Positions 1-64,000 of a DNA stretch of 64,000 bases are shown here, in pieces. The first letter of the stretch is position 1, and each line of letters opens with the position of its first letter. Made by a program: the position numbers and the translations under genes. Source of the DNA: Macrocystis pyrifera. Its lineage: Eukaryota > Sar > Phaeophyceae > Laminariales > Laminariaceae. The stretch lies in the NCBI GenBank assembly GCA_031763025.1, contig JASSKH010000010.1, forward strand, positions 3,653,901 to 3,717,900, read 5' to 3'. A model generated the notes under the pieces. It did no database searches. It saw only the letters and a program-made list of their open reading frames with translations, and had not been told where the DNA came from.

Positions 1-769
1 CAAAACAGGTCTCTGCGCGTGGTGTGTCATTTGAGGGGCTCTGTGGGGAGCACGGTGTCTGTGAAAAAGGCCTTGTGAGGGGCTGATGTTGACCCAACCC
101 CGCATTCCATAAATTGGGCGCTGTTTGATTCTTGTTCATTCTTGCTTGGTTCTGTGAGCAGTGCAACACCTGTCACGTCGATTGTTTTGGAATTAAATGC
201 GTTTTTTCATCCGAGTCAAAGATGTCAGGAGACATGTCAGTGTCAAGCTGTCTGTCTGTCAATGCAAGGCAAATCTATCTGTCTAGACATATGTTCCCTA
301 CCCCCCCCCTGGTAGAAAAAGCCTCACCACATATGTAGAAACCCCTGCTTTTTTTTTATGCGCGGCTGATTTGCTCGTTTTATGTGGAGCTTATTTTAAA
401 TACCGAGATTCTGCGATTCAATTGCTTTTTTCTGTAGATCGGACTCGGAAATGTATCAAAATGCCGAAAAAAAAAAAAATACAGGAAAACACACGACTTT
501 CGACAATATTCTAAGGCGTTTCCGGAAGCACGGGTATTTTTCTTAGCGTCCCCGGTTATTGGCTGTCAAGGCCGTCTGTCGAGACATTTGCCTTGACGGT
601 GTCTGTCAAGGGGTCAAAGTGCTGTCTCCCGACATCTTTCATCCGAGTGGTACGGTCTATATATATGGGGGTGTGGTATTCAACGTACGGGGTGAAACAC
701 GCCGTCGTATACAGTAGACCCGGTACGTTGGCATTTCACTTGCTTTACCTCGCAAGATTCGTTTGCGAT

Positions 770-952
770 CATTTTTTCGTTGTCTCTGTCCCACAGCAGG
801 AGTTTGCGACTACAGCACCTGTATACGTCTCTCTTTAGACATGTAATCAGGACATCACAGAACTTGTATCTCTCTATTATAGGATTGAAGAATCGGCACG
901 GACACTGGTTGCGCTGGATGTCGACGGGTAGAAATAACAACACACACACTAC
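770..952 (-). repeat. R5 dispersed repeat
   Basis: R5 is a family of about 250 bp. Its core reads CTACCCGTCGACATCCAGC, then CCGATTCTTCAATCCTGGAG and GATACAAGCTCTGTGG. This copy is the 5' part. No coding capacity or termini were defined. Confidence 0.55.
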
Positions 953-1312
953 AGCAGTACGTGCACGTACAGCAGTGGGGGTCCCACTATATAGTTCGGC
1001 GGGTCGGTCAGGCGAGCCTAACCGCACTCAAGTGGGACCCCACCCTAAACCGGTTTAGTGCGGTTTGAGGCTACCCTGCATCGTGCCGGTGGCACATTCG
1101 CGTGGTGATCATGGCCACCAGGGCCCCCCTATGACACCTGCCGTACAGCAGTATACTTGGGGACGCATTGATTTTTTTTGCACGCATTGTCCACGTGCTC
1201 GTTATTATCAGGTATAGGGAACCAACATGCACCCACAGCAGCAGCAGTGCTCGGCCGCAAAGCACGCATCCGTCATCACCCACGTGGCTATACAGGCCGA
1301 ACGTAGTATTAG

Positions 1313-1422
1313 TACTACGGGGGACCATAGTTAACAGGACCTATGGCGTAAATAAAATCCTACATATTTAGGTATTTTTACTAACAATATTTGGTCCTGT
1401 TAACTATGGACCCCCGTAATAG
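1313..1422 (+). mobile_element. MITE-1 copy
   Basis: About 110 bp with ends TA|TTACGGGGGTCCATAG and the inverse. The arms pair for about 30 bp and enclose AT-rich DNA that is itself partly palindromic. TA flanks on both sides suggest a Tc1/mariner-type non-autonomous element. No coding capacity. Confidence 0.78.
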
Positions 1423-1564
1423 TATTACGGGGGACCATAGTAAATAGGACCAAACTATTACGGGGGTCCATAGTTAACAGGACCAAATATTGTTAGTAAA
1501 AATAGGTAAATATATAGGTTTTTGTGTGTGCCGTAGGTCCCATTTACTATGGTCCTCCGTAATA
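1423..1564 (-). mobile_element. MITE-1 copy with partial duplicate end
   Basis: A complete copy from 1456 to 1564 preceded by a 33-bp second left end. It abuts the copy at 1313. Confidence 0.72.
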
Positions 1565-1696
1565 GTACAGCATAGGCCCTTCGTATTGCAGTATTGAAGG
1601 CTCGCCTCAGTGGGCGTTAGCTCCTTTCGGACTACAATCAGTCCCCTTTTCGGCACAGCTTGCTCGGAATAAGAGGCAAAATACGTGTGCCTGTTG

Positions 1697-1784
1697 TATT
1701 ACGGGGGGCATAGTAAATAGGACCAAATACTGCTGTTAGTAAAAATAGGGAAGTGCATAGGTTTTTGTGTGGTCCCTCGTAATA
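1697..1784 (-). mobile_element. MITE-1 copy, internally deleted
   Basis: The right side lacks about 20 bp of the inner arm. Confidence 0.68.
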
Positions 1785-1879
1785 GTGCAGCACTAAAATT
1801 TCGTTGAGGCCCGCATTAATGCATGCCTGGTAGTAAAACAAAGTTAAGGCACGCTTCGAGGCTCATGCACGCACGTTTC

Positions 1880-2303
1880 GGGGCGGGGCGGGGGGGGGGG
1901 GGGGGGGGGGAGGGTGTACTCATTGTCATGCATGGCCGTAGTCGTATGACCATAGACCCCCTCGCATCCCCACAATGCCGGGACGGAGCACGTCGGGTTT
2001 TCACCGACCAGGCAGGCATTGCTTGCACCAAGCGTGAGGTGTTGGGCGAGTCGCATGAAGGGTGAGCTGCATGCTACTAAGAACCGCTTTAGAGGCGGAT
2101 TTTCTTTCGTGCGGATGACAGCATCAATTTGATTTGACTTCTTCTGTGGCCAATTCCAGAGGCAGCAAAACGGGTTCACTATGTACTCGTGGGTGCCACA
2201 CCATATACACACAACGTGATACGACCATCCCCCTTGTGCGGAGTAAAGGTTCTCCCCGCACAAAAAAATGATCTATAACTCGACCGCCATTCGTGGCAAC
2301 AGC
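1880..2303 (-). mobile_element. R4 SINE-like element, near full length
   Basis: Read on the - strand: a 5' part beginning GCTGTTGCCACGAATGG, a central GGTTCTTAGTAGCATGC, then CGGCATTG, CATGCATGACAATGAGTAC and a long C run. No coding capacity, and no clear A and B boxes. Confidence 0.6.
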
Positions 2304-2754
2304 CAAAAACAAGCAAGAAGAAAAAAAACGGTACCCTGGCTGTCTAGCTCACGCAGTGAGAGGTGTGTTTTACAGCATCGTCGCCAACCGACGCCAACCC
2401 AACCTATACATATACCAGATATATAATATATAGGGGTGGGGGGGATACTGTAAATTAAAGTAGAACCTTTTCTGCCAGTACCAAGTGCTTGTACTTACCT
2501 CAACCCTTCTAGGACAAACCAGTCGAATTACCAGTAGATTTATTTCCAAAACGGAAGTGCAATACTATTAATAGACGGGTTAGCGACGAGTACTATCGTG
2601 TCCAAAAATAACACCTTCAGACGGGACTCCCAAACGCACAGGGCAGCGGCTAACGATACAAAGCGCACATTTGGCACGCTAGGGCGAGATGTTCTCTTCT
2701 GAAGAGGGCCTAGGGTGACTTCAGTGGGGGCCTCTACCCTGTCCCCGGGTTAAC

Positions 2755-2841
2755 GCCTTTTAGGACTGCAGACCCGTTTCGGGGACAAAGCACTTAGAAT
2801 TTGACTGGTTTGTCCCCAAAACGGTACTGCGGTCCTAAAAG
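2755..2841. mobile_element. MITE-2 copy
   Basis: About 85 bp, almost wholly palindromic: CCTTTTAGGACTGCAG, CCCGTTTCGGGGACAAA, a short spacer TTAGAATTTGACTGG, then the inverse arms. Family termini read roughly AACCCTTTTAGGAC; the target duplication is unclear (TTAA or TA). Confidence 0.72.
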
Positions 2842-2844
2842 TTC

Positions 2845-3026
2845 TATTACCGGGGTCCATAGTTAATGGGACCAAATTTTGTTAGTAAAAATAGGGAAAT
2901 ATATAGGTTTTATGTATACCATATGTCCTGTTAACTATGGACCCCCGTAATAGTAAAAAAAAAGGTAAATATATAGTTTTTTTTTAATGTATACCATAGG
3001 TCCTATTAACTATGGACCCCCGTAAT
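2845..3026 (-). mobile_element. MITE-1 copy plus adjoining half copy
   Basis: Complete at 2845-2952; a left-truncated second copy runs to 3026. Confidence 0.73.
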
Positions 3027-3604
3027 AGTCTAACGGCGCTGTTTATAGCCCATTTTCGTGCTGTGTTGTCTTCACGTCGAACCAGAGTAAACCGTTCCTT
3101 CTACTCAACTACACCAGTACAGCAGTGGGGATCCCACTTTAGTGCGGTACACTTTAGCGTGGGGCCCCACTTTGGCACGGTCAAAATCGCTTGTAACGAC
3201 TTCATCCCACTCTACTGCGGTCCCCACACTAGCGCAAAATCGACGAGGCAGTAGTGCTCAGCTGGCAGTGTATCCACCTCACGAATAGTACCAACACACA
3301 CGATGCCATACATGTGCATCAGGAGAGCAGTGCCTGGTTCCAGACCGCACGCCATATAGCTGCTGGCGGCCACAAATGTCTTGGGGTGTGCGGTGGCCGT
3401 CTTCAGGGCATTTGTGGCGATTCGGAGGATGCTGACAGTGATAATCGACTCCACCGCGTCTGTACGACATGTCCTTACTTAGTAAGCCATACCTGCTGTA
3501 CCGAACCTTGCACCAAGAGGAGGACGCTGGGAATATGATAACGACTACAACAACAGACACAACACCTGCTGCTGCGTTTTTGAGGTAGAGGGTTGCTTAG
3601 GGTC

Positions 3605-4880
3605 GTTTTCAACGACTCGTATTTGACACGTTTTTTCGCCAAATTGGCAAGTTTATGGAAATTTGGACTCGCCAAAAATAACAAGTTTGTTGCCAAACTT
3701 CATGTTGGATATTTTTCGTAGTCCTTCGTTGGCAAGTTTATAGAATTTTTTATTTGCCGTTTGCTAGTTGGGCTTGCTGTTTCAAGCCTCGACAAAAAAA
3801 AACACCCAAAAAAATTGACAAACTGGCAAAAAAAATTACGTAGGGCTAGCTACGTAGTTCTTATACCGTCGAATACGTGGATCGAAAAAACCGGTTTCCG
3901 ATCGGAGACAAAATCGGGCTTTCTTATACTGTTGGAAAATAACCTTTTCGATGCCAACTTTGTCGATCGAGCAATCGGATCCACGCATCTCGTCGAAAAC
4001 AGTCTTTCGACGGGATGCGCGGATCGCATTTTTCGATCGATTTTTGTTTCAAGCCCCCCGCATCTCCACCCCTCCAAACACACTGCAACTAAACACAGAC
4101 GAGTCCCACCACACGGCCGCAGCCCAGACACCTCTCCGATGCTGGGCTGACTGTTTTGCTGCTGCTGCCGCTGCTGCTGCTCTACCGCTGTTGTTGCTGC
4201 TGCTCACAGCGCACCTCCTAGAACCCGTGAGCGGGACACGAAGAAGTTTTCAAACTATTTTCGCCCGCAATACTCCAAAGAGCACAAAACCAACAAATTC
4301 GATCCCACTGGCGATAGGGAAGGCATCCAGACACACCCCGTCGAAATTATAGTGTATCGGAAACCGACCTCTCGATCCTTCGAACCCGACGGCATAGGAT
4401 TTATTATTAATAATAGCTTGACGGCACGTATTTATTAATAGCACTTTTTTGCCAAATTGGCAAGTTTATGGACATTTGGACTTTAAGCACCAAAAAAGCA
4501 AGTTTTCTTGCCAAACCTCATCTTGGATGCCTGGTACTTCCGTAGTCCTTCCTTCGTAAGTTTACGTTTTTTTTTTTTTGCTATTCGCTTTCTGGACTTG
4601 CTCTTTCGAGACTTGTAAAAAAAAAACAAGAACTTGCCAATATTTTACGTAACGACACGTATTTAGCAAGGTTTTTTGCCAGGTTGGCAAGTTTAGGGGA
4701 ATTTGAAATAGCCGAAATATCGTAGCAGGTTTTTCGCCATACGCGTATTTCTGTAGTTCTTTGTTGGCACTTTTTTTCAAGTTTATAAAACAAATATTTG
4801 CCATTTTTGCTATTTCGAAACGTGAAAAAAACCCCAAAAACTTGCCCAATTGCAAGTCTTTCACGTGTCGTAAAAACGGC
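3605..4880. repeat. Three related AT-rich repeats of about 220 bp
   Basis: GCCAAATTGGCAAGTTTATG followed by a TTTGCCAAAC..TTGGATG block and CGTAGTCCTTCGTTGGCAAG occurs near 3640, 4450 and, more diverged, 4680. Between the first two lies unique DNA. Confidence 0.5.
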
Positions 4881-4964
4881 TCATATTACTTTCGTATTAC
4901 CCTTATTATTACTGTATTCAATAAAATGGTTGGGACACACTGCTGTGTACAAGACACGAGACGA

Positions 4965-5030
4965 AACCCTAAATCTAACCCTAAGCCAATCAGAGCAACC
5001 CTAACCCTGACCCTAAGCCAATCAGACCAA
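4965..5030 (-). repeat. Degenerate telomere-like CCCTAA patch
   Basis: ACCCTAAATCTAACCCTAAG and AACCCTAACCCTGACCCTAA, interleaved with the repeated AGCCAATCAGA. Confidence 0.45.
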
Positions 5031-5044
5031 ACCTCGAATAAGTT

Positions 5045-5365
5045 GGTAGCTGTACGTACGTACACGGTTGAGGCAATCGACAGGAGTTACGTACGTATAG
5101 ATCACGAGCAGAAACTCCTACACCAGCCGTCAGAAGTGGACTGACCTCTTTCATCCGGACCAGGAGTCTGTGGCCTCCTGCATCTCGGTATCCCCATCTC
5201 GAATGAGTGGTTGCTCTACGTAGTACGTACACGGTTGAGGCAATCGGTTATGAGCGACGTACGTATAAATCATGAGCAAAAACTTGACACCAGCCGTCAG
5301 AAGTGGACTCACCTCTCTCATCCGGATGAGGAGTCTGGCCTCCTCCATCTGAGCATCCGATGCCA
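5045..5365 (+). repeat. Tandem duplication, about 145 bp
   Basis: 5050-5193 and 5222-5364 share ACACGGTTGAGGCAATCG and CACCAGCCGTCAGAAGTGGA, with about 85% identity by eye. Confidence 0.65.
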
Positions 5366-6260
5366 CCGATGGCGCTGGGCCCACGCCCTCCTCCATGACC
5401 AAAGAGATCGCTGTTCCACTTGCTTTGGTCTCTCGCTCCAGAAAGATCAGAAGCAGCAGCAGCAACAACAACAAGCAGTAACTGCGAGGTACTTGCGTAA
5501 AACAGGACGCGATTGCCACAAGAATATACTGAACTGCACTGTGTGTGGAAAATCAACCGCCAATTTGAGCAAAGGTGCTTTTTCGAAATCTCCTTTGTGG
5601 TGCTTGCCAATAAACACAGGTACAACCCTGGTGGGAAGCAGGTGACACACAGCCGAAGCAATGAAAATGAATGTGGGAAGCCTGGTGGAGGAAGAAGAAG
5701 CAGCGGAAGCAACAGCGGTGCCGGTGGCGGAGCAGCAAAGCTAGTGAGATTGCTCGGCTTGCATCTCGTAGACCTTGGAGTTGATAGAGTATTGGATGGC
5801 GTGCACCAGTTTTTGAATCCTGAAAATGAAACCCAGGAGCAGAAGAGAAGACATCGTCCATCATCGTATCTCGGTGACCGTGCTGTGTGCTGCCCATCAA
5901 AACAATACGCGCAGCAGTGTCGACGCTGGAGAGGGGTCGCACCCCATCACCCTCTCCTCTTCTCTCAGGGAGGCGCTGGCGGCAACCCACAGCACAACCA
6001 ACAGATCGAAGCTCAACACATAGTGCTACCTGGTTATCAGCTGTTTACTGCCCCCAACCAGCACGCCGCATTTCAGAAGGATACACAGCACAACAGACCA
6101 AGCGGCCTGCTCCCGCGCCGGCGCAACAAAGCTATCAGATACTTGCCAGATACTACTTTCCTCGCCGGACACTTCGTTCTCTGGGCACGAAGGGAGACAC
6201 CAGTGCTTGGAAGCCGACGCAGAGAAGCCTCTCCAGGACCCTGGGGGTGCAGCGAGAGCT

Positions 6261-6398
6261 ATGAGCGCCCACTTCAGCGCGCTGTACGAGCAGACTTCTG
6301 GCCTGGTCCAGTGGAGTCCTGACGGGCGGTACGTCGCGACGGCAGTGGGTCAGCGCCTGGTTGTTCGAGATGCCGCGGATGGCTTCGAGATCGTGAAG
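6261..6398 (+). CDS. WRAP73: WRAP73 exon 1
   Basis: Residues 1-46, including the first WD blade (VQWSPDGRY and RLVVRD). It ends in phase 0 at AAG|GTAATG. It aligns from its own Met with the start of animal WRAP73. Confidence 0.9.
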
Positions 6399-9300
6399 GT
6401 AATGATTGACGCCCGGATATGTTGTGCTCTGTTGTGTGCTGTTGTGTGAACGCGATACGTCCATAGATGTCGGCGCTATATCACTTGAATGTAAGCACCC
6501 CCAAGCATTTTTCACTCTATTATCCTCTTTCGTCCATCGAGTCTGCAGTGTGTACGTACGAGCCTGGGCACGTACACACACAAAGCGTCGCTGTTGTACG
6601 TACGTACAGGCTTTGCTGTTTGTGTGTGTTGTGTTCTTCAACATGTAACCGTTCTCTCCTACCCGTCGAGCAGTGCATATCATCCTCTCGACGAAGGTAT
6701 GGGTAGAGCAGGGTTCATACCTGTATACCATTGGTACGAAGAAGACAAGCAGCACCACTCAGACCTCCTGTTTTTGGTGCTTCGTTCCTCCTCTCTCAGA
6801 TGCTCTCTCAGAAGCTCCTCTCTCTGCAAACGGTATTGGCATCACAAACGAGGGTACGCGCCCCCACGCCGCTCTCCCCAAGTACCAGATGTCAGGTATA
6901 AGAGGATCCCTCTCGAGGCCTGACTCTTGTCGGTTCGAGCCCCCCCTTCCCCTGTCACTCGTGCATAGCCAATGACCTTGGCGACCCTGGCACCCTTCGT
7001 GAGCAGTCACGAGTCAGCAGGATCGAATCGATTATCTCTGGAAAACAACAAGAAGGAAAGATCGTACCGAAATTTCGAACTTCGTCCATGATGATATCAT
7101 ACAATCCCTGGTATAATATAAAAATGGTGGCCTTTTCCTCTGCCCAAGTTGTGCTGATACTAGTACGAGTATGTATACAGAACGCACCGTTTAAATCTAG
7201 CTCGACCTCTTTTGGGACTGCAGTCCCGTTTCGCGGACGAGCTGTTCAAACTCGTAGTAGTTTTCTCCCCCAAACGGGATTGCAGTCCTAAAAAAACAGC
7301 TGAGGAGATAAAAGTAGTGAGCGATGGGCGCGATTTATCCCCCCCCCCTGTTGGCTCGAGAACACCACCCCCTGTTGGCTTCTGGATTGGGTCGAATGTT
7401 TTGTGCTGTTTTTGCTTCTCGACGGTACTACGTATTCTCCTTGCTGATGCTGATGCTGCTGCTGCTGCTGCTGCTGATGCTGCTGCTGCTGATGTTGCTG
7501 CTGCTACTGCTGCTGCTACTGCTGCTCCTGATTTTACTGTAGCTGAGTTTGATGTTGCTGTTCACCTTGCTGGTGTGGTGTACGTACACACCATATGGCG
7601 ACTCTCGTACGAGGCACAGCAGTGGGAACCACCATACGACAGACGAGGGGATGTCTCACGTACAAGAAGTCTGGTTGGTGCGAACCGAACACCAAAGTAG
7701 TCGTATTTGTTTTTACCCCCAGAGCAAGCGAGGGTATATACGTTCAAGTGAAATTTTTGGATGAAGTTTCTGACGCGATTTCTTTTTCGAGAAGAAGAAG
7801 GAAAAAAAAGAAGAAGAAGAGAACAAAAACGAAACATCTTATTGTCCATCATCATCCGTCGCACCTGTGCACCTCACTTGCCTGCCTGCTGTGCATCGAC
7901 CCTGCTGTGCCACCTGTGCAGCAAGCTTTTGTTAATAATATGATATATAAATACCGTAATAGTTTATAGCGGTTGCGGGTATTGAATGCAGAAGACAGTC
8001 GTTGCTGGGTGCCATCTGTGACCGCGGACTGCATTGTTTGTGGCCACGGGTTGTAAGGTTGGAAACAACAAAACGCCCGCTGTGCAGTCGAAATGGGGAT
8101 GCTCCGATCGCGCGAAACACGTACGAGTTCTGAGCTGTGAGGGGAACGCGTGGGACGATGAAGTGTGTGTGTGTATACTTCACATCAAATCGCCGTGTCT
8201 ACCCGTCGACATCCTGTAGACAGAAAATGATACCTGGTAATGCTTCCGGTATATCGCATCGTCTACGAAAGTATCAGCAGAGAGGCACGCAACGAAAATG
8301 CTCTGGTTGTTGTTGGTGGTGATGGTGCTGCTGCTGTCTTCTCTCTACCTCCTGTACCCGACCAGCAGCAGGTACATGTTCCATGACACAGGGTGCACGG
8401 GGGCTGCGTGCTCGTACCAGAGGTCATACTCGTAGGTCGCGGAACTCAAGTGGCTGGCTGGATGGCATCGTTGTACCTCCCGCCGCCTGAGTTCTATGTG
8501 ATTCTGTTTTCCTACGAATATGACATCTCCGTTTCGAGGTCAACTCATCGTGTGCCTTTTCTTTTCGAGAACGGCCGGCTAGATTTTGGCGGCAGTCCAA
8601 GCACAATCCGACGCGATAAGAATGCAAGGCACATACTATACGCAGTGGGGAGCGGGGGGGCGGGGTCGGGGGGGGGGGGGGGGGGGCTACTGTGTGTGTG
8701 ACCCTGGATCTTCGTTGCGAGCAATAGGGAGGGAGCAGTAGAAACAGAGAAGGGTGACGATAATAGTAGATGGGATGGAAAAAATTAGAAAGCAACTACA
8801 GCAGCAGTAGATGACAAAAATGAAAAACGCGATGAACTATTGATGGTACGAACATAACCAACGTGAGTCGGCAACACACTGCGTGCCGGGCGATACTCGC
8901 ACATGTACTGACATCTACCGCTGTGTCTGTCCTTATTATTCTCCTACCATGTATATACCAGGTATATCATTGAGGTTCTGCTTCCCGCTTTCGGGGCGGA
9001 AGACATGAAGCTTTAAGGCATGTAGGGCATACGCACGAAATCAATCTCACACGAAAAGGAGATAAAAAAAAAAACAGATGGACCAGAGAGGTCAAGCAGC
9101 GATGTGTGTGGTATCTTGTTGGGCTGTGAGTTGCCTGCCTGACTAAAAGGCGCCGACTATCAATACATGTACAAAAAGTAGATATTATTGCTGGTGAGGC
9201 AGCAGATTCAGTCAGTTGGCTAGGAATCGCCGTTAGTTGCGTAGCGCAGTTGGCGGAGTTTGTTCCGAGTCTTTTCGTAGCCGACCGGCGCGTTTGTGGC

Positions 9301-12300
9301 TCGAACAGCAGCTGCAGCAGTGCGGTGTTCTTTTTTTGGAAGACTAGCGCTGTACATGTGTATGTGCAGCTGTCAGTGTCGGTCGGCTTACTTTCGTCAC
9401 CAACCGGCTCGTAATAACTACTATTAATATTAGTATTGAAATTAATACGTACCACTGCTGTGTCTCGAAAAATAATTGCCGTTTGTATTTAATATTCATA
9501 TCAAAACGTTCCTTGCAGCTTTTAATCGCGGCCGTATGAAGTCCAGCCAACTCACAGGCGTATCGACCCTTTTATAGTACCGCACTGCTGTCCAGAAACC
9601 TAAATCCGCCTCTAATTCCAAATGTTTCGTATCCACAACGGAACTGCAGTGCTAAAGGGATAAATTGAGCCTCTTGGGACTCGAGAGCGGGGGAAAAAAA
9701 GTGACTTTATTTATTTACAGCAGCGGCCACGTGCTTGCTTGCTAGAGCGGGGGATGATATGTCTGAGTTAGCACCGCAAGGAGCCGCGCGGCACGGGCAC
9801 AAATCATTCTCCCGGCCGGGTGCTGCTGGGCGCTCCCATGCTGCTCGCAGACGGTTTGATACGACCAAAGTTGTCGTGGTTCTAAACAAACACCTGGTAC
9901 GAACCAATATGTTCTTTAAAATAAAACTGTTTTGATATAGTATTGATGTACAAAAGGCCATAATATTTTTGGACAGAGCGGTAGTCGTTTTTTTCGCAGT
10001 CCCTGTGGGGGTTGTGAAGTGTTTGTGTGTGTGTGGTATTTCCGCCCCATCGACATGCGATGCGGCGCATCCAGTGTCCGTGCTGATGCAAGCTCGCGTG
10101 GTCACAACCTTCGAAACAGAAGAGATGAAGCAAGCGCTGTCTGTGGTCGCCAGCTGTTGTACGAAGCAGAGATGCTTTTATGCAGGAAGGAGATTAGACG
10201 ATGCCATGCCATGCGGATGCGGTGTTCATGCGAAGGGACACACGCGCACAAGCACATGCTTACAACCAACGGTCTCGATACGAAAAGCACAGCACGCGCA
10301 AGCGAGCATGCAAAGCAACAACATAAAAATCGCGAAAGATTGAGAGAAAAACTTTTAATACGTAAAGAAAAATAAGACAGCAAGAAATGTCAGGAACGGA
10401 AAGGAATTAAAAACAGCAAACGAAAGAAAGAAAGAAAGAAAGGGGAAAAAAAAAACGCTCCGCGCACGAAACGAAACGAATTTTCAGGGAGGAAAGAAAG
10501 AAGGTGCCTCCGAAAGCAAAATCGAGGAAAACAAAAACGAGCGAACAACAAATAATCAGAAAGCGAAGCAGACGACAAACAGGAATGGATGCAGCAGGCA
10601 GATTGGGGTCCGAATGCACCGACAGAGGCAGTAGAGACACATCGCTGCGTCATCTTGTCACCTCCTCACCCATGTTTTAAGTGATACCGGCGTGCATACT
10701 CATCGTCTCCTGCTTGACCTTTTTAGTATTTGCTGTAACAACAGTAGTAGTTCCATTTTGGGGACAGACTACTTAGAATTTGGCTGGTTTTTTCCCCACC
10801 ACGGGACTGCTGTACTGGAAGGGTCCAAAACACTCTCAGGGAAAACGGGAAAAGCGAAAGGAAACGCTGGCAAAAGATGAAAGGGTCACAAGAAAAGAAA
10901 AAAAGAAGACAAACGGGAAAACACACGAAGCGGAGGAGATTGGTTCTCCACGACCGAAACAAAACGTCGACATAGGAAGCCTGGGGAGCGGAGAGAAGAA
11001 GAAGAAGACACGAACCGCCTCCTGTGTGCGTACAATACTTTGTCGACAGCCGTGTTGTTTAGCAGTATGGCTGTCGCGCTCCCCCGGAGGAGATGATGCA
11101 GAAAATACAAAACTAAACAAAAAAACAAAAGACCACTAGAAACCCCAACAGGCTCGAAACCGATCAAGACAAAGAAACAAAAATAACTTGAAACGAAGCT
11201 GCCCCAGCAGTTTTCACAACAGACAGGTTTCCACCCACTACTATAACTTGTACTGTACGTAGTCAGCCTGGTGCCTTGCTACCCCCCTGTCTACCGTCTC
11301 TTCCATGCTTTACGCAAGCGCGGTTTCCCTCTTTTTGTTGCCCCTAACCATCCTTGGCCGGTGCGTGGGGTGTTGCCTGCTCTTTCCCGCCTCCTCCTCG
11401 GGCCACCTGACCATGAACTGTTGGGCGTCTTCGAGGACCGCCCCCCCCCCCCCCCCCCCCCCGGTTCCGCTTGCTTGCCTACCTTATTTTGTGGTCCACA
11501 GTACGGTCTCAACACCAAAACACCAACGGGGATTGTTTCCGTGGAATCCTCCCTCCGTGGCTCGAAACACCTTTGAGGTCGTCAACTTCTGCCGCGAGCG
11601 TTACTTTTATTTCTTTTATGTTTGTATGTATGTATATATATGTGCTCAAGATTTGTTCAAGGATGGCGTCACACACAAAATAAGGTGCTGTTACGCGGCA
11701 ACATAGTATTACGGGGGTCCATAGTTAATAGGACCTATGGCGTACATAAAAACCTATATATTTAGGTATTTTTACTAACAATATTTGGTCCTGTTAACTA
11801 TGGACCCCCGTAATAGTAATCAGGACTAAATACGCCTACTGTTGCGGGGGTCCATAGTTAATAGGACCAAATTTTGTTTGTAAAATGGGTAAATGTAGAG
11901 GTTTTTTATGTATACCATAGGTCCTATTAACTATGGATCCCCGTAATAGTAGTAAAAATGCTGGGGTATTACAGTTTTTGTGTGCACGACGGGTCCTGAG
12001 TAATGTAGCAGGTCGGGACCGAATAGCCTATTACGGGGGGGGTCCATAGTTAACAGGACCTATGGTATACATAAACACCTATATATTTACCTATTTTTAC
12101 TAACAAAATTTGGTCCCGTTAACTACGGACCCCCGTAATAGTAAAAATACTACGTGGAGTATATAGGTTTTGGTGTACATGATTGATCCTGATTGCTATG
12201 TTGATCCTGATTGCTATGGTGATCGGGACCAAATACGCCCAGTTAAAGCACTGGAGTGTGTAGGTTTTTGTGCGCGTGATGGGTCCTGATTACTATGGTT

Positions 12301-12537
12301 CCCCGAAATACGGTTTTGCTCAAATTAAGTGTTTCTACTTCCAGTCTGACCAGAAATATAAGGTACTTTTGTACACATTGTGGTTATCGAATTGTACCTT
12401 ACATTTTTTATTATCAGGCATTTTCTGCCAGGTCTTCGGTTGTCCCGCCTGGTTCCGGGCTCTCCCCGCCGGCCACTGTCACCCGAACATCACCCGCCTG
12501 GGCAATTATTTGCCCCTCGTTTTGTCGCGCCATGCCT

Positions 12538-12574
<37 letters not shown>

Positions 12575-15327
12575 CCCCCCCCCGCCACCGGAAAGAAGAG
12601 CCGTTTACGGGTGGTCTCGCCTCGATGATTTCTCATCCATCGTGTCTTCTCGAGCGCCTTGGCGTACGAGGAGGTGGTGGTGAGGGTCGGCGGCGGTCGG
12701 CATGTTGTCGTCGGTCCTGGAAGCCAATGAATGACTCACTCGCAGGAAGACCTTATGGTGCGGCGTTCAAAGCTCGCCGGGGTCTTTCGCTCTGAGGGTC
12801 CATGACTCACACCCGTAACTTTGCACATTAACCAACTCAATAAAGTCAGGCGAGCGCAGCTAGAGTATCCCCCCCCCCCCCTCCTACCCCCCCCCCCCCC
12901 CCCGGCCGGCCGAGGGGGCCCGGGCGGGAGATGCCCCCCGAGGGCCTCCCGGGGGCACCTTCGGAGGATTCCTGTGAAGGAGGCGCCTCTGGAGGATGCC
13001 CCCCCCCCCCCCGCGCGCGCGCGCGCTGGAGGCATCGCCAGAGCCATTGACTTAGAATACGCTACGAATATGTCTCCGTTTCACGCAGAAGCATGACCAA
13101 AAGTCATGTCAGCCTTAGCCTTCCTACAAACAACCACAGAAAAACAAAAACGGTCGGACTGTAGTTGGCGCCACTGTCGCTGTAACAAGTAACCACTGCT
13201 GCTGTAGTTGGCGACTTTTGTGTGGTCAGCCAGGGCAGGGCTACTATGAGTATGGCATACCAGGTATGTTCTTGGTTAAGTTATTAAGTTGGGTGGCAGC
13301 TTTGACTTTTAGTCGACCGAAGTTAGGCGAGCAAATCAAGCCAACCACCCCCGCCCGCCCCCCACCCCCCCCCCCCACCCCCACCCCCGGCCGAGGAAGC
13401 CTCGTTTGGAGGCGTTCCAGGAGGACTGGAGGCGCCGTCGGCGACGAAAAACAACATTTTTGGGCATCAATGTATACACGAAAAAGTGGGATAGAACCAA
13501 ACAAGCCTTCCCTACAAACAAGGAAACCCCAATGGTCGAATACTTTGTTGGCACCGCTGCTACTACTGCTGTTGTAGTGGTGCGTAGCAGTAAAATATAA
13601 AATAAATAGCTATGTACCCAACTACTGCTGCTGTGTGTGTTCTTCACATTGAACCGTTCTTTCTGCCTGTCGACGTCCAGCACAACCAGTGTCGGTGCCG
13701 ATTCTTCAATCCTGGAGAGATACAAGCTCTGTGGCCTCGAAACTGCGACACAGAGATACTACAGCAGCGTACAACATTGTGCAGTAAGCAGAGTAGACGA
13801 GTAGACAGCAGTGCAATGCCATGCCATCGTGTACTGGATACGACCGGTACGACGCACACATTTTACGAGAGAGAGAAAAATCGAAAGAAGCAAAAAAACA
13901 AATCCCATCTGTATTAATCTTTTTTTTTATGAATTTTGAAATACGTCAGCTGTGAGTTGGACTGATTAAATAGTTGATAACTCAACTTTGCAAGCTGCGT
14001 AATACGCCCCGTTCGTTGTAACTAATCGGCGAGTTTTTTCACGCTGTAGGCAGTCAACCCACCGCCCCACGGAAGAAGAGCCTCCTGAGGTTGGTCGTCG
14101 AGGTCATATCACCGAGGACCGCAGTAATCAGAACCCATCAAGTACACTAAAACCTATATATTACAGTATTTTTACTAAGCATATGTGGTCCTGATTACGG
14201 GGGACCATAGTTATCAGGACCCATCGTACACACAAAAACCTATATATTCTATTATTTGTACTAGGCATATTTTGGTTCTGATTACTATCAATATGTTTCC
14301 CCCCGATGCTTGTATTATATTAGTAGCAAGCTGTCAAGGGTCATGGAGCCAGCCAGGCAAGGGCGACGAAGGGTCATGAAGGCCGAGAGGGGTCGAGGAA
14401 ATATAAGTTTGAAGTTATGCTGCTGTGTGTACAGGAATGAGAGGCTAGGCGAAACGCCAGCTGTAATTGTAGTGGCGGTCTCCCGCAATGAACTGTAATT
14501 ACGGTTTCGTTTTCCCCCGCCAGCTATTAATGGCGGTCTCGGGGCCGTAAAATGTAATTACGGTTTCGTTTTCCCCGCCATCTTTGATTCATACCACCAC
14601 TGCTGCTGCTGCTGCTGCTGCTTGCTGTTGCTGCTGCTGCTGCTTGCTGTTGCTGCTGCTGCCTCTTATTATTTACCAGTACTTAGAGCAGCAGTAGTAT
14701 TAATAGTAGTCGTAGTTCTAGGGTTAGTTCAATGGCGAGTCTCCAGCAGCGGCAGTTGTCACGAAAGCCTCGAGATATCTACGTTGCGTGATGACGGGAG
14801 GTGATATGTAAGTACCCCCCCGAGCGTTGGTGAAGACCGAGTACCCTCGACCGTAGGTACTCCTACATACGTACGTGCACGAACCCCGGTACCAATACAC
14901 TGCTGTTACTACACCAGTCTAGTGTATAGAGCAGTAATGCTTGCTGTAGTGGCACATGTACTGTTTTTGATGAGTACATACCGCAGGCCGCGACTTACTC
15001 GAGTACTCACGGAAGCAGAGCACGAGAGACCACTAATACTGAGAGAGTGTGTGTGTGGTACTACAAGCCACGTACAGCACACGCACGCAGAGCCAGCAGC
15101 TTGCAATACATATCAATCAGCAGTCGGTAAGCTTGATAAAATTATGACACTCGTACCACAGAAATCATTCTGAACGTCGTGTGGCCGTTATATAGGATAT
15201 ATATTTTCTCACGTAATACCTGGTTTGCATGTGGTACTATCAGCCAGTGAAACAGCAGCAGCGGCAGCAACAGCAGCACAAGCAGAAGCAATAGCAAGCA
15301 CGTGAAAAACACGAGAAACGACTTTCA

Positions 15328-15360
<33 letters not shown>

Positions 15361-18300
15361 GAAGCAGTAGCAAGCACGTGAAACACGAGAAACGACTTTC
15401 AACAGCAGCAGCCTATTATTAATAGTAGCACGGTTCTCCTTCTGTGTACCCGGCATACAGCAGCAGCCAGTAGTATTAATATTAGTATTAATAGTAGGGA
15501 TGCGTATTTCCCGGAAGCGGTAATTCGCCCGCGGTAATCGGTAAATACCGGTAATTGATCCGGTAATTTATAGGGCTGGTGGACCGGAAACATCTATCAT
15601 AATTCAAGCCTGCTTATCTATCTTTCTAGCTGCCTGCAATGCACGCTGATGGAGACCTGCTGGAGAGCTGATAGAGAGCTGATAGAGAGCTGATAGAGAG
15701 CTGATAGAGAGCTGATAGAGAGCTGATGACGCCGGCGACGTGTGTGTTTTGCCCTGCTCCTGTTTGGGTGTCTGTGTTGGTAGTCTCGCTTGCCCTGCGA
15801 CGCTGGCTGGTGGAAGCGGTTGGATAGGAGACCCTATACAGTAGTAGCAGTGTATGGGTACCGGGGTTCGTGCAAATACATCCGTGTATAGGTGTACCCC
15901 CGGCCGAGGGTACGTGGTCTTCACGAACCCTCGGGGGTACTTATATCACTCCCCGATGGCAACACGTTATGCTGTGCACGGCAATGGTGGTAGTTTGTGA
16001 TGGTGCTCTTGTTGCTGCTGCGTGTTTGTCGTATGATGGTACCCTCTTCCCCTCTTTCATCTTTTTGTTCGGATGATGAGGGGCTGTTACTATTATTATT
16101 AATACAGGTACGTACCAGCAGCCAGGTAAACCTGTTTCTTTTTCTTCGTTTGGCGTGCGTGCTGGCGTGTGTTTATATTATTGGTGCTCCGTTTCACCGC
16201 AGCCGATGTGCGTACCTCAGCAAGGACCTCTACGGCGATACCGCCCTAACGCGTGAAACTCGTGAATTTAGCAAAATGCTGCTTGCACTGCTGTGCAATC
16301 TGCATGCGGGAGGAATCAAAACTACAGCAGTACGGCCAGCAGCAGGGCATTCATTCTTGCGTTTTTACCGTAACAGACGAGTATACACGCGAAATTCATT
16401 TTTGAAAGAGTTGGGCGTACAAGATTGTTGTGAAAATCGCGAAGCATGTGCGAGAACGAGAACTGAAAAAAGCCGGTACTGGTCCTGGCGCTTGCTCAGA
16501 CGGCGATAGTCAGTGCCTCTCGTCCGAAGGTGTCATTTTATTTTATATTTTCCAACTTGTTTTGCACCACATAGTAGACATTTTTTTTTGCACAAACATG
16601 TAAATGCGCCCACCTTTTCGCGCGCGATGTTGTATGCCGGAGTACAATTTGTTGGTGTCGAACATTATTTTCTGTCTCTGAATTTGTCGACGTGTACGAG
16701 TACCTCTCGTAGGAACAAGAGGCAGTACGGGCGAAGCCCGGGGGGTACGTCGGATGTCCCTGGGGAGAACTATCGAAACATGGACCTCGCTAACGGTTTC
16801 ATGTGTGAAATAAGACTGAACGAACTCAAAATCAAAACTCAACTCTCCAGCACTCCTGTCGCCATGGTATTGATCATATGGTATAATCGGGTATGTGTAC
16901 CCAACTTATCTCCAGGCATACTGTCAAACACCCCCACGTTTTGCTGCTTGGTGTGTGTTTTTTTGGTAGTGCGTTCTTACCCCCCCGTCCCAAAGTTCGT
17001 GCTCGGTCCGTGTGCGTGTGGCTTTCGAAATGTGGGCGCGTTTTTTGGTGGTGCGCCCCCCAAGTGGTCTCAAATTTCGTACTCGGCCGCCCCGAGGTCC
17101 TCCAAACTAGCACGGCGAACGATGGTGACGGGTGGCAGGCAGGGCAAAACCAGCCTTTCAGAGCCTCACGTCTATCTCTTTGTGAAGGCCAGAAATTTAC
17201 TCTTCGCCTATGCAAGTAGTCTCCTGTGTCGTCTTCGTCGTCGTCGTCGTCGTCGTCGTCCACCCACCCCCCCCCCCCCGCCATGTCTTTTCGTTTGCAG
17301 ACCACACTGCTGTTGCTGCACTATTACGGGGGTCCATAGTTAATAGGACCTATATGGTACAGATAAAAACCTATATACTTACATATTTTTACTAGCAATA
17401 TTTGGTCCTATTTACTATGGCCCCCCGTAATAGCAGTTATGGCTGCAACCACTCTCACGGGGAGGCATGCATACTATTCATTGCATAAAAACGGAATTTA
17501 GACGAGACGTATTTGTTACGCAGCTTGCAAAAATTGAGTATCAACTACTGTCCTTTTCGTAATCAGTCGAACTCACAGACTCTGACGTATTTCGTAATTT
17601 TATAAAACAGTCAGAACCGAAGATGGGCCCGAAAGCCATGTATATACATACGAATCCCCCCTACTGCTGTTTTTCACACATTTTTTTGTTCTGATCACTA
17701 CAGCAGTACGTCCCCCCGCATGATATCGAAATATTACGGGGGCCATAGTAAATAGGACCTACGGCACACACACACACAAAAATATATATATTTACCTATT
17801 TTTTCTGACAATATTTGGTCCTATTTACTATTACGGGGGTCCATAGTTAACGGGACCATATTTTGTTGGTAAAAATAGGCAAATATATAGGTTTTTATGT
17901 ACACCATACGTCCTGTTAACTATGGACCCCCGGTAATAGTGTTCCCCGTAGTAATAGCTTTGTGCCCGAGGGCAGATTATCATTGTTTTTATCATACCAG
18001 GTATATACGTACGACAAGTACTTCGTATATTCATTCGTAGGTACGTCTGTCTGCTGCAGTTATGTACGTAAGGGCTTGCATTCTCGGAGAGCTTTTTTTT
18101 GTTCTTCCACAATGTCCAGAATTTCCAGGGGGCGGGGGGGGGGGGGGAGTTCCCGCATTTTTTTTTTCTTTCATATTTTTCTTCTTTTTTTTCCCCCCAG
18201 ATATCATGTGAAATTTAACTTTCCTGATATTTTGCCCTCTGTCAAACGTAACAAATCGTGACAGAACGCCTCCGTATCTGGATGCAAAATTCAAAATTTA

Positions 18301-21300
18301 GAAGTAAAAAAAACTCGTTGACATGAACGTCGCTAGAAGTCGAGACTTTTCCTCAGTCTGTGATCGATGTCTCTGCCATCAGGACAGAACAAGAGTAGCT
18401 CATGTGTGCGTGCGTGCTCGTCGCAGATCGGTCTTCCTCTTATCTGTCGGTAGTAGCCCTGACCCTAAACCAAGCTTACACGTCGTAGCGCTCGTGTGAA
18501 GCCATGTACCCTCCCTAAATGGTACCGCCTCCATCCACCCACTAATTTGTTGTCGTTCGATTGGAGGGTATTAATTTTCGTACCCTTCGGTTGAACACCA
18601 CTACAGCAGAGCTACTGTTGCAGTATATTAAGGATGATACTTGTATTCGGAGGTGAATCCCTGCACGCAGATGTCTTTGAATCGTCGGTCGGAGATAGGC
18701 TCACCCATCTTCTCCAGTTCGGCGCGGGCGAGGATCTTCTCCATGAAGAAGTCATCAGGGTCTTGCCCTAGCTGCATTGGCGAGTCCACCAATTTGTCCA
18801 TTGTTGACCGGATGAGCTCGTCTGTGACCTTGTTGTATTTTCCAACGAGTTCGAGCAGGGCTTGTTGACCATTCCCACTCGTACCGCTCATAACCTATTA
18901 GGTATGGCGATTGGCGTGTATACCAGCTCGTAGCTGGTGTGTACGCCTAGACTCGATTGCCGATGGCCGGTCAATACACAGTCAAAATAAATGTTCGAGG
19001 CAAACGTATAGCCACTGTTAGGTGACTTGTACGAGAAGCTTCAATAGAAGAGAAGAAGAAGATGGTGTGGTGACCCCAAGCCACAGTGTTGGTTCATTTG
19101 CTCAGCTGGAAGCTGATGATGGTGAGCAAAAGTAGAGTGAGCTCAAAGGGGAGCGATGCGCGTGTGCGCTCACTGCTCGAAACAAAGGACGACCCCTACA
19201 AATTCGTTCAAAAACAAAAATAGGGAAATACCCTTGCATTCAGTTCAATATAAAACAACACGGAGACCCGCAATTCTACTGCTAAAAACAATAAAACTTG
19301 GGGTACGTACTCATGACCCTCTTGTAGCCTATATTGTTACTTCAACCACAACTAAAACTATGCTGCTGGTCCCGACGGGATACTGAAGATACCCTGTCCA
19401 TTATTTACCAGTGCGCACGCACCAGGTACTGCTGTACGTGTGTGCTGCTGGCTGTAGATTCTGTACGTACGTAATACAGTAGATCCACGATGCGCTGCTT
19501 GTTATTGAGACCTATTATTATGCAATATGCACGAGTGCACAGCAGTAGATATTATTGTAAGACTGCTGCTGCTGTATACTGCTACAGTAATACTACTCAC
19601 AGACTGGAAAACTGTCCGCGGTACTTAGAAATGCGTAAGTGTATACCAGATGACGCAAGTGTTATCGAGTAACGACTATGATGGCTACTGACAAGTATCA
19701 TACTTAATACAGTATAATACCCCCAACACCGCTACCACCAACAACACCATAAAAAATACCAATAGCACTACCAAAACCACCACCAACACCGCTCTACCAA
19801 CACTGACACCATTACCTCCACCACCACCACCACCACCCACACTGACACCATCACCACCACCACCCGCATCGACAACGCCAACAAACACTGTCCGCTACCA
19901 GGCACTGATGGTATTTTGATTCCTACCAAGCAGTTCATATCCCACGGTATCCCATCAAAAGCGGGCAGTGTTTGCTTATCTACGATTAATACCAGGTATT
20001 AAATGTCACTATTAATATTGCTATCTTCTCGCGGGTTGTACAGGGGAGGGCACGCCTATTTGCAGGATGTTTAATAGAGTCGCAGCCCACCTCTACTACT
20101 GTAGTACATGCTTTTTTTTCTACTGTAGCACCGTGGTCCATAATAAGCTCCAATCAAGCACGGGCTGCTTCGTTTGCCTATCTGCAAGACGCGTATATAT
20201 ATCGTACCAGGTATTATTTGTTGGGCACGCCGACTAGTAACGAACCCCTTTGGTGCTCGCCGCCCTCCGTCCGCCCTTCCTCTTGGCATGTGCTGCACAA
20301 AAAACCTACCCGCTGCCATACGAACACCAGGGCGGTCTGCGGCCTTGCCTGGACAAGATCGAGGCGCTAGAATGGGGCTCGGACTCCGACCTTGTGCTCT
20401 GCGCGATGTACAAGCGCTCTCTGGTCGAGGTGTGTATGCTGCGAGCCCTCCTGTTTGTTCTCGGTCTTGGTGTTGTTCCTGGGCTTGTTCATGTTCTTGC
20501 TGCTGACGTTGCGATGCGATGGCAGTTGCGTACTCCCCCTCTCCCCTTGTGGCAAGGCAACAGAGTAGAACTCACATAGTAGGAGAATGTGAAATGTACA
20601 AGGAGGAACGAGATGTGTTGAAAGAGGAGATAGGGGAAATAGACAAATGTGGCATGGGGGAGTTTGATACACTATTATAGATAGCAGCGAGAAAACGATC
20701 GCTATCCTAGGAGATAGATGGTGGCCACAGGCGGCAAAACAGGAAGGGGGTAAGATTAGCAAAACAAGTCTTGTGTAATATATGGAAACAAGGTAATGAG
20801 CGCCCAAATGTTGGAGGTGTTTCTACTAGGAGTAGGAACGGTGCTCCGCCTCGAAAGAGATGCGTGGTCAATGTTCAAGTGACGCTGGCAAGCAACAAAT
20901 GAGTACCCCCCCCCCCGTGTCCAGTGTGTACATGGTAAGGCACCCACGAGGCAGTTACATAGTAAACCCATTGCTGTCTCTGGAAGTGACCACACCAGAA
21001 ACTAAAACTATTTCATTACTTTTATCATCCATGTGCAAGAAAATCCGCCTCTAAAGCGGTTCTCAGTAAGATGCAGCTCACCCTTCATGCGACTCGCCCA
21101 ACACTTCACGGCGCCTCGCGCTTGGTGCAAGCAATGTCAGCCTGGTCGGTGAAAACCCGACGTGCTCCGTCCCGGCATTGTATATAAGGATGCGAGTGTC
21201 TACGGTCGTACGACTACGGCCATGCATAACAATGAGTACCCCCCCCCCCCCCCCCCCCCCCACCCCCGCATCCCCTATGCCTCCTCCAATACGCATCGTT

Positions 21301-22212
21301 GCGCAATACCGATACAGGTATGTAGAGCACGTCTCAGAATTTTCCCACACACATCCCGCGGAATGGTGGGGGTTCGTTCCACCAGAGGGTGGACTATACT
21401 CGAAAAAAATCGACGTTTTGGTTGTCCTTGGCAGGCTCTATTTTCAAGTTTATTCAGTTAACGCCTCCTGGGCAGGTTCTATTAGAGAGCCATGAAAAGC
21501 GGCCAACAGCATTGCTGTATAGGGGCGGCGAGGGGCACACGAAAAAAAAAGCAGGGAAGGAGAGAGAGAAAACACGGAGTCAAACTCGCCACCATGGTTT
21601 GAAGTTGAAATCAAACTATTACAGGGGGTCCATAGTTAATAGGACCTGTGGTATACACAAAAATATATATATTTACCTATTTTTACTAACAATATTTGGT
21701 CCTATTTACTATGGTCCCCCGTAATCTTAAAATACGAGTACCTGTAGCCAGTTGGCGTTTTTTTTTTCAGAAATTAAATTGCAACATGATTTTTTTTTTT
21801 CCTTCAGTTTTTTTATTTTTTCAACTTGATTTTAGTAACTCCCTCCCCTGTCTGGGACTCAGCAAAAAAAACTACCGGGGTGTCGATTTGTTTTGTTTTT
21901 TTTGTTTTTTTTTGTTTCGTGCACCCTTGGGCGAGCGGCCTTAATCACGTCGATTTTTTTTTTTCTTTTCTTGTTTCGTGTACTCTGGGGCGGGCGGCCT
22001 TAACCAATTTAGGACCCCAGTTCCGTTTCGGGGACAAATCACTTGGAATTAGACTTTTTTTTTCCCCAAATTGAGACTGCGGTCCTAAAGGGATTAATCA
22101 CCGATCATTCATCACCCGTGCAGTATTCGTAGTGCGAGTGTCAAATCAATCACCACGCTGCCTGCGGGCGTGTCGTGTCGTGTCGTGTCGAGTAGCTCCT
22201 TGCTTTGCAAGC

Positions 22213-22253
<41 letters not shown>

Positions 22254-25200
22254 CTACCGCCCCGAGCAGCAAGCAGCCCGGACGGACTGCTACGTAGACT
22301 ATTTAGCTGGTTGGGTCATGTAAATGACCCTTTTTTTTTTTTTTTCGTTTTTTTTTTTTGTGCGTGTGTTTCCCTCGTGAATCCCCAAAAGGTCGATGTT
22401 AATGAACCCTTCAAGGACTGCAGTTCCGTTTGGAGTTTTGGGCGTTTTTTCCCCCCCCCAAGACGGGACTGCAGTCCTGATAGCTCTCTCTCTCTACACG
22501 TGTTCCATTCGGAGCAATGAAATCGCCCACGATTCGTTAGTTTTCTATGGCTATTGTACGAGTGTTATCTGCTGGTATGATATGCTGGCAGATATGGTAT
22601 GATGGCGCACGAACGTTTTCGACGCGGGTGTGGTGTGATGCTTTTTTTTTTTTTCTTCGGTCGATGACTCAGCAGTAGTAGCCCTTGCTTACCACGTCAC
22701 TAAACTCTTAATCTCGTACGTACGTACCTCATCAAATTCCCCGAATTCCACGCTCTATCGTAGACACGTATTGCGGGGGTCCATAGTTAATAGGACCTAT
22801 GGTATATATATATAAAAAAAACTACCAGGTATATATTTACCTATTTTTACTAACAATATTTGGTCCTATTTACTGTGGTCCCCCGTAGTAGTAAAATTCG
22901 GCGGCGCGGTGAGGACAAGGCGGCTCCGATCAATGTGGGCTCGACAACCAATCTTTTTTTTTCTGTCGGAGCCTTGACCACGCACAACAAGGCATTGCGT
23001 TGACCCTTTTAGTCTCCTTTTTTTTTTTCTTCCGTCCCGTTTCTTACTGTAGTTTCGCCCTTTTCTCTGTCTTTTAGTACTGCAGTCCCGATTTGGGGAC
23101 AATTCACTCGAATTAGAAGTAGGTTGTCTCCAAGACGGAACTGCAGTACTTATTGATAGAAGGTTAATATGTTCATATTAATAGTTATAACTCACATCCG
23201 GGGTCACAAAAGCAGGCTCTTTCTTCTACCTGCCTCCCCCCCCGCTACGGCTCTTGCCTTGCATTTCTCCTCAATCTGTCTCGTGTCGTCTCCCGCGTTT
23301 TTCGACTACTGCCTGTATGTAGTGTGTGTGTTCTTCACATTAGTTGTACGTGCAGTAGCTTTTTCATTTTTTCACTTTATTTTTCGCTGTCCTACGTATA
23401 GAGCACATACTCTGTTGTACTGTAGTTCGAAGTATATATATAGATAAGTAGTTGCTGGTACCAAGCAAGGTACCTGGTGTATGTGATGTCGTACGATGCC
23501 TTCGGTCTAACTTGGTGTGGCACTTATTACGGGGGTCCATAGTAAATAGGACCAAATATTGTTTGTAAAAAAGGTAAATATATAGGTTTTTATGTATACC
23601 ATAGGTCCTATTAACTATGGCCCCCCGTAATAGCCGCCGGCCAGTATGCTTTTTGGGACAGATTCGTTGAACACCTGTATGTATTCGGTACAAGTACGAG
23701 TATCTATCCTGACGCGGTGTATTTGTGTTTTTCACTCGAAACCGGTTACGTATTTCGTTGTTTCTACCCGTCGACATCCCGCACACCCTACCCTGTCCGT
23801 ACCGATCCTTCGTCCTGGAGATATACAAGCTCTGTGGTCACAAAACCAGGAAGCGGAAAATACTACTGCTATGCAGCTCGGCTGTACTTTGTAGTGCAGC
23901 AACAGGAGAATAGACAACTCTGTCATGTCCTCGTACTGGATACGAAGGGCATGTTGTACGTGTCTCGGTAGCAGCGGGTCTGTATGTTGTTGTATCAGAC
24001 TACAGCAGTTAGCAGTATGAGATTCGTACGAAACCTGCTACCTGTGTACCTGGTATATACAGCGGTTCTTTACTGTTTATAGTATCCCTGACACGTTCGC
24101 GACTGTTTTTTTTATAAATGGTTGGTTCGCTGCGTGACGTCAGGTAATGCTGTATCAGATAGTTGAGTCTGTTGTGTGTTGTCTTCACGTCCTGCCTTAC
24201 CTGTTACTACCCAGCTTCATCGATACACCCAGCGTCCGTCGTGATTCCTTTTCCTAGAGATACTAATTATTATGTGGTCGCAGACTGTGAGACAGGCAGA
24301 GCAAGACCGAAAACAAAAATAATCGTAAATTTATTGGTCAAGCAAGTGAAATGCCAACATACCTCCAGCAGCAGTAGTGTGAGAACTGATGAGAACACGA
24401 CAACACACAAGCGAGACAAAAAAATAGGAACAAAATACGAAAAAAACAGAAACAACGCGTGTGTTTTTTTTTTTACCCGTCGACATCTAGCACAATGTGA
24501 ACACACGCGCAATCTCCGTGCCGATTGAGATCCAGACTGCAGAGTTATATTATTAATAGTACGGAGTAAACAGGACCAAATATTGTTAGGAAAAATAGGT
24601 AAATATACAGGTTTTTGTATGACGCCCACATGCCGGCGTCCCCGGTGGCTTGGTAGGTGGTCCGCGAGCCTATCAAGATCAATTTCGTGAGTTCGAGTCT
24701 CACCGAGCGCATGCTCATAAGGACTTTTTCTTGCATAAAATTGACTAGCGGAAAGCGCGAGAGCGTGAGTTAGCTGTACATTCGATGAAAGTCGACGAGC
24801 AGTGGGAATGCTGAACCCTATGCGCGATAAAAAATAAAGGCACGTACGGGGGGGGAGAAGGGACGACACCTGTGACCACGGCTTGTCCAGAAGATCGTCG
24901 AGGGTAAAACCTCCTACGAGTGGCTGGAAACTAAAAGTGATGATGAAAAAAAAAAATGTACCGTGGTAATAGTAATATTAATATTAATAGTATGGTAAGA
25001 TAACTATGACTCAGAAACAATAAAATAAAACATCGTTAATAAGCTGTTAATGCAACAACCATGCCATCGTCGTACTGACGACCACCACAACATGCCACAC
25101 ACGCCAGAAACCCCAGACAGATACTTCGAAAGAGACAAAAAAAAAACCCGAAAGAATCGGAACAAGACAAAGGGGAGGAAATAAATATAATATAGCACTG

Positions 25201-27682
25201 CTGCTGTAGTCTGTGCTCTATATCAAAAGAAAAAAAAAAAAAAAAAAAAAAAAAAATAGCAGAAAAGAAAATAAAAAATCGGAAGAGAAATAAATAGCGA
25301 TGGACAGACGACAACAATCAATTCCCATGGCGCCAATAACGAACGTCAAACGGTAATTCGACATGTGACCGACTTGGGCACTTCCGCTTCGTCTACTGCT
25401 ATTAATAGTGCTGTACAGCAGCGGTAGTCTCGTCCTCGACGTACTTGAAGCTATGAATAAGATATCACCATACTTTTCAAGGTCAAGTTCGACGCGAGAG
25501 AGTCGACGAGGGAAGAAAATCCTTCTCGCGACGAAAACGCAAGGCACGTACCGCAGTGGGGAGGGGCGAGGGAAAAAACTACGTTTACGGGGGGCCATAG
25601 TAAATAGGACCAAATATTGTTCGCAAAAATAGGGAAATATATAGGTTTTTGTCTGAACCGTAGGTCCTATTTACTATGGTCCCTCGTCGTAATAGCCACT
25701 CCGTCCCAAAATGTAATGACTCTTTTCAGTAACTACTGATGCACAAAACCCGCTCATATTTCGGGGCAGTGGTATATTACTGCTGCATGTGACCCCGGAT
25801 ATGAGCTACGGCTGCTGTTATTACAGTAGTAGTATTAATAGTAGGGGTGGGAGAAAAAAAGAGGGCAAAGACAATGAGTAGGATGGAGAGAAAAAAAGCA
25901 ACGGCAACAGCAAACAGCAGTATGTAGTATACAGGCAGTATGTATAGTACACAGGCAATATTTTTTGTATACTGCCAGTATATGTAGTATACTGCCAGTA
26001 TATGTAGTATACTGCCAGTATATGTAGTATACTGCCAGTATATGTAGTATACTGCCACTATATGAAGTATACTGCCAGTATATGTAGTATACTGCCAGTA
26101 TATGAAGTATACTGCCAGTATATGTAGTATACTGGCAGTATTGCCAGTAACTTTCCTCGCCAGTACTACAGCAGCAGTAAGTACTACAGCGGCAGTACTA
26201 CTTCATGCTGTACGTACCACAGAAGCAGTACTGCTGTTGTACCTCAAAGTGCACTCCGGTGTTTCGGAGTACGCCAGCCCCAAATTTCTACTGCCACGCG
26301 TGTGTTGCTCACACTCAGCACTAACCCGTTATTTCTACCCGTCGACATCCAGCACAACCAACGTAGTGCCCGTGCTGACTCGCCATGCCACTTCCATACG
26401 ACGTACTCACTATTAATACGACTCGTAGAGAGATAAAAGCTCTGTGGTCTGTGGTCTCAAAATTACGAGACACAGCTATTACACTATTACGGGGGTCCAT
26501 CGTTAATAGGACCTATGGTATGCATAAAAACCTATATATTTACCTCTTTTTACTAGCAAAATTTGGTCCCGTTAACTATGGACCCCCGTAATAGAGTGCT
26601 TTGCCGCCAGCCCCGAATCACTGGCTATATACATTGCCCAATACCCGGCAAAGCCATGCCCAGAATGCTTGAATACGTCCCAGTACCTCGCGGTTGGTAT
26701 AATATGTCATACCTAAACTACTGCTGCTGTAACTATTAATATTACGGGGGTCCATAGTTAACAGGACCTATGGTATACATAAAAACCTATATATTTACCT
26801 ATTTCTACTAACAAAATTTGGTCCCATTAACTATGGACCCCCGTAATAGGACTGTTGTAGACTACCAGGTACCGCTTTACATAACACGCGATATTTTTCA
26901 CAGCCTCTGGCGTACTATTTTCAGACCCGATTTTCTCCGAAGACGCGCAGCAGGGTGGGTGCCTCACACAACACCATGGAAATAAATAAATATTGGCGGC
27001 TTTGGGGAAAAACGTGTACGAGTATGTATGTTCATCGAGAGATATTTTCCGTAAGCACGTCGCTCGGCTCGGTGTCTGCGTTCGTTCTCCCCCGTTGTGG
27101 AGAAATCACTTTTTTGTTAGATTCATCGGAGGGGGTGTGTTATTTTTATCACCCGGTATGTTATTTTTATCAACCGTGTGTTGTGTTTTCACCCGGTGTG
27201 TTATTTTATCACCCGTGTGCTATGTCATCACCAGTCAGTGTGTTATCTCGTCACATGTGTGTCATTTCATCACCCGCGTGTTTTCTTACCATCCATGTTA
27301 TCTTATCACACCCGTGTGCTATCTTACCACCCGTGTGTTATCTTACCACCCGTGTGTTATCTTACCACCCGTGTGTTTTTTGACACCCGTGTGTTATCTC
27401 ATCACCCGTGTGTTATCTCATCACCCGTGTGTCATTTCATCACCCGTGTGTTATATTATCACCCGTGTGCTATCTTACCACCCTTGTGTTATCTTAGCAC
27501 CAGTGTGTTTTTTTGTCACCCGGTGTGTTGCCTTATCACCCGTGTGTTACTACGCGGTTCGGTGACGACTTTTTACAGTTGTGCCGGTACGTACATTGTA
27601 TTTTACCACGTAAAATGTAGGGCCAAAGTACTCGTATGAGCATCAGGTGTACTTACTATTTACTACTATTACGTACTCGTAG

Positions 27683-27716
<34 letters not shown>

Positions 27717-29090
27717 CATCACTTTTACTTTCCAGCCCACTCGTAGGAGGTTCTACCCTCGACGATCTTCTGGACAAGCCGTGGTCACAGGTGTCGTCCC
27801 TTCTCCCCCCCGGTACGTGCCTTTAGTTTTTATCGCGCATAGGGTTCAGCATTCCCACTGCTCGTCGATTTTCATCGAATGTACAGCTAACTCACGCTCT
27901 CGCGCTTTCCGCTAATCAATTTTATGCAAGAAAAAGCCCCGATGAGCATGCACTCGGTGAGACTCGAACTCACGAAATTGATCTTGATAGGCTCGCGGAC
28001 CACCTACCAAGCCACCGGGGACGCCGGCTCTGTACTATTGACACAAGTCAGTGCTATTAATGATACGAAGCCAGTGTCTTCAATAGTCTAGCTTATACCA
28101 AGTTTTCCCGTAAAATACGTATGTATATATATATGTCTGGTCTGCATAATATGACTGCCAGGTATGCATAGAGATTCGTATTTTTCCTGAGTTTTAATGT
28201 TATTTTGTTTTCGTTTTTTTCTACAGAAATAAATCGTCCACATGGGCCTCGGGGTAAAATCTTTATACCCTGCTGGTACTGCTACTACTGTACTGAGTGT
28301 TGCCGCCTTCAGAAAAGTGAGGTCTTGTGGAAAAATAAATACAAACCACCTTCGGACGGACTAAACTTTTAATGTTTAAGCAGTCTGTTAGTAGACAGCT
28401 GGCGTATCTCCACAGCAAGAAGCAAACCATACCAAAGCAAAGCAAAGCCATGGAGCAATGTTCCCGAAATACGGTGGGAGTTGCCGTCCCGTGGAAGGCG
28501 AGGCCAACGCGGGTGAAAATGCTGCCCCTCCCCCCCCCGTTGCCACGGCTGGCGGTCGAGTTAGATCATTTTTGTGCGGGGAGAACCTTTACTCCGCCCC
28601 AGGGGGATGATCGTATCACGTAGTGTGTATATGGTGAGGCACCCACGAGGCAGTTCCATAGTAAACCCGTTTTGCTGTCTCTGGAAGTGGCCACACCCGA
28701 CTTTAAATCAATGCATTGATGCTGTCATCCATATGCAAGAAAATCTGCCTCTAAAGCGGTTCTTAGTAGGATGCAGCTCACCCTTCATGCGACTCGTCCA
28801 ACACCTCACGGCGCTTCGCGCTTGGTGCAAGCAATGTCTGCCTGGTCGGTGCAAATCCGACATGCTCCGTCCCGGCAGTGAAGGGATGCGAGGGTCTATG
28901 GTCATACGACTACGGCCATGCATGATAATGAGTACACACCCCCCCCCCCCCCCGATCCTCATTCTTCTTTTCAAGGCAAACCGCATGGTCATCTACTACC
29001 GAGGAGACATGCGAGGTCTTTCCTCGCCACTCCATCCCCTCTTTGTATTTTTCATCGAACCCTCCTTCTAATTTTGTTACTATATACGGG

Positions 29091-29133
<43 letters not shown>

Positions 29134-31370
29134 ATACGACTACGACCATGCATGATAATGAGCACACCCCCCCCCCCCCCCCCCCCCCCTCCCCCCCCCC
29201 CCCTCAAAAATCGACGTGCTCCGTCCCGGCATTGCAGGGACGCGGTACACTCCCCCCCCCCCCCCCGCCTACTTATCAGACTAATTGCATCTGTCGACGT
29301 CTATTTAACAGTGCATACCTTGTACTCTACGCTCGAGATTAACCGCCGTCGCACCATCCCTTCTTGAAATTCGAAACCCCTCCTCTGAACAATGTTTTAC
29401 ACTGTATTTTGCGACGCCCCCCCCCCCCCCCCCCCGGCCCCATCCCCCCCTCCCCTCCCCTCGTTCCGTCCGCTATGTATTACGCATCTGATATGTGCAT
29501 CGCATCAGTCGATGCATTATCGCCCACCACTCTGTCGGCAAATATACGAACTGTATTGATCTATTGTTTATACCTAAAATGCCCTTACACAGCTGAGCCG
29601 GGTGTTGTCTCTTTTTATCTTGCATCAAGGTGTTTTCGGTGTCGAAGCCTGCCTGGCAATGTCGGATACGGGAGGGCATGGCCGGAATGGTGAGGGCGAT
29701 GTGGGCTCCGGACGCCCGACACGTCTTGACTTTTTCCGACTACAGCCTGCACATGACCGTGTGGTCGCTCTCCACTCGACAGGTGCGGGGTGCAGGCGTA
29801 CGACGTACGGGGGTACGGGGTTACTTTTTTTTTTTTTTTTTTTTTTTTTCGCCGTTTTTTTTTTTTTTGTTTTTGCGGAGAAGAAAGAAAAGGCGCTGTG
29901 CTAGAAAAACTGGGGGGGGGGCAAGGGCGGGAGGGGGGGGGGCGGAGGTGTACTCGATAGGAGAAATGTACTTGATCTCATGCATGGCCGTAGTCGTATG
30001 ACCGTAGACCCTCGTATCCCTACAATGCCGGGGCGGAGCACGTCGGGTTTTCACCGACCAGGCAGGCATTGCTTGCACGAAGCACGAAGCGCCGTGAGCA
30101 GTTCGGCGAGTCGCACGAAGGGTGAGCTGCATCTAAGAGCTACTGAGAAACGCTTGTTGTGAGGCGGTCTTGCACACGAATGACAGCTTCGATGAGCCAA
30201 TTTGATTTCCGGTGTGGCCACTTCCAAAGACAGCAATGGAGGCTCTATGTAACTGTCTCTTGGGTGCCTTACCATGTACACACTATTAATACGTGATGCG
30301 ATCATTCCCCTTGTGCGGAGTAAAGGTGCTCCACCCCACACAACTGATCTACCGCACGGGTGATAAGATAACAGCACCATGTCACACAGGGTGCTATTAC
30401 GGGGGTCCATAGTTAACGGGACCAAATTTTGTTAGTAAAAATAAGTAAATATATAGGTTTTTGTCTGTACCACAGGTCCTATTAACTATGGACCCCCGTA
30501 ATAAGATAATACACCCCCTCCAACGATCTTTCCAAGCTGGTTTTGTCTCGACGCCGGGTAGAATGCGCACGCCGAGCGACGCGTCTACCTTATCTATCTA
30601 GATGTGTGTATTTAGCAAGGTCTCGGACGAGATCTCCTTCCCAATGCCGGCCATCTTTTCGTTTTGGTGTGCGCTCGCTCGCCCCCCCTGGTCTTCGGGA
30701 CAAATAAACCAACCGGCTTCGAAAATTCATCCCACCGGTTGTGTCATCTTGTCCCCCGTGCTGTGCACTCGTGTTTGTTATACGGTACTACACCGCTGCT
30801 GTGCGGGTTCTACTGTATATACGCACGTACAACATTTTTTTTTTTTGTCTTCCTCTTTTTTTTTTTGTGTTCTGTAAGTATTAACATTGTTAAGAAACCT
30901 CGAGAAGGCGATTCTGGGTTTTGTAGAGAGAGTGTGCCACTGCTGGAGGAGAAGGAAGGGCCGCCGTGCCTATGAGCAGTGCCGGTGCTGGTCAGTGGTG
31001 TGTGCGGGGTTCCTTTTGCCATCTGAGATCTTGAGGCGGCGGGGGGGGGGGGGGGGGGGGGAACTGTTTTTTTTTTTTTCCCTCGTGTCTCTTTTCTTGG
31101 GATCTTTACGTACGTGCGAGGGTAGAGTTCCGTCGTCCGGTGAGAGCCGGTGAGCATAAAAACGGAAACACAATCGGGTCTGTCCGTGGTTGACAAAAGT
31201 CGTTCCCCAAAAGTTCTCCCGCAAAAGGGTTTGTTCCGGCGATGGTTTATCTCGAAGTTCTGCCGCGACGGTTTCCCGCACATATCCTCTCAAAAAGCAC
31301 ACACGGAGCTTTTTTGTTTGTTTGTTTGTTTTTCTCTGACCGCTCTTCACGCAACTTATACCTGGTATGC

Positions 31371-31409
<39 letters not shown>

Positions 31410-34400
31410 TGGTGTGGATTTGTTTTCTTACGATAGTTTTTTGTTTTCTGTTTCGTTGTGTGTTTTTGCTGCTCGTGGTTTTTCGAGCGCCAGATGCACA
31501 CGGTTAGCCACCCGAAGACCGCGCCCGGGTGCGTCGCCTTCAGCCCGGACTCGCCCATCATGGCCGTGGCAACGAGAAGGGACTGTCGGTAAGTTAATTG
31601 GTGACTGTCGGTAAGATAACTGGTGACTGTCGGTAAGATAACTGGTGACTGTCGGTAAGATAACTGGTGACTGTCGGTAAGATAACTGGTGACTGTCGTT
31701 AAGATAACTGATGGCTGTCGGTAAAGTTAACTACCGCTGTAGTGCAATGCGAACATATTCAAGACATTCCTCGGAACGCTTCTTCGACTCCGGGACGATA
31801 TCACGCGGGACTTTAGTTACCCCGGGACTAAGCGGTACTATTTGCGTGGGATGTGGCCACCGCGGGACATTTTTGCGCGGGAACGGGATTTACACTTTTC
31901 CTTCCGTGGCGCGGGGGCGGGATATTACAATTTGTTCGGGACGCGTTTGTACGGGCACGGGATTTCACGTTTTATCACGGGATCACGGGATTATCCTGAA
32001 TCCCGCACAGACACGCGGGATTAGATACGGCGGGAAAAATCCCAAGGAATGCGGGGTTTCTACTTTTGACGGCGTCCCGAAGAAATATAACAGCCCCCCC
32101 CCCGCCCCCTTTCGAGCTAATTTTTTACCTGAGCGAAGAGGGCTTTTCGCGCGAATTCTTTTGCCTGATTTTACCCCCGTAGGAGAACGGCCGTCTCATC
32201 GTGGGGACCAAACACTTGAAATTACGGCCAAATTTAGGTGCAGGCACAGTAGTGCAGTACTGAAAGGGTTGATTAAAAAAACGCGCGGAAACGACCGTTT
32301 GTTTGTTTTATACTTGTGTGTTGGTCGTACGGGAAATTTTATCTCGTTTTTTTCGTACTATACGTATTGCACATTATTGTACTACAACTAGTGTGTGTTC
32401 GTGCGGGATTTTTTCTTCTTCTTGAAGTTAGCATAGGGTAAAAAAGAAGAAAGAAAAAAACAGAAGCCATCTTGTTTGTGGAAGTCGTTCGTACGTACGA
32501 CGCCGTGATTCAGTGTCGTGAACCTCTCCACGAGCTGCGAGCGAGGCCTCGCGAATCAAGTGAATGAAGCCCCCAAAAAACGACAAACATAATTAGTCTA
32601 TATGTATGATGTTGTAGAGCTAAATACGCAACACCCCTGCCGTCCACTGTCTGTCCACCACCGCGAATATGTTTTTGACCACACTTGCAAATTGCTCCGC
32701 TGCGCAAGGTGCTCGTAGCGACAGCTGTACCATCTTTAAGTGTTACCGAGGACCATAGTAAATAGGACCTACGGTCCACACAAAAACCCATATATTTACC
32801 CTTTTTTAATGCCAATATTTGGTCCTATTGACTGTGGTCCCCCGTAAGTAGTGTTGTTAACCCATTCACGTGGCTTATTATCGGTCGGTCGGTCGGTCGG
32901 TCGGTCGCAGGGACCACGTGAAGCTGTACGACACCACCACCTGGGAATCGCTGGCCAACTTCACGGTGGAAACGCTCGACCTCTGCGCCCTGGAGTGGTC
33001 GCCAGACGGATCAACGCTCTGCCTCCAGGACACGTCGCTCGAGTGAGTTTTGCTGCTTTTTTTTTTTTTCTTTTTCTTTTCCTTTTTTTTTTCTCTTCGC
33101 TGGTTTCTTTTGTGTTGCTCTTTTTCTTTTTCTTTTCTCCCTTTCTTATTTTTTCTTCGTTCTCGTTTTTTTTTTTGTCCCTTTTTTATTTTCTTCCCTC
33201 CTTTTTTTTTGTTTTTGCTCCTGAAAATATCACCGGCCGACCCCGGCTCCGCCCGCGAGAGTTGGCCCCCCCCGCGCCAAGAGCCCCGGTTTTAGTTCTA
33301 CGAATAATCACATTGACGCCCTGCCCCCCCCCCGTCCCCCTTTCTCCCTCTGACCTCACTGCTTCCCGAAGGTACCGGGTTCTGTTTTATTCTCCCACGG
33401 GGGAGTTGCTGGGGCGTTTGGAGGCGTACTCTCACGCGCTAGGCGTGAAGTCTCTCTCGTGGTCGCCCAACGGCACACTGTTGGCGGTTGGGAGCTACGA
33501 CCAGTGCGCCCGGCTGGTGTCGCCGGTGACTTGGAAGCCGGTGGTAGTGCTCAAGCACGTTCACCCCAAAACGCAGGTGTGTGGTTCTTTCAGAGTTGAT
33601 ATATTTTGATGGGTGTCGAAGTGAGGGCGGAGCGGGGGGGGGGCACCTGGCACCTAACTACAACATCATGAAAGCTTGGTTTTATGCCCCTTGGTCTGTC
33701 TGTGAGTTCTTCGCTGTCCATCCCGCGCTCGGATATATATACACATATTCACCTCGTTCTGTTTGGGACGTGTTGCACAGTCTGTAGCGGTTTTGTCGTG
33801 ATGGGTGCGCGGACATGCATGCATGCGCATTGGACAATGGTGTTGGTGCTGGCAGCAATACGGCGGGTGGAGGGTAGGTGGTGACGTGATTACAGAGACC
33901 GTACCCGGTAGGTGGTTGCGAGGAAACGAACGCTCTTTGGATGTTGGTGATGGTTGGTTGCAACATGTGGTCATGGAGTGCTGCTGGTGTTGCTGGCGCA
34001 AGCGATAGATGGCGTCAAAGTTAGAAGTAGGCGCATCGGATGTTTTTTCATGTACTGGTGCAAGCGATAAGCGGCGCGAGGATAAGCGCACCGAAATCGC
34101 CAACAGCACCACTACCCCCCTCCCCCCCTCCCTCCCTCCCTCCCTCCCTCCTCCCTCCCTACCTCCCTCCCTCCTCCCTCCCATCCCCTCCCCCTTTTTC
34201 GATGTTTTCTTTAATCAAACCTCTCTTCTTTTTTGTTTTTCACCTCCCGAAGACGGGCTTCGAAAACGTGGCCTGCTACCGCGAAGTTCCGCTAGGACAA
34301 GAACACCGCGAGGGGGACGAGGCGAACAAGGAGAACGGCGACGCCAGCACGAGCAACGCTAAAAACGGCGGCAGCGCTAACACCAGCAACGCTAAAGACA

Positions 34401-37400
34401 GCAACGCTAACCCCAACCCCAACGCCAACACCTGCGGTAACGCCTCTGCCGCTTTCTCCCTCGGCTTCGGTGGGGTTAGCGTTGGCTGTGGCGGTAGTAG
34501 CAGCCGCGGCGGTGGCGGCGGTGGCGGCGGTGGCGGCGGTGGCGGCGGCGGCGGTAACGGTGGCATTGGCAGGGGCAGCGGCAGCGGCAGCGGGTCGCCC
34601 CCCAACCGCGCCCCCGCTGACGCGTCTTCGCTGTCAATGATGGCCAGCCGCGGAGCTAAGGGGAGGAAGGCCGCCGCCGCCGCCGGCGGATGGAAAGGGA
34701 CGGGGCTGAGGGCTGGGGGGGGGCGACGCGCCTGCGGCAGTGGCGGCGGCACAGAGACCACGTTGAAGCCGCGAATGTGAGCGATGATGGTGGTGGTGGT
34801 GGTAGTGGCTGGCGATGGTGGTGGTGGGTGGTGGTGGTGGTGGTATTGGCTGGTAGTGGTGTTGGCTGGTGATGGTAGTGGTGGTGGTGGTGGTGGTGGT
34901 GGTGGTGGTGATGGTATTGGCTGGTGGTGGTGGTGGTGGTGGTGGTGGTGATGGTAATGGCTGGTGGTGGTGATGGTGGTGGTGGTTGTAGCGGGGGTTT
35001 GTTTCGGGGGGGGGCTGGTGGCTGGTAGGAAAGGGCGTCATTGGAACGATGAAACATTTCTCCGCCTTGCGTCTGTTTCCCTTGTCCCGTTGGTGCGAGG
35101 TGGGCGAGCTTGTGTACAGCAGCAGAGACGCGTCGAGGCTAGATAGGCTACGCGCAGCGCGTATATGTACCGCTCGTGGTTTTCCGCTTTCCGATTCGTG
35201 ACCCTTATACATAGGACTGCAGTCCCATTTTGGGGGCACACCACTCAAATTGCAAGTAGTTTATCCCCAAAACGGGACGGCGGTCCTAAAAGGTGTCCCT
35301 TCTTTCTGCTATTTCTAAAATCACCTGTCCCCGTGCCACAACCCCCCCCCCCCAAAAAACAAGATGGAAAGTTTCTATGCAATATTACATGCGAAAACGT
35401 TTGTAGCGAGTGCCCAAAAATGTTGCAGGTGTCTCTATTAGGAGTAGGAACGGTGCTCCGCCTCGAAAGGCATGCGTGGTCAATGGTCAAATGACTCAAA
35501 AAGCTAGCAACAAAATATGTACCCCCCCCCCCCCCCCCCCCCCTCCCTCCCTCCGCCCCTCCCCCCCATGTCATACGACTACGTACGGCCATGCATGATA
35601 ATGAGTGCCCCCCCCCCCCCCCCCCCCCCCCCCTGCCCTCCTCAAAGCTCTGGCAAGGACGTGGACATCACGTACTCGCCTTCTCTCCCGGGCCCTATCC
35701 CTTTTGAGCGGCCCGACCCCACGAAGGCCAACCCGCGTCTGGGCGTCGGACACATAATGTCGTGGAGCAGCGATGGGAGGTATCTCGCAACGCGCAACGA
35801 CAACATGCCGTCTGCGCTGTGGGTCTGGGATGCGGCGGACCTGGGTTTGTGCTCCCTCATGGTGCAGGTGCGGGTTGGTTGGTTTTGATTGGTTGGTTTT
35901 GCTTGGTTGTTCTTTTTGTTTGGTTTGAGTGGATGGATGGTTGGCTGATTGATGTGGCGGTAAATTGGTGGGTTAGTCGGTTGGTTGATCGTTAGGGTTT
36001 GGCACTGGCTGACTCAAGTCAGTTGTTACCAATCACTGCTGTACTGGATTGCAGCAGCATTACTGCTGTATCCCCTCTCTCCTCCGGAAACGGAATTGGT
36101 GGGTTTCCGTAGTATAATATGGCGTGGGCGTACGTAACATCAAATTTTTTGGCAAATATACTAGCCAGGTCAATCAGTAGATCACTACCGCCAGTACGTA
36201 CTGTTCCAGCGCCCAACCCTACTGATTTGTGATTGGTACGTTCGGGTGGTTTGAGATTTTGGATTGTGCTCGCTGCTGATGTAGGTGGGTTGTTTTGACT
36301 GGTATTTGGTTTTGGGTGGGTGGGTAAACGGTTGGTTGGTGACTGGTGATTGGTTGGTTTGGTTCGCGCTCGGGGTTTGGTTCGCGGATGACGCAGGTGG
36401 CTTGGTTGGTTGGTTGGTTGATTGGTGACTTCTGATTGGTTTGAGTGTTTTTTTTTTCTGGTTTGTGTGTTGGTTGGGTGGGTGGGTGGTGAGGTGGTTG
36501 GTTGGTTCATTGGTTGGTTTTCTTGGGTTGGTCATACGCACATGCCTGGGGTCGTGCTCGCTGGTGATGATGCTGCGGGTGGTGGGCTGTGTGACTGGCT
36601 GTTTGGTGTGATTTTGTGTGTTGTCGGTTGATTGGTTTGTGTGCTGCTTGGTTGGCTGGTGGTGGGTTGATGATTGGTGAGTTGGTTTGTTTTGTTGGTT
36701 GGATCTGGTTGGATTTCATTTGTGTGATAGGTGAGTGGGTGGGTGGGTATTCGATTGTTTGGTAGGGTGGTTTGTCCAATAGTACGAGAGCTAAGGGCTG
36801 TGGCCTCGCAATGCCGACCGTGACTCGCCCCCCGCCCCTTAACCCCCCCCCGCCTCCCCCTCCTGCGTCTTTCGCTGCTTCCGGACGTGCGCGCATACAC
36901 GATTCTTGTTCTGCAGCTGGACTCGGTGAAGTCGGCAAAGTGGTGTCCAACGCGACAGACTCTGGCGATATGCACGGGCAACCACCACGTCTACCTTTGG
37001 AGCCCTGAGGTAAAATAAAAATACATCTGTTAAGTTGGAACTTTTTTTTTGTAGTAATCATACGTACGTACGTACGTAAAAAAAATATATATTTTTACCC
37101 AGCAGCCAGGAGATTTCTATTTTTTTGTCTGGTCGTTTTGAACAAATTCGTGGGGTTTTATTTTCTGCTCCGAGGTCGGGAGATGTATCAATCACTCTTG
37201 ACTTGTATTGAAGGACCGACTGGTTTTATTTTACCGTATAAACGGTCATTATATTTCGCCCAGAGTTGTATACCGTTGTCGCACCGGGTGATAAGGTAAC
37301 ACCCCCCCTGGGTGAATGTCGGAGCCGACTTTTTCTGAAAAAGAGGGCAGGGCACACGCGCAACGAAATCGGCGGCTTTTGTTTGGGAAAGACCTTTGCC

Positions 37401-37569
37401 GACATATTTTCATGAATGCATAACTCGGCGTTTGTACTCTCCATCCACCTTGGTGCTTGGTGCAAGCACGGCTGCAGATTTTTTTTTTTCTCTTCTTTTA
37501 CCTTTTACTTTTTTTAAATACACTATTAATACAACACCACTACCGACACTACAGCCCACTAAAAAACTA

Positions 37570-37612
<43 letters not shown>

Positions 37613-38104
37613 ACTCCCTACTCCCTCCGATACCGATCCCATGGTTGAAAAAAAAAACGAAACCGAACTTAACAAAAACAGGGCGCTTCTTGGGTAGACG
37701 TACCGTCTGAAGGTCTGGAGATTCTCGGGTTCCGCTGGTCGCCCGACGGGGGCGCCCTGCTCCTGCTCACCAAAGAGAAGGTTTGCTGCTGCTACCTGTC
37801 CGAACCTGACCTCGTAGAGGCGGCTGCTGCTGCTGCGGCAACGGCGCCTGAAGTGACCGATATGGCGGCGGCGGCAGCGGTGGTTGCGGCTGATGAAAAA
37901 GGGGGAGGGGGAGGGGGGGGGGGGGGGGGGGGGGGGGAGGGGGGGAGGGAAGGAAAAAGTGAAGATGAGACACGGGCAGGGGTGGCGACAGCGATGGAGG
38001 TGGAAGTAGAGGGGGTAGGGCTACGAAAGAAGGAGGCGTCAGTCGGGAGCGGGGGCGGAGGTGATGCGCTGGGGGTACGGGTTGAGAGGGCTGAAAAGTC
38101 ATGA
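6261..38104 (+). CDS. WRAP73: WRAP73/WDR8-like WD-repeat protein, ten exons
   Basis: The spliced product is 693 residues. The family (human WRAP73, about 460 residues) works with SSX2IP at centrosomes and spindle poles, in spindle assembly and cilium formation. Ten exons join in one frame across GT-AG introns: 6261-6398, 20331-20429, 29630-29782, 31494-31588, 32911-33042, 33372-33576, 34253-34776, 35648-35867, 36917-37009 and 37682-38104. Conserved blocks appear in family order: SPDGRY..RLVVRD, LCAMYKRSLVEV, TVWSL, RRDC, LGVKSLSWSP..LAVGSYD, ATRNDN..ALWVWD and LAICTG..VYLWSP. The extra length comes from Asn/Ala/Gly insertions in exon 7 (residues about 290-445) and an Ala/Gly-rich tail after about residue 600. 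Start: ATG 6261 matches the family N-terminus; an in-frame ATG at 6207 would add 18 residues. Identity is firm; the exon 7 ends are the least certain. Confidence 0.93.
7206..7295. mobile_element. MITE-2 copy
   Basis: Both GGACTGCAGTCC arms are present; the spacer has diverged. Confidence 0.68.
7443..7545 (+). repeat. CTG/CTGATG microsatellite
   Basis: About 100 bp of CTG triplets with ATG and CTA variants, in WRAP73 intron 1. Confidence 0.85.
9566..9662. mobile_element. MITE-2 copy, decayed
   Basis: Keeps ACCCTTTTA and TAAAGGGAT outer ends; the inner arms are much mutated. Confidence 0.55.
10015..10225 (+). repeat. R5 repeat, diverged
   Basis: Recognised by CCAGTGTCCGTGCTGAT and GATGCCATGCCATGC. 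Confidence 0.45.
10717..10827. mobile_element. MITE-2 copy, decayed
   Basis: The GGGGACAGACTACTTAGAAT core is preserved; one arm has a CAACAGTAGTAG insertion. Confidence 0.55.
11707..11815 (+). mobile_element. MITE-1 copy
   Basis: Intact ends with AGTA on the left and TAGT on the right. Confidence 0.78.
11839..11948 (-). mobile_element. MITE-1 copy
   Basis: The left terminus has degenerated to GTTGCGGGGG; the right is intact. Confidence 0.72.
12029..12140 (+). mobile_element. MITE-1 copy
   Basis: Intact, with an expanded G run in the left arm. A decayed relative follows to about 12310. Confidence 0.75.
12539..12583 (+). repeat. C run
   Basis: 44 C with one T. Confidence 0.9.
13628..13890 (+). 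repeat. R5 repeat, long copy
   Basis: The most complete copy, extending to TTTACGAGAGAGAGAAAAA. Confidence 0.6.
14125..14300. mobile_element. Divergent MITE-1 relatives
   Basis: Two overlapping decayed units with GTGGTCCTGATTACGGGGG arms and the ACCTATATATT core; a related subfamily also at 48955. Confidence 0.55.
14599..14664 (+). repeat. CTG microsatellite
   Basis: Two runs of CTG separated by a repeated CTTGCTGTTG. Confidence 0.85.
14812..14893 (+). mobile_element. MITE-3 copy
   Basis: About 82 bp with termini GTACCCCCCC and ACGAACCCCGGTAC; matches the inverse of 15856-15941. The ends fit TA|CC...GG|TA. Confidence 0.55.
15250..15413 (+). repeat. CAG tract with duplicated unit
   Basis: GCAAGCACGTGAAA..CACGAGAAACGACTTTCAA occurs twice, each followed by CAG repeats (ten and three). 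Confidence 0.75.
15655..15727 (+). repeat. 13-bp tandem repeat
   Basis: AGCTGATAGAGAG repeated about 5.5 times. Confidence 0.85.
15856..15941 (-). mobile_element. MITE-3 copy, inverted relative to 14812
   Basis: GTACCGGGGTTCGTGC at one end and CCTCGGGGGTAC at the other. The inner part has its own hairpin around GTGGTCTTCACGAACC. Confidence 0.55.
17322..17432 (+). mobile_element. MITE-1 copy
   Basis: Intact and TA-flanked, in WRAP73 intron 1. Confidence 0.78.
17732..17938. mobile_element. Two head-to-head MITE-1 copies
   Basis: 17732-17830 and 17829-17938 share the central TATTACGG junction, as if one inserted into the terminal TA of the other. Confidence 0.73.
18628..18891 (-). pseudogene. 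Copia-type gag fragment
   Basis: An 87-codon frame containing LGQDPDDFFMEKILARAELE, then KMGEPISDRRFKDICVQGFT. This is the conserved gag core (UBN2-like) of Ty1/Copia elements. Zinc knuckle, protease, integrase and reverse transcriptase are all absent, so it is a solo fragment, inserted antisense in WRAP73 intron 1. An imperfect hairpin follows at 18919-18953. Confidence 0.72.
18919..18953. repeat. Imperfect hairpin beside gag fragment
   Basis: GGCGTGTATACCAGCT and AGCTGGTGTGTACGCC form 16-bp arms around a 3-nt loop, with three mismatches. It lies just beyond the gag start and could be a remnant of the element's untranslated leader. Confidence 0.4.
19725..19875 (+). repeat. ACC-rich degenerate microsatellite
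   Basis: ACCACCAACACC-like units. It also encodes a Val/Gly-rich frame on the - strand that is not a gene. Confidence 0.65.
20331..20429 (+). CDS. WRAP73: WRAP73 exon 2
   Basis: Residues 47-79, including LCAMYKRSLVEV, one of the best conserved stretches of the family. Acceptor ACCAG, donor GAG|GTGTGT, phase 0 at both ends. It stands alone between introns of 13.9 and 9.2 kb, with a LINE fragment only about 100 bp downstream. Confidence 0.9.
20533..20921 (+). mobile_element. LINE 3' end with poly(C) tail
   Basis: The + strand encodes THIVGECEMYKEERDVLKEE, then, after a frameshift, KTIAILGDRWWPQAAKQ. This resembles the region after the reverse transcriptase in LINE proteins. The noncoding 3' end (20797-20908) is shared with fragments at 35408 and 41492. 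It ends AACAAATGAGTAC followed by a C run, not by poly(A). It is 5'-truncated, stop-containing and inactive. An R4 copy in the same orientation follows directly. Confidence 0.65.
20923..21263 (+). mobile_element. R4 SINE-like element, 5'-truncated
   Basis: Begins GTGTACATGGTAAGGCACC and ends CATGCATAACAATGAGTAC plus a C run. It directly follows the LINE tail at 20921, as if the two moved or were copied together. Confidence 0.6.
21617..21726 (+). mobile_element. MITE-1 copy
   Basis: Intact except for A for C in the left GGGGG box and TC instead of the right TA. Confidence 0.75.
22001..22098. mobile_element. MITE-2 copy
   Basis: Flanked by TTAA on the left and ATTAA on the right of CCTAAAGGG, the best hint of a TTAA target. 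Confidence 0.68.
22216..22252 (+). repeat. C run
   Basis: 37 C following GCAAGCAGT; no adjacent R4 or LINE end was recognised. Confidence 0.9.
22403..22480. mobile_element. MITE-2 copy, short
   Basis: The central spacer is deleted; the arms CAAGGACTGCAGTTCCG and CGGGACTGCAGTCCTG remain. Confidence 0.6.
22769..22890 (+). mobile_element. MITE-1 copy interrupted by CCAGGTA
   Basis: Carries ACTACCAGGTATATATTTAC where most copies read ACCTATATATTTAC: a 7-bp insertion at a TA. The same insertion is seen at 52797. Confidence 0.76.
23071..23152. mobile_element. MITE-2 copy
   Basis: The arms carry AGTACTGCAGT, the variant shared with 63431. Confidence 0.68.
23525..23632 (-). mobile_element. MITE-1 copy
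   Basis: Intact, TA on both sides. Confidence 0.78.
23726..23965 (+). repeat. R5 repeat
   Basis: Contains CTACCCGTCGACATCCCGC and ATACAAGCTCTGTGGTCAC. Confidence 0.55.
24170..24530 (+). repeat. R5 repeat, two broken pieces
   Basis: One piece at 24170-24290 and the core again at 24476-24530. Confidence 0.45.
24553..24622 (-). mobile_element. MITE-1 left half
   Basis: Truncated after the central core by the SINE1 insertion at 24633. The octamer TATTAATA overlaps its terminus. Confidence 0.65.
24633..24956 (+). mobile_element. SINE1, tRNA-derived, poly(A) tail
   Basis: Starts CCGGCGTCCCCGGTGGCTTGG. TGGCTTGGTAGG resembles a pol III A box and GAGTTCGAGTCTC a B box, at tRNA spacing. An unrelated body of about 250 bp follows, then TGATGATG and poly(A). 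Length about 325 bp. No target duplication is clear. Confidence 0.8.
25584..25694 (-). mobile_element. MITE-1 copy
   Basis: Complete; the right terminus has a 3-bp CGT duplication. Confidence 0.74.
25915..26145 (+). repeat. 18-bp minisatellite
   Basis: TATGTAGTATACTGCCAG repeated about eleven times. Confidence 0.88.
26315..26470 (+). repeat. R5 repeat
   Basis: The core plus GATAAAAGCTCTGTGG; its end is cut by the MITE-1 at 26485. Confidence 0.55.
26485..26593 (+). mobile_element. MITE-1 copy
   Basis: Intact, inserted at the end of an R5 copy. Confidence 0.78.
26740..26848 (+). mobile_element. MITE-1 copy beside a TATTAATA motif
   Basis: Intact. Its left TA is also the right TA of TATTAATA at 26734, as if it inserted into an earlier scar. 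Confidence 0.78.
27120..27556 (+). repeat. 18-bp minisatellite
   Basis: Unit near TATCTTACCACCCGTGTG, over twenty copies. Because 18 is divisible by three, several frames stay open; these are not proteins. Confidence 0.88.
27685..28027 (-). mobile_element. SINE1 copy
   Basis: Complete on the - strand, from GGCGTCCCCGGTGGCTTGG at 28022 to a 30-nt A tail (T on +). Confidence 0.8.
28537..28953 (+). mobile_element. R4 SINE-like element, near full length
   Basis: Best-preserved copy. At 28617-28627 it carries the uninterrupted site that in the copy at 30284 holds an extra TTAATA. It ends ATAATGAGTACAC plus a C run. Confidence 0.62.
29132..29266 (+). mobile_element. Two nested R4 3' fragments with C runs
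   Basis: 29132-29203 is the last 35 bp of R4 plus a C run. 29211-29266 is an overlapping internal R4 piece plus another C run. C runs at 29092-29131 precede them. Confidence 0.5.
29630..29782 (+). CDS. WRAP73: WRAP73 exon 3
   Basis: Residues 80-130. It begins VFSVSKPAW (human VWSLEQPEW) and continues through MWAPDARHVLTFSDYSLHMT to VWSLSTRQ. Acceptor ATCAAG, donor CAG|GTGCGG, phase 0 at both ends. Confidence 0.92.
29925..30360 (-). mobile_element. R4 SINE-like element in WRAP73 intron 3
   Basis: A near full-length copy whose tail end reads CTCCTATCGAGTACACC before the C run, a variant shared with 53050. It contains the octamer TATTAATA at 30284, absent from the copies at 2207 and 28620. Confidence 0.6.
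30395..30502 (-). mobile_element. MITE-1 copy
   Basis: Intact, in WRAP73 intron 3 just beyond an R4 copy. Confidence 0.78.
31371..31406 (+). repeat. CTG microsatellite
   Basis: Twelve perfect CTG triplets, 88 bp upstream of WRAP73 exon 4. Confidence 0.9.
31494..31588 (+). CDS. WRAP73: WRAP73 exon 4
   Basis: Residues 131-161 plus two bases. It carries VAFSPDSPIMAVATRRDC, matching the RRDCKD region of the human protein. Acceptor GCCAG, donor CG|GTAAGT. The last eight exon bases and the first fourteen intron bases form the first unit of a 22-bp tandem array. Confidence 0.92.
31581..31732 (+). repeat. 22-bp tandem array containing the exon 4 donor
   Basis: Units start at 31581, 31603, 31625, 31647, 31669, 31691 and 31713. 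Each is GACTGTCG then GTAAGATAACTGGT or a close variant. Unit 1 holds the real exon end and GTAAGT donor. Unit 6 has TTAAG and unit 7 GTAAAG. Confidence 0.93.
31785..32045 (+). repeat. CGGGA-spaced degenerate array
   Basis: CGGGA or CGGGAT recurs every 12-25 bp, often as CACGGGATTTCACGTTTT-like units. Inside WRAP73 intron 4. Confidence 0.6.
32742..32850 (+). mobile_element. MITE-1 copy
   Basis: Decayed ends (TTACCGAGGACC). It lies 60 bp upstream of WRAP73 exon 5. Confidence 0.7.
32880..32907 (+). repeat. TCGG microsatellite at exon 5 acceptor
   Basis: Nearly seven TCGG units end 3 bp before the exon. Confidence 0.9.
32911..33042 (+). CDS. WRAP73: WRAP73 exon 5
   Basis: About residues 162-206: DHVKLYDTTTWESL, then ALEWSPDGSTLCLQDTSLE. 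It takes one base to finish the split Arg codon and leaves two bases. Donor GA|GTGAGT. The acceptor CGCAG is preceded by a TCGG repeat instead of a pyrimidine tract. Confidence 0.92.
33372..33576 (+). CDS. WRAP73: WRAP73 exon 6
   Basis: About residues 206-274: YRVLFYSPTGELLGRLEAYS, LGVKSLSWSPNGTLLAVGSY and a VTWKPV block. These align with the central blades of WRAP73. It completes the exon 5 codon and ends in phase 0 at CAG|GTGTGT. Confidence 0.93.
34114..34195 (+). repeat. CCCT pyrimidine tract, intron 6
   Basis: About 80 bp of CCCT/CCT units, the likely pyrimidine tract region for exon 7. Confidence 0.8.
34253..34776 (+). CDS. WRAP73: WRAP73 exon 7 with low-complexity insert
   Basis: About residues 275-448. 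TGFENVACYREV fits the short family segment after blade 4. About 150 residues absent from animals follow: Asn/Ala/Ser repeats (SNAK, NANPNPNA), a run of 16 Gly and a GSGSGS stretch. The ends were set by frame. The donor AT|GTGAGC leaves two bases, which with the exon 8 first base make ATC. The insertion could instead hide an unspliced intron, but one frame stays open throughout. Confidence 0.75.
34780..34990 (+). repeat. GGT/GATGGT minisatellite, intron 7
   Basis: Starts 3 bp after the exon 7 donor. GGTGGTGGTGATGG and TATTGGCTGG recur. Confidence 0.8.
35203..35293. mobile_element. MITE-2 copy
   Basis: In WRAP73 intron 7; well-preserved arms. Confidence 0.68.
35408..35543 (+). mobile_element. 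Truncated LINE 3' end with poly(C) tail
   Basis: Matches 20797-20921 (GGAGTAGGAACGGTGCTCCG core), ending in a variant ATATGTAC plus a C run. It lies in WRAP73 intron 7 and is followed after 25 bp by a truncated R4 end in the same orientation. Confidence 0.62.
35568..35632 (+). mobile_element. R4 3' end adjoining WRAP73 exon 8
   Basis: Contains TCATACGACTACGTACGGCC, then ATGCATGATAATGAGTG and 24 C. The C run ends 15 bp before the exon and is its only pyrimidine tract. Confidence 0.6.
35648..35867 (+). CDS. WRAP73: WRAP73 exon 8
   Basis: About residues 449-522: DPTKANPRLGVGHIMSWSSD, then RYLATRNDNMPSALWVWDAA, the most diagnostic WRAP73 block. Acceptor CAAAG, donor CAG|GTGCGG. The pyrimidine tract is a C run at 35609-35632 that ends an R4 retroelement fragment. 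Confidence 0.94.
35868..36765 (+). repeat. TTGG-rich intron 8
   Basis: GGTTGGTTGG and TGGGTGGG motifs fill two blocks, 35868-36000 and 36260-36765. The middle part (36000-36240) is unrelated. Confidence 0.7.
36917..37009 (+). CDS. WRAP73: WRAP73 exon 9
   Basis: Residues 523-553: LDSVKSAKWCPTRQTLAICT, then NHHVYLWSPE, matching the last WD blade. Acceptor CTGCAG, donor GAG|GTAAAA, phase 0 at both ends. Confidence 0.93.
37571..37609 (+). repeat. C run in intron 9
   Basis: 39 C, 72 bp upstream of WRAP73 exon 10. Confidence 0.9.
37682..38104 (+). CDS. WRAP73: WRAP73 exon 10, C-terminus
   Basis: Residues 554-693 and stop TGA at 38102. The first 45 residues (VPSEGLEILGFRWSPDGGAL, then LLTKEKVCCCYL) match the end of the family. 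The last 90 are Ala-, Gly- and charge-rich and include a 12-Gly run encoded by a G tract. The tail is likely disordered, and its frame depends on homopolymer lengths. Confidence 0.85.
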   Translation, partial: GASWVDVPSEGLEILGFRWSPDGGALLLLTKEKVCCCYLSEPDLVEAAAAAAATAPEVTDMAAAAAVVAADEKGGGGGGGGGGGGEGGREGKSEDETRAGVATAMEVEVEGVGLRKKEASVGSGGGGDALGVRVERAEKS

Positions 38105-38215
38105 TGTGGTGGAGGTATTGTTGGTGAGGGCCTTCGTGAATTTTCGCTTTTGCGTGAGGTGTCGAATCGATCACAAAATTATCGGGGTTTTGATGAATAT
38201 TTTGACCTTACAACT

Positions 38216-38250
<35 letters not shown>

Positions 38251-39244
38251 CTGAAAAGTGACGAGATGGTGGAGGCGCCATGATTTTGCTGCTCAATCTT
38301 CAGAGTCGTTCGCGAACTCGCCCGCGTAAAAATCTCAGAGGGTGATCACGCAGGAGAATCGGGGGATAGGCAGGGGAGAGGCGCTGGAAACCCGGGGGAG
38401 ATGTTCTGCCGGGTGGTCGTCGGTACTGCTGTGGTTGATCGGACGAGGAATTAAAAATACGGCTGTACACAATCCGTGATGTTTTGCTATCGGTCCTTTT
38501 TTTTCATGCTTCTGGTCTTGCGGGGGTGAGCCTTGATATATTAGTGGCAACTCCTCCGTATGCGCCGAAGCTAACCCTGCCTGCCGATTGGCGTGGAAAA
38601 GGCTGGGGGGGGGGGGGGGACGGGAGGGGTCGATAATATTTTGACGTTTTTGTTGGTTCTTTCATTTTCTTCGTTTATTTATTTCTTTTTTTTCTTTTTC
38701 TTTTTTTCCTGGCGCGGGTCTTTTTGCCTCTCAAGACGTTTATTTTCCGTACAAGGTGCGTGTTCGTGCGCTCGTGCGTGCACCCCCCCCCCCCCCCCCC
38801 CTTGGCTTGCAGTGCATTCTTTCTTTACAGCACAAGCTGACGCTTCCCTACGTTAGTCAGGACAGACTGGACGTGTCCGGTGTGACTTGTTTTGGACTTT
38901 ATGACTATCGCAAGACTCAAGGGCGGTGCGCGACCCGGATGGTGATGAGAAACGACGGTGGCGGCGGTGCTTGCCCCCGGTAATTGTCTTGGCTCCTCCA
39001 TACCGCAACGAGGTACGTAGATGGCATTGCATTGAACTAGCCTACGGCGTTTTGTTTTGTTTCGGTACTCTCTGTGGGCTGTTTTTTTCCGAGCACGATC
39101 GATGAAGATTTCAACTTCTTGGACAGGTGTCGTTCGCGTGTGTTTTGCCGCCGCCCCCTCCGCCCGCTGTGTGTTCCTCTTCCCGTCACCAACAACAACA
39201 GGGTACACTTCGTCCCGCCGGCTGGGGAGGGGAGGGGGGGTGAT

Positions 39245-39820
39245 ATACATTAGTTGGTGCTCATGGGATATGTCCCGTGGTATCCCATGGGGTGAAAAGT
39301 ATTCCACGAGATGAACTTTTTCCCATGGGATATGGGAACGTTTGTCATGGGATATAGGAACGTTTTCCATGGGACACCATATCCCATGCGCTTTGAAGTT
39401 CCCATGGGATGAAATGCTTTCCATGGGATATGGGAATGTTTCCCCTGGGATACCACGGGATATCATATGTCCCATGGGATGAAATGTTTCCCATGGGATA
39501 CCAAGTTTCCTGCGGGATTAAGTGTTTCCCATGGGATATCATGTCCCATGTTATATCAAGTTTCCCATGGGATGCCAAGTTTCCCATGAGATGGGATGTT
39601 TCCCATGGGATACAAAGCTTCCCATGGGATGAAAGATTTCCCGTGGGATATGCGAATGTTTCCCATGGGATATATGTATCATATCTCATCATACCCCATG
39701 GTGTACCAAGTCTCCCATGGGATGACGTGTTTCCCATGGGATATGGGCATAGGGATACCAAGTTTCCCGTGGGATATCCCACGTTTTTTTTCTTTCTATG
39801 GGATACCAAGTGGGATGCAC
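39245..39820 (+). repeat. CCATGG array of about 20-25 bp units
   Basis: TTTCCCATGGGATA with AAG, TGG or GAAATG spacers recurs over twenty times. Every unit centres on the palindrome TCCCATGGGA. Open frames here are repeat translations. Confidence 0.88.
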
Positions 39821-40039
39821 AATTAATGTGGATGACGAAAGGGGGACGGGGGGGTTGGTCCATGAGATACCGTGCCTGATTTTGTAGATGCCAGGAGATG
39901 CCGTGAAAAATGGATGTTCCCCACGGAGAGTATACGTCGAGTGTACAGTACGTCTAAATCTCCTGGAATGGCGAGGGTTTGCCACAGAAATTCACTCAAT
40001 CTATTGTATTCGGGGTCTCTATGGAAGGGTGGGCGATGA

Positions 40040-40170
<131 letters not shown>

Positions 40171-40397
40171 AAGGATGTCTAATGTGCTTGTTCGGATTAG
40201 ATGCGCAGTGATGATGGTGATGATGTAGGTGCGTGGAGTAGAAGGAGTACATACTGTTGTAGTCTCTTGTTTTTCTGCATGTTGGCTCGTGAACTTCGGC
40301 CGAAAAAAATATTATTACGTTACACATTAGACGCGAGAGCAGTGTTGGTTTGTATGCATGTTTTGTGTCGGGTGTGATCGTTTTGGGGTTAAAAGGG

Positions 40398-40663
40398 AGG
40401 GGGGGGGGGGTGTACTCGATATATCTCGATATATCATGCATGGCCGTAGTCGTATGACCATAGATCCTCGCATCCCTAAAATGCCGGGTCGGAGCACGTC
40501 GGGTTTTCACCGACCAGGCAGACATTGCTTTCACCAAGCGCGAAGCGCCGTTATGTGTTCGGCGAGTCGCATGAAGAGTGAACTGCATCCTGCTAAGTAC
40601 CGCTTGTGAGGCGGACTTGCATGTGGATGACAGCGTCAATGAGTTGATTTATTTTCCGGTCGG

Positions 40664-40696
<33 letters not shown>
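40398..40696 (-). mobile_element. R4 SINE-like element between G runs
   Basis: A 3' portion of R4 with tail variant ATATATCGAGTACACC plus a C run (G on +). The other side is cut by a second G run at 40665-40696. Confidence 0.55.
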
Positions 40697-40697
<1 letters not shown>

Positions 40698-41239
40698 GAC
40701 GGAAAGGGGGCGAAAAAAGTTTAATTTTTAAATTTTTTCCAGAGGCAAGAAGAACGTAGTTTAAGTATTTCTCTTTTTTTTTCTATTTTGTTCTCCTTTA
40801 TTTTCGGGGCCTTTTTACGTACGTATCTGGTACACGTTTGACGACTAAACATACCCTGCTTTTGTGTTCCGTTTTTTTTTGTGTGTGTGTTTCACGAGAT
40901 TTTTCTCTTCCTTCCTTAATTTTCCCTCGATCTGTTACGTAAAATAGCCACCAAAATGTAGAGAAGAAGATTTTTCTGGCTCATGAGACGAGAGTCTTGC
41001 TTGCCCGTTTTTTTTTGTTCGCAGAAGTCTGCTGGGCTGCCTCGTTGTAGTAAAATATGGTAGAGGCTCCCATCTTGAGCGAATGGGCACACATCAGGGC
41101 GTGGGGTCTCGAGGAGGGGGGAAAGGGAAGGAGGCTTTTTTGGGTAGTATCGCCATCTGTCGCTGTGTCTGCAAGAGTAGGGACCGTTCAGATACACTGA
41201 TGTGAATCCCAAACGGTCCACAAATTTCCGGACAAAGCG

Positions 41240-42640
41240 GTAGCTCGGAGATGACGAGTAAAAAAAGCTGACCAATTTCTTCGTGGCATGGCCTTAGGCT
41301 TGTGGTAGGGGTCGCGCGCGAGATGGGTTGTCGTCGTTTTCGAAGCGAGAAGGTTTGTGCGCACCTTGTACGTGCGATGGCCGGCGGAAAACAGGAGTAG
41401 GGACGAGAACGGGCGAATGAGGCAAGTCTGTGTCTTTGTACGTGCGTGCCAGTAACGAGCATTTTATCAACGACCTTCATGAGAAACGACATAATGAGCA
41501 CCCAAATGTTGGAGGTGTGTCTCTAGTACGAGTAAGAACGGTGCTCCGTCTCGAAAGGGGTATATGTGTGGTCAATGTTCAAATGTCTATGGAAAGCAAC
41601 AAATGAGTACCCCCCCCCCCCCCCCCCCATGTCAGCGCCACTGCTGCCATGAGCCCGTTGTTGATTCGGCCGTGCTGATGATGATGATGGTGGACACGGG
41701 GGAAGCACCTGCCTGGTACAATATATGCTTTGGTTTTGGTTTGGTTATGAGGGGGGTCGCGCGAGATGGGTGGACCATTATGTCGGCGCGAGAGAGTTAT
41801 TCCGCGCGGACGATGGTTGGTGGAGAGCGGTGGCGAGAGCAAAATAAGCGTGTCTATTTTTTCGCAGCGCGTTTTTAGGTATGATAAGAAGGATAGGCTC
41901 TCATCATAGAGCCCGTCAAACGCCACTGCTGCTGCTGCTGCTGCTGCTGCTGCCATCACCCGTTCGTTGCTGACAATGCATACGAGGAAAAGAGCTATAC
42001 CCGGTGCGGTAATACATTGTTTTAAGTGGCTTTGACTTGTAGGAAGGTCGCGCAAAGGTTGAATCCATTACGTAGACGGGAGAGTCAGTCCGTTCCTAGA
42101 ATGGCCGACGGAGCGAGCAGTGGCTAGAGCAAGTCCAATTTTCCATTCTCGCGTCGTTTTTCGGTAAACACCTGGAAATTATTAGCCGTCATGGGCCCCA
42201 CGCAAGCGGCACTGCTGTTGTTGCCCGTTTCCTCATTTCGACCGTGATGATGACGCTTACGAGGGAAAGAGCTACCACGCATTAAAATGGCGCACGTATG
42301 TCTTGGCTTTGTAGGGTTCATGCGGGATGGGTCATTATTGGATCATCGCGCACAGGCGAGAGCCGTCCCATTCCGTTCGACGGGCAGTGGCAAAGGAGCA
42401 ACTCTATTTTTTTGGAGCTCGTTCTGTGATGTTGGTCTCGTCCGCCCCACGCCGAGCGCCCCTCGCTGCTGTCATCACCCGTTTTTTTTTTTTCCGGTTT
42501 CGGCTGCGACGGTGATCGCGGAGACGGAGAAATTGAGCTGCCATAATACCCTGTGTATGGCGTGGGCTTCGTATGGCTTATTCTTCGGTGCCAGTGGGAC
42601 GTCTTCGCACCGCCCCCTCATAGCTCGGCAATAATGTGAC
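41240..42640 (+). repeat. Degenerate array of about 250-bp units
   Basis: Four or five diverged units, each with a CTGCTG..CATCACCCGTT start, a CGAGGRAAAGAGCTA block, a GTCGCGC or GCGGGATGGGT block and a GTGGCGAGAGCAA block. Clear starts lie near 41640, 41926, 42210 and 42468. Confidence 0.5.
41490..41628 (+). mobile_element. Truncated LINE 3' end with poly(C) tail
   Basis: Third copy of the same 3' end, ending AACAAATGAGTAC plus a C run. It sits at the edge of the degenerate array between the two main genes. Confidence 0.62.
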
Positions 42641-43314
42641 GCGCGCGCCGTGTGGCACGTCAAGCAGGCATGTACATATACCAGGCAAAGCCTCTGGCAT
42701 GTAATTGCTTATGTAAACCGTTATACACTACAGTAGTGCGGGTTTGAAGGGGCCTCTCCGCCCCAAAGGCGGAGCGGTCATAGTTTGGATCAAGCAGTTC
42801 TCCCGAACGAATCACGAAACAAACGTGTGAGGTGCAGGTGCGGGTATAACGAAAAACATTTTCGAACCTTCGGCACTACAGTATATCCTGGGTAAAACCC
42901 TTTAAATAGTCGGTGGACATCCTGACTACATTGGATTAGTACGGTCTAGCTATTCTAGCGTATCACCGACCTACCAGGTATGTCTCCCGGCAAGTCACCG
43001 ACCTAGCAGGTATATATATATTTGTTGACCTCCCCCTGTTCAGCTCATCATGTGTCACTCCTGTCACATTGGCAAGTCTTCTTACCCCATGCCCATTCTC
43101 GCGTGTCATCGCAGAAATAATTTTTGAGGCGCATGTTTTAGTGACCATCGCGGCCAGGGCCTTTCAACACCCACACGCCCCCGCATGATGAGCGGCAGGA
43201 GAGAGCCGGCGGCGCGACCGGCAAAAGGACCGGCGACCGGCGGGCGGTCTTTGCCCTAACGCCCCGTTACCGACCCCGCCACCACTACCCCACTATCGCC
43301 GCGTCACCACCCCG

Positions 43315-45470
43315 CTACCGCCCCGCCGCCACCCCGCTACTGCTGCCTGCCACGACAAGAGAAACCCTATTTTCGCTAACATTCCGTCCTAAAGAGGAGC
43401 CCTCGTCGGAATTCGCTCGCTGTCGCAACCCAAAGCGGTTTACCTCAAGGTCGGTGCTTGGTGGCTCCCCGCTGCCGACCGCACATAGCCCTACTCCTAC
43501 CGTCACTGCCTCCGGTAAGGGCGAGGATCCGCTGAGGCCACCACCTCTGACTCCGGTCTTGCTCCCCACGAGCACCGCGGTTAGGGGAAGGGACGTCAGC
43601 GATGATGGGTTCTCTGGGGTAGCGCGAGAAATTTTATCTCTGTTCGTACAACTACTTCTGCCGACGTTGTTCTCACTACGGTCTTCCCTACCACGGCCGC
43701 GACCGCGTCCCTCACTACTGCCACCGCTGCCGCCACTACCGGCGCCGCCACCGCCGGCACCGGCGCTGACTGTTGATCCTCGAGCAACGATGGGAGAAGG
43801 CGTTCGCCGCCTCCGCTGTTGCAGCCCAGGGGGCGCTACCTGCACCCCCCTCGCCGCGATTCTTTCCGCTGACCCCTCGCCCGTCCGATCTATCCTTTCC
43901 CCTCCGATGGAAAGATCAACATCACGTATGATAGAGTCTACTCCGGTGCCAAGTTCTCTGGGGAACCGTTCGACTATGCCAACGCCACCGTTCCTGTGCT
44001 CCGCTCCGCCGCCTCCGCCGCTGCTGCTACTACCGCCGCCCTCTCTCTCCCTCTTTCCGCGCACCCGCACGGGACGGCGGACCGATCCGGGCACGGGCGC
44101 CGACACAACTGCTCTGTTGGCGCCCTCCCCTTCTTCGATAGGATGAGGTCCTGCTGCCGACATCGTTACCGTAGTTGTCCGCCGGCAGGGATGCGGCGGT
44201 GGCAGGGAAAAACTTGATCCGACCAGGGCAATACCGAGGATTTCGGCGGCTTGTCCCCCCCCACGACCCCCTCCGGTGGCGGCACCACCGCCAGCGCCTC
44301 CGTTTCGTCGAAGAAGCGCTTCTCTTGTGGCCGCCGCTCGTTCGTGTATACTCATCGCGACTCCAGCGGCAGTGGTGGCAGTGCCGGTACCGGCAGCGGC
44401 GGCGGAGGCGACGGCAGAAGCGGAGGCCGCCGATGTCACTTCTGTAGATAACGAAGATCCCGGACCGACGAAAAGCTTGTGACCGGTTTCTGCGACTGCT
44501 GCTGCTGCTGTTGTTGAGGCGCCATTTTCGTTCCCCGGAGAGCGGCGGCGGCGACGGCGCCGTCGCCGCCGAGAGAGCACCGGGAATAGCGGCGAGGAGT
44601 CTAGTGGGCACAAGCAAAGCGCCGGATCGCCCCGGCCGATGCCTTCGAGGATGATGGGGATAAGGCAAGCGTCGTGCGCGGTATGGCCGCACGGTAATCG
44701 CCGAAGGGCGCGCGAGGAAGCGACTAGCTGACGATTCGAAGGCGTTCTTTCCCCGCTTGGGTTATCCGCGTCGGTGTTAGTGTTGTCGCCGCCAATGTTA
44801 TTTCTCCTAGTGGTGGCGCCGTCACAAGAGCAATAGGAGCACACGACGGTCCCGGCAGTGAAGCTCCCCGAGACTGGGGCTGCCTGCTCTAAGAACGGCC
44901 GCGGTGTGACTGCCGGCGTCTGACTGGGTGGTGTTGGTGCCGGTGCTGGTGCTACTGCTGCTGCTGAGGGTTCTTCGCCCGCTGTTTGTGCCGCTACTGC
45001 TTCGGCTGCTGTTGTTGCTGCTGTTGCGGGAACTGTGCCTGCTGAGTCACCAAATGCTGGTAACGGCACCGATGATAGCACCGCCGCACACTCCAGCCCA
45101 CCGCCCGGTATCGCCGGCAATCCTACGAGCGAGACATCTGACGAACCGCGGCTGCCGTCGCCACCACCACCGCTGCCGTCGGAGGATACTTCCCACGACG
45201 CTAGCGCAGGAGAGGACAAATTGACGCGCTCCGGTGTCAATGCCGGCGCCGGCGGTACCCGTTGAGGGTATCGCGGAGGTACCAGCATAGGTTGGATCGG
45301 CCTTGACTGCAGCCCACCCGGTGGGGCTGGTAGCAGACAGGGATCGTTGACGCCAATTTCTAACCCGTCGCACGGCGGTAGCGCCCGGAGGAGGTGCTCG
45401 TGAAGGGGGGCGTAGGCGACACGTCTAGCGTCAGAAGCAACTCGAAGTCGGCCGTTGTGATCTCCCTCCC
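43315..45470 (-). CDS. ZSWIM2-like last exon: RING 2 and long disordered tail
   Basis: The first frame begins GREITTADFELLLTLDVSPT after CACGCAG and stops soon after; the motif matches the segment before RING 2 in ZSWIM2-type proteins. At the G6 run 45405-45410 the coding signal moves to the next frame (PLHEHLLRALPPCDGLE), which stays open to the stop at 43315. RING 2 lies at 44841-44592: CSYC, LPCGHTAHDACL and CLCPLDSSPLFP. The tail is Ser/Gly/Arg/Ala-rich and probably disordered. One more base in the run would join the frames, so this is either an assembly error or a disabled allele. Confidence 0.75.
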
Positions 45471-48400
45471 CTGCGTGTTGTCGAGGTGGGTACGTGCACA
45501 ACGGGTGACGGGCGGTGATGGGGACTGCTATCGCGCCAAGACCACACAATTAAACGACTATCGTGATGTGCGTAAAGAGGTGTGGTGGTTTCTATAAGGG
45601 ACGCACGAACATCTGCATTGGTTAGTATAGGCGGGTTGTTTCGGGTCGTCGAAGCAAAAAAACAAATGTCCTAAACCCCGCACGCACGAACTGCTACGTA
45701 CCCGTATCGCGAGTGAGGTAATCGTTTTTGTCCTGAGCCACCGAGATTATCAGGGCCTTTGCCTGCCATTGTGTCGCCTCGTGTCGAGGATCTGTTCGCT
45801 CGCTCTTTTCCCCGCAGTACGTAGTTACAGCAGCGCTTTCCCGTGACTGGCTCACGCCCCCCCAAAAAGTATCCCACCGCTACTGTAGTCATAGTGTAAA
45901 AGCGAGGTAGACGATACACAAAAAAAGAGAAGCAGCATCATACCTGCATCAATCCGCCCATCGGGAATGGGAAAAGCGAAAAAAACGCCATTCGAATCGA
46001 ACATCGGGCCATAGATAATGTCAGACAGAAACAGGGAAACGACCCTCTATCAGCACATACTCCATCACACGGACCAACCCACGCTGTAATACCACGACAC
46101 CTTGCGGGCAAAACCACGAGAAAAAACCTGACCTGCAATGATAACACGCCAGCTGCAGCGGTTCTCCTGCGGGATCCCCCTACGCCTCCGCCCTCCATGC
46201 CCGGCCCATGTCTCCTGCCACTCTGCGGTGGCTCGGCGGGCGTCCACTCCGGCGGGTTGTTGACCGCTTCCCCCTGTACGAAAGGATGGCGGCGCTCGCC
46301 TGCGGGGGTGCAAGACCCGCTTGCGCCGCTGCGGCTGGTTCCGACAACGGTGGTGGTCGTGTAGCACCTCCTACACAGATCCTATTGGTCCGCGCGAGAG
46401 AAAAGGTGAGCGATGCTTTCAGCGAGAGTAGTATAAACAAACAAATGATGTCGACTCGGGCGGGGCGAGGTGCGGCGAAGGGCCAAGGGAAACAGGGAAA
46501 CTCTCCCTGGCACAGGCCTTCGTAATTCAGGGGCCTACATAGGAAGGAAATCGTTGCAAGCTGGCAGGACACGGGGGCAGACATGGAGAGCCGGTGCAAC
46601 CAAGCCGGTGCAGTAATCTCACAACCATCGCGGCAGTCCTGCTGTGGAGCACAGACTTTTTCTGCAACGTTTCCAACCACGGACCCGCTGGGAAATTCTG
46701 TCGTTCAAAAGCGAGAGCGTCGTCACTCGAATTGGGGAGTACCCTTCCCGCTCCGCTTTTTCGTCCACGCATCAAATTACTATCGACTTCATTTTGACCG
46801 TGTTTAACTTTCTAATACATGGGGGAGGGGGGCGGGGGGGAGCAAGCGTTGGAGCATGTTTACACTTGCGGTCAGTCGTGGCTACGCGCGGGTCCCTTTT
46901 CCCCCGTGGTTTTGGGGGACCGCACAAATAGCAGGTCAGCGCCTCCTGTCACGACCGCGCGCTTGGTGAGGAAATACATCCGGCGTTTTTCATGTGCCTG
47001 CAGAAGAAGACCAACATGCTACAAGGGAAACTAGGTAGAACGCCATTATATACCAGGTACACGTCGTCGCACGGCTACGTCCGTGGACTTCCGCTGCCGC
47101 CGCTGCCGCCGCCGCCGCCGCCACTCACCCACGAACCCGCGGGTGTGCACACCAGGCACCGGAAAAAAAAAAAAAGCCGCTCGGACCTTGACGTTGCAAC
47201 TTCGGCACGTCACGGGGGCGACGGCCCCGTGCGTCACGGCCGTCAACCCGCTTATTCCTCCGCCCCCGCGGCCGGCGAGGCGACGGTTACAAGAAGACCT
47301 TTCATGATCCAGAGCGTGCTCTCTCAATGCTCGAATGGCTGACATTCCCCAGTCGACGCGACACAGGGGGCAGCAGACCTTGTCTCCGCTGGAACGTCGG
47401 TGCTCTGCGTACATCAACATACACCTGTTGGGCGAGTGTTTAATCAACGCGCAGCACGAAAAACAGCAACAAAATTGGTATGTTTTTCTCGCCATTCCAC
47501 CTCCAGCTCGTCCGTTTCTTGGTGTAGGTGCGAAGAAGACATGTGGGTGTCTCAGGTGTGCCTTGGTTAAGCTGTGTCGGGTAAGTAATACGTCGTGGTG
47601 AGCTACAGCAGATCAAGAGCGCAATAGTCACCCCGAAGAAAGAAAGGAATAAAAACAGCCCGGACATACACCATCAACGGGCTACGGTAGCGAAAAACAT
47701 GCCGATGTTGAAACACACAGCAGTAGAGAGTGACCCCTTACCAGTTTATTGTTTATTTGTTCGACATATCGCTTCCCAGAAGAAAACATATCCCTCGGGA
47801 AGGAAAGCGCCGCCCAATGGCCAGCACAACACACACACCTGGCATGCATGTTGTTCCCACACCCGTCAATGCAGTACGTTAACCCCGCCCTCGCAATCGT
47901 CGCCACCCCCTCGCCCCTCTCCTCGTCTCCCCCACCGTCCCCCATTTCCTCCTGGCACACCGGACAGACCTCCCCCAGGACGATTTCCTGCCTCCGTGTC
48001 CCCCCTCCAGCAGCTGCAGCACCGTCACCGACCCCCGCGCACCCTCCCCCCGCGTCTTTCGCATCACCTACTGCGCTACCCCCAGAGGAGGTGCGCCCTG
48101 CGCCACGGCGTAGGAACTCCCAACGCTCTGGGGGCAACCCCTCCCCCCCTCCGCGCCCCCGCCTCCCGGGGGCGTTGGCGCCGCCTCTCCCCCAACCCCC
48201 CTCCTTGTCGCTGCCGCTACCGCATCGAAGGATGCAGTCCACCTCTGAGTCGATGAGCGCTGTTTGCCAGGCTAATGGATTAGTTGGTAGCACTTTGAGC
48301 ACCTGCAGGGGGAGGTCTCGACGCAGCAGAAGGTTAGGGTCGAAAAAAAAAATCGGGATGGCGGTAAAAGGGGGGGCTATGGCACCAGGGATCAGAAAAC

Positions 48401-51400
48401 CAGAAACGGCTACGTGTATACGGCTGAATACGTACGTAAGCAACAAGGGTTTTCGTTCGCGGAAACGAATTTTCTCCTTTTTTTTTCTTTTATCGTGAGC
48501 CGAGTAACAACATGCCATTGTAATGAGTCGTTCCATTCAGCCATGTGGTTGGAGTGTGAATCAGGCACTGCTGTCTCGTGGAGAAAAGCCGTCTGCCTCG
48601 CGCTTGCTGCCAGAGTGGGTATCGGAGAGATACGCAGGCAGTAATTATGGAGGCGTGAATGCTGAGACGGGGGTACGGTAGCATCTGTTAATACCACTTT
48701 CCGAGACTCCTCGCTTAAAGAAAGCTTCATATCATTGGTAGGTCAAAACCTGGTTTTTGTAATATGTTTTTGGCCGTAAGGGCTGCTCTCCTCTTGTTAG
48801 GACGAAACGCTTGGAATTAGAGTCGAACGAAGGTACACGTGCACTGCAGTACTAAAAGGGGCAAACCGATGAACAATTTCACCCTTTAGGCCTTTAAAAC
48901 GAATCCTGGCATAGTAGTTAGACTACAAAAGGGTTTCCAACGATGTTGGGCATATATTACGGGGGACCATAGCAATCAGGACCCATCACAGGGGACGATA
49001 GTAAGGGGGGACCCATGATGTACACTAACCTATATATTACACAGTAATTTTACTAAGCGTATGTGGTCCTGATTACGGGGGACCTTAGTAATCGCGACCC
49101 ATAATATACACAAAATCCTATATATATTTGTTATGGTATCCCCTCTCCCCTGTTGCGGCGTTATGGTTTGTAGCAATCGTCCCCTCATCATACATGGCAG
49201 GCGTTGTCGCCTGCTTTTCTGATGAGCGCCTCGCCCCTTCGTTCAGAAGACATCTGACGAGGCAAACCGCAACGAATACAAGAGCTTATACCATCCTCAA
49301 GCACCTCGTGTGAGTGACCAGAGCAGAGCCAAAGGCATCAACCTGCCAGCAGTAGTCGGTCCCTAGGTCCATACTGCCTTGCACTTTAACATATTCCATT
49401 ATTTTTACTAGGCGTATTTAGTCCTGATTACTGTGTTCGCCCGAAATAGCCCCTCAGTGCCCTTGATTGAAGAGCCCAGCCCGCCCCGTTAGTCAGAAAC
49501 CTTCCGGCCAAAAAAAGGTACAACATCGACTACCTCTATTGTAGCGTGCGTCTGCGTGCCTATGGCGTATACCTAACTGGGGTTTCCTGCCTGGTGCACT
49601 CTCCTGTGTCCGGGGGGGAAAGGGGGCCCAAGCACGTAGGCACTCCAGAACTTGTCGCAGTAGTTGATTGAGTATTTTTCGGCCAAAAAAGCACGTGCTT
49701 CACCTTAGTTTTTGCCTGGTGTGTCATAGCTCTGGGCGCGTTTTTTGTTTGCCATATACATATGCTACAGTAGTAGGCTTGCCGCTAACCACGACGGTTG
49801 TCACCTTGGACTGCACACATTCGAGGCCGGGTGCTTCACATGTATACCAGGCATATTTTTACCCCGGGCGCATTCGAAAAAGTGGAACCACAAAATGCGA
49901 AAGAGGCGGCATCATACCTGGCATGTTTTGTTGATGTGAGAACGAAGTTGTCTTGAGCACTGCTGTGTAGCGAGTATACTCTCCGTTTATTTATCTACAG
50001 TAGTAGCTATCGCCCACCCACACACCTTGATCATTACGAAGAGGTGATGCAGGCACAGGGTAACGCCGCACGAGCACCGAGCCTTGCTGCCGACGAGCAC
50101 GGTATACTTGCGGTCGGAGTCCTCTCCCCGGATCTGTTTTTTGGTGCAGTGGGTGAAAAATAATACATAGCAACGTACAGTAAACTAGACGCGGGTCGAC
50201 GAGGGAAGAAGTCACTGAAGTTTTATTTCTGGCGATAAAAACGAAGGCACGAAGCGAAGCGAGGAGGGGAGTGGGGAAGAGAGCCTCTGCTGTGTGACTC
50301 CGGATCTGAGTTACTACTAAACACAATATTAGGGGGGACCATAGTAAATAGGACCTACGGCACACACAATAAACTATATATTTACCTATTTTTACTAACA
50401 ATATTTGGTCCTATTTACTACTATATGGTCCCCCGTAAATAGGAGATGAAAGAAAAGCGAAAATACTAAATGTGACGAAAAAAAGACTAACCCGATACCC
50501 AATATGGCAACCGACTCAAAAAGATCTCACACATCGGGCAGACTTCATGATCGAGATATTTCCCTACTGTAGGTCATTCGTGCCGTGTGGGAGTCGTATG
50601 ATCTGCATCATCTACGAGACAGTTTTCTTGGGGTCGGATCCATCTGTACTACACAGATCCTGCGCAGCATCTCATAATGACAAGCCTACAGTATCTAGAT
50701 GATCTATCTATAGATGATCTAGATGAAATGATCTATCTGTAGATGATCTAGATGATCTATCGGTAGATGATGTAGATGATCTAGATGATATATTTGTAGA
50801 TGAACTAGTTAATCGATCTGTAGATGATCTAGATGATCTAGACAAACTATCTATAAATGATCTAGATGATATATCTGTAGATGACCTGGATTATATATCT
50901 GTATGATCTAGATGATCTAGATGATCTATGTTAGATAGTCTAGATGGTCTATCACGAGATGAGCTACAGTAGATTATCTATCTGTAGATGATCTATTTGT
51001 GGATGATCTATCCGTTCGACGTGTGAAAGGTTTTCTTTGTGCTGTTACTATATCAGTGCACCCATGGTACAACCAACCTGAAAGGTTTTCTTCATCAATG
51101 CGACCGACTGAAGATTTGCCTTCTTGATACAACCGACCAAAGGGGTTACTTTTATTGATGTGTTAAGGTCTTAGTCCGTTGGGCTAAAGGTGAAATGTCA
51201 ACCTATATTGCCTACCCAATCTAAGCCTCGTAACACTCTTCCCCCCTTCGGAACAGCGGGGTCCTTGGTCTTCGTATGGGGCCGTACGTGCCTACTCCGC
51301 AGTTCTTCGCAATTTCTCTGGGGACCCAGGAAGAGGGTTTATCAGGTTTTTGACATGAGGAAATTCACTTTTCTTTACCAAGCGTTTATGGTGAACGTGA

Positions 51401-52520
51401 GATTCGAACTCACGACCAACGCCCCATGTCCTGGCGACGACACCTTTTACTTGCTAAGATCTTAGTCCGTTGGGCTAAAGGTGAAAGGTTGACCAATCGC
51501 CCACCCAATCTAAGCCTCATAGCGGATGAAACCGACTCATCAAGGTTTCAAATTGGTTCGTTTGTTGGTTGCCAGCTACACAGAGAGTCAGTCTGTGCCC
51601 GTAAAAATTAGCACTGCTGTGGGGAGGTCGCTGAAGGGCCCTTCTCCGTCGGTATCCCGTTGGAGGGGGGTTTCATGTATGTGGAGGAGGAGGAGACATG
51701 TTTTGTAGATTTTGCGCGTTCTCTATTTCTCATGGTCCCACATTCCGGTTCGGTCAACGCGACCTCGTCCGAACAATCAGCTACCTACGCCAATAAGAAT
51801 ATAGCCTATGCACACGTGATGTACCAGGTACCAGGTTATTCGTCTTAATAGATACCAGTACCTGGTATATGATTAAGTTAACTGCTGTTCTGCCGTTGAT
51901 AATTGTGGTCCGGAGGTAAACATACTCCGTGGAAGGCCGGAATCCTATGGGGTTAAGTTCTAGGCGTCGCGGGCGATGCAGCATTCGACAAGCCAGGCTG
52001 TATAACGCGGTGGGCTGTTCCTGGATGCAGGAACGACGACCGGCAGCCCCACGCCGCAGCAGAGTTGATGCGTCGGTGGACTTGGTTAGTGGCACAGGAG
52101 GGGCTGTGACGAGAGTCGTGGTTCGGCACGCAATCGGAGGAAAAACAGAGGGCTGCTTTCCACCTTTTCGACACTGTGTCTTACTTTTTCTGGCCTCAAT
52201 CCAACTCTGTTGTACAGGAGTTAGACTTGGTCCCACTGTTGCGCCGTGTTGCCGTGTTTCTTACCCCTATTTCTTATTGTTCGTGCCGACCTGAGACTAA
52301 TTGTTTCTTAGCTGGCACCCACTGAACGAGACGAACACAAATACAGCAGTAATAACCCTATAACCATAACCCAATCAACCATGGTGTTATACACTACATT
52401 GTTGTCGGACCTGTGCTGCCAGGCAGGGAAACGTATTATACAATATTATAGGCTCACCACGAAGCGTGTGGGCCCCTTCGCCTGCAAAAGGAACATGCGG
52501 GTCGCCCGCATCGCCTCCAC
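43315..52520 (-). CDS. ZSWIM2/MEKK1-like SWIM-RING protein, partial gene
   Basis: Exons on the - strand in transcript order: 52520-52458, 50133-50026, 48302-47839, 47424 to about 47129, about 46179-46133, and 45470-43315. Joined, they give the ZSWIM2 order: a SWIM finger (RATRMFLLQAKGPTRFV, KYTVLVGSKARCSCG, LCLHHLFVMIK, VLKVLPTNPLAWQTALIDSE), a RING of the MEKK1/ZSWIM2 type (CPVCQEEM, CIDGCGNNMHARC, CCPLCRVDW), a possible ZZ finger, the motif REITTADFELLLTLD, and a second RING. SWIM-RING proteins of this kind act as E3 ubiquitin ligases; animal ZSWIM2 is a testis protein. No kinase domain is present, which favours ZSWIM2 over MEKK1. The N-terminal exon was not found, the exons around the ZZ region are tentative, and the last exon contains a frameshift. 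Confidence 0.8.
46133..46179 (-). CDS. ZSWIM2-like exon candidate: part of ZZ finger
   Basis: A short open segment reading EPLQLACYHC before AG|GTCAGG. With the preceding CRSC it could supply the second CxxC pair of a ZZ finger. The upstream boundary could be TAG at 46180 or CCGCAG at 46167. The rest of a ZZ finger (D-LC-C, H-H) was not found with confidence. Confidence 0.35.
47129..47424 (-). CDS. ZSWIM2-like exon: second half of RING 1
   Basis: After the acceptor CCAACAG it completes the split Arg codon and reads CMLMYAEHRRSSGDKVCCPL, then CRVDWG, closing the RING with CPLC. GAVAPVTCRSCN follows, a possible first CxxC of a ZZ finger. The 3' end is ambiguous. GTGAGT at 47128 is the stronger donor; a weaker GT after AAG at 47187 would give a shorter exon and a more normal ZZ spacing. 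Confidence 0.7.
47839..48302 (-). CDS. ZSWIM2-like exon: SWIM C-terminus and first half of RING 1
   Basis: Begins after CCCCCTGCAG with VLKVLPTNPLAWQTALIDSE, the helix that follows SWIM in ZSWIM2 and MEKK1. About 85 Gly/Arg-rich residues follow, then CPVCQEEM and CIDGCGNNMHA. It ends with two bases at AG|GTGTGT, so the zinc-binding site is split between exons. Confidence 0.87.
48955..49130. mobile_element. Divergent MITE-1 relatives
   Basis: Several ATTACGGGGGACC arms with the CCTATATATTACA core, of the subfamily seen at 14125. Confidence 0.55.
50026..50133 (-). CDS. ZSWIM2-like exon: SWIM zinc finger
   Basis: 36 codons in phase 0, acceptor AAACAG, donor AAG|GTGTGT. It encodes DRKYTVLVGSKARCSCG, then LCLHHLFVMIK, giving the SWIM signature CxC...CxH. 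It joins the previous exon at GPTRFV|IRGED and the next at VMIK|VLKVLP, both as in the family. Confidence 0.85.
50327..50440 (+). mobile_element. MITE-1 copy
   Basis: Complete, with a small CTATA duplication near the right end. It lies in the intron upstream of the SWIM exon. Confidence 0.73.
50690..51015 (+). repeat. GATGATCTA minisatellite
   Basis: Units near TAGATGATCTAGATGATC, then TATCTG, with drift; contains many AGATCT-like palindromes. Confidence 0.85.
51340..51520 (-). mobile_element. Second tRNA-related SINE-like element
   Basis: The - strand has TAGCCCAACGGA (A-box-like) and GTGAGTTCGAATCTCAC (B box inside a T-arm-like hairpin), about 65 bp apart. The presumed acceptor ends do not pair, so a functional tRNA is unlikely. 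Part of the A-box half is repeated at 51168-51235. Confidence 0.45.
52458..52520 (-). CDS. ZSWIM2-like exon: N-terminal edge of SWIM module
   Basis: 21 codons reading VEAMRATRMFLLQAKGPTRF plus V, between acceptor GGTCAG and donor GTG|GTGAGC, phase 0 at both ends. The GPT-F motif directly precedes the SWIM finger in ZSWIM2 and MEKK1. No start codon is here, so at least one exon lies further upstream. Confidence 0.72.
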
Positions 52521-52687
52521 CTGACCAATCAGACGGATGGTAGAGGGATGCAGGCAAGGGGGCGGCAAAAAAAACCGCAGACCATAATACATACATGTCA
52601 GAATAGCGATACACCCAGTAATATATACACCAGGTATATACACGAAGAAAAACAAGTCGACTTCCATAATAGCTTCCGAGACTCTCC

Positions 52688-52945
52688 TATTACGGGGGTA
52701 CATAGTTAACAGGACCTATGGTATACATAAAAACCTATATATTTACCTATTTTTGCGGGGGGCCATAGTAAATAGGACCTACGGTAGACACTAAAACCTA
52801 CCAGGTATATATATATTTACATATTTTTACTATTACGGGGGTACATAGTTAATAGGACCTATGGTATACATAAAAAACTATATATTTACATATTTTTACT
52901 AACATTTTTTTGGTCCTATTTACTATTGTATGCCCCCCCCGTAAT
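52688..52945 (+). mobile_element. Cluster of three nested MITE-1 copies
   Basis: Left ends at 52688, 52755 and 52828 follow each other before one right end near 52945. The middle copy carries the CCAGGTA insertion. Confidence 0.72.
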
Positions 52946-53049
52946 AATAACGTAGACGGGGTTGTCCTACAGTAACACCAAGTAAAAATCGACACCCGCA
53001 CCCAACACTCTCCGACATTTCTTTTATGGCGGGACGAGTAGACAGCACG

Positions 53050-53182
53050 GGGGGGGGGGGGGGTGTACTCGATAGGAGAGATGTACTCGATCTCATGCAT
53101 GGCCGTAGTCGTATGACCATAGACCCTCGCATCCCTACAATGCCGGGACGGAGCGTACGGGGGGGGGGGGGGGGGGGGGGGG
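53050..53182 (-). mobile_element. R4 3' fragment between G runs
   Basis: The last 110 bp of R4 with the CTCCTATCGAGTACACC tail, bounded by G runs at 53050 and 53160. Confidence 0.5.
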
Positions 53183-53230
53183 TAGTCAGGGTAGTCGGGG
53201 TAGTCAGGGTAGTCGGGGTAGTCAGGGGGG
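53183..53230 (+). repeat. 18-bp tandem repeat
   Basis: GTAGTCAGGGTAGTCGGG repeats about 2.5 times right after a G run. Confidence 0.6.
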
Positions 53231-53541
53231 GGGGTGCTGTAAGTTGAGTGTACGTAGCAAGCCTAAATGCAAGCAAACACAAGAAAACGTTTTTTTCAAA
53301 AATTCGTATATACTGCTGTATACGTATGACACGAGTCAAGTAATACATCGTACGTCCCACCGCGTTAGCCTTTGGATTTCATAGTAACGTTGGAGGGGGC
53401 GTGATGCTATGGGGGATGGGGGATGACACTATTAATATCCGTCTGACCGTAAATATAGGATGTATTTTGATGGCGACAACAACTTCAAGTGAGTGTACCT
53501 TTTATTATGCGATCATATTGTTTTTGTTTTTCTTATTATTA

Positions 53542-54515
53542 TCCTCCGGCGGATTGGCAAAAAAAACAACTTGATTGAGTTCACCACACTTCAACGTTCA
53601 GATTTGGTGTTGTGTGCCAATTTCACCCATAGTCCCCGTCGCAACATCAGAGCAGGCTGTGCCATTACCACTGGCGCTTGAAAATGTTGACCCGACCTCA
53701 CCCCCGAGAGGGGCATGTACGTGCGGCGGAGATAGCCACCTTGATTCAAGTATAGAAGTGACATCGTGCGGTGCTGTTTTCTACAAGGTAATATTATCCG
53801 TCAGTACTATACTGTAGTAGTTTTTCGTTCGCCCTCTGACAAAATATGCAGAATGAGCTTCAACGTTGATGAACTCATAAACATTCCCGGAAACCGTTTA
53901 TTTCCATGGTGAAAAAATAAGCTTTTTGCGCTGTGTCAGATAAACAAACAAATGTTTTGGTATCGCCCCCTCTCCCCTGTTGCGGCGTTATGATTTGTAG
54001 CAAGCGTCCCCCCATCATACCTGGCAGGCGCGATGAACACATCTCGCCAGACAACAAACACACACAAAAAAAACCCGACAACAACGGCTAGCGTTCGTCG
54101 CGTGATGTGGTTCGTATTCGCCTGCCGTCGCTCTTTTCTCGGCAACGTTGTACAGGACAGGTACTATTACGAGGGACCATAGTAAATAGGACCTACGATA
54201 AGCACAAAAAGTGATATATTTCCCTATTTTTACCAACAATATTTGGTCCTATTTACTATCGCCCCGCGTAATATTAGGTGCTTCACGTTTAATATGTTCG
54301 TGCTTGCTGCTTGCTGCGCCCAAGATTAACTTCGAGGTTTCGCCGTGTTAGCAACCCCCTCCCTGGGTCTCTTGAGCCTTGAGCCCACACCTATCTCGCG
54401 GTCGGATAGATCACGGTGAGGAAGAAAAAAATGGGCTAAATTGACACACGGCACGAAATCGCGAACGTGGAAGTGTGGTGAGCTTAAGCTTTATTTTTAC
54501 CAATCCGCCGGAGGA
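53542..54515. mobile_element. 1 kb element with about 85-bp inverted ends
   Basis: The left arm 53542-53628 and right arm 54433-54515 are inverted copies, starting TCCTCCGGCGGATTGG on each side and sharing CACCACACTTC and the CAATTT..CCC inner ends. Between them lie about 800 bp with no protein I recognise and a nested MITE-1. Poly(A) follows the right end. Confidence 0.5.
54165..54273 (+). mobile_element. MITE-1 copy inside a larger element
   Basis: Intact arms. It lies between the inverted ends at 53542 and 54515. Confidence 0.73.
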
Positions 54516-54883
54516 AAAAAAAAAAAAAAAAAAAAAAAGTTCAACGGTAAAAAACGGTAAACAAAAAAATTAGCGCCGCCAACGGCGAGAGGACAAACAA
54601 ACTTCATATATTCCATTGTATGCCGAATTATAGGCACGTTTCGATATAATATAATTATGAAACATTTGCTAATATTGAGGGACAGAGTGGGATATCTCCA
54701 ACCAGAGATGCGGCGATTCTTAGTTTTAATAAATAGTAAGTCTTGTTCTCTGGTTGGTCACCTGTTACCAGTCATGTTCTAATTTTAATGTTTCAATACT
54801 TTTTACAGCAGAGTGTTGAGGCACTGCTTCCGACCTTGACATGCTGATCTTAACAGGAGTCTGTATATTCCCATTGTATACCT

Positions 54884-55199
54884 CCGGCGTCCCCGGTGGC
54901 TTGGTAGGTGGTCCGCGAGCCTATCAAGATCAATTTCGTGAGTTCGAGTCTCACCGAGTGCATGCTCGTAGGGACTTTTTCTTGCAAAAAATTGATTATA
55001 GCGGAAAGCGCGAGAGCGTGAGTTAGCTGTACATTCGATGAAAATCGACGAGCAGCGGGAATGCTGAACCCTATGCGCGATAAAAACTAAAGGCACGTAC
55101 CGGGGGGGAGAAGGGACGACACCTGTGACCACGGCTTGTCCAGAAGATCGTCGAGGGTAAAACCTCCTACGAGTGGGCTGGAAAGTAAAAGTGATGATG

Positions 55200-55228
<29 letters not shown>
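54884..55228 (+). mobile_element. SINE1 copy
   Basis: Complete, with intact boxes and a 29-nt A tail, the longest on the + strand, suggesting a fairly recent insertion. Confidence 0.8.
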
Positions 55229-55230
<2 letters not shown>

Positions 55231-55429
55231 TAATATATCATAGCAGTAGGACAAAGACCTGTACATGTTCGAGAAAACATTATTGTCGATAGATTTCTCA
55301 ACGTTTTCCGAGTCCAAAGCCCATTTTGGTCGAGCTCCCTCCCCTGCCCGCCCTCTGTCAATGAGGGGCCGCGGCGCGCGCGCGGCGAAATTTTCCCCCC
55401 GGGGGAACCCCCCAGTCCCGGCGCACCCA

Positions 55430-56260
55430 GGGACTATAGGACTACAGGGCCCCATCCCCGGCTTGGAAATCCCTCCACCAGTCTACATCTCCAACAACAC
55501 GGGGACGAAAAAAAATGATCCCCCGCACGGTGTGGAAACCACCACCACACCGACTCTATCACTATTGCTCTGAGGTTCGTGGAGCCAGCGCCACCCGCGG
55601 GGAGGTTCATCCCCGCATCATGGATCCTTCCATACATCTATAACCTGGATGACACGGGGACAAAAACGGTGATCTCCGCCTCGCACGGTGCGGAAACCCA
55701 AACCCCGCTGGCTCAAAGCTGTGATTGGCCGGGGGGTAGCTTTGAGGTTTCGCCGCACCCGTGGAGGATAAAGACCCATCCTCAGATAATCAGATCTTCT
55801 ATACATGTACAACTCCGACAAACCAGGGACGAAAAAAATGACCCTCCGGGTCTATACCGCCCCCCACGGTGTGAAAACCCCAGCCCCACTGGCTTCATCA
55901 CTGATTGGCTGAGGTTCGGGGAGCCAGTCCCGCCTGGGGAGGATATAGTGTCATCCGCGTATCATATTAAACGCTTCTTCTATACATCAACAAATCCAAC
56001 ACGCCGTGGACGAAATTGCCGACCTCCAGGTCGACACCGCCCCGCGCGGTGTGGAAATCCCAGCCCAACTAGCCGATTGCTGATTGGGTGGGGCTCGAAA
56101 ATAGAGCCAGCGCCACCCGGGGAAGAGATATATGGTCCCATCCCCGGATCCCACATCTACAACTCTAACAAAACCGGGGACGAAAATGGCGGTTCCCCGG
56201 ATCGACATTGCCCCTTACCGTATGGTAACCCCAGCTTCTCGGGCACGCCATTAGTGTTAT
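55430..56260 (+). repeat. Tandem array of about 160-bp units
   Basis: Repeated blocks: GACGAAAAAAATGA, CCCCGCACGGTGTGGAAAC, GATTGGCTGAGGTTCGGGGA and GCGCCACCCGGGGA. About five diverged units. A frame of about 246 codons crosses it. Confidence 0.7.
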
Positions 56261-58053
56261 GGCAAACCGGTTTAGGTTTCTGGAAATCGAGGTTTCAGCA
56301 CCTTCGCAGGCGTGTTTGACCAGGGAAACGGGCGAATCGGGCCCGCTTTTCTGAGAGTCTCACCAGCCTTTTTGCGAGAGGCATGCAACGCCTTTGACGT
56401 TTTTTCAGCATGGCAGTTCGAAAATTTGTCGATACACTCCAGTTTCTTCTATTCAGTTTCGGACGCGATCTATCTGAAAAAGAGGCCATTTTTTCGGCTG
56501 AAACGTCGATATATATCTGAAAGTGCCTCGTTGATTTTTTTGTCTGAAAATGACAACATCGTAAAAACTTCGAACAACACCCCTGGAGAAAAGAAAAAAG
56601 GGTCTAGATACCTCTCCCCAAAAGACTGCAAGTATTCCGAGAAGAGCGAGCCCGATTCGGTCGGGCTCCGGGTCTAAAATACGTGAAAGCATGTATAAAA
56701 CACAGTTTCGGGTAAGTTTTTCGGTTTTCAAAACCATCCCATTAGAAAAGGCTTGAGTGAGGTTCGTGAAGCCGGCGTTTCTCACCACTGGAAGCAAGGA
56801 GGCTCAGCAAGTTCGTTGTTAAACCCGATCTGATAGACCTACCTTTGGTGAAGTGGTTGTGCATTCCACATGGATCACCATTAATTATTTACGGCGTTCG
56901 CTTGGCGCAGCCCAATACAGAAAACATTAGGCCTTCCCGAAATTCTTATTTCCTGTAAATCTCAGCCTACCGATTTTTTCGCTCATTTTTTCGTCAAGTG
57001 TCCTGTACTGGCATGCAGTCGTATGATACTAATAACCAGTCAGTACGTACGATAGACTACGTCACCACAAAGCAGCACGTTCGTGTAGACTACGTCACCA
57101 AAAAGCACTAACTGATGACTTTGAGGTTCGCGAGTACCAGGTATCAGATACATACTGACGGCCGTGTATCTGTGGTACTATAAAAAACATCAGTTCCAAT
57201 AACATCTTGCCGAACTATTCCGTGAGAGGCACCATTTGGTTGCTTACATGATCGTCCCATCCATCCTTCTGGAGGCTTGGGGGCAAACGGCACCGCGCGT
57301 TCAGAAGCCATACGTGCGCGCTGATCCTCTGATGATCATTATCCCAAGGGTATCCAGGCGCCAGTATACATCGAAGATCACTCCGAAATCCCAAAGGTAT
57401 CCAGGCCCCAGCAGGACATACGAGTATATATCCAGTGTTTGTCCGTTACTGCTGCTGAGCTAGCTGCGGATCACACGACGAGTACCGCTGGGATCCGGGA
57501 TTTGCGCAGCTGTTTTGCCCCGCTTCCATTAGCGAACACGCAGAGTGCAGAATGTTTGGGGTAGACCGGCCATTGCCCTTCGCAGAAGGTGCTTATCGGT
57601 GCTCCCAACGCAATACACAGATGGAAAAGAGGGCTGAACGAAAAGGACAACGATTTTGTGTATTTTTTCGTAGTTTTGTACAACCTACCCCGTATAGAAT
57701 GCAGTCGGTGGTCCGGAGTGTTTTGATTCAAAAAGCACGTGTTTGGGGTGAAGATCGAGTCGGGAGTCGGGAGTCGGAGTCGGGCGAGGAAAATGAAGAA
57801 CGGTCCAGAACAAAAACGAAGCTCTATGATTGGTCAATCCATATATGTATGCGGCCAATTTAGTTACCCCGCACCACAGCGCACAGAGTTAGCCGAGAGC
57901 TTGCTTTCGCATCCATCTGTTGCATCTGTCTAGGAGAGTTACCGTGAGCAACACAGCACAGAGCATCACTGCCACCAAGATCAGGATAGGACGGTAGCCC
58001 CCACCAGCTTTGATTAGGCGGTATACATAGGCGTGCGCAGCGCCAGGGCTAAC
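56260..58053. other. Non-genic stretch before the hypothetical exon
   Basis: No gene, SINE or MITE recognised. There is a TACCAGGTA motif at 57134, and a duplicated GGTATCCAGGC near 57350 and 57392. Confidence 0.4.
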
Positions 58054-58479
58054 ATGGATGCAGCGATGCCTTACGAGCGGCCGCTGACCTCTATGGAGGA
58101 GGAAGCCGAGCTTGACGTTTTCCTGCTGAACGTGATGGAGGGGGAAGCCGACCTGGTGCCTCCCCCTCCTGATTTGACTTCCGCACCACTAAGGCTAGTT
58201 CCACCCCCTCTCCCTGCGAGACCCACTCCCACCCCCAGCTATGCTAGCAACACCAGCAGAGCCACCAGCCCCAGCAGCGGCAGCAGCGCCATGAGCAGCG
58301 TGGCCGAGGGGTCTCATTCTTCCTCGTCGTCCCTTTTCCATCCGAGGCCCAACACCAAACAAAAAGCCAGCATCAACAGCAACAGGAGCACCAGCAGCTT
58401 CATGGCCGAGGTCGCTGCTGCTGGTGCTGCCGACGATCCTCCTCCTCCTTACTCGGCTTTTGCTCCGGATCCTTCGAAG
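58054..58479 (+). CDS. Hypothetical protein, probable first exon
   Basis: An open frame of 142 codons from ATG 58054 to AAG|GTATGA. It reads MDAAMPYERPLTSMEEEAEL, then acidic and proline-rich segments, Ser-rich stretches and a PPPPYSAF motif. Composition and codon use are more gene-like than the surroundings, and the exon ends in phase 0 at a donor. The PPxY-like motif could bind WW domains, but I recognise no family. No downstream exon was identified. It is divergent from the ZSWIM2-like gene. Confidence 0.5.
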
Positions 58480-59047
58480 GTATGATACCAGCTCAAGATG
58501 AGCAGATCCCCATATCGGCAGCCGAGCCAACACCAGCAAAACAGGGGCGAACAGTTTTTGCCGGAGCGGGTGTAAAAATAGTGCGAGCGTGATGGTGACT
58601 GACTGCTGTGTGCGTTGTGTGTTTTGTGTGCTGTCTGTTGTCGTCAACCCTCTGAATTAATAACTTGAGAGCTCAAGAGTGTTGTGAGCGCGAGACAGGA
58701 AATTTCGTCCGTGGAAGTGGCGAGAGTAGCACCGACCACTGCGTCGTTGCATTGGGGGGGAAGTAAGTGGTGCATCGAAATTGGTGTCCACGTCACCACG
58801 GAATCGTACGGCATAGCATGACAGGCAGGCGTCCTATGCCAGGTATGTCCGTAGTGCTGTGGGCGCTCATTATCATATGTATATACTCGCAGACGTGCGG
58901 TTGATAACACCAGGGTCTGTCATTGATTTCGTCTCTTCTTCGCAAGCGTTCTTTCTACGAGTATGATAGGTACCTACAACTACACATCACACCCAGTGTC
59001 CGTCCTGATTCCTTATCTTTGAGCGTAAAGAAATGCTGATTTCTGTG

Positions 59048-59048
59048 G

Positions 59049-59092
<44 letters not shown>
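59048..59092 (+). repeat. GTT microsatellite
   Basis: About fourteen GTT triplets. Confidence 0.9.
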
Positions 59093-59093
<1 letters not shown>

Positions 59094-59330
59094 TCTTCAC
59101 ATTAAACCGTTCTTTCTACCCGTCGACATCCAGCACAACCAGTGTCCGTGCCGATTCTTCAATCCTGGAGAGATACAAGTTCTGTGGTCACAAAGCTACG
59201 CCACAGATAGAGATACTACGTTGCCACGTAGGTAATGCGATGCCATGTCATCACATCATACTGCGTACGACAGGCACGACATACACATTCCATGACCTAG
59301 AGAAACCAACCGAAACGAAGAGAAAAAAAA
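59090..59330 (+). repeat. R5 repeat after a GTT tract
   Basis: A good copy directly following the (GTT)n run at 59048-59092. Confidence 0.6.
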
Positions 59331-59986
59331 ACGAAAACAAAAGACAATTCGAAAGAGAAAAAGAAACAAGAAAAAATAAACAAATACATACCTGGTATAT
59401 GTATATATAGCAACAAACCATCGTACCCCCCCACGAGGGGATCTGGCAGACACTTGAAAAGAAGGAGCTAGAAAAAAAAGGAAAAAGAAGAAAACACCAC
59501 TAATTGTAGTCGTCGACAGAGTAGACTAAGAACCAAGGGAAAATAACAGGCAAACCAAACAAAGCACAAGGCATGCTCCAGGTAGCGGCAGCAGTTTATG
59601 GTACGAGTAGCACAGCCAAGGTCTCCCTGCTGGCCCGCCTGGTACCTTGCTACCCTGTCTGCCACCATCGTCCAGCGTTCGTCAACTATGCCCGGCCCCT
59701 CGGCGTCAGACAAAACGAAACAAGTAAAGCAGGCTCGTCATCCACCCACGCCACACAACTCCTTCAATAAGGCTTATCAATCGGAGTAAGGAAGAGAAAG
59801 AAAACATAATGAAAATCACATAGGGTCAGCGCAAAGAAGAAGGTTGTAGACTACTGCTGTGAGGGACTAATAATACAGAAAAACCCAAACAAAAAAAAAT
59901 CGGGCATGAATGGGTAAAGCAAGTGAAATAAATGCCCACGTACCGGGTCCAAGAACGCAAGAACGCAAGCCAGACCAGAAAGTACA

Positions 59987-60178
59987 CGTATTATTTTTCG
60001 TTTTTTCCTGAACTTTCGGTACAAGTACGTATTCACCAAATTTCAGCGAGGGCTGAATCTTATCGAGTACCTGCCTCAGTTGGCTCGCGAAAGAATCGTC
60101 CGCCCGGCACAGAACCGTCGCTACAGCAGCTGCGCTCGCAGGACCCATCCGTGCGGTGGTCCCACTGTCATCGGCCTG
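59987..60178 (-). CDS. Possible coding fragment of unknown family
   Basis: The - strand is open through SQADDSGTTARMGPASAAAV, then RADDSFASQLRQVLDKIQPS and LKFGEYVLVPK, with a possible acceptor GAGTCAG upstream. A second open patch upstream at about 60245-60350 reads DRTEVADRLSSVRAIAETLS. The amphipathic, Gln/Leu-rich composition looks protein-like, perhaps a decayed gag or gene fragment. The + strand is also open here, so direction is uncertain. Confidence 0.25.
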
Positions 60179-60384
60179 ACTCGTAGGCAGGTGTCGGTGC
60201 TTTGGGGAATGAAATCCATCACGAACTCGTCACGCTACAACGTCCAACGTGACAAAGTCTCAGCTATTGCCCTCACCGAGCTCAGTCGGTCGGCCACCTC
60301 GGTGCGGTCACCTTGTGAACTCGGCCACGAGAGCCCAGAAAGCTGTTGCGCCTTCTGCAGGGCTCTACACTATTTGACCTTGTC

Positions 60385-60670
60385 GTGGGCATGCCGTGGC
60401 ATTGCCATGGTACCGCCACCATCCCATGGCGTGGCATAGGATTCCATGGTACCATGGCACCCCCCGCGGCTCACTCCACGGCAACCCCACGGCATGCCAT
60501 GCCAACCCCCACGGCACCCCAATGTCCACGGCACCCCAATGTCCACGGCACCTAGGTTAGGGTTAGGGTTAGGGTTAGGGTCCCATGGTATGCCGTGGAG
60601 GTTCGTGTGCCGTGGAAGATGTCGTGGAAGGTTTTGCCGCAGGTGGTGCCACGGCATGTCGCGATAAAGG
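60385..60670 (+). repeat. CCATGG/CCGTGG-rich array
   Basis: CCATGG, CCGTGG and CCACGG recur every 8-20 bp with GGCATGCC-like palindromes. The telomere-like patch lies inside it. Confidence 0.7.
60555..60581 (+). repeat. Interstitial telomere-like TTAGGG repeat
   Basis: Four consecutive TTAGGG units. Confidence 0.85.
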
Positions 60671-60837
60671 ACAATAATGTACATGCCCGATCCTCTGTAT
60701 CCTTGTACCTAAATTCCATAAAAACACCAAAAACTTCAAGATGTCATTTTTCGGGATCGGAGTTTTTCGGCCTCCTTTTCCCGAAAAAAAAAATCGGGAA
60801 AAAGGAGAGGAAGATGTACACCAGGTAGGCATACGGA

Positions 60838-60838
<1 letters not shown>

Positions 60839-60871
<33 letters not shown>
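60839..60871 (+). repeat. G run
   Basis: 33 G followed by a purine-rich stretch. Confidence 0.9.
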
Positions 60872-60872
<1 letters not shown>

Positions 60873-61073
60873 GGAAACAAAGAGAGAAACAAGGGGAAAG
60901 AATATGAGAGAAAGAGAGAAAATCGCACTCAAGGCGGTGATCCGTGCGGACTCGGGGGTGCCACATTGCCACACCCTCTGTCGTCTCGTAGATCGCGGTG
61001 TCAATGGTCGAACGCGTAGTAGATGAACTTACTGTCAGTATCGCACCGCTCGTCGCTATCATATACTGCTGTG

Positions 61074-61415
61074 TTTTTTTTTTTTTTTTTTAATCATCAC
61101 TTTTACTTTCCAGCCTAACTGTCGTAGAAGGTTTTACCCTCAGCGATCTTCTGGGGACAAGCCGTGGTCACAGGTGTCGTCCCTTCTCCTGCCCGGTACG
61201 TGCCTTTATGTTTTGTCGCTCATAGGGTTCAGCATTATTCCCACTGCTCGTCGATTTTCCTCGAATGTAGCTAACTCACGCTCTCGCGCTTTCCGCTTAT
61301 CAAGTTGTTACGCAAGAAAAGAGTCCCTACGAGCATGCACTCGGTGGGACTTCAACCCACGAAGTTGATCTTGATAGGCACGCGGACCACCTACCAAGCC
61401 ACCGGGGACGCCGGC
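61074..61415 (-). mobile_element. SINE1 copy, diverged
   Basis: Full length but with many substitutions; the B box reads GGGTTGAAGTCCC. Confidence 0.75.
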
Positions 61416-61529
61416 TGTGTGCTTGACAGCAGTTGTATGATACCAGTATGATACCAGTATGGGTACTACTTTTGTACCGGTAATAACAGGTACCTGGTAC
61501 CCCACCCTTGTACGTAGGGCTGCAGTCTG

Positions 61530-61904
61530 TTTTTTTTTTTGTTCTTCTGTTTTGTTCAAGTCATCACTTTCTCACTGCTGTCCAGCTTATTTCGTAAGAG
61601 GTGTTGGTTACCCTCAGCAATCTTCTTCTGGACAAGGCGTGGTCACAGGTGTCGTCCCTCCTCCCCCCTGTACGTACGTTCCTTGATTATTATCGCGCAT
61701 GGGGTTTTCAGCATTCCCACTCCTCGTCGATTTTTCATCAGAATTTGCTAACTCCCGTTTTCGCTGCTTTCTGCTATTATATTAGTAATCATTTTTTATG
61801 CAAGAAAAAGTCTCTATGAGCATGCACTCGGTGAGACTCGAACTCACGTTGTTGATATTTCGTAGGAACGCGGACCACCTACCAAGCCGCCGGGGACGCC
61901 GGCT
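61530..61904 (-). mobile_element. SINE1 copy, most diverged
   Basis: Box B GAGTTCGAGTCTC survives. The body has indels and the A tail is interrupted, so this is an older copy. Confidence 0.65.
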
Positions 61905-62219
61905 TCCCGGTTCGTTTTGGGGACAATCAACTCATATTCTCAAGTACAGCAGTAGTTCGTCCTCAAAGCGGGACTGACTGCGGTTTGCCCGGAAAGGCTT
62001 GAATTGTACGAACCCTATATTTCCATCCATGAATAGAGTTTCCCATCTAGTATTAATAGTGTACTGGTACCAATTCCAGAGGTACCTGGCAGTCCACAAC
62101 AGGAGCGGTACAAAAATATCACAATTGCCAAAATCAGGTAATTGTCACGCAAGACAACACAACACACCCGTCAGATGGGATGCTTTTATATTTGATTATA
62201 TGGCGATTTCCTCCTCTGA

Positions 62220-62558
62220 CCGGCGTCCCCGGTGGCTTGGTAGGTGGTCCGCGAGCCTATCAAGATCAATTTCGTGAGTTCGAGTCTCACCGAGTGCATG
62301 CTCATAGAGACTTTTTCTTGCATAAAATTGATTAGCGGCAAGCGCGAGAGCGTGAGTTAGCTGTACATTCGATGAAAATCGACGAGCAGTGGGAATGCTG
62401 AACCCTATGCGCGATAAAAACTAAAGGCACGTACCGGGGGGGAGAAGGGACGACACCTGTGACCACGGCTTGTCCAGAAGATCGTCGAGGGTAAAACCTC
62501 CTACGAGTGGGCTGGAAAGTAAAAGTGATGCATAAAAAAAAAAAAAAAAAAAAAAAAG
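62220..62558 (+). mobile_element. SINE1 copy
   Basis: Complete and close to the copy at 54884, with an A tail of about 24 nt. Confidence 0.8.
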
Positions 62559-62639
62559 GCGGGGTAGACTATATATAGTATGTACACAATGAAACGACAA
62601 GGTTGATTGGACATTCTCCCTGGATTCCGGGAACTATGC

Positions 62640-63060
62640 GAGTAAACGCCTCACGGTAAACGCCCCGTGGCGCTATTTCAGCGAAAATTGGGCAAAATCT
62701 GGAGTAGTCAACGACTCCTGGTCAAACAATTTTTCGAAAAGCGCCCCAGCCTCGCGGTAAACGCCCCCCCCCCCCCTGTCTGGGTAATCGCCGAGGAGCC
62801 GAGCTGGCAGGCAAGCCATTTGGGTGAGTGTGGGAGACGGAGTTGTTTCCGAAGCCTAGGCTCCTTGGCGGTTCCGGTGAGCACGCCGCGAATCTTCAGG
62901 ATCGTCGCCCACACGCCATCCCTTCCCGCTCCCCGCGCGCTGCGCTTCCTTCTGCTCCACCACGCTCTGCCGCTGCTTCGTCTTGCGTCGGATCGAGAAT
63001 TTGTTCCTCCGATGGAACGTCCGGTACCAGTTTGCGAATTGCGTTTTCCTCGCATTATTA
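62640..63060. other. GC-rich island of unknown nature
   Basis: GTAAACGCC recurs at 62640-62770. 62810-63050 is GC-rich and open on both strands for over 100 codons. I recognise no family. Confidence 0.3.
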
Positions 63061-63065
63061 TAGAG

Positions 63066-63400
63066 TATTTTTTTATTTATTTATTTTTTATCCATCACTT
63101 TTACTTTCCAGCCCACTCGTAGGAGGTTTTACCCTCGACGATCTTCTGGACAAGCCGTGGTCACAGGTGTCGTCCCTTCTCCCCCCCGGTACGTGCCTTT
63201 ATTTTTTGTCGCGCATAGGGTTCAGCATTCCCACTGCTCGTCGATTTTCATCGAATGTAGCCAACTCACGCTTTCGCGCTTTCCGCTTATCAATTTTTTA
63301 TGCGAGAAAAGTCCCTATGAGCATGCACTCGGTGAGACTTGAACCCACGAAATTGATCTTGATAGGCACGCGGACCACCTACCAAGCCACCGGGGACGTC
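63066..63400 (-). mobile_element. SINE1 copy
   Basis: Complete on the - strand. Its tail is mixed (TTTATTTA pattern on +) rather than pure poly(A). Confidence 0.75.
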
Positions 63401-63428
63401 GCGGTATACCTGGTAGTCAGTAGTAGCA

Positions 63429-63528
63429 ACCTTTTATAATAGTACTGCAGTCCCGTTTGGGGGACAAACTACTTGGAATTAAACTGGTTTGTCCCCAAAA
63501 CGTGTCTGCAGTACTCGAAGGGTTGAAT
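63429..63528. mobile_element. MITE-2 copy
   Basis: Longest ends: CAACCTTTTA on the left and GAAGGGTTGAATAA on the right. Weaker relatives lie at 32190-32272, 48795-48866, 61911-61996 and 63800-63858. Confidence 0.7.
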
Positions 63529-64000
63529 AATATATAGTGCGAAAAATATTATGGACTACCCGGTACTCTGTAATTCCGAGTGGTTCCTCCCCACAAACGT
63601 GCTTGCGGTGCCAAAGAGGCTGGGTTCTCTCCTCTCTCCTCCCCGAAACCGATCAGGACCCAAAGAAATTTATTGGAATTTTCGCTTTGATTCACCGTCC
63701 TGGAGACCACAGGTACAGCAAATACTACGGCTGTACGTGTACGCACTTCAACCCTCTTTTTTAGAACCGCACTGAAAACAAACAGATATGTATATATGTC
63801 TTGTTCTAATTTCAAGTTTCGAATAGTTGGTCCCCAAAACTGGCGTCCGGTCCCAAACCTCCGGACAGGCAATTTAGGTGGTTTTCTCTCTAACGTGTGC
63901 TTATCTTAGCGCTTACTGCTTATGGTAGTAGCACTTCCCACTGAAGAAATGATGCAAAATAATTCATACTTGAAAATAATTCGAAATATTTTTTTTCCCT

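Follow-up and report, generated by a model that had tools for sequence, protein, structure and literature searches.

The eight-base palindrome TATTAATA of the brown alga Macrocystis pyrifera is very probably, judging from sequence comparison, the footprint that remains when the short transposable element MITE-1 is excised. This origin had been proposed in a first-pass annotation of the window, i.e. the whole stretch of 64,000 nucleotides analysed here (positions 3653901-3717900 of its contig). The proposal is upheld by three states found at one and the same TA, by MITE-1 insertions whose counterparts carry a single TA, by six-base gains relative to paralogues, and by a flank preference common to the element and the word. 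The genome searched is the 537,376,219-base assembly in 223 contigs, described as that of a haploid female gametophyte (PMC10498591), and finer comparisons were made in a 264-kb sample composed of the window and twenty adjoining stretches of 10 kb (L005-L024).

MITE-1 would be a non-autonomous cut-and-paste element whose insertion duplicates a TA. Upon exit, a transposase supplied from elsewhere would cut the 3' strand exactly at the end of the element and the 5' strand two nucleotides inside it; the gap would retain TT on one side and AA on the other, each next to a TA, and its closure by end joining would give TA-TT-AA-TA, that is, TATTAATA. The expected products would be mainly TATTAATA, with some TATTATA and TATTTAATA. 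Such an excision mechanism is of a known kind. For MITE-1, we infer the staggered cut, the end joining, a transposase of the Tc1/mariner/pogo type, and, as the main scar maker, MITE-1 itself and not a longer element sharing its ends.

Three states of a single TA, and the abundance of the word

MITE-1 is itself a target, and a TA within its sequence TTTTTACTAACAATATTTGG served as the test position. Genome-wide, TTTTTACTAACAATATTTGG is uninterrupted, with a plain TA (the empty state), 10,041 times, filled by a MITE-1 (ends TTACGG/CCGTAA) 181 times, and split by a short insert of 1-30 bases between two TAs 280 times, with exactly TTAA in 115 cases; the comparison is between paralogues within a single assembly, not between alleles or strains, and the 115 do not amount to as many proven events, since a single scarred MITE-1 may have given rise to some of them by copying. 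The filled, scar and empty states that had been advised for comparison at one locus are thus all present at one repeat position, and reversed-pattern controls gave 0 in all four state searches. Among the first 100 of the 280 inserts listed, TTAA accounts for 36 and near forms for 19 (TTTAA 6, TTA 5, TAA 3, TTAAA 3, TTATAA 1, TTTAAA 1), the latter being the products expected if two-base overhangs were trimmed or filled in with slippage. Eight longer forms in the same 100 contain or nearly contain the full scar, six starting with TTAATA and two ending with TATTAA; the double scar TTAATATTAA, of the form present at 24976..24989, occurs once and starts with TTAATA. The other inserts listed comprise CTG (5), CAG (3), A (4), C (3), T (2) and four long stretches of duplicated MITE-1 sequence; the remainder are single cases.

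The word is abundant at every scale. The window holds 22 copies (Table 1), against 0.88 expected from dinucleotide shuffles and a maximum of 3 in any of 100 shuffles; the earlier expectation of about one was sound, and the earlier count of about eighteen was too low. All positions given then as examples were recovered, save that 24550 is actually 24551, and copies at 4405, 4433, 16097, 20010, 23176 and 24982 are additional. The whole genome contains 94,130 copies of TATTAATA versus 7,522 of the reversed word, which confirms the predicted enrichment at about twelvefold over control, with an excess of ~86,600. No other eight-base palindrome in the 264-kb sample is as strongly enriched as TATTAATA, of which 58 copies stand against 1.54 predicted by a second-order Markov model. 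An equal enrichment of other AT-rich palindromes, named in advance as an argument against the proposal, was not observed: others are raised, but much less (TAATATTA, 18 seen and 1.54 expected; TATATATA, 65 and 9.29; ATATATAT, 72 and 9.52). TAT makes up 14 of the 36 triplets flanking TAATATTA in the sample, as expected from overlap with TATTAATA. CTA-type microsatellite words, e.g. TACTACTA, are more strongly enriched there than TATTAATA.

Table 1. Copies of TATTAATA and related MITE-1 features in the window
Feature	Position	Strand	Basis or remark
TATTAATA	2566..2573	.	word count
TATTAATA	4405..4412	.	word count
TATTAATA	4433..4440	.	word count
TATTAATA	9422..9429	.	word count
TATTAATA	14698..14705	.	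word count
TATTAATA	15417..15424	.	word count
Two TATTAATA (15474, 15486) in one stretch	15474..15493	.	word count
TATTAATA	16097..16104	.	word count
MITE-1 copy nested in another MITE-1 copy	17831..17936	.	counterparts: one TA
TATTAATA	20010..20017	.	word count
TATTAATA	23176..23183	.	word count
TATTAATA ending a damaged MITE-1 copy	24551..24558	.	word count and alignment
TATTAATATTAATA, two overlapping putative scars	24976..24989	.	word count
TATTAATA	25400..25407	.	word count
TATTAATA	25833..25840	.	word count
TATTAATA	26411..26418	.	word count
TATTAATA; its final TA is the target duplication of MITE-1 copy 26742-26846	26734..26741	.	
MITE-1 copy	26742..26846	.	adjoins apparently older TATTAATA
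Plain paralogue CACTACGTGAT, empty state	28615..28625	-	alignment
TATTAATA in repeat R4 copy, putative scar	30284..30291	.	six bases more than plain-TA paralogues
MITE-1 copy 30397-30501 with both TA duplications	30395..30503	.	counterparts of the host repeat: one TA
TATTAATA	37524..37531	.	word count
TATTAATA	53430..53437	.	word count
TATTAATA	62051..62058	.	word count

Repeats of other kinds are also present in the window. They include a run of 129 G (40041-40169) among 17 G or C runs of at least 20, and tandem arrays at 25901-26180 (20-base spacing) and 27219-27541 (19-base spacing). A 291-base interspersed repeat lies at 24633-24923, 54886-55176 and 62220-62510, its copies being 70-97% identical to the first, with inverted copies as well, e.g. 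at 27737-28028.

MITE-1 has the features of a MITE, being short, non-coding, bounded by terminal inverted repeats and present in high copy number. It reads TA-TTACGGGGG...CCCCCGTAA-TA, with ~105 bp between the TAs and inverted ends, so that the termini TT and AA first ascribed to it hold; the TA flanks ascribed to it stand on both sides in 16 of the 19 intact-ended copies of the sample. BLAST with five copies as query delineated 63 whole and partial intervals in 264 kb, and nearest-neighbour identity among 28 full-length copies ranges from 73% to 96%. When strictly intact ends, a middle of 78-98 bases and TA on both sides are required, the genome contains 15,168 copies, and 187 short variants were matched by a pattern with a short gap. 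The sample contains 17 strict copies versus the 63 BLAST intervals, a proportion which, when scaled, suggests ~56,000 recognisable copies genome-wide as a rough estimate. No MITE-1 ends were found in the viral contigs.

The element and the word also resemble each other in their surroundings. In the triplet preceding the TA, MITE-1 ends (73 flanks) and TATTAATA (116 flanks) prefer T, A and C, with frequencies of 53% and 53% for T, 45% and 68% for A, and 58% and 50% for C, respectively. The flank log-odds over eight positions correlate at 0.65, a value above the maximum of 0.596 obtained when TA sites were drawn at random 2,000 times. The two preferences are similar, not identical. Since a scar should inherit the insertion preference of its element, this common preference fits a scar of MITE-1.

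It is unlikely, even so, that the scars are genuine and that many of them stem from other TA-inserting elements beginning with TT. The excess of ~86,600 words does surpass the rough figure of ~56,000 MITE-1 copies, and several other scar-like words (see below) imply that several families were active. However, no second abundant TA-flanked inverted-repeat family beginning with TT appeared in the 264 kb in a search with short seeds at 40-900 bp, the flank preference fits MITE-1, and it is MITE-1 that occupies 181 times the very TA bearing the 115 scars. MITE-1 is the likeliest main source.

Target duplication and gained bases

The ends of the element, TATTA-CGGGGG...CCCCCG-TAATA, can be read in two ways, with either the outer TA duplicated (element TTACGG...) or the inner one (element CGGGGG...). 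The second reading would make TATTAATA a preferred, pre-existing target of an element CGGGGG...CCCCCG; it fits the ends equally well in a scan of the 264 kb (26 and 25 pairs), and MITE-1 copies do adjoin TATTAATA, e.g. at 26734-26846. Empty sites were searched in the sample with the flanks of 34 element candidates joined by script. For two MITE-1 copies that lie within older ones (joined coordinate 77233, and 217831, which is window 17831) and for the MITE-1 in another repeat (joined 230397, window 30397), the counterparts among the matches listed carry a single TA and no TTAA. Matches for joined 212031 agree with a single TA; the alignments obtained with 211709 and 211842 are of too low a quality to be informative. 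It follows that insertion duplicates the outer TA and that the target sequence is not TATTAATA, which refutes the inner-TA reading for the insertions examined. As the tested TA is moreover a plain TA in its 10,041 empty cases, and as TATTAATA itself represents a six-base gain at four of seven aligned sites, a target hotspot is a very improbable account of the word. Taken as a footprint of MITE-1, the TATTAATA at 26734-26741 was apparently older than the adjoining MITE-1 copy and reused as its target. A TTAA target of the piggyBac/Kolobok kind was also considered and is out, since six bases are gained at a TA and the counterparts carry TA.

The gains were assessed by comparison with paralogues. 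Under the flank filter, an alignment with a paralogue spans the site for seven of the 58 TATTAATA in the sample, and four of these (joined 7645, 12562, 77701 and 230284) show an exact six-base gain. At 12562, 18 alignments have a plain TA and two are of other kinds; at 230284 (window 30284), the alignments differ by six (3), eight (3), one (2) and ten (1) bases. This last site lies in the R4 copy on which the proposal was first based: in context it reads CACACTATTAATACGTGAT as described, and the plain copy reported at 28620 is CACTACGTGAT, exactly six bases shorter. A fifth site, 127240, has gained ten bases, and no gain is seen at 100004, within a MITE-1 copy, and at 118500, in a tandem repeat. 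Sites that align but fail the filter are 71088, 73461, 77710, 172091, 190029, 224551 and 226734; 77710 and 172091 display substitutions or a one-base gap, not a six-base gain, and 190029, 224551 and 226734 are located at MITE-1 ends.

The distribution of inserts at the test position bears on another explanation, in which replication slippage deletes MITE-1, a near-palindrome, apart from a few bases at its ends. Its long inverted repeats could form hairpins and a range of near forms is indeed present, but slippage should scatter its breakpoints, whereas two bases per end are by far the commonest outcome (36 of the 100 inserts listed, 115 of the 280 overall); there is thus very little chance that slippage made the word. 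Most improbable of all is a compositional or regulatory motif with no tie to transposition, since, even with AT-rich palindromes somewhat enriched in general and two of the seven aligned sites lacking a gain, the other five are gains, and the shuffles and the Markov model, which yield at most one twentieth of the observed number, lead to the rejection of a compositional origin.

Other scar-like words and the transposase

TTAA does not dominate at every TA. The TA at window 30284, where the proposal began, bears 203 insertions genome-wide, and among the 100 listed are CCAGG (24), CCTGG (9), CCAG (7), CTGG (5), CAG (4), CTG (3), TTAA (3), C (3) and a tail, including stacked inserts, e.g. CCAGGTACCAGG. 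CCAGG/CCTGG, with 33 of the 100 together the leading insert at this TA and at times stacked in pairs, is probably the scar of another family. A TA in a different repeat, ATACGACTA...TACGGCCATGCATG, has 145 insertions; exact TTAA is absent from the 100 listed, one of which holds TTAATATAA, and the leading forms are C (21), CC (10), CGAC (9), CG (9), CTGCTG (6) and CTG (4). These shares of TTAA, 3 and 0 of 100 listed inserts, count against the footprint reading. The word TACC[AT]GGTA, i.e. TACCAGGTA/TACCTGGTA, occurs 75 times in the 264 kb, ~29 times expectation. Paralogues are available for eight of these sites, and the gain seen most often is seven bases at three of them, eleven at two, and nine, five and none at one each. 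Given TACCAGGTA/TACCTGGTA and the other inserts at TA sites that are not TTAA, several scar-like words coexist.

The balance tips slightly towards a record of exits by several families, in which each TA-inserting family would have its own scar word (TTAA for MITE-1; for others CCAGG/CCTGG, CTG/CAG and perhaps CTGCTG), scars would survive in the tens of thousands, and stacked scars would reflect successive visits. The overlapping pair TATTAATATTAATA at 24976..24989 has the form that a second visit to one TA would leave. Scar-leaving exits may be roughly as frequent in this record as surviving insertions; if so, end joining, not repair from a template, would usually have closed the gaps.

Profile searches of the genome returned 0 matches for DDE_3, 39 for DDE_1 and 145 for DDE_Tnp_4. 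A Tc1/mariner transposase with MITE-1 ends, which the first-pass annotation had recommended looking for, was thus missing from DDE_3 altogether, and no transposase bounded by TTACGGGGG ends appeared in the surroundings of the 9 of 184 other matches viewed (4 of 39 DDE_1, 5 of 145 DDE_Tnp_4). One DDE_1 (pogo-like) locus, L028:2108-3836, has TA-flanked inverted ends CTGG...CCAG ~1.73 kb apart, in which we infer a candidate source of the CTG/CAG inserts. Among the 145 DDE_Tnp_4 matches are several groups whose members have almost the same score and carry open frames, which suggests recently active elements of the PIF/Harbinger type.

Comparison with known transposons

MITE-1 shares two traits with the Tc1/mariner/pogo group, namely the TA target duplication (16 of 19 copies; single-TA counterparts) and, when repeat copies are compared, a footprint composed of the TA duplication and 2-4 terminal bases. 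The footprint of Tc1 in Caenorhabditis elegans is TACATGTA, in which two terminal bases from either end stand between the duplicated TAs. The plan is the same for both elements, the end bases being CA/TG in Tc1 and TT/AA in MITE-1; TACATGTA is without enrichment in the 264 kb, with 4 copies against 5.81 expected. The terminal repeat of Stowaway elements is of the CTCCCTCC type and differs from the TTACGGGGG ends of MITE-1.

The cut proposed here has been measured in ISY100, a bacterial Tc1/mariner element, at the 3' end and two nucleotides inside on the 5' strand, according to the portions of the report consulted (PMC2170065); ISY100 is autonomous, whereas no relative of its transposase is shown in the kelp (DDE_3, 0 matches). 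Stowaway MITEs and Osmar5 of rice are described as short, non-coding (Stowaway) and TA-duplicating, leaving 1-4 bp end fragments next to the TAs; the consulted parts of these sources document them for individual genes or with yeast assays, and not in the form of a word counted genome-wide (PMC1925063, PMC4561436). Footprints of 0-3 bp at TA are reported for ZB and Sleeping Beauty (PMC7913693), a size that matches the CTG/CAG inserts of the kelp, whereas the scar of MITE-1 has four bases, TTAA. BogoMITE of the protist Blepharisma, with 8,000 copies and tied to a pogo-type element (PMC9942856), is abundant like MITE-1, but its elements are, as its description has it, removed from the somatic genome, and MITE-1 is without a known autonomous partner. 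Tourist and PIF-Harbinger elements duplicate 3 bp of target and excise precisely (PMC4561436), and MITE-1 duplicates the 2 bp TA and has a footprint of six bases. Elements of the piggyBac and Kolobok types duplicate TTAA (PMC9587614), and the counterparts of MITE-1 insertions carry TA.

Scar counts offer a way to estimate from sequence alone how frequently an element exits, beyond the number that remains; stacked scars could give the order in which different families visited one site, and scar forms could reveal how a brown alga repairs gaps. No genome-wide count of a transposon footprint word, nor MITE-1 itself, was found in the open-licence titles and abstracts searched. In the portions of the literature consulted, footprints of the Tc1/mariner type come from single genes or assays; here one word is counted across a whole genome, and this scale, the count of three states at one TA and the coexisting scar words are worth following.
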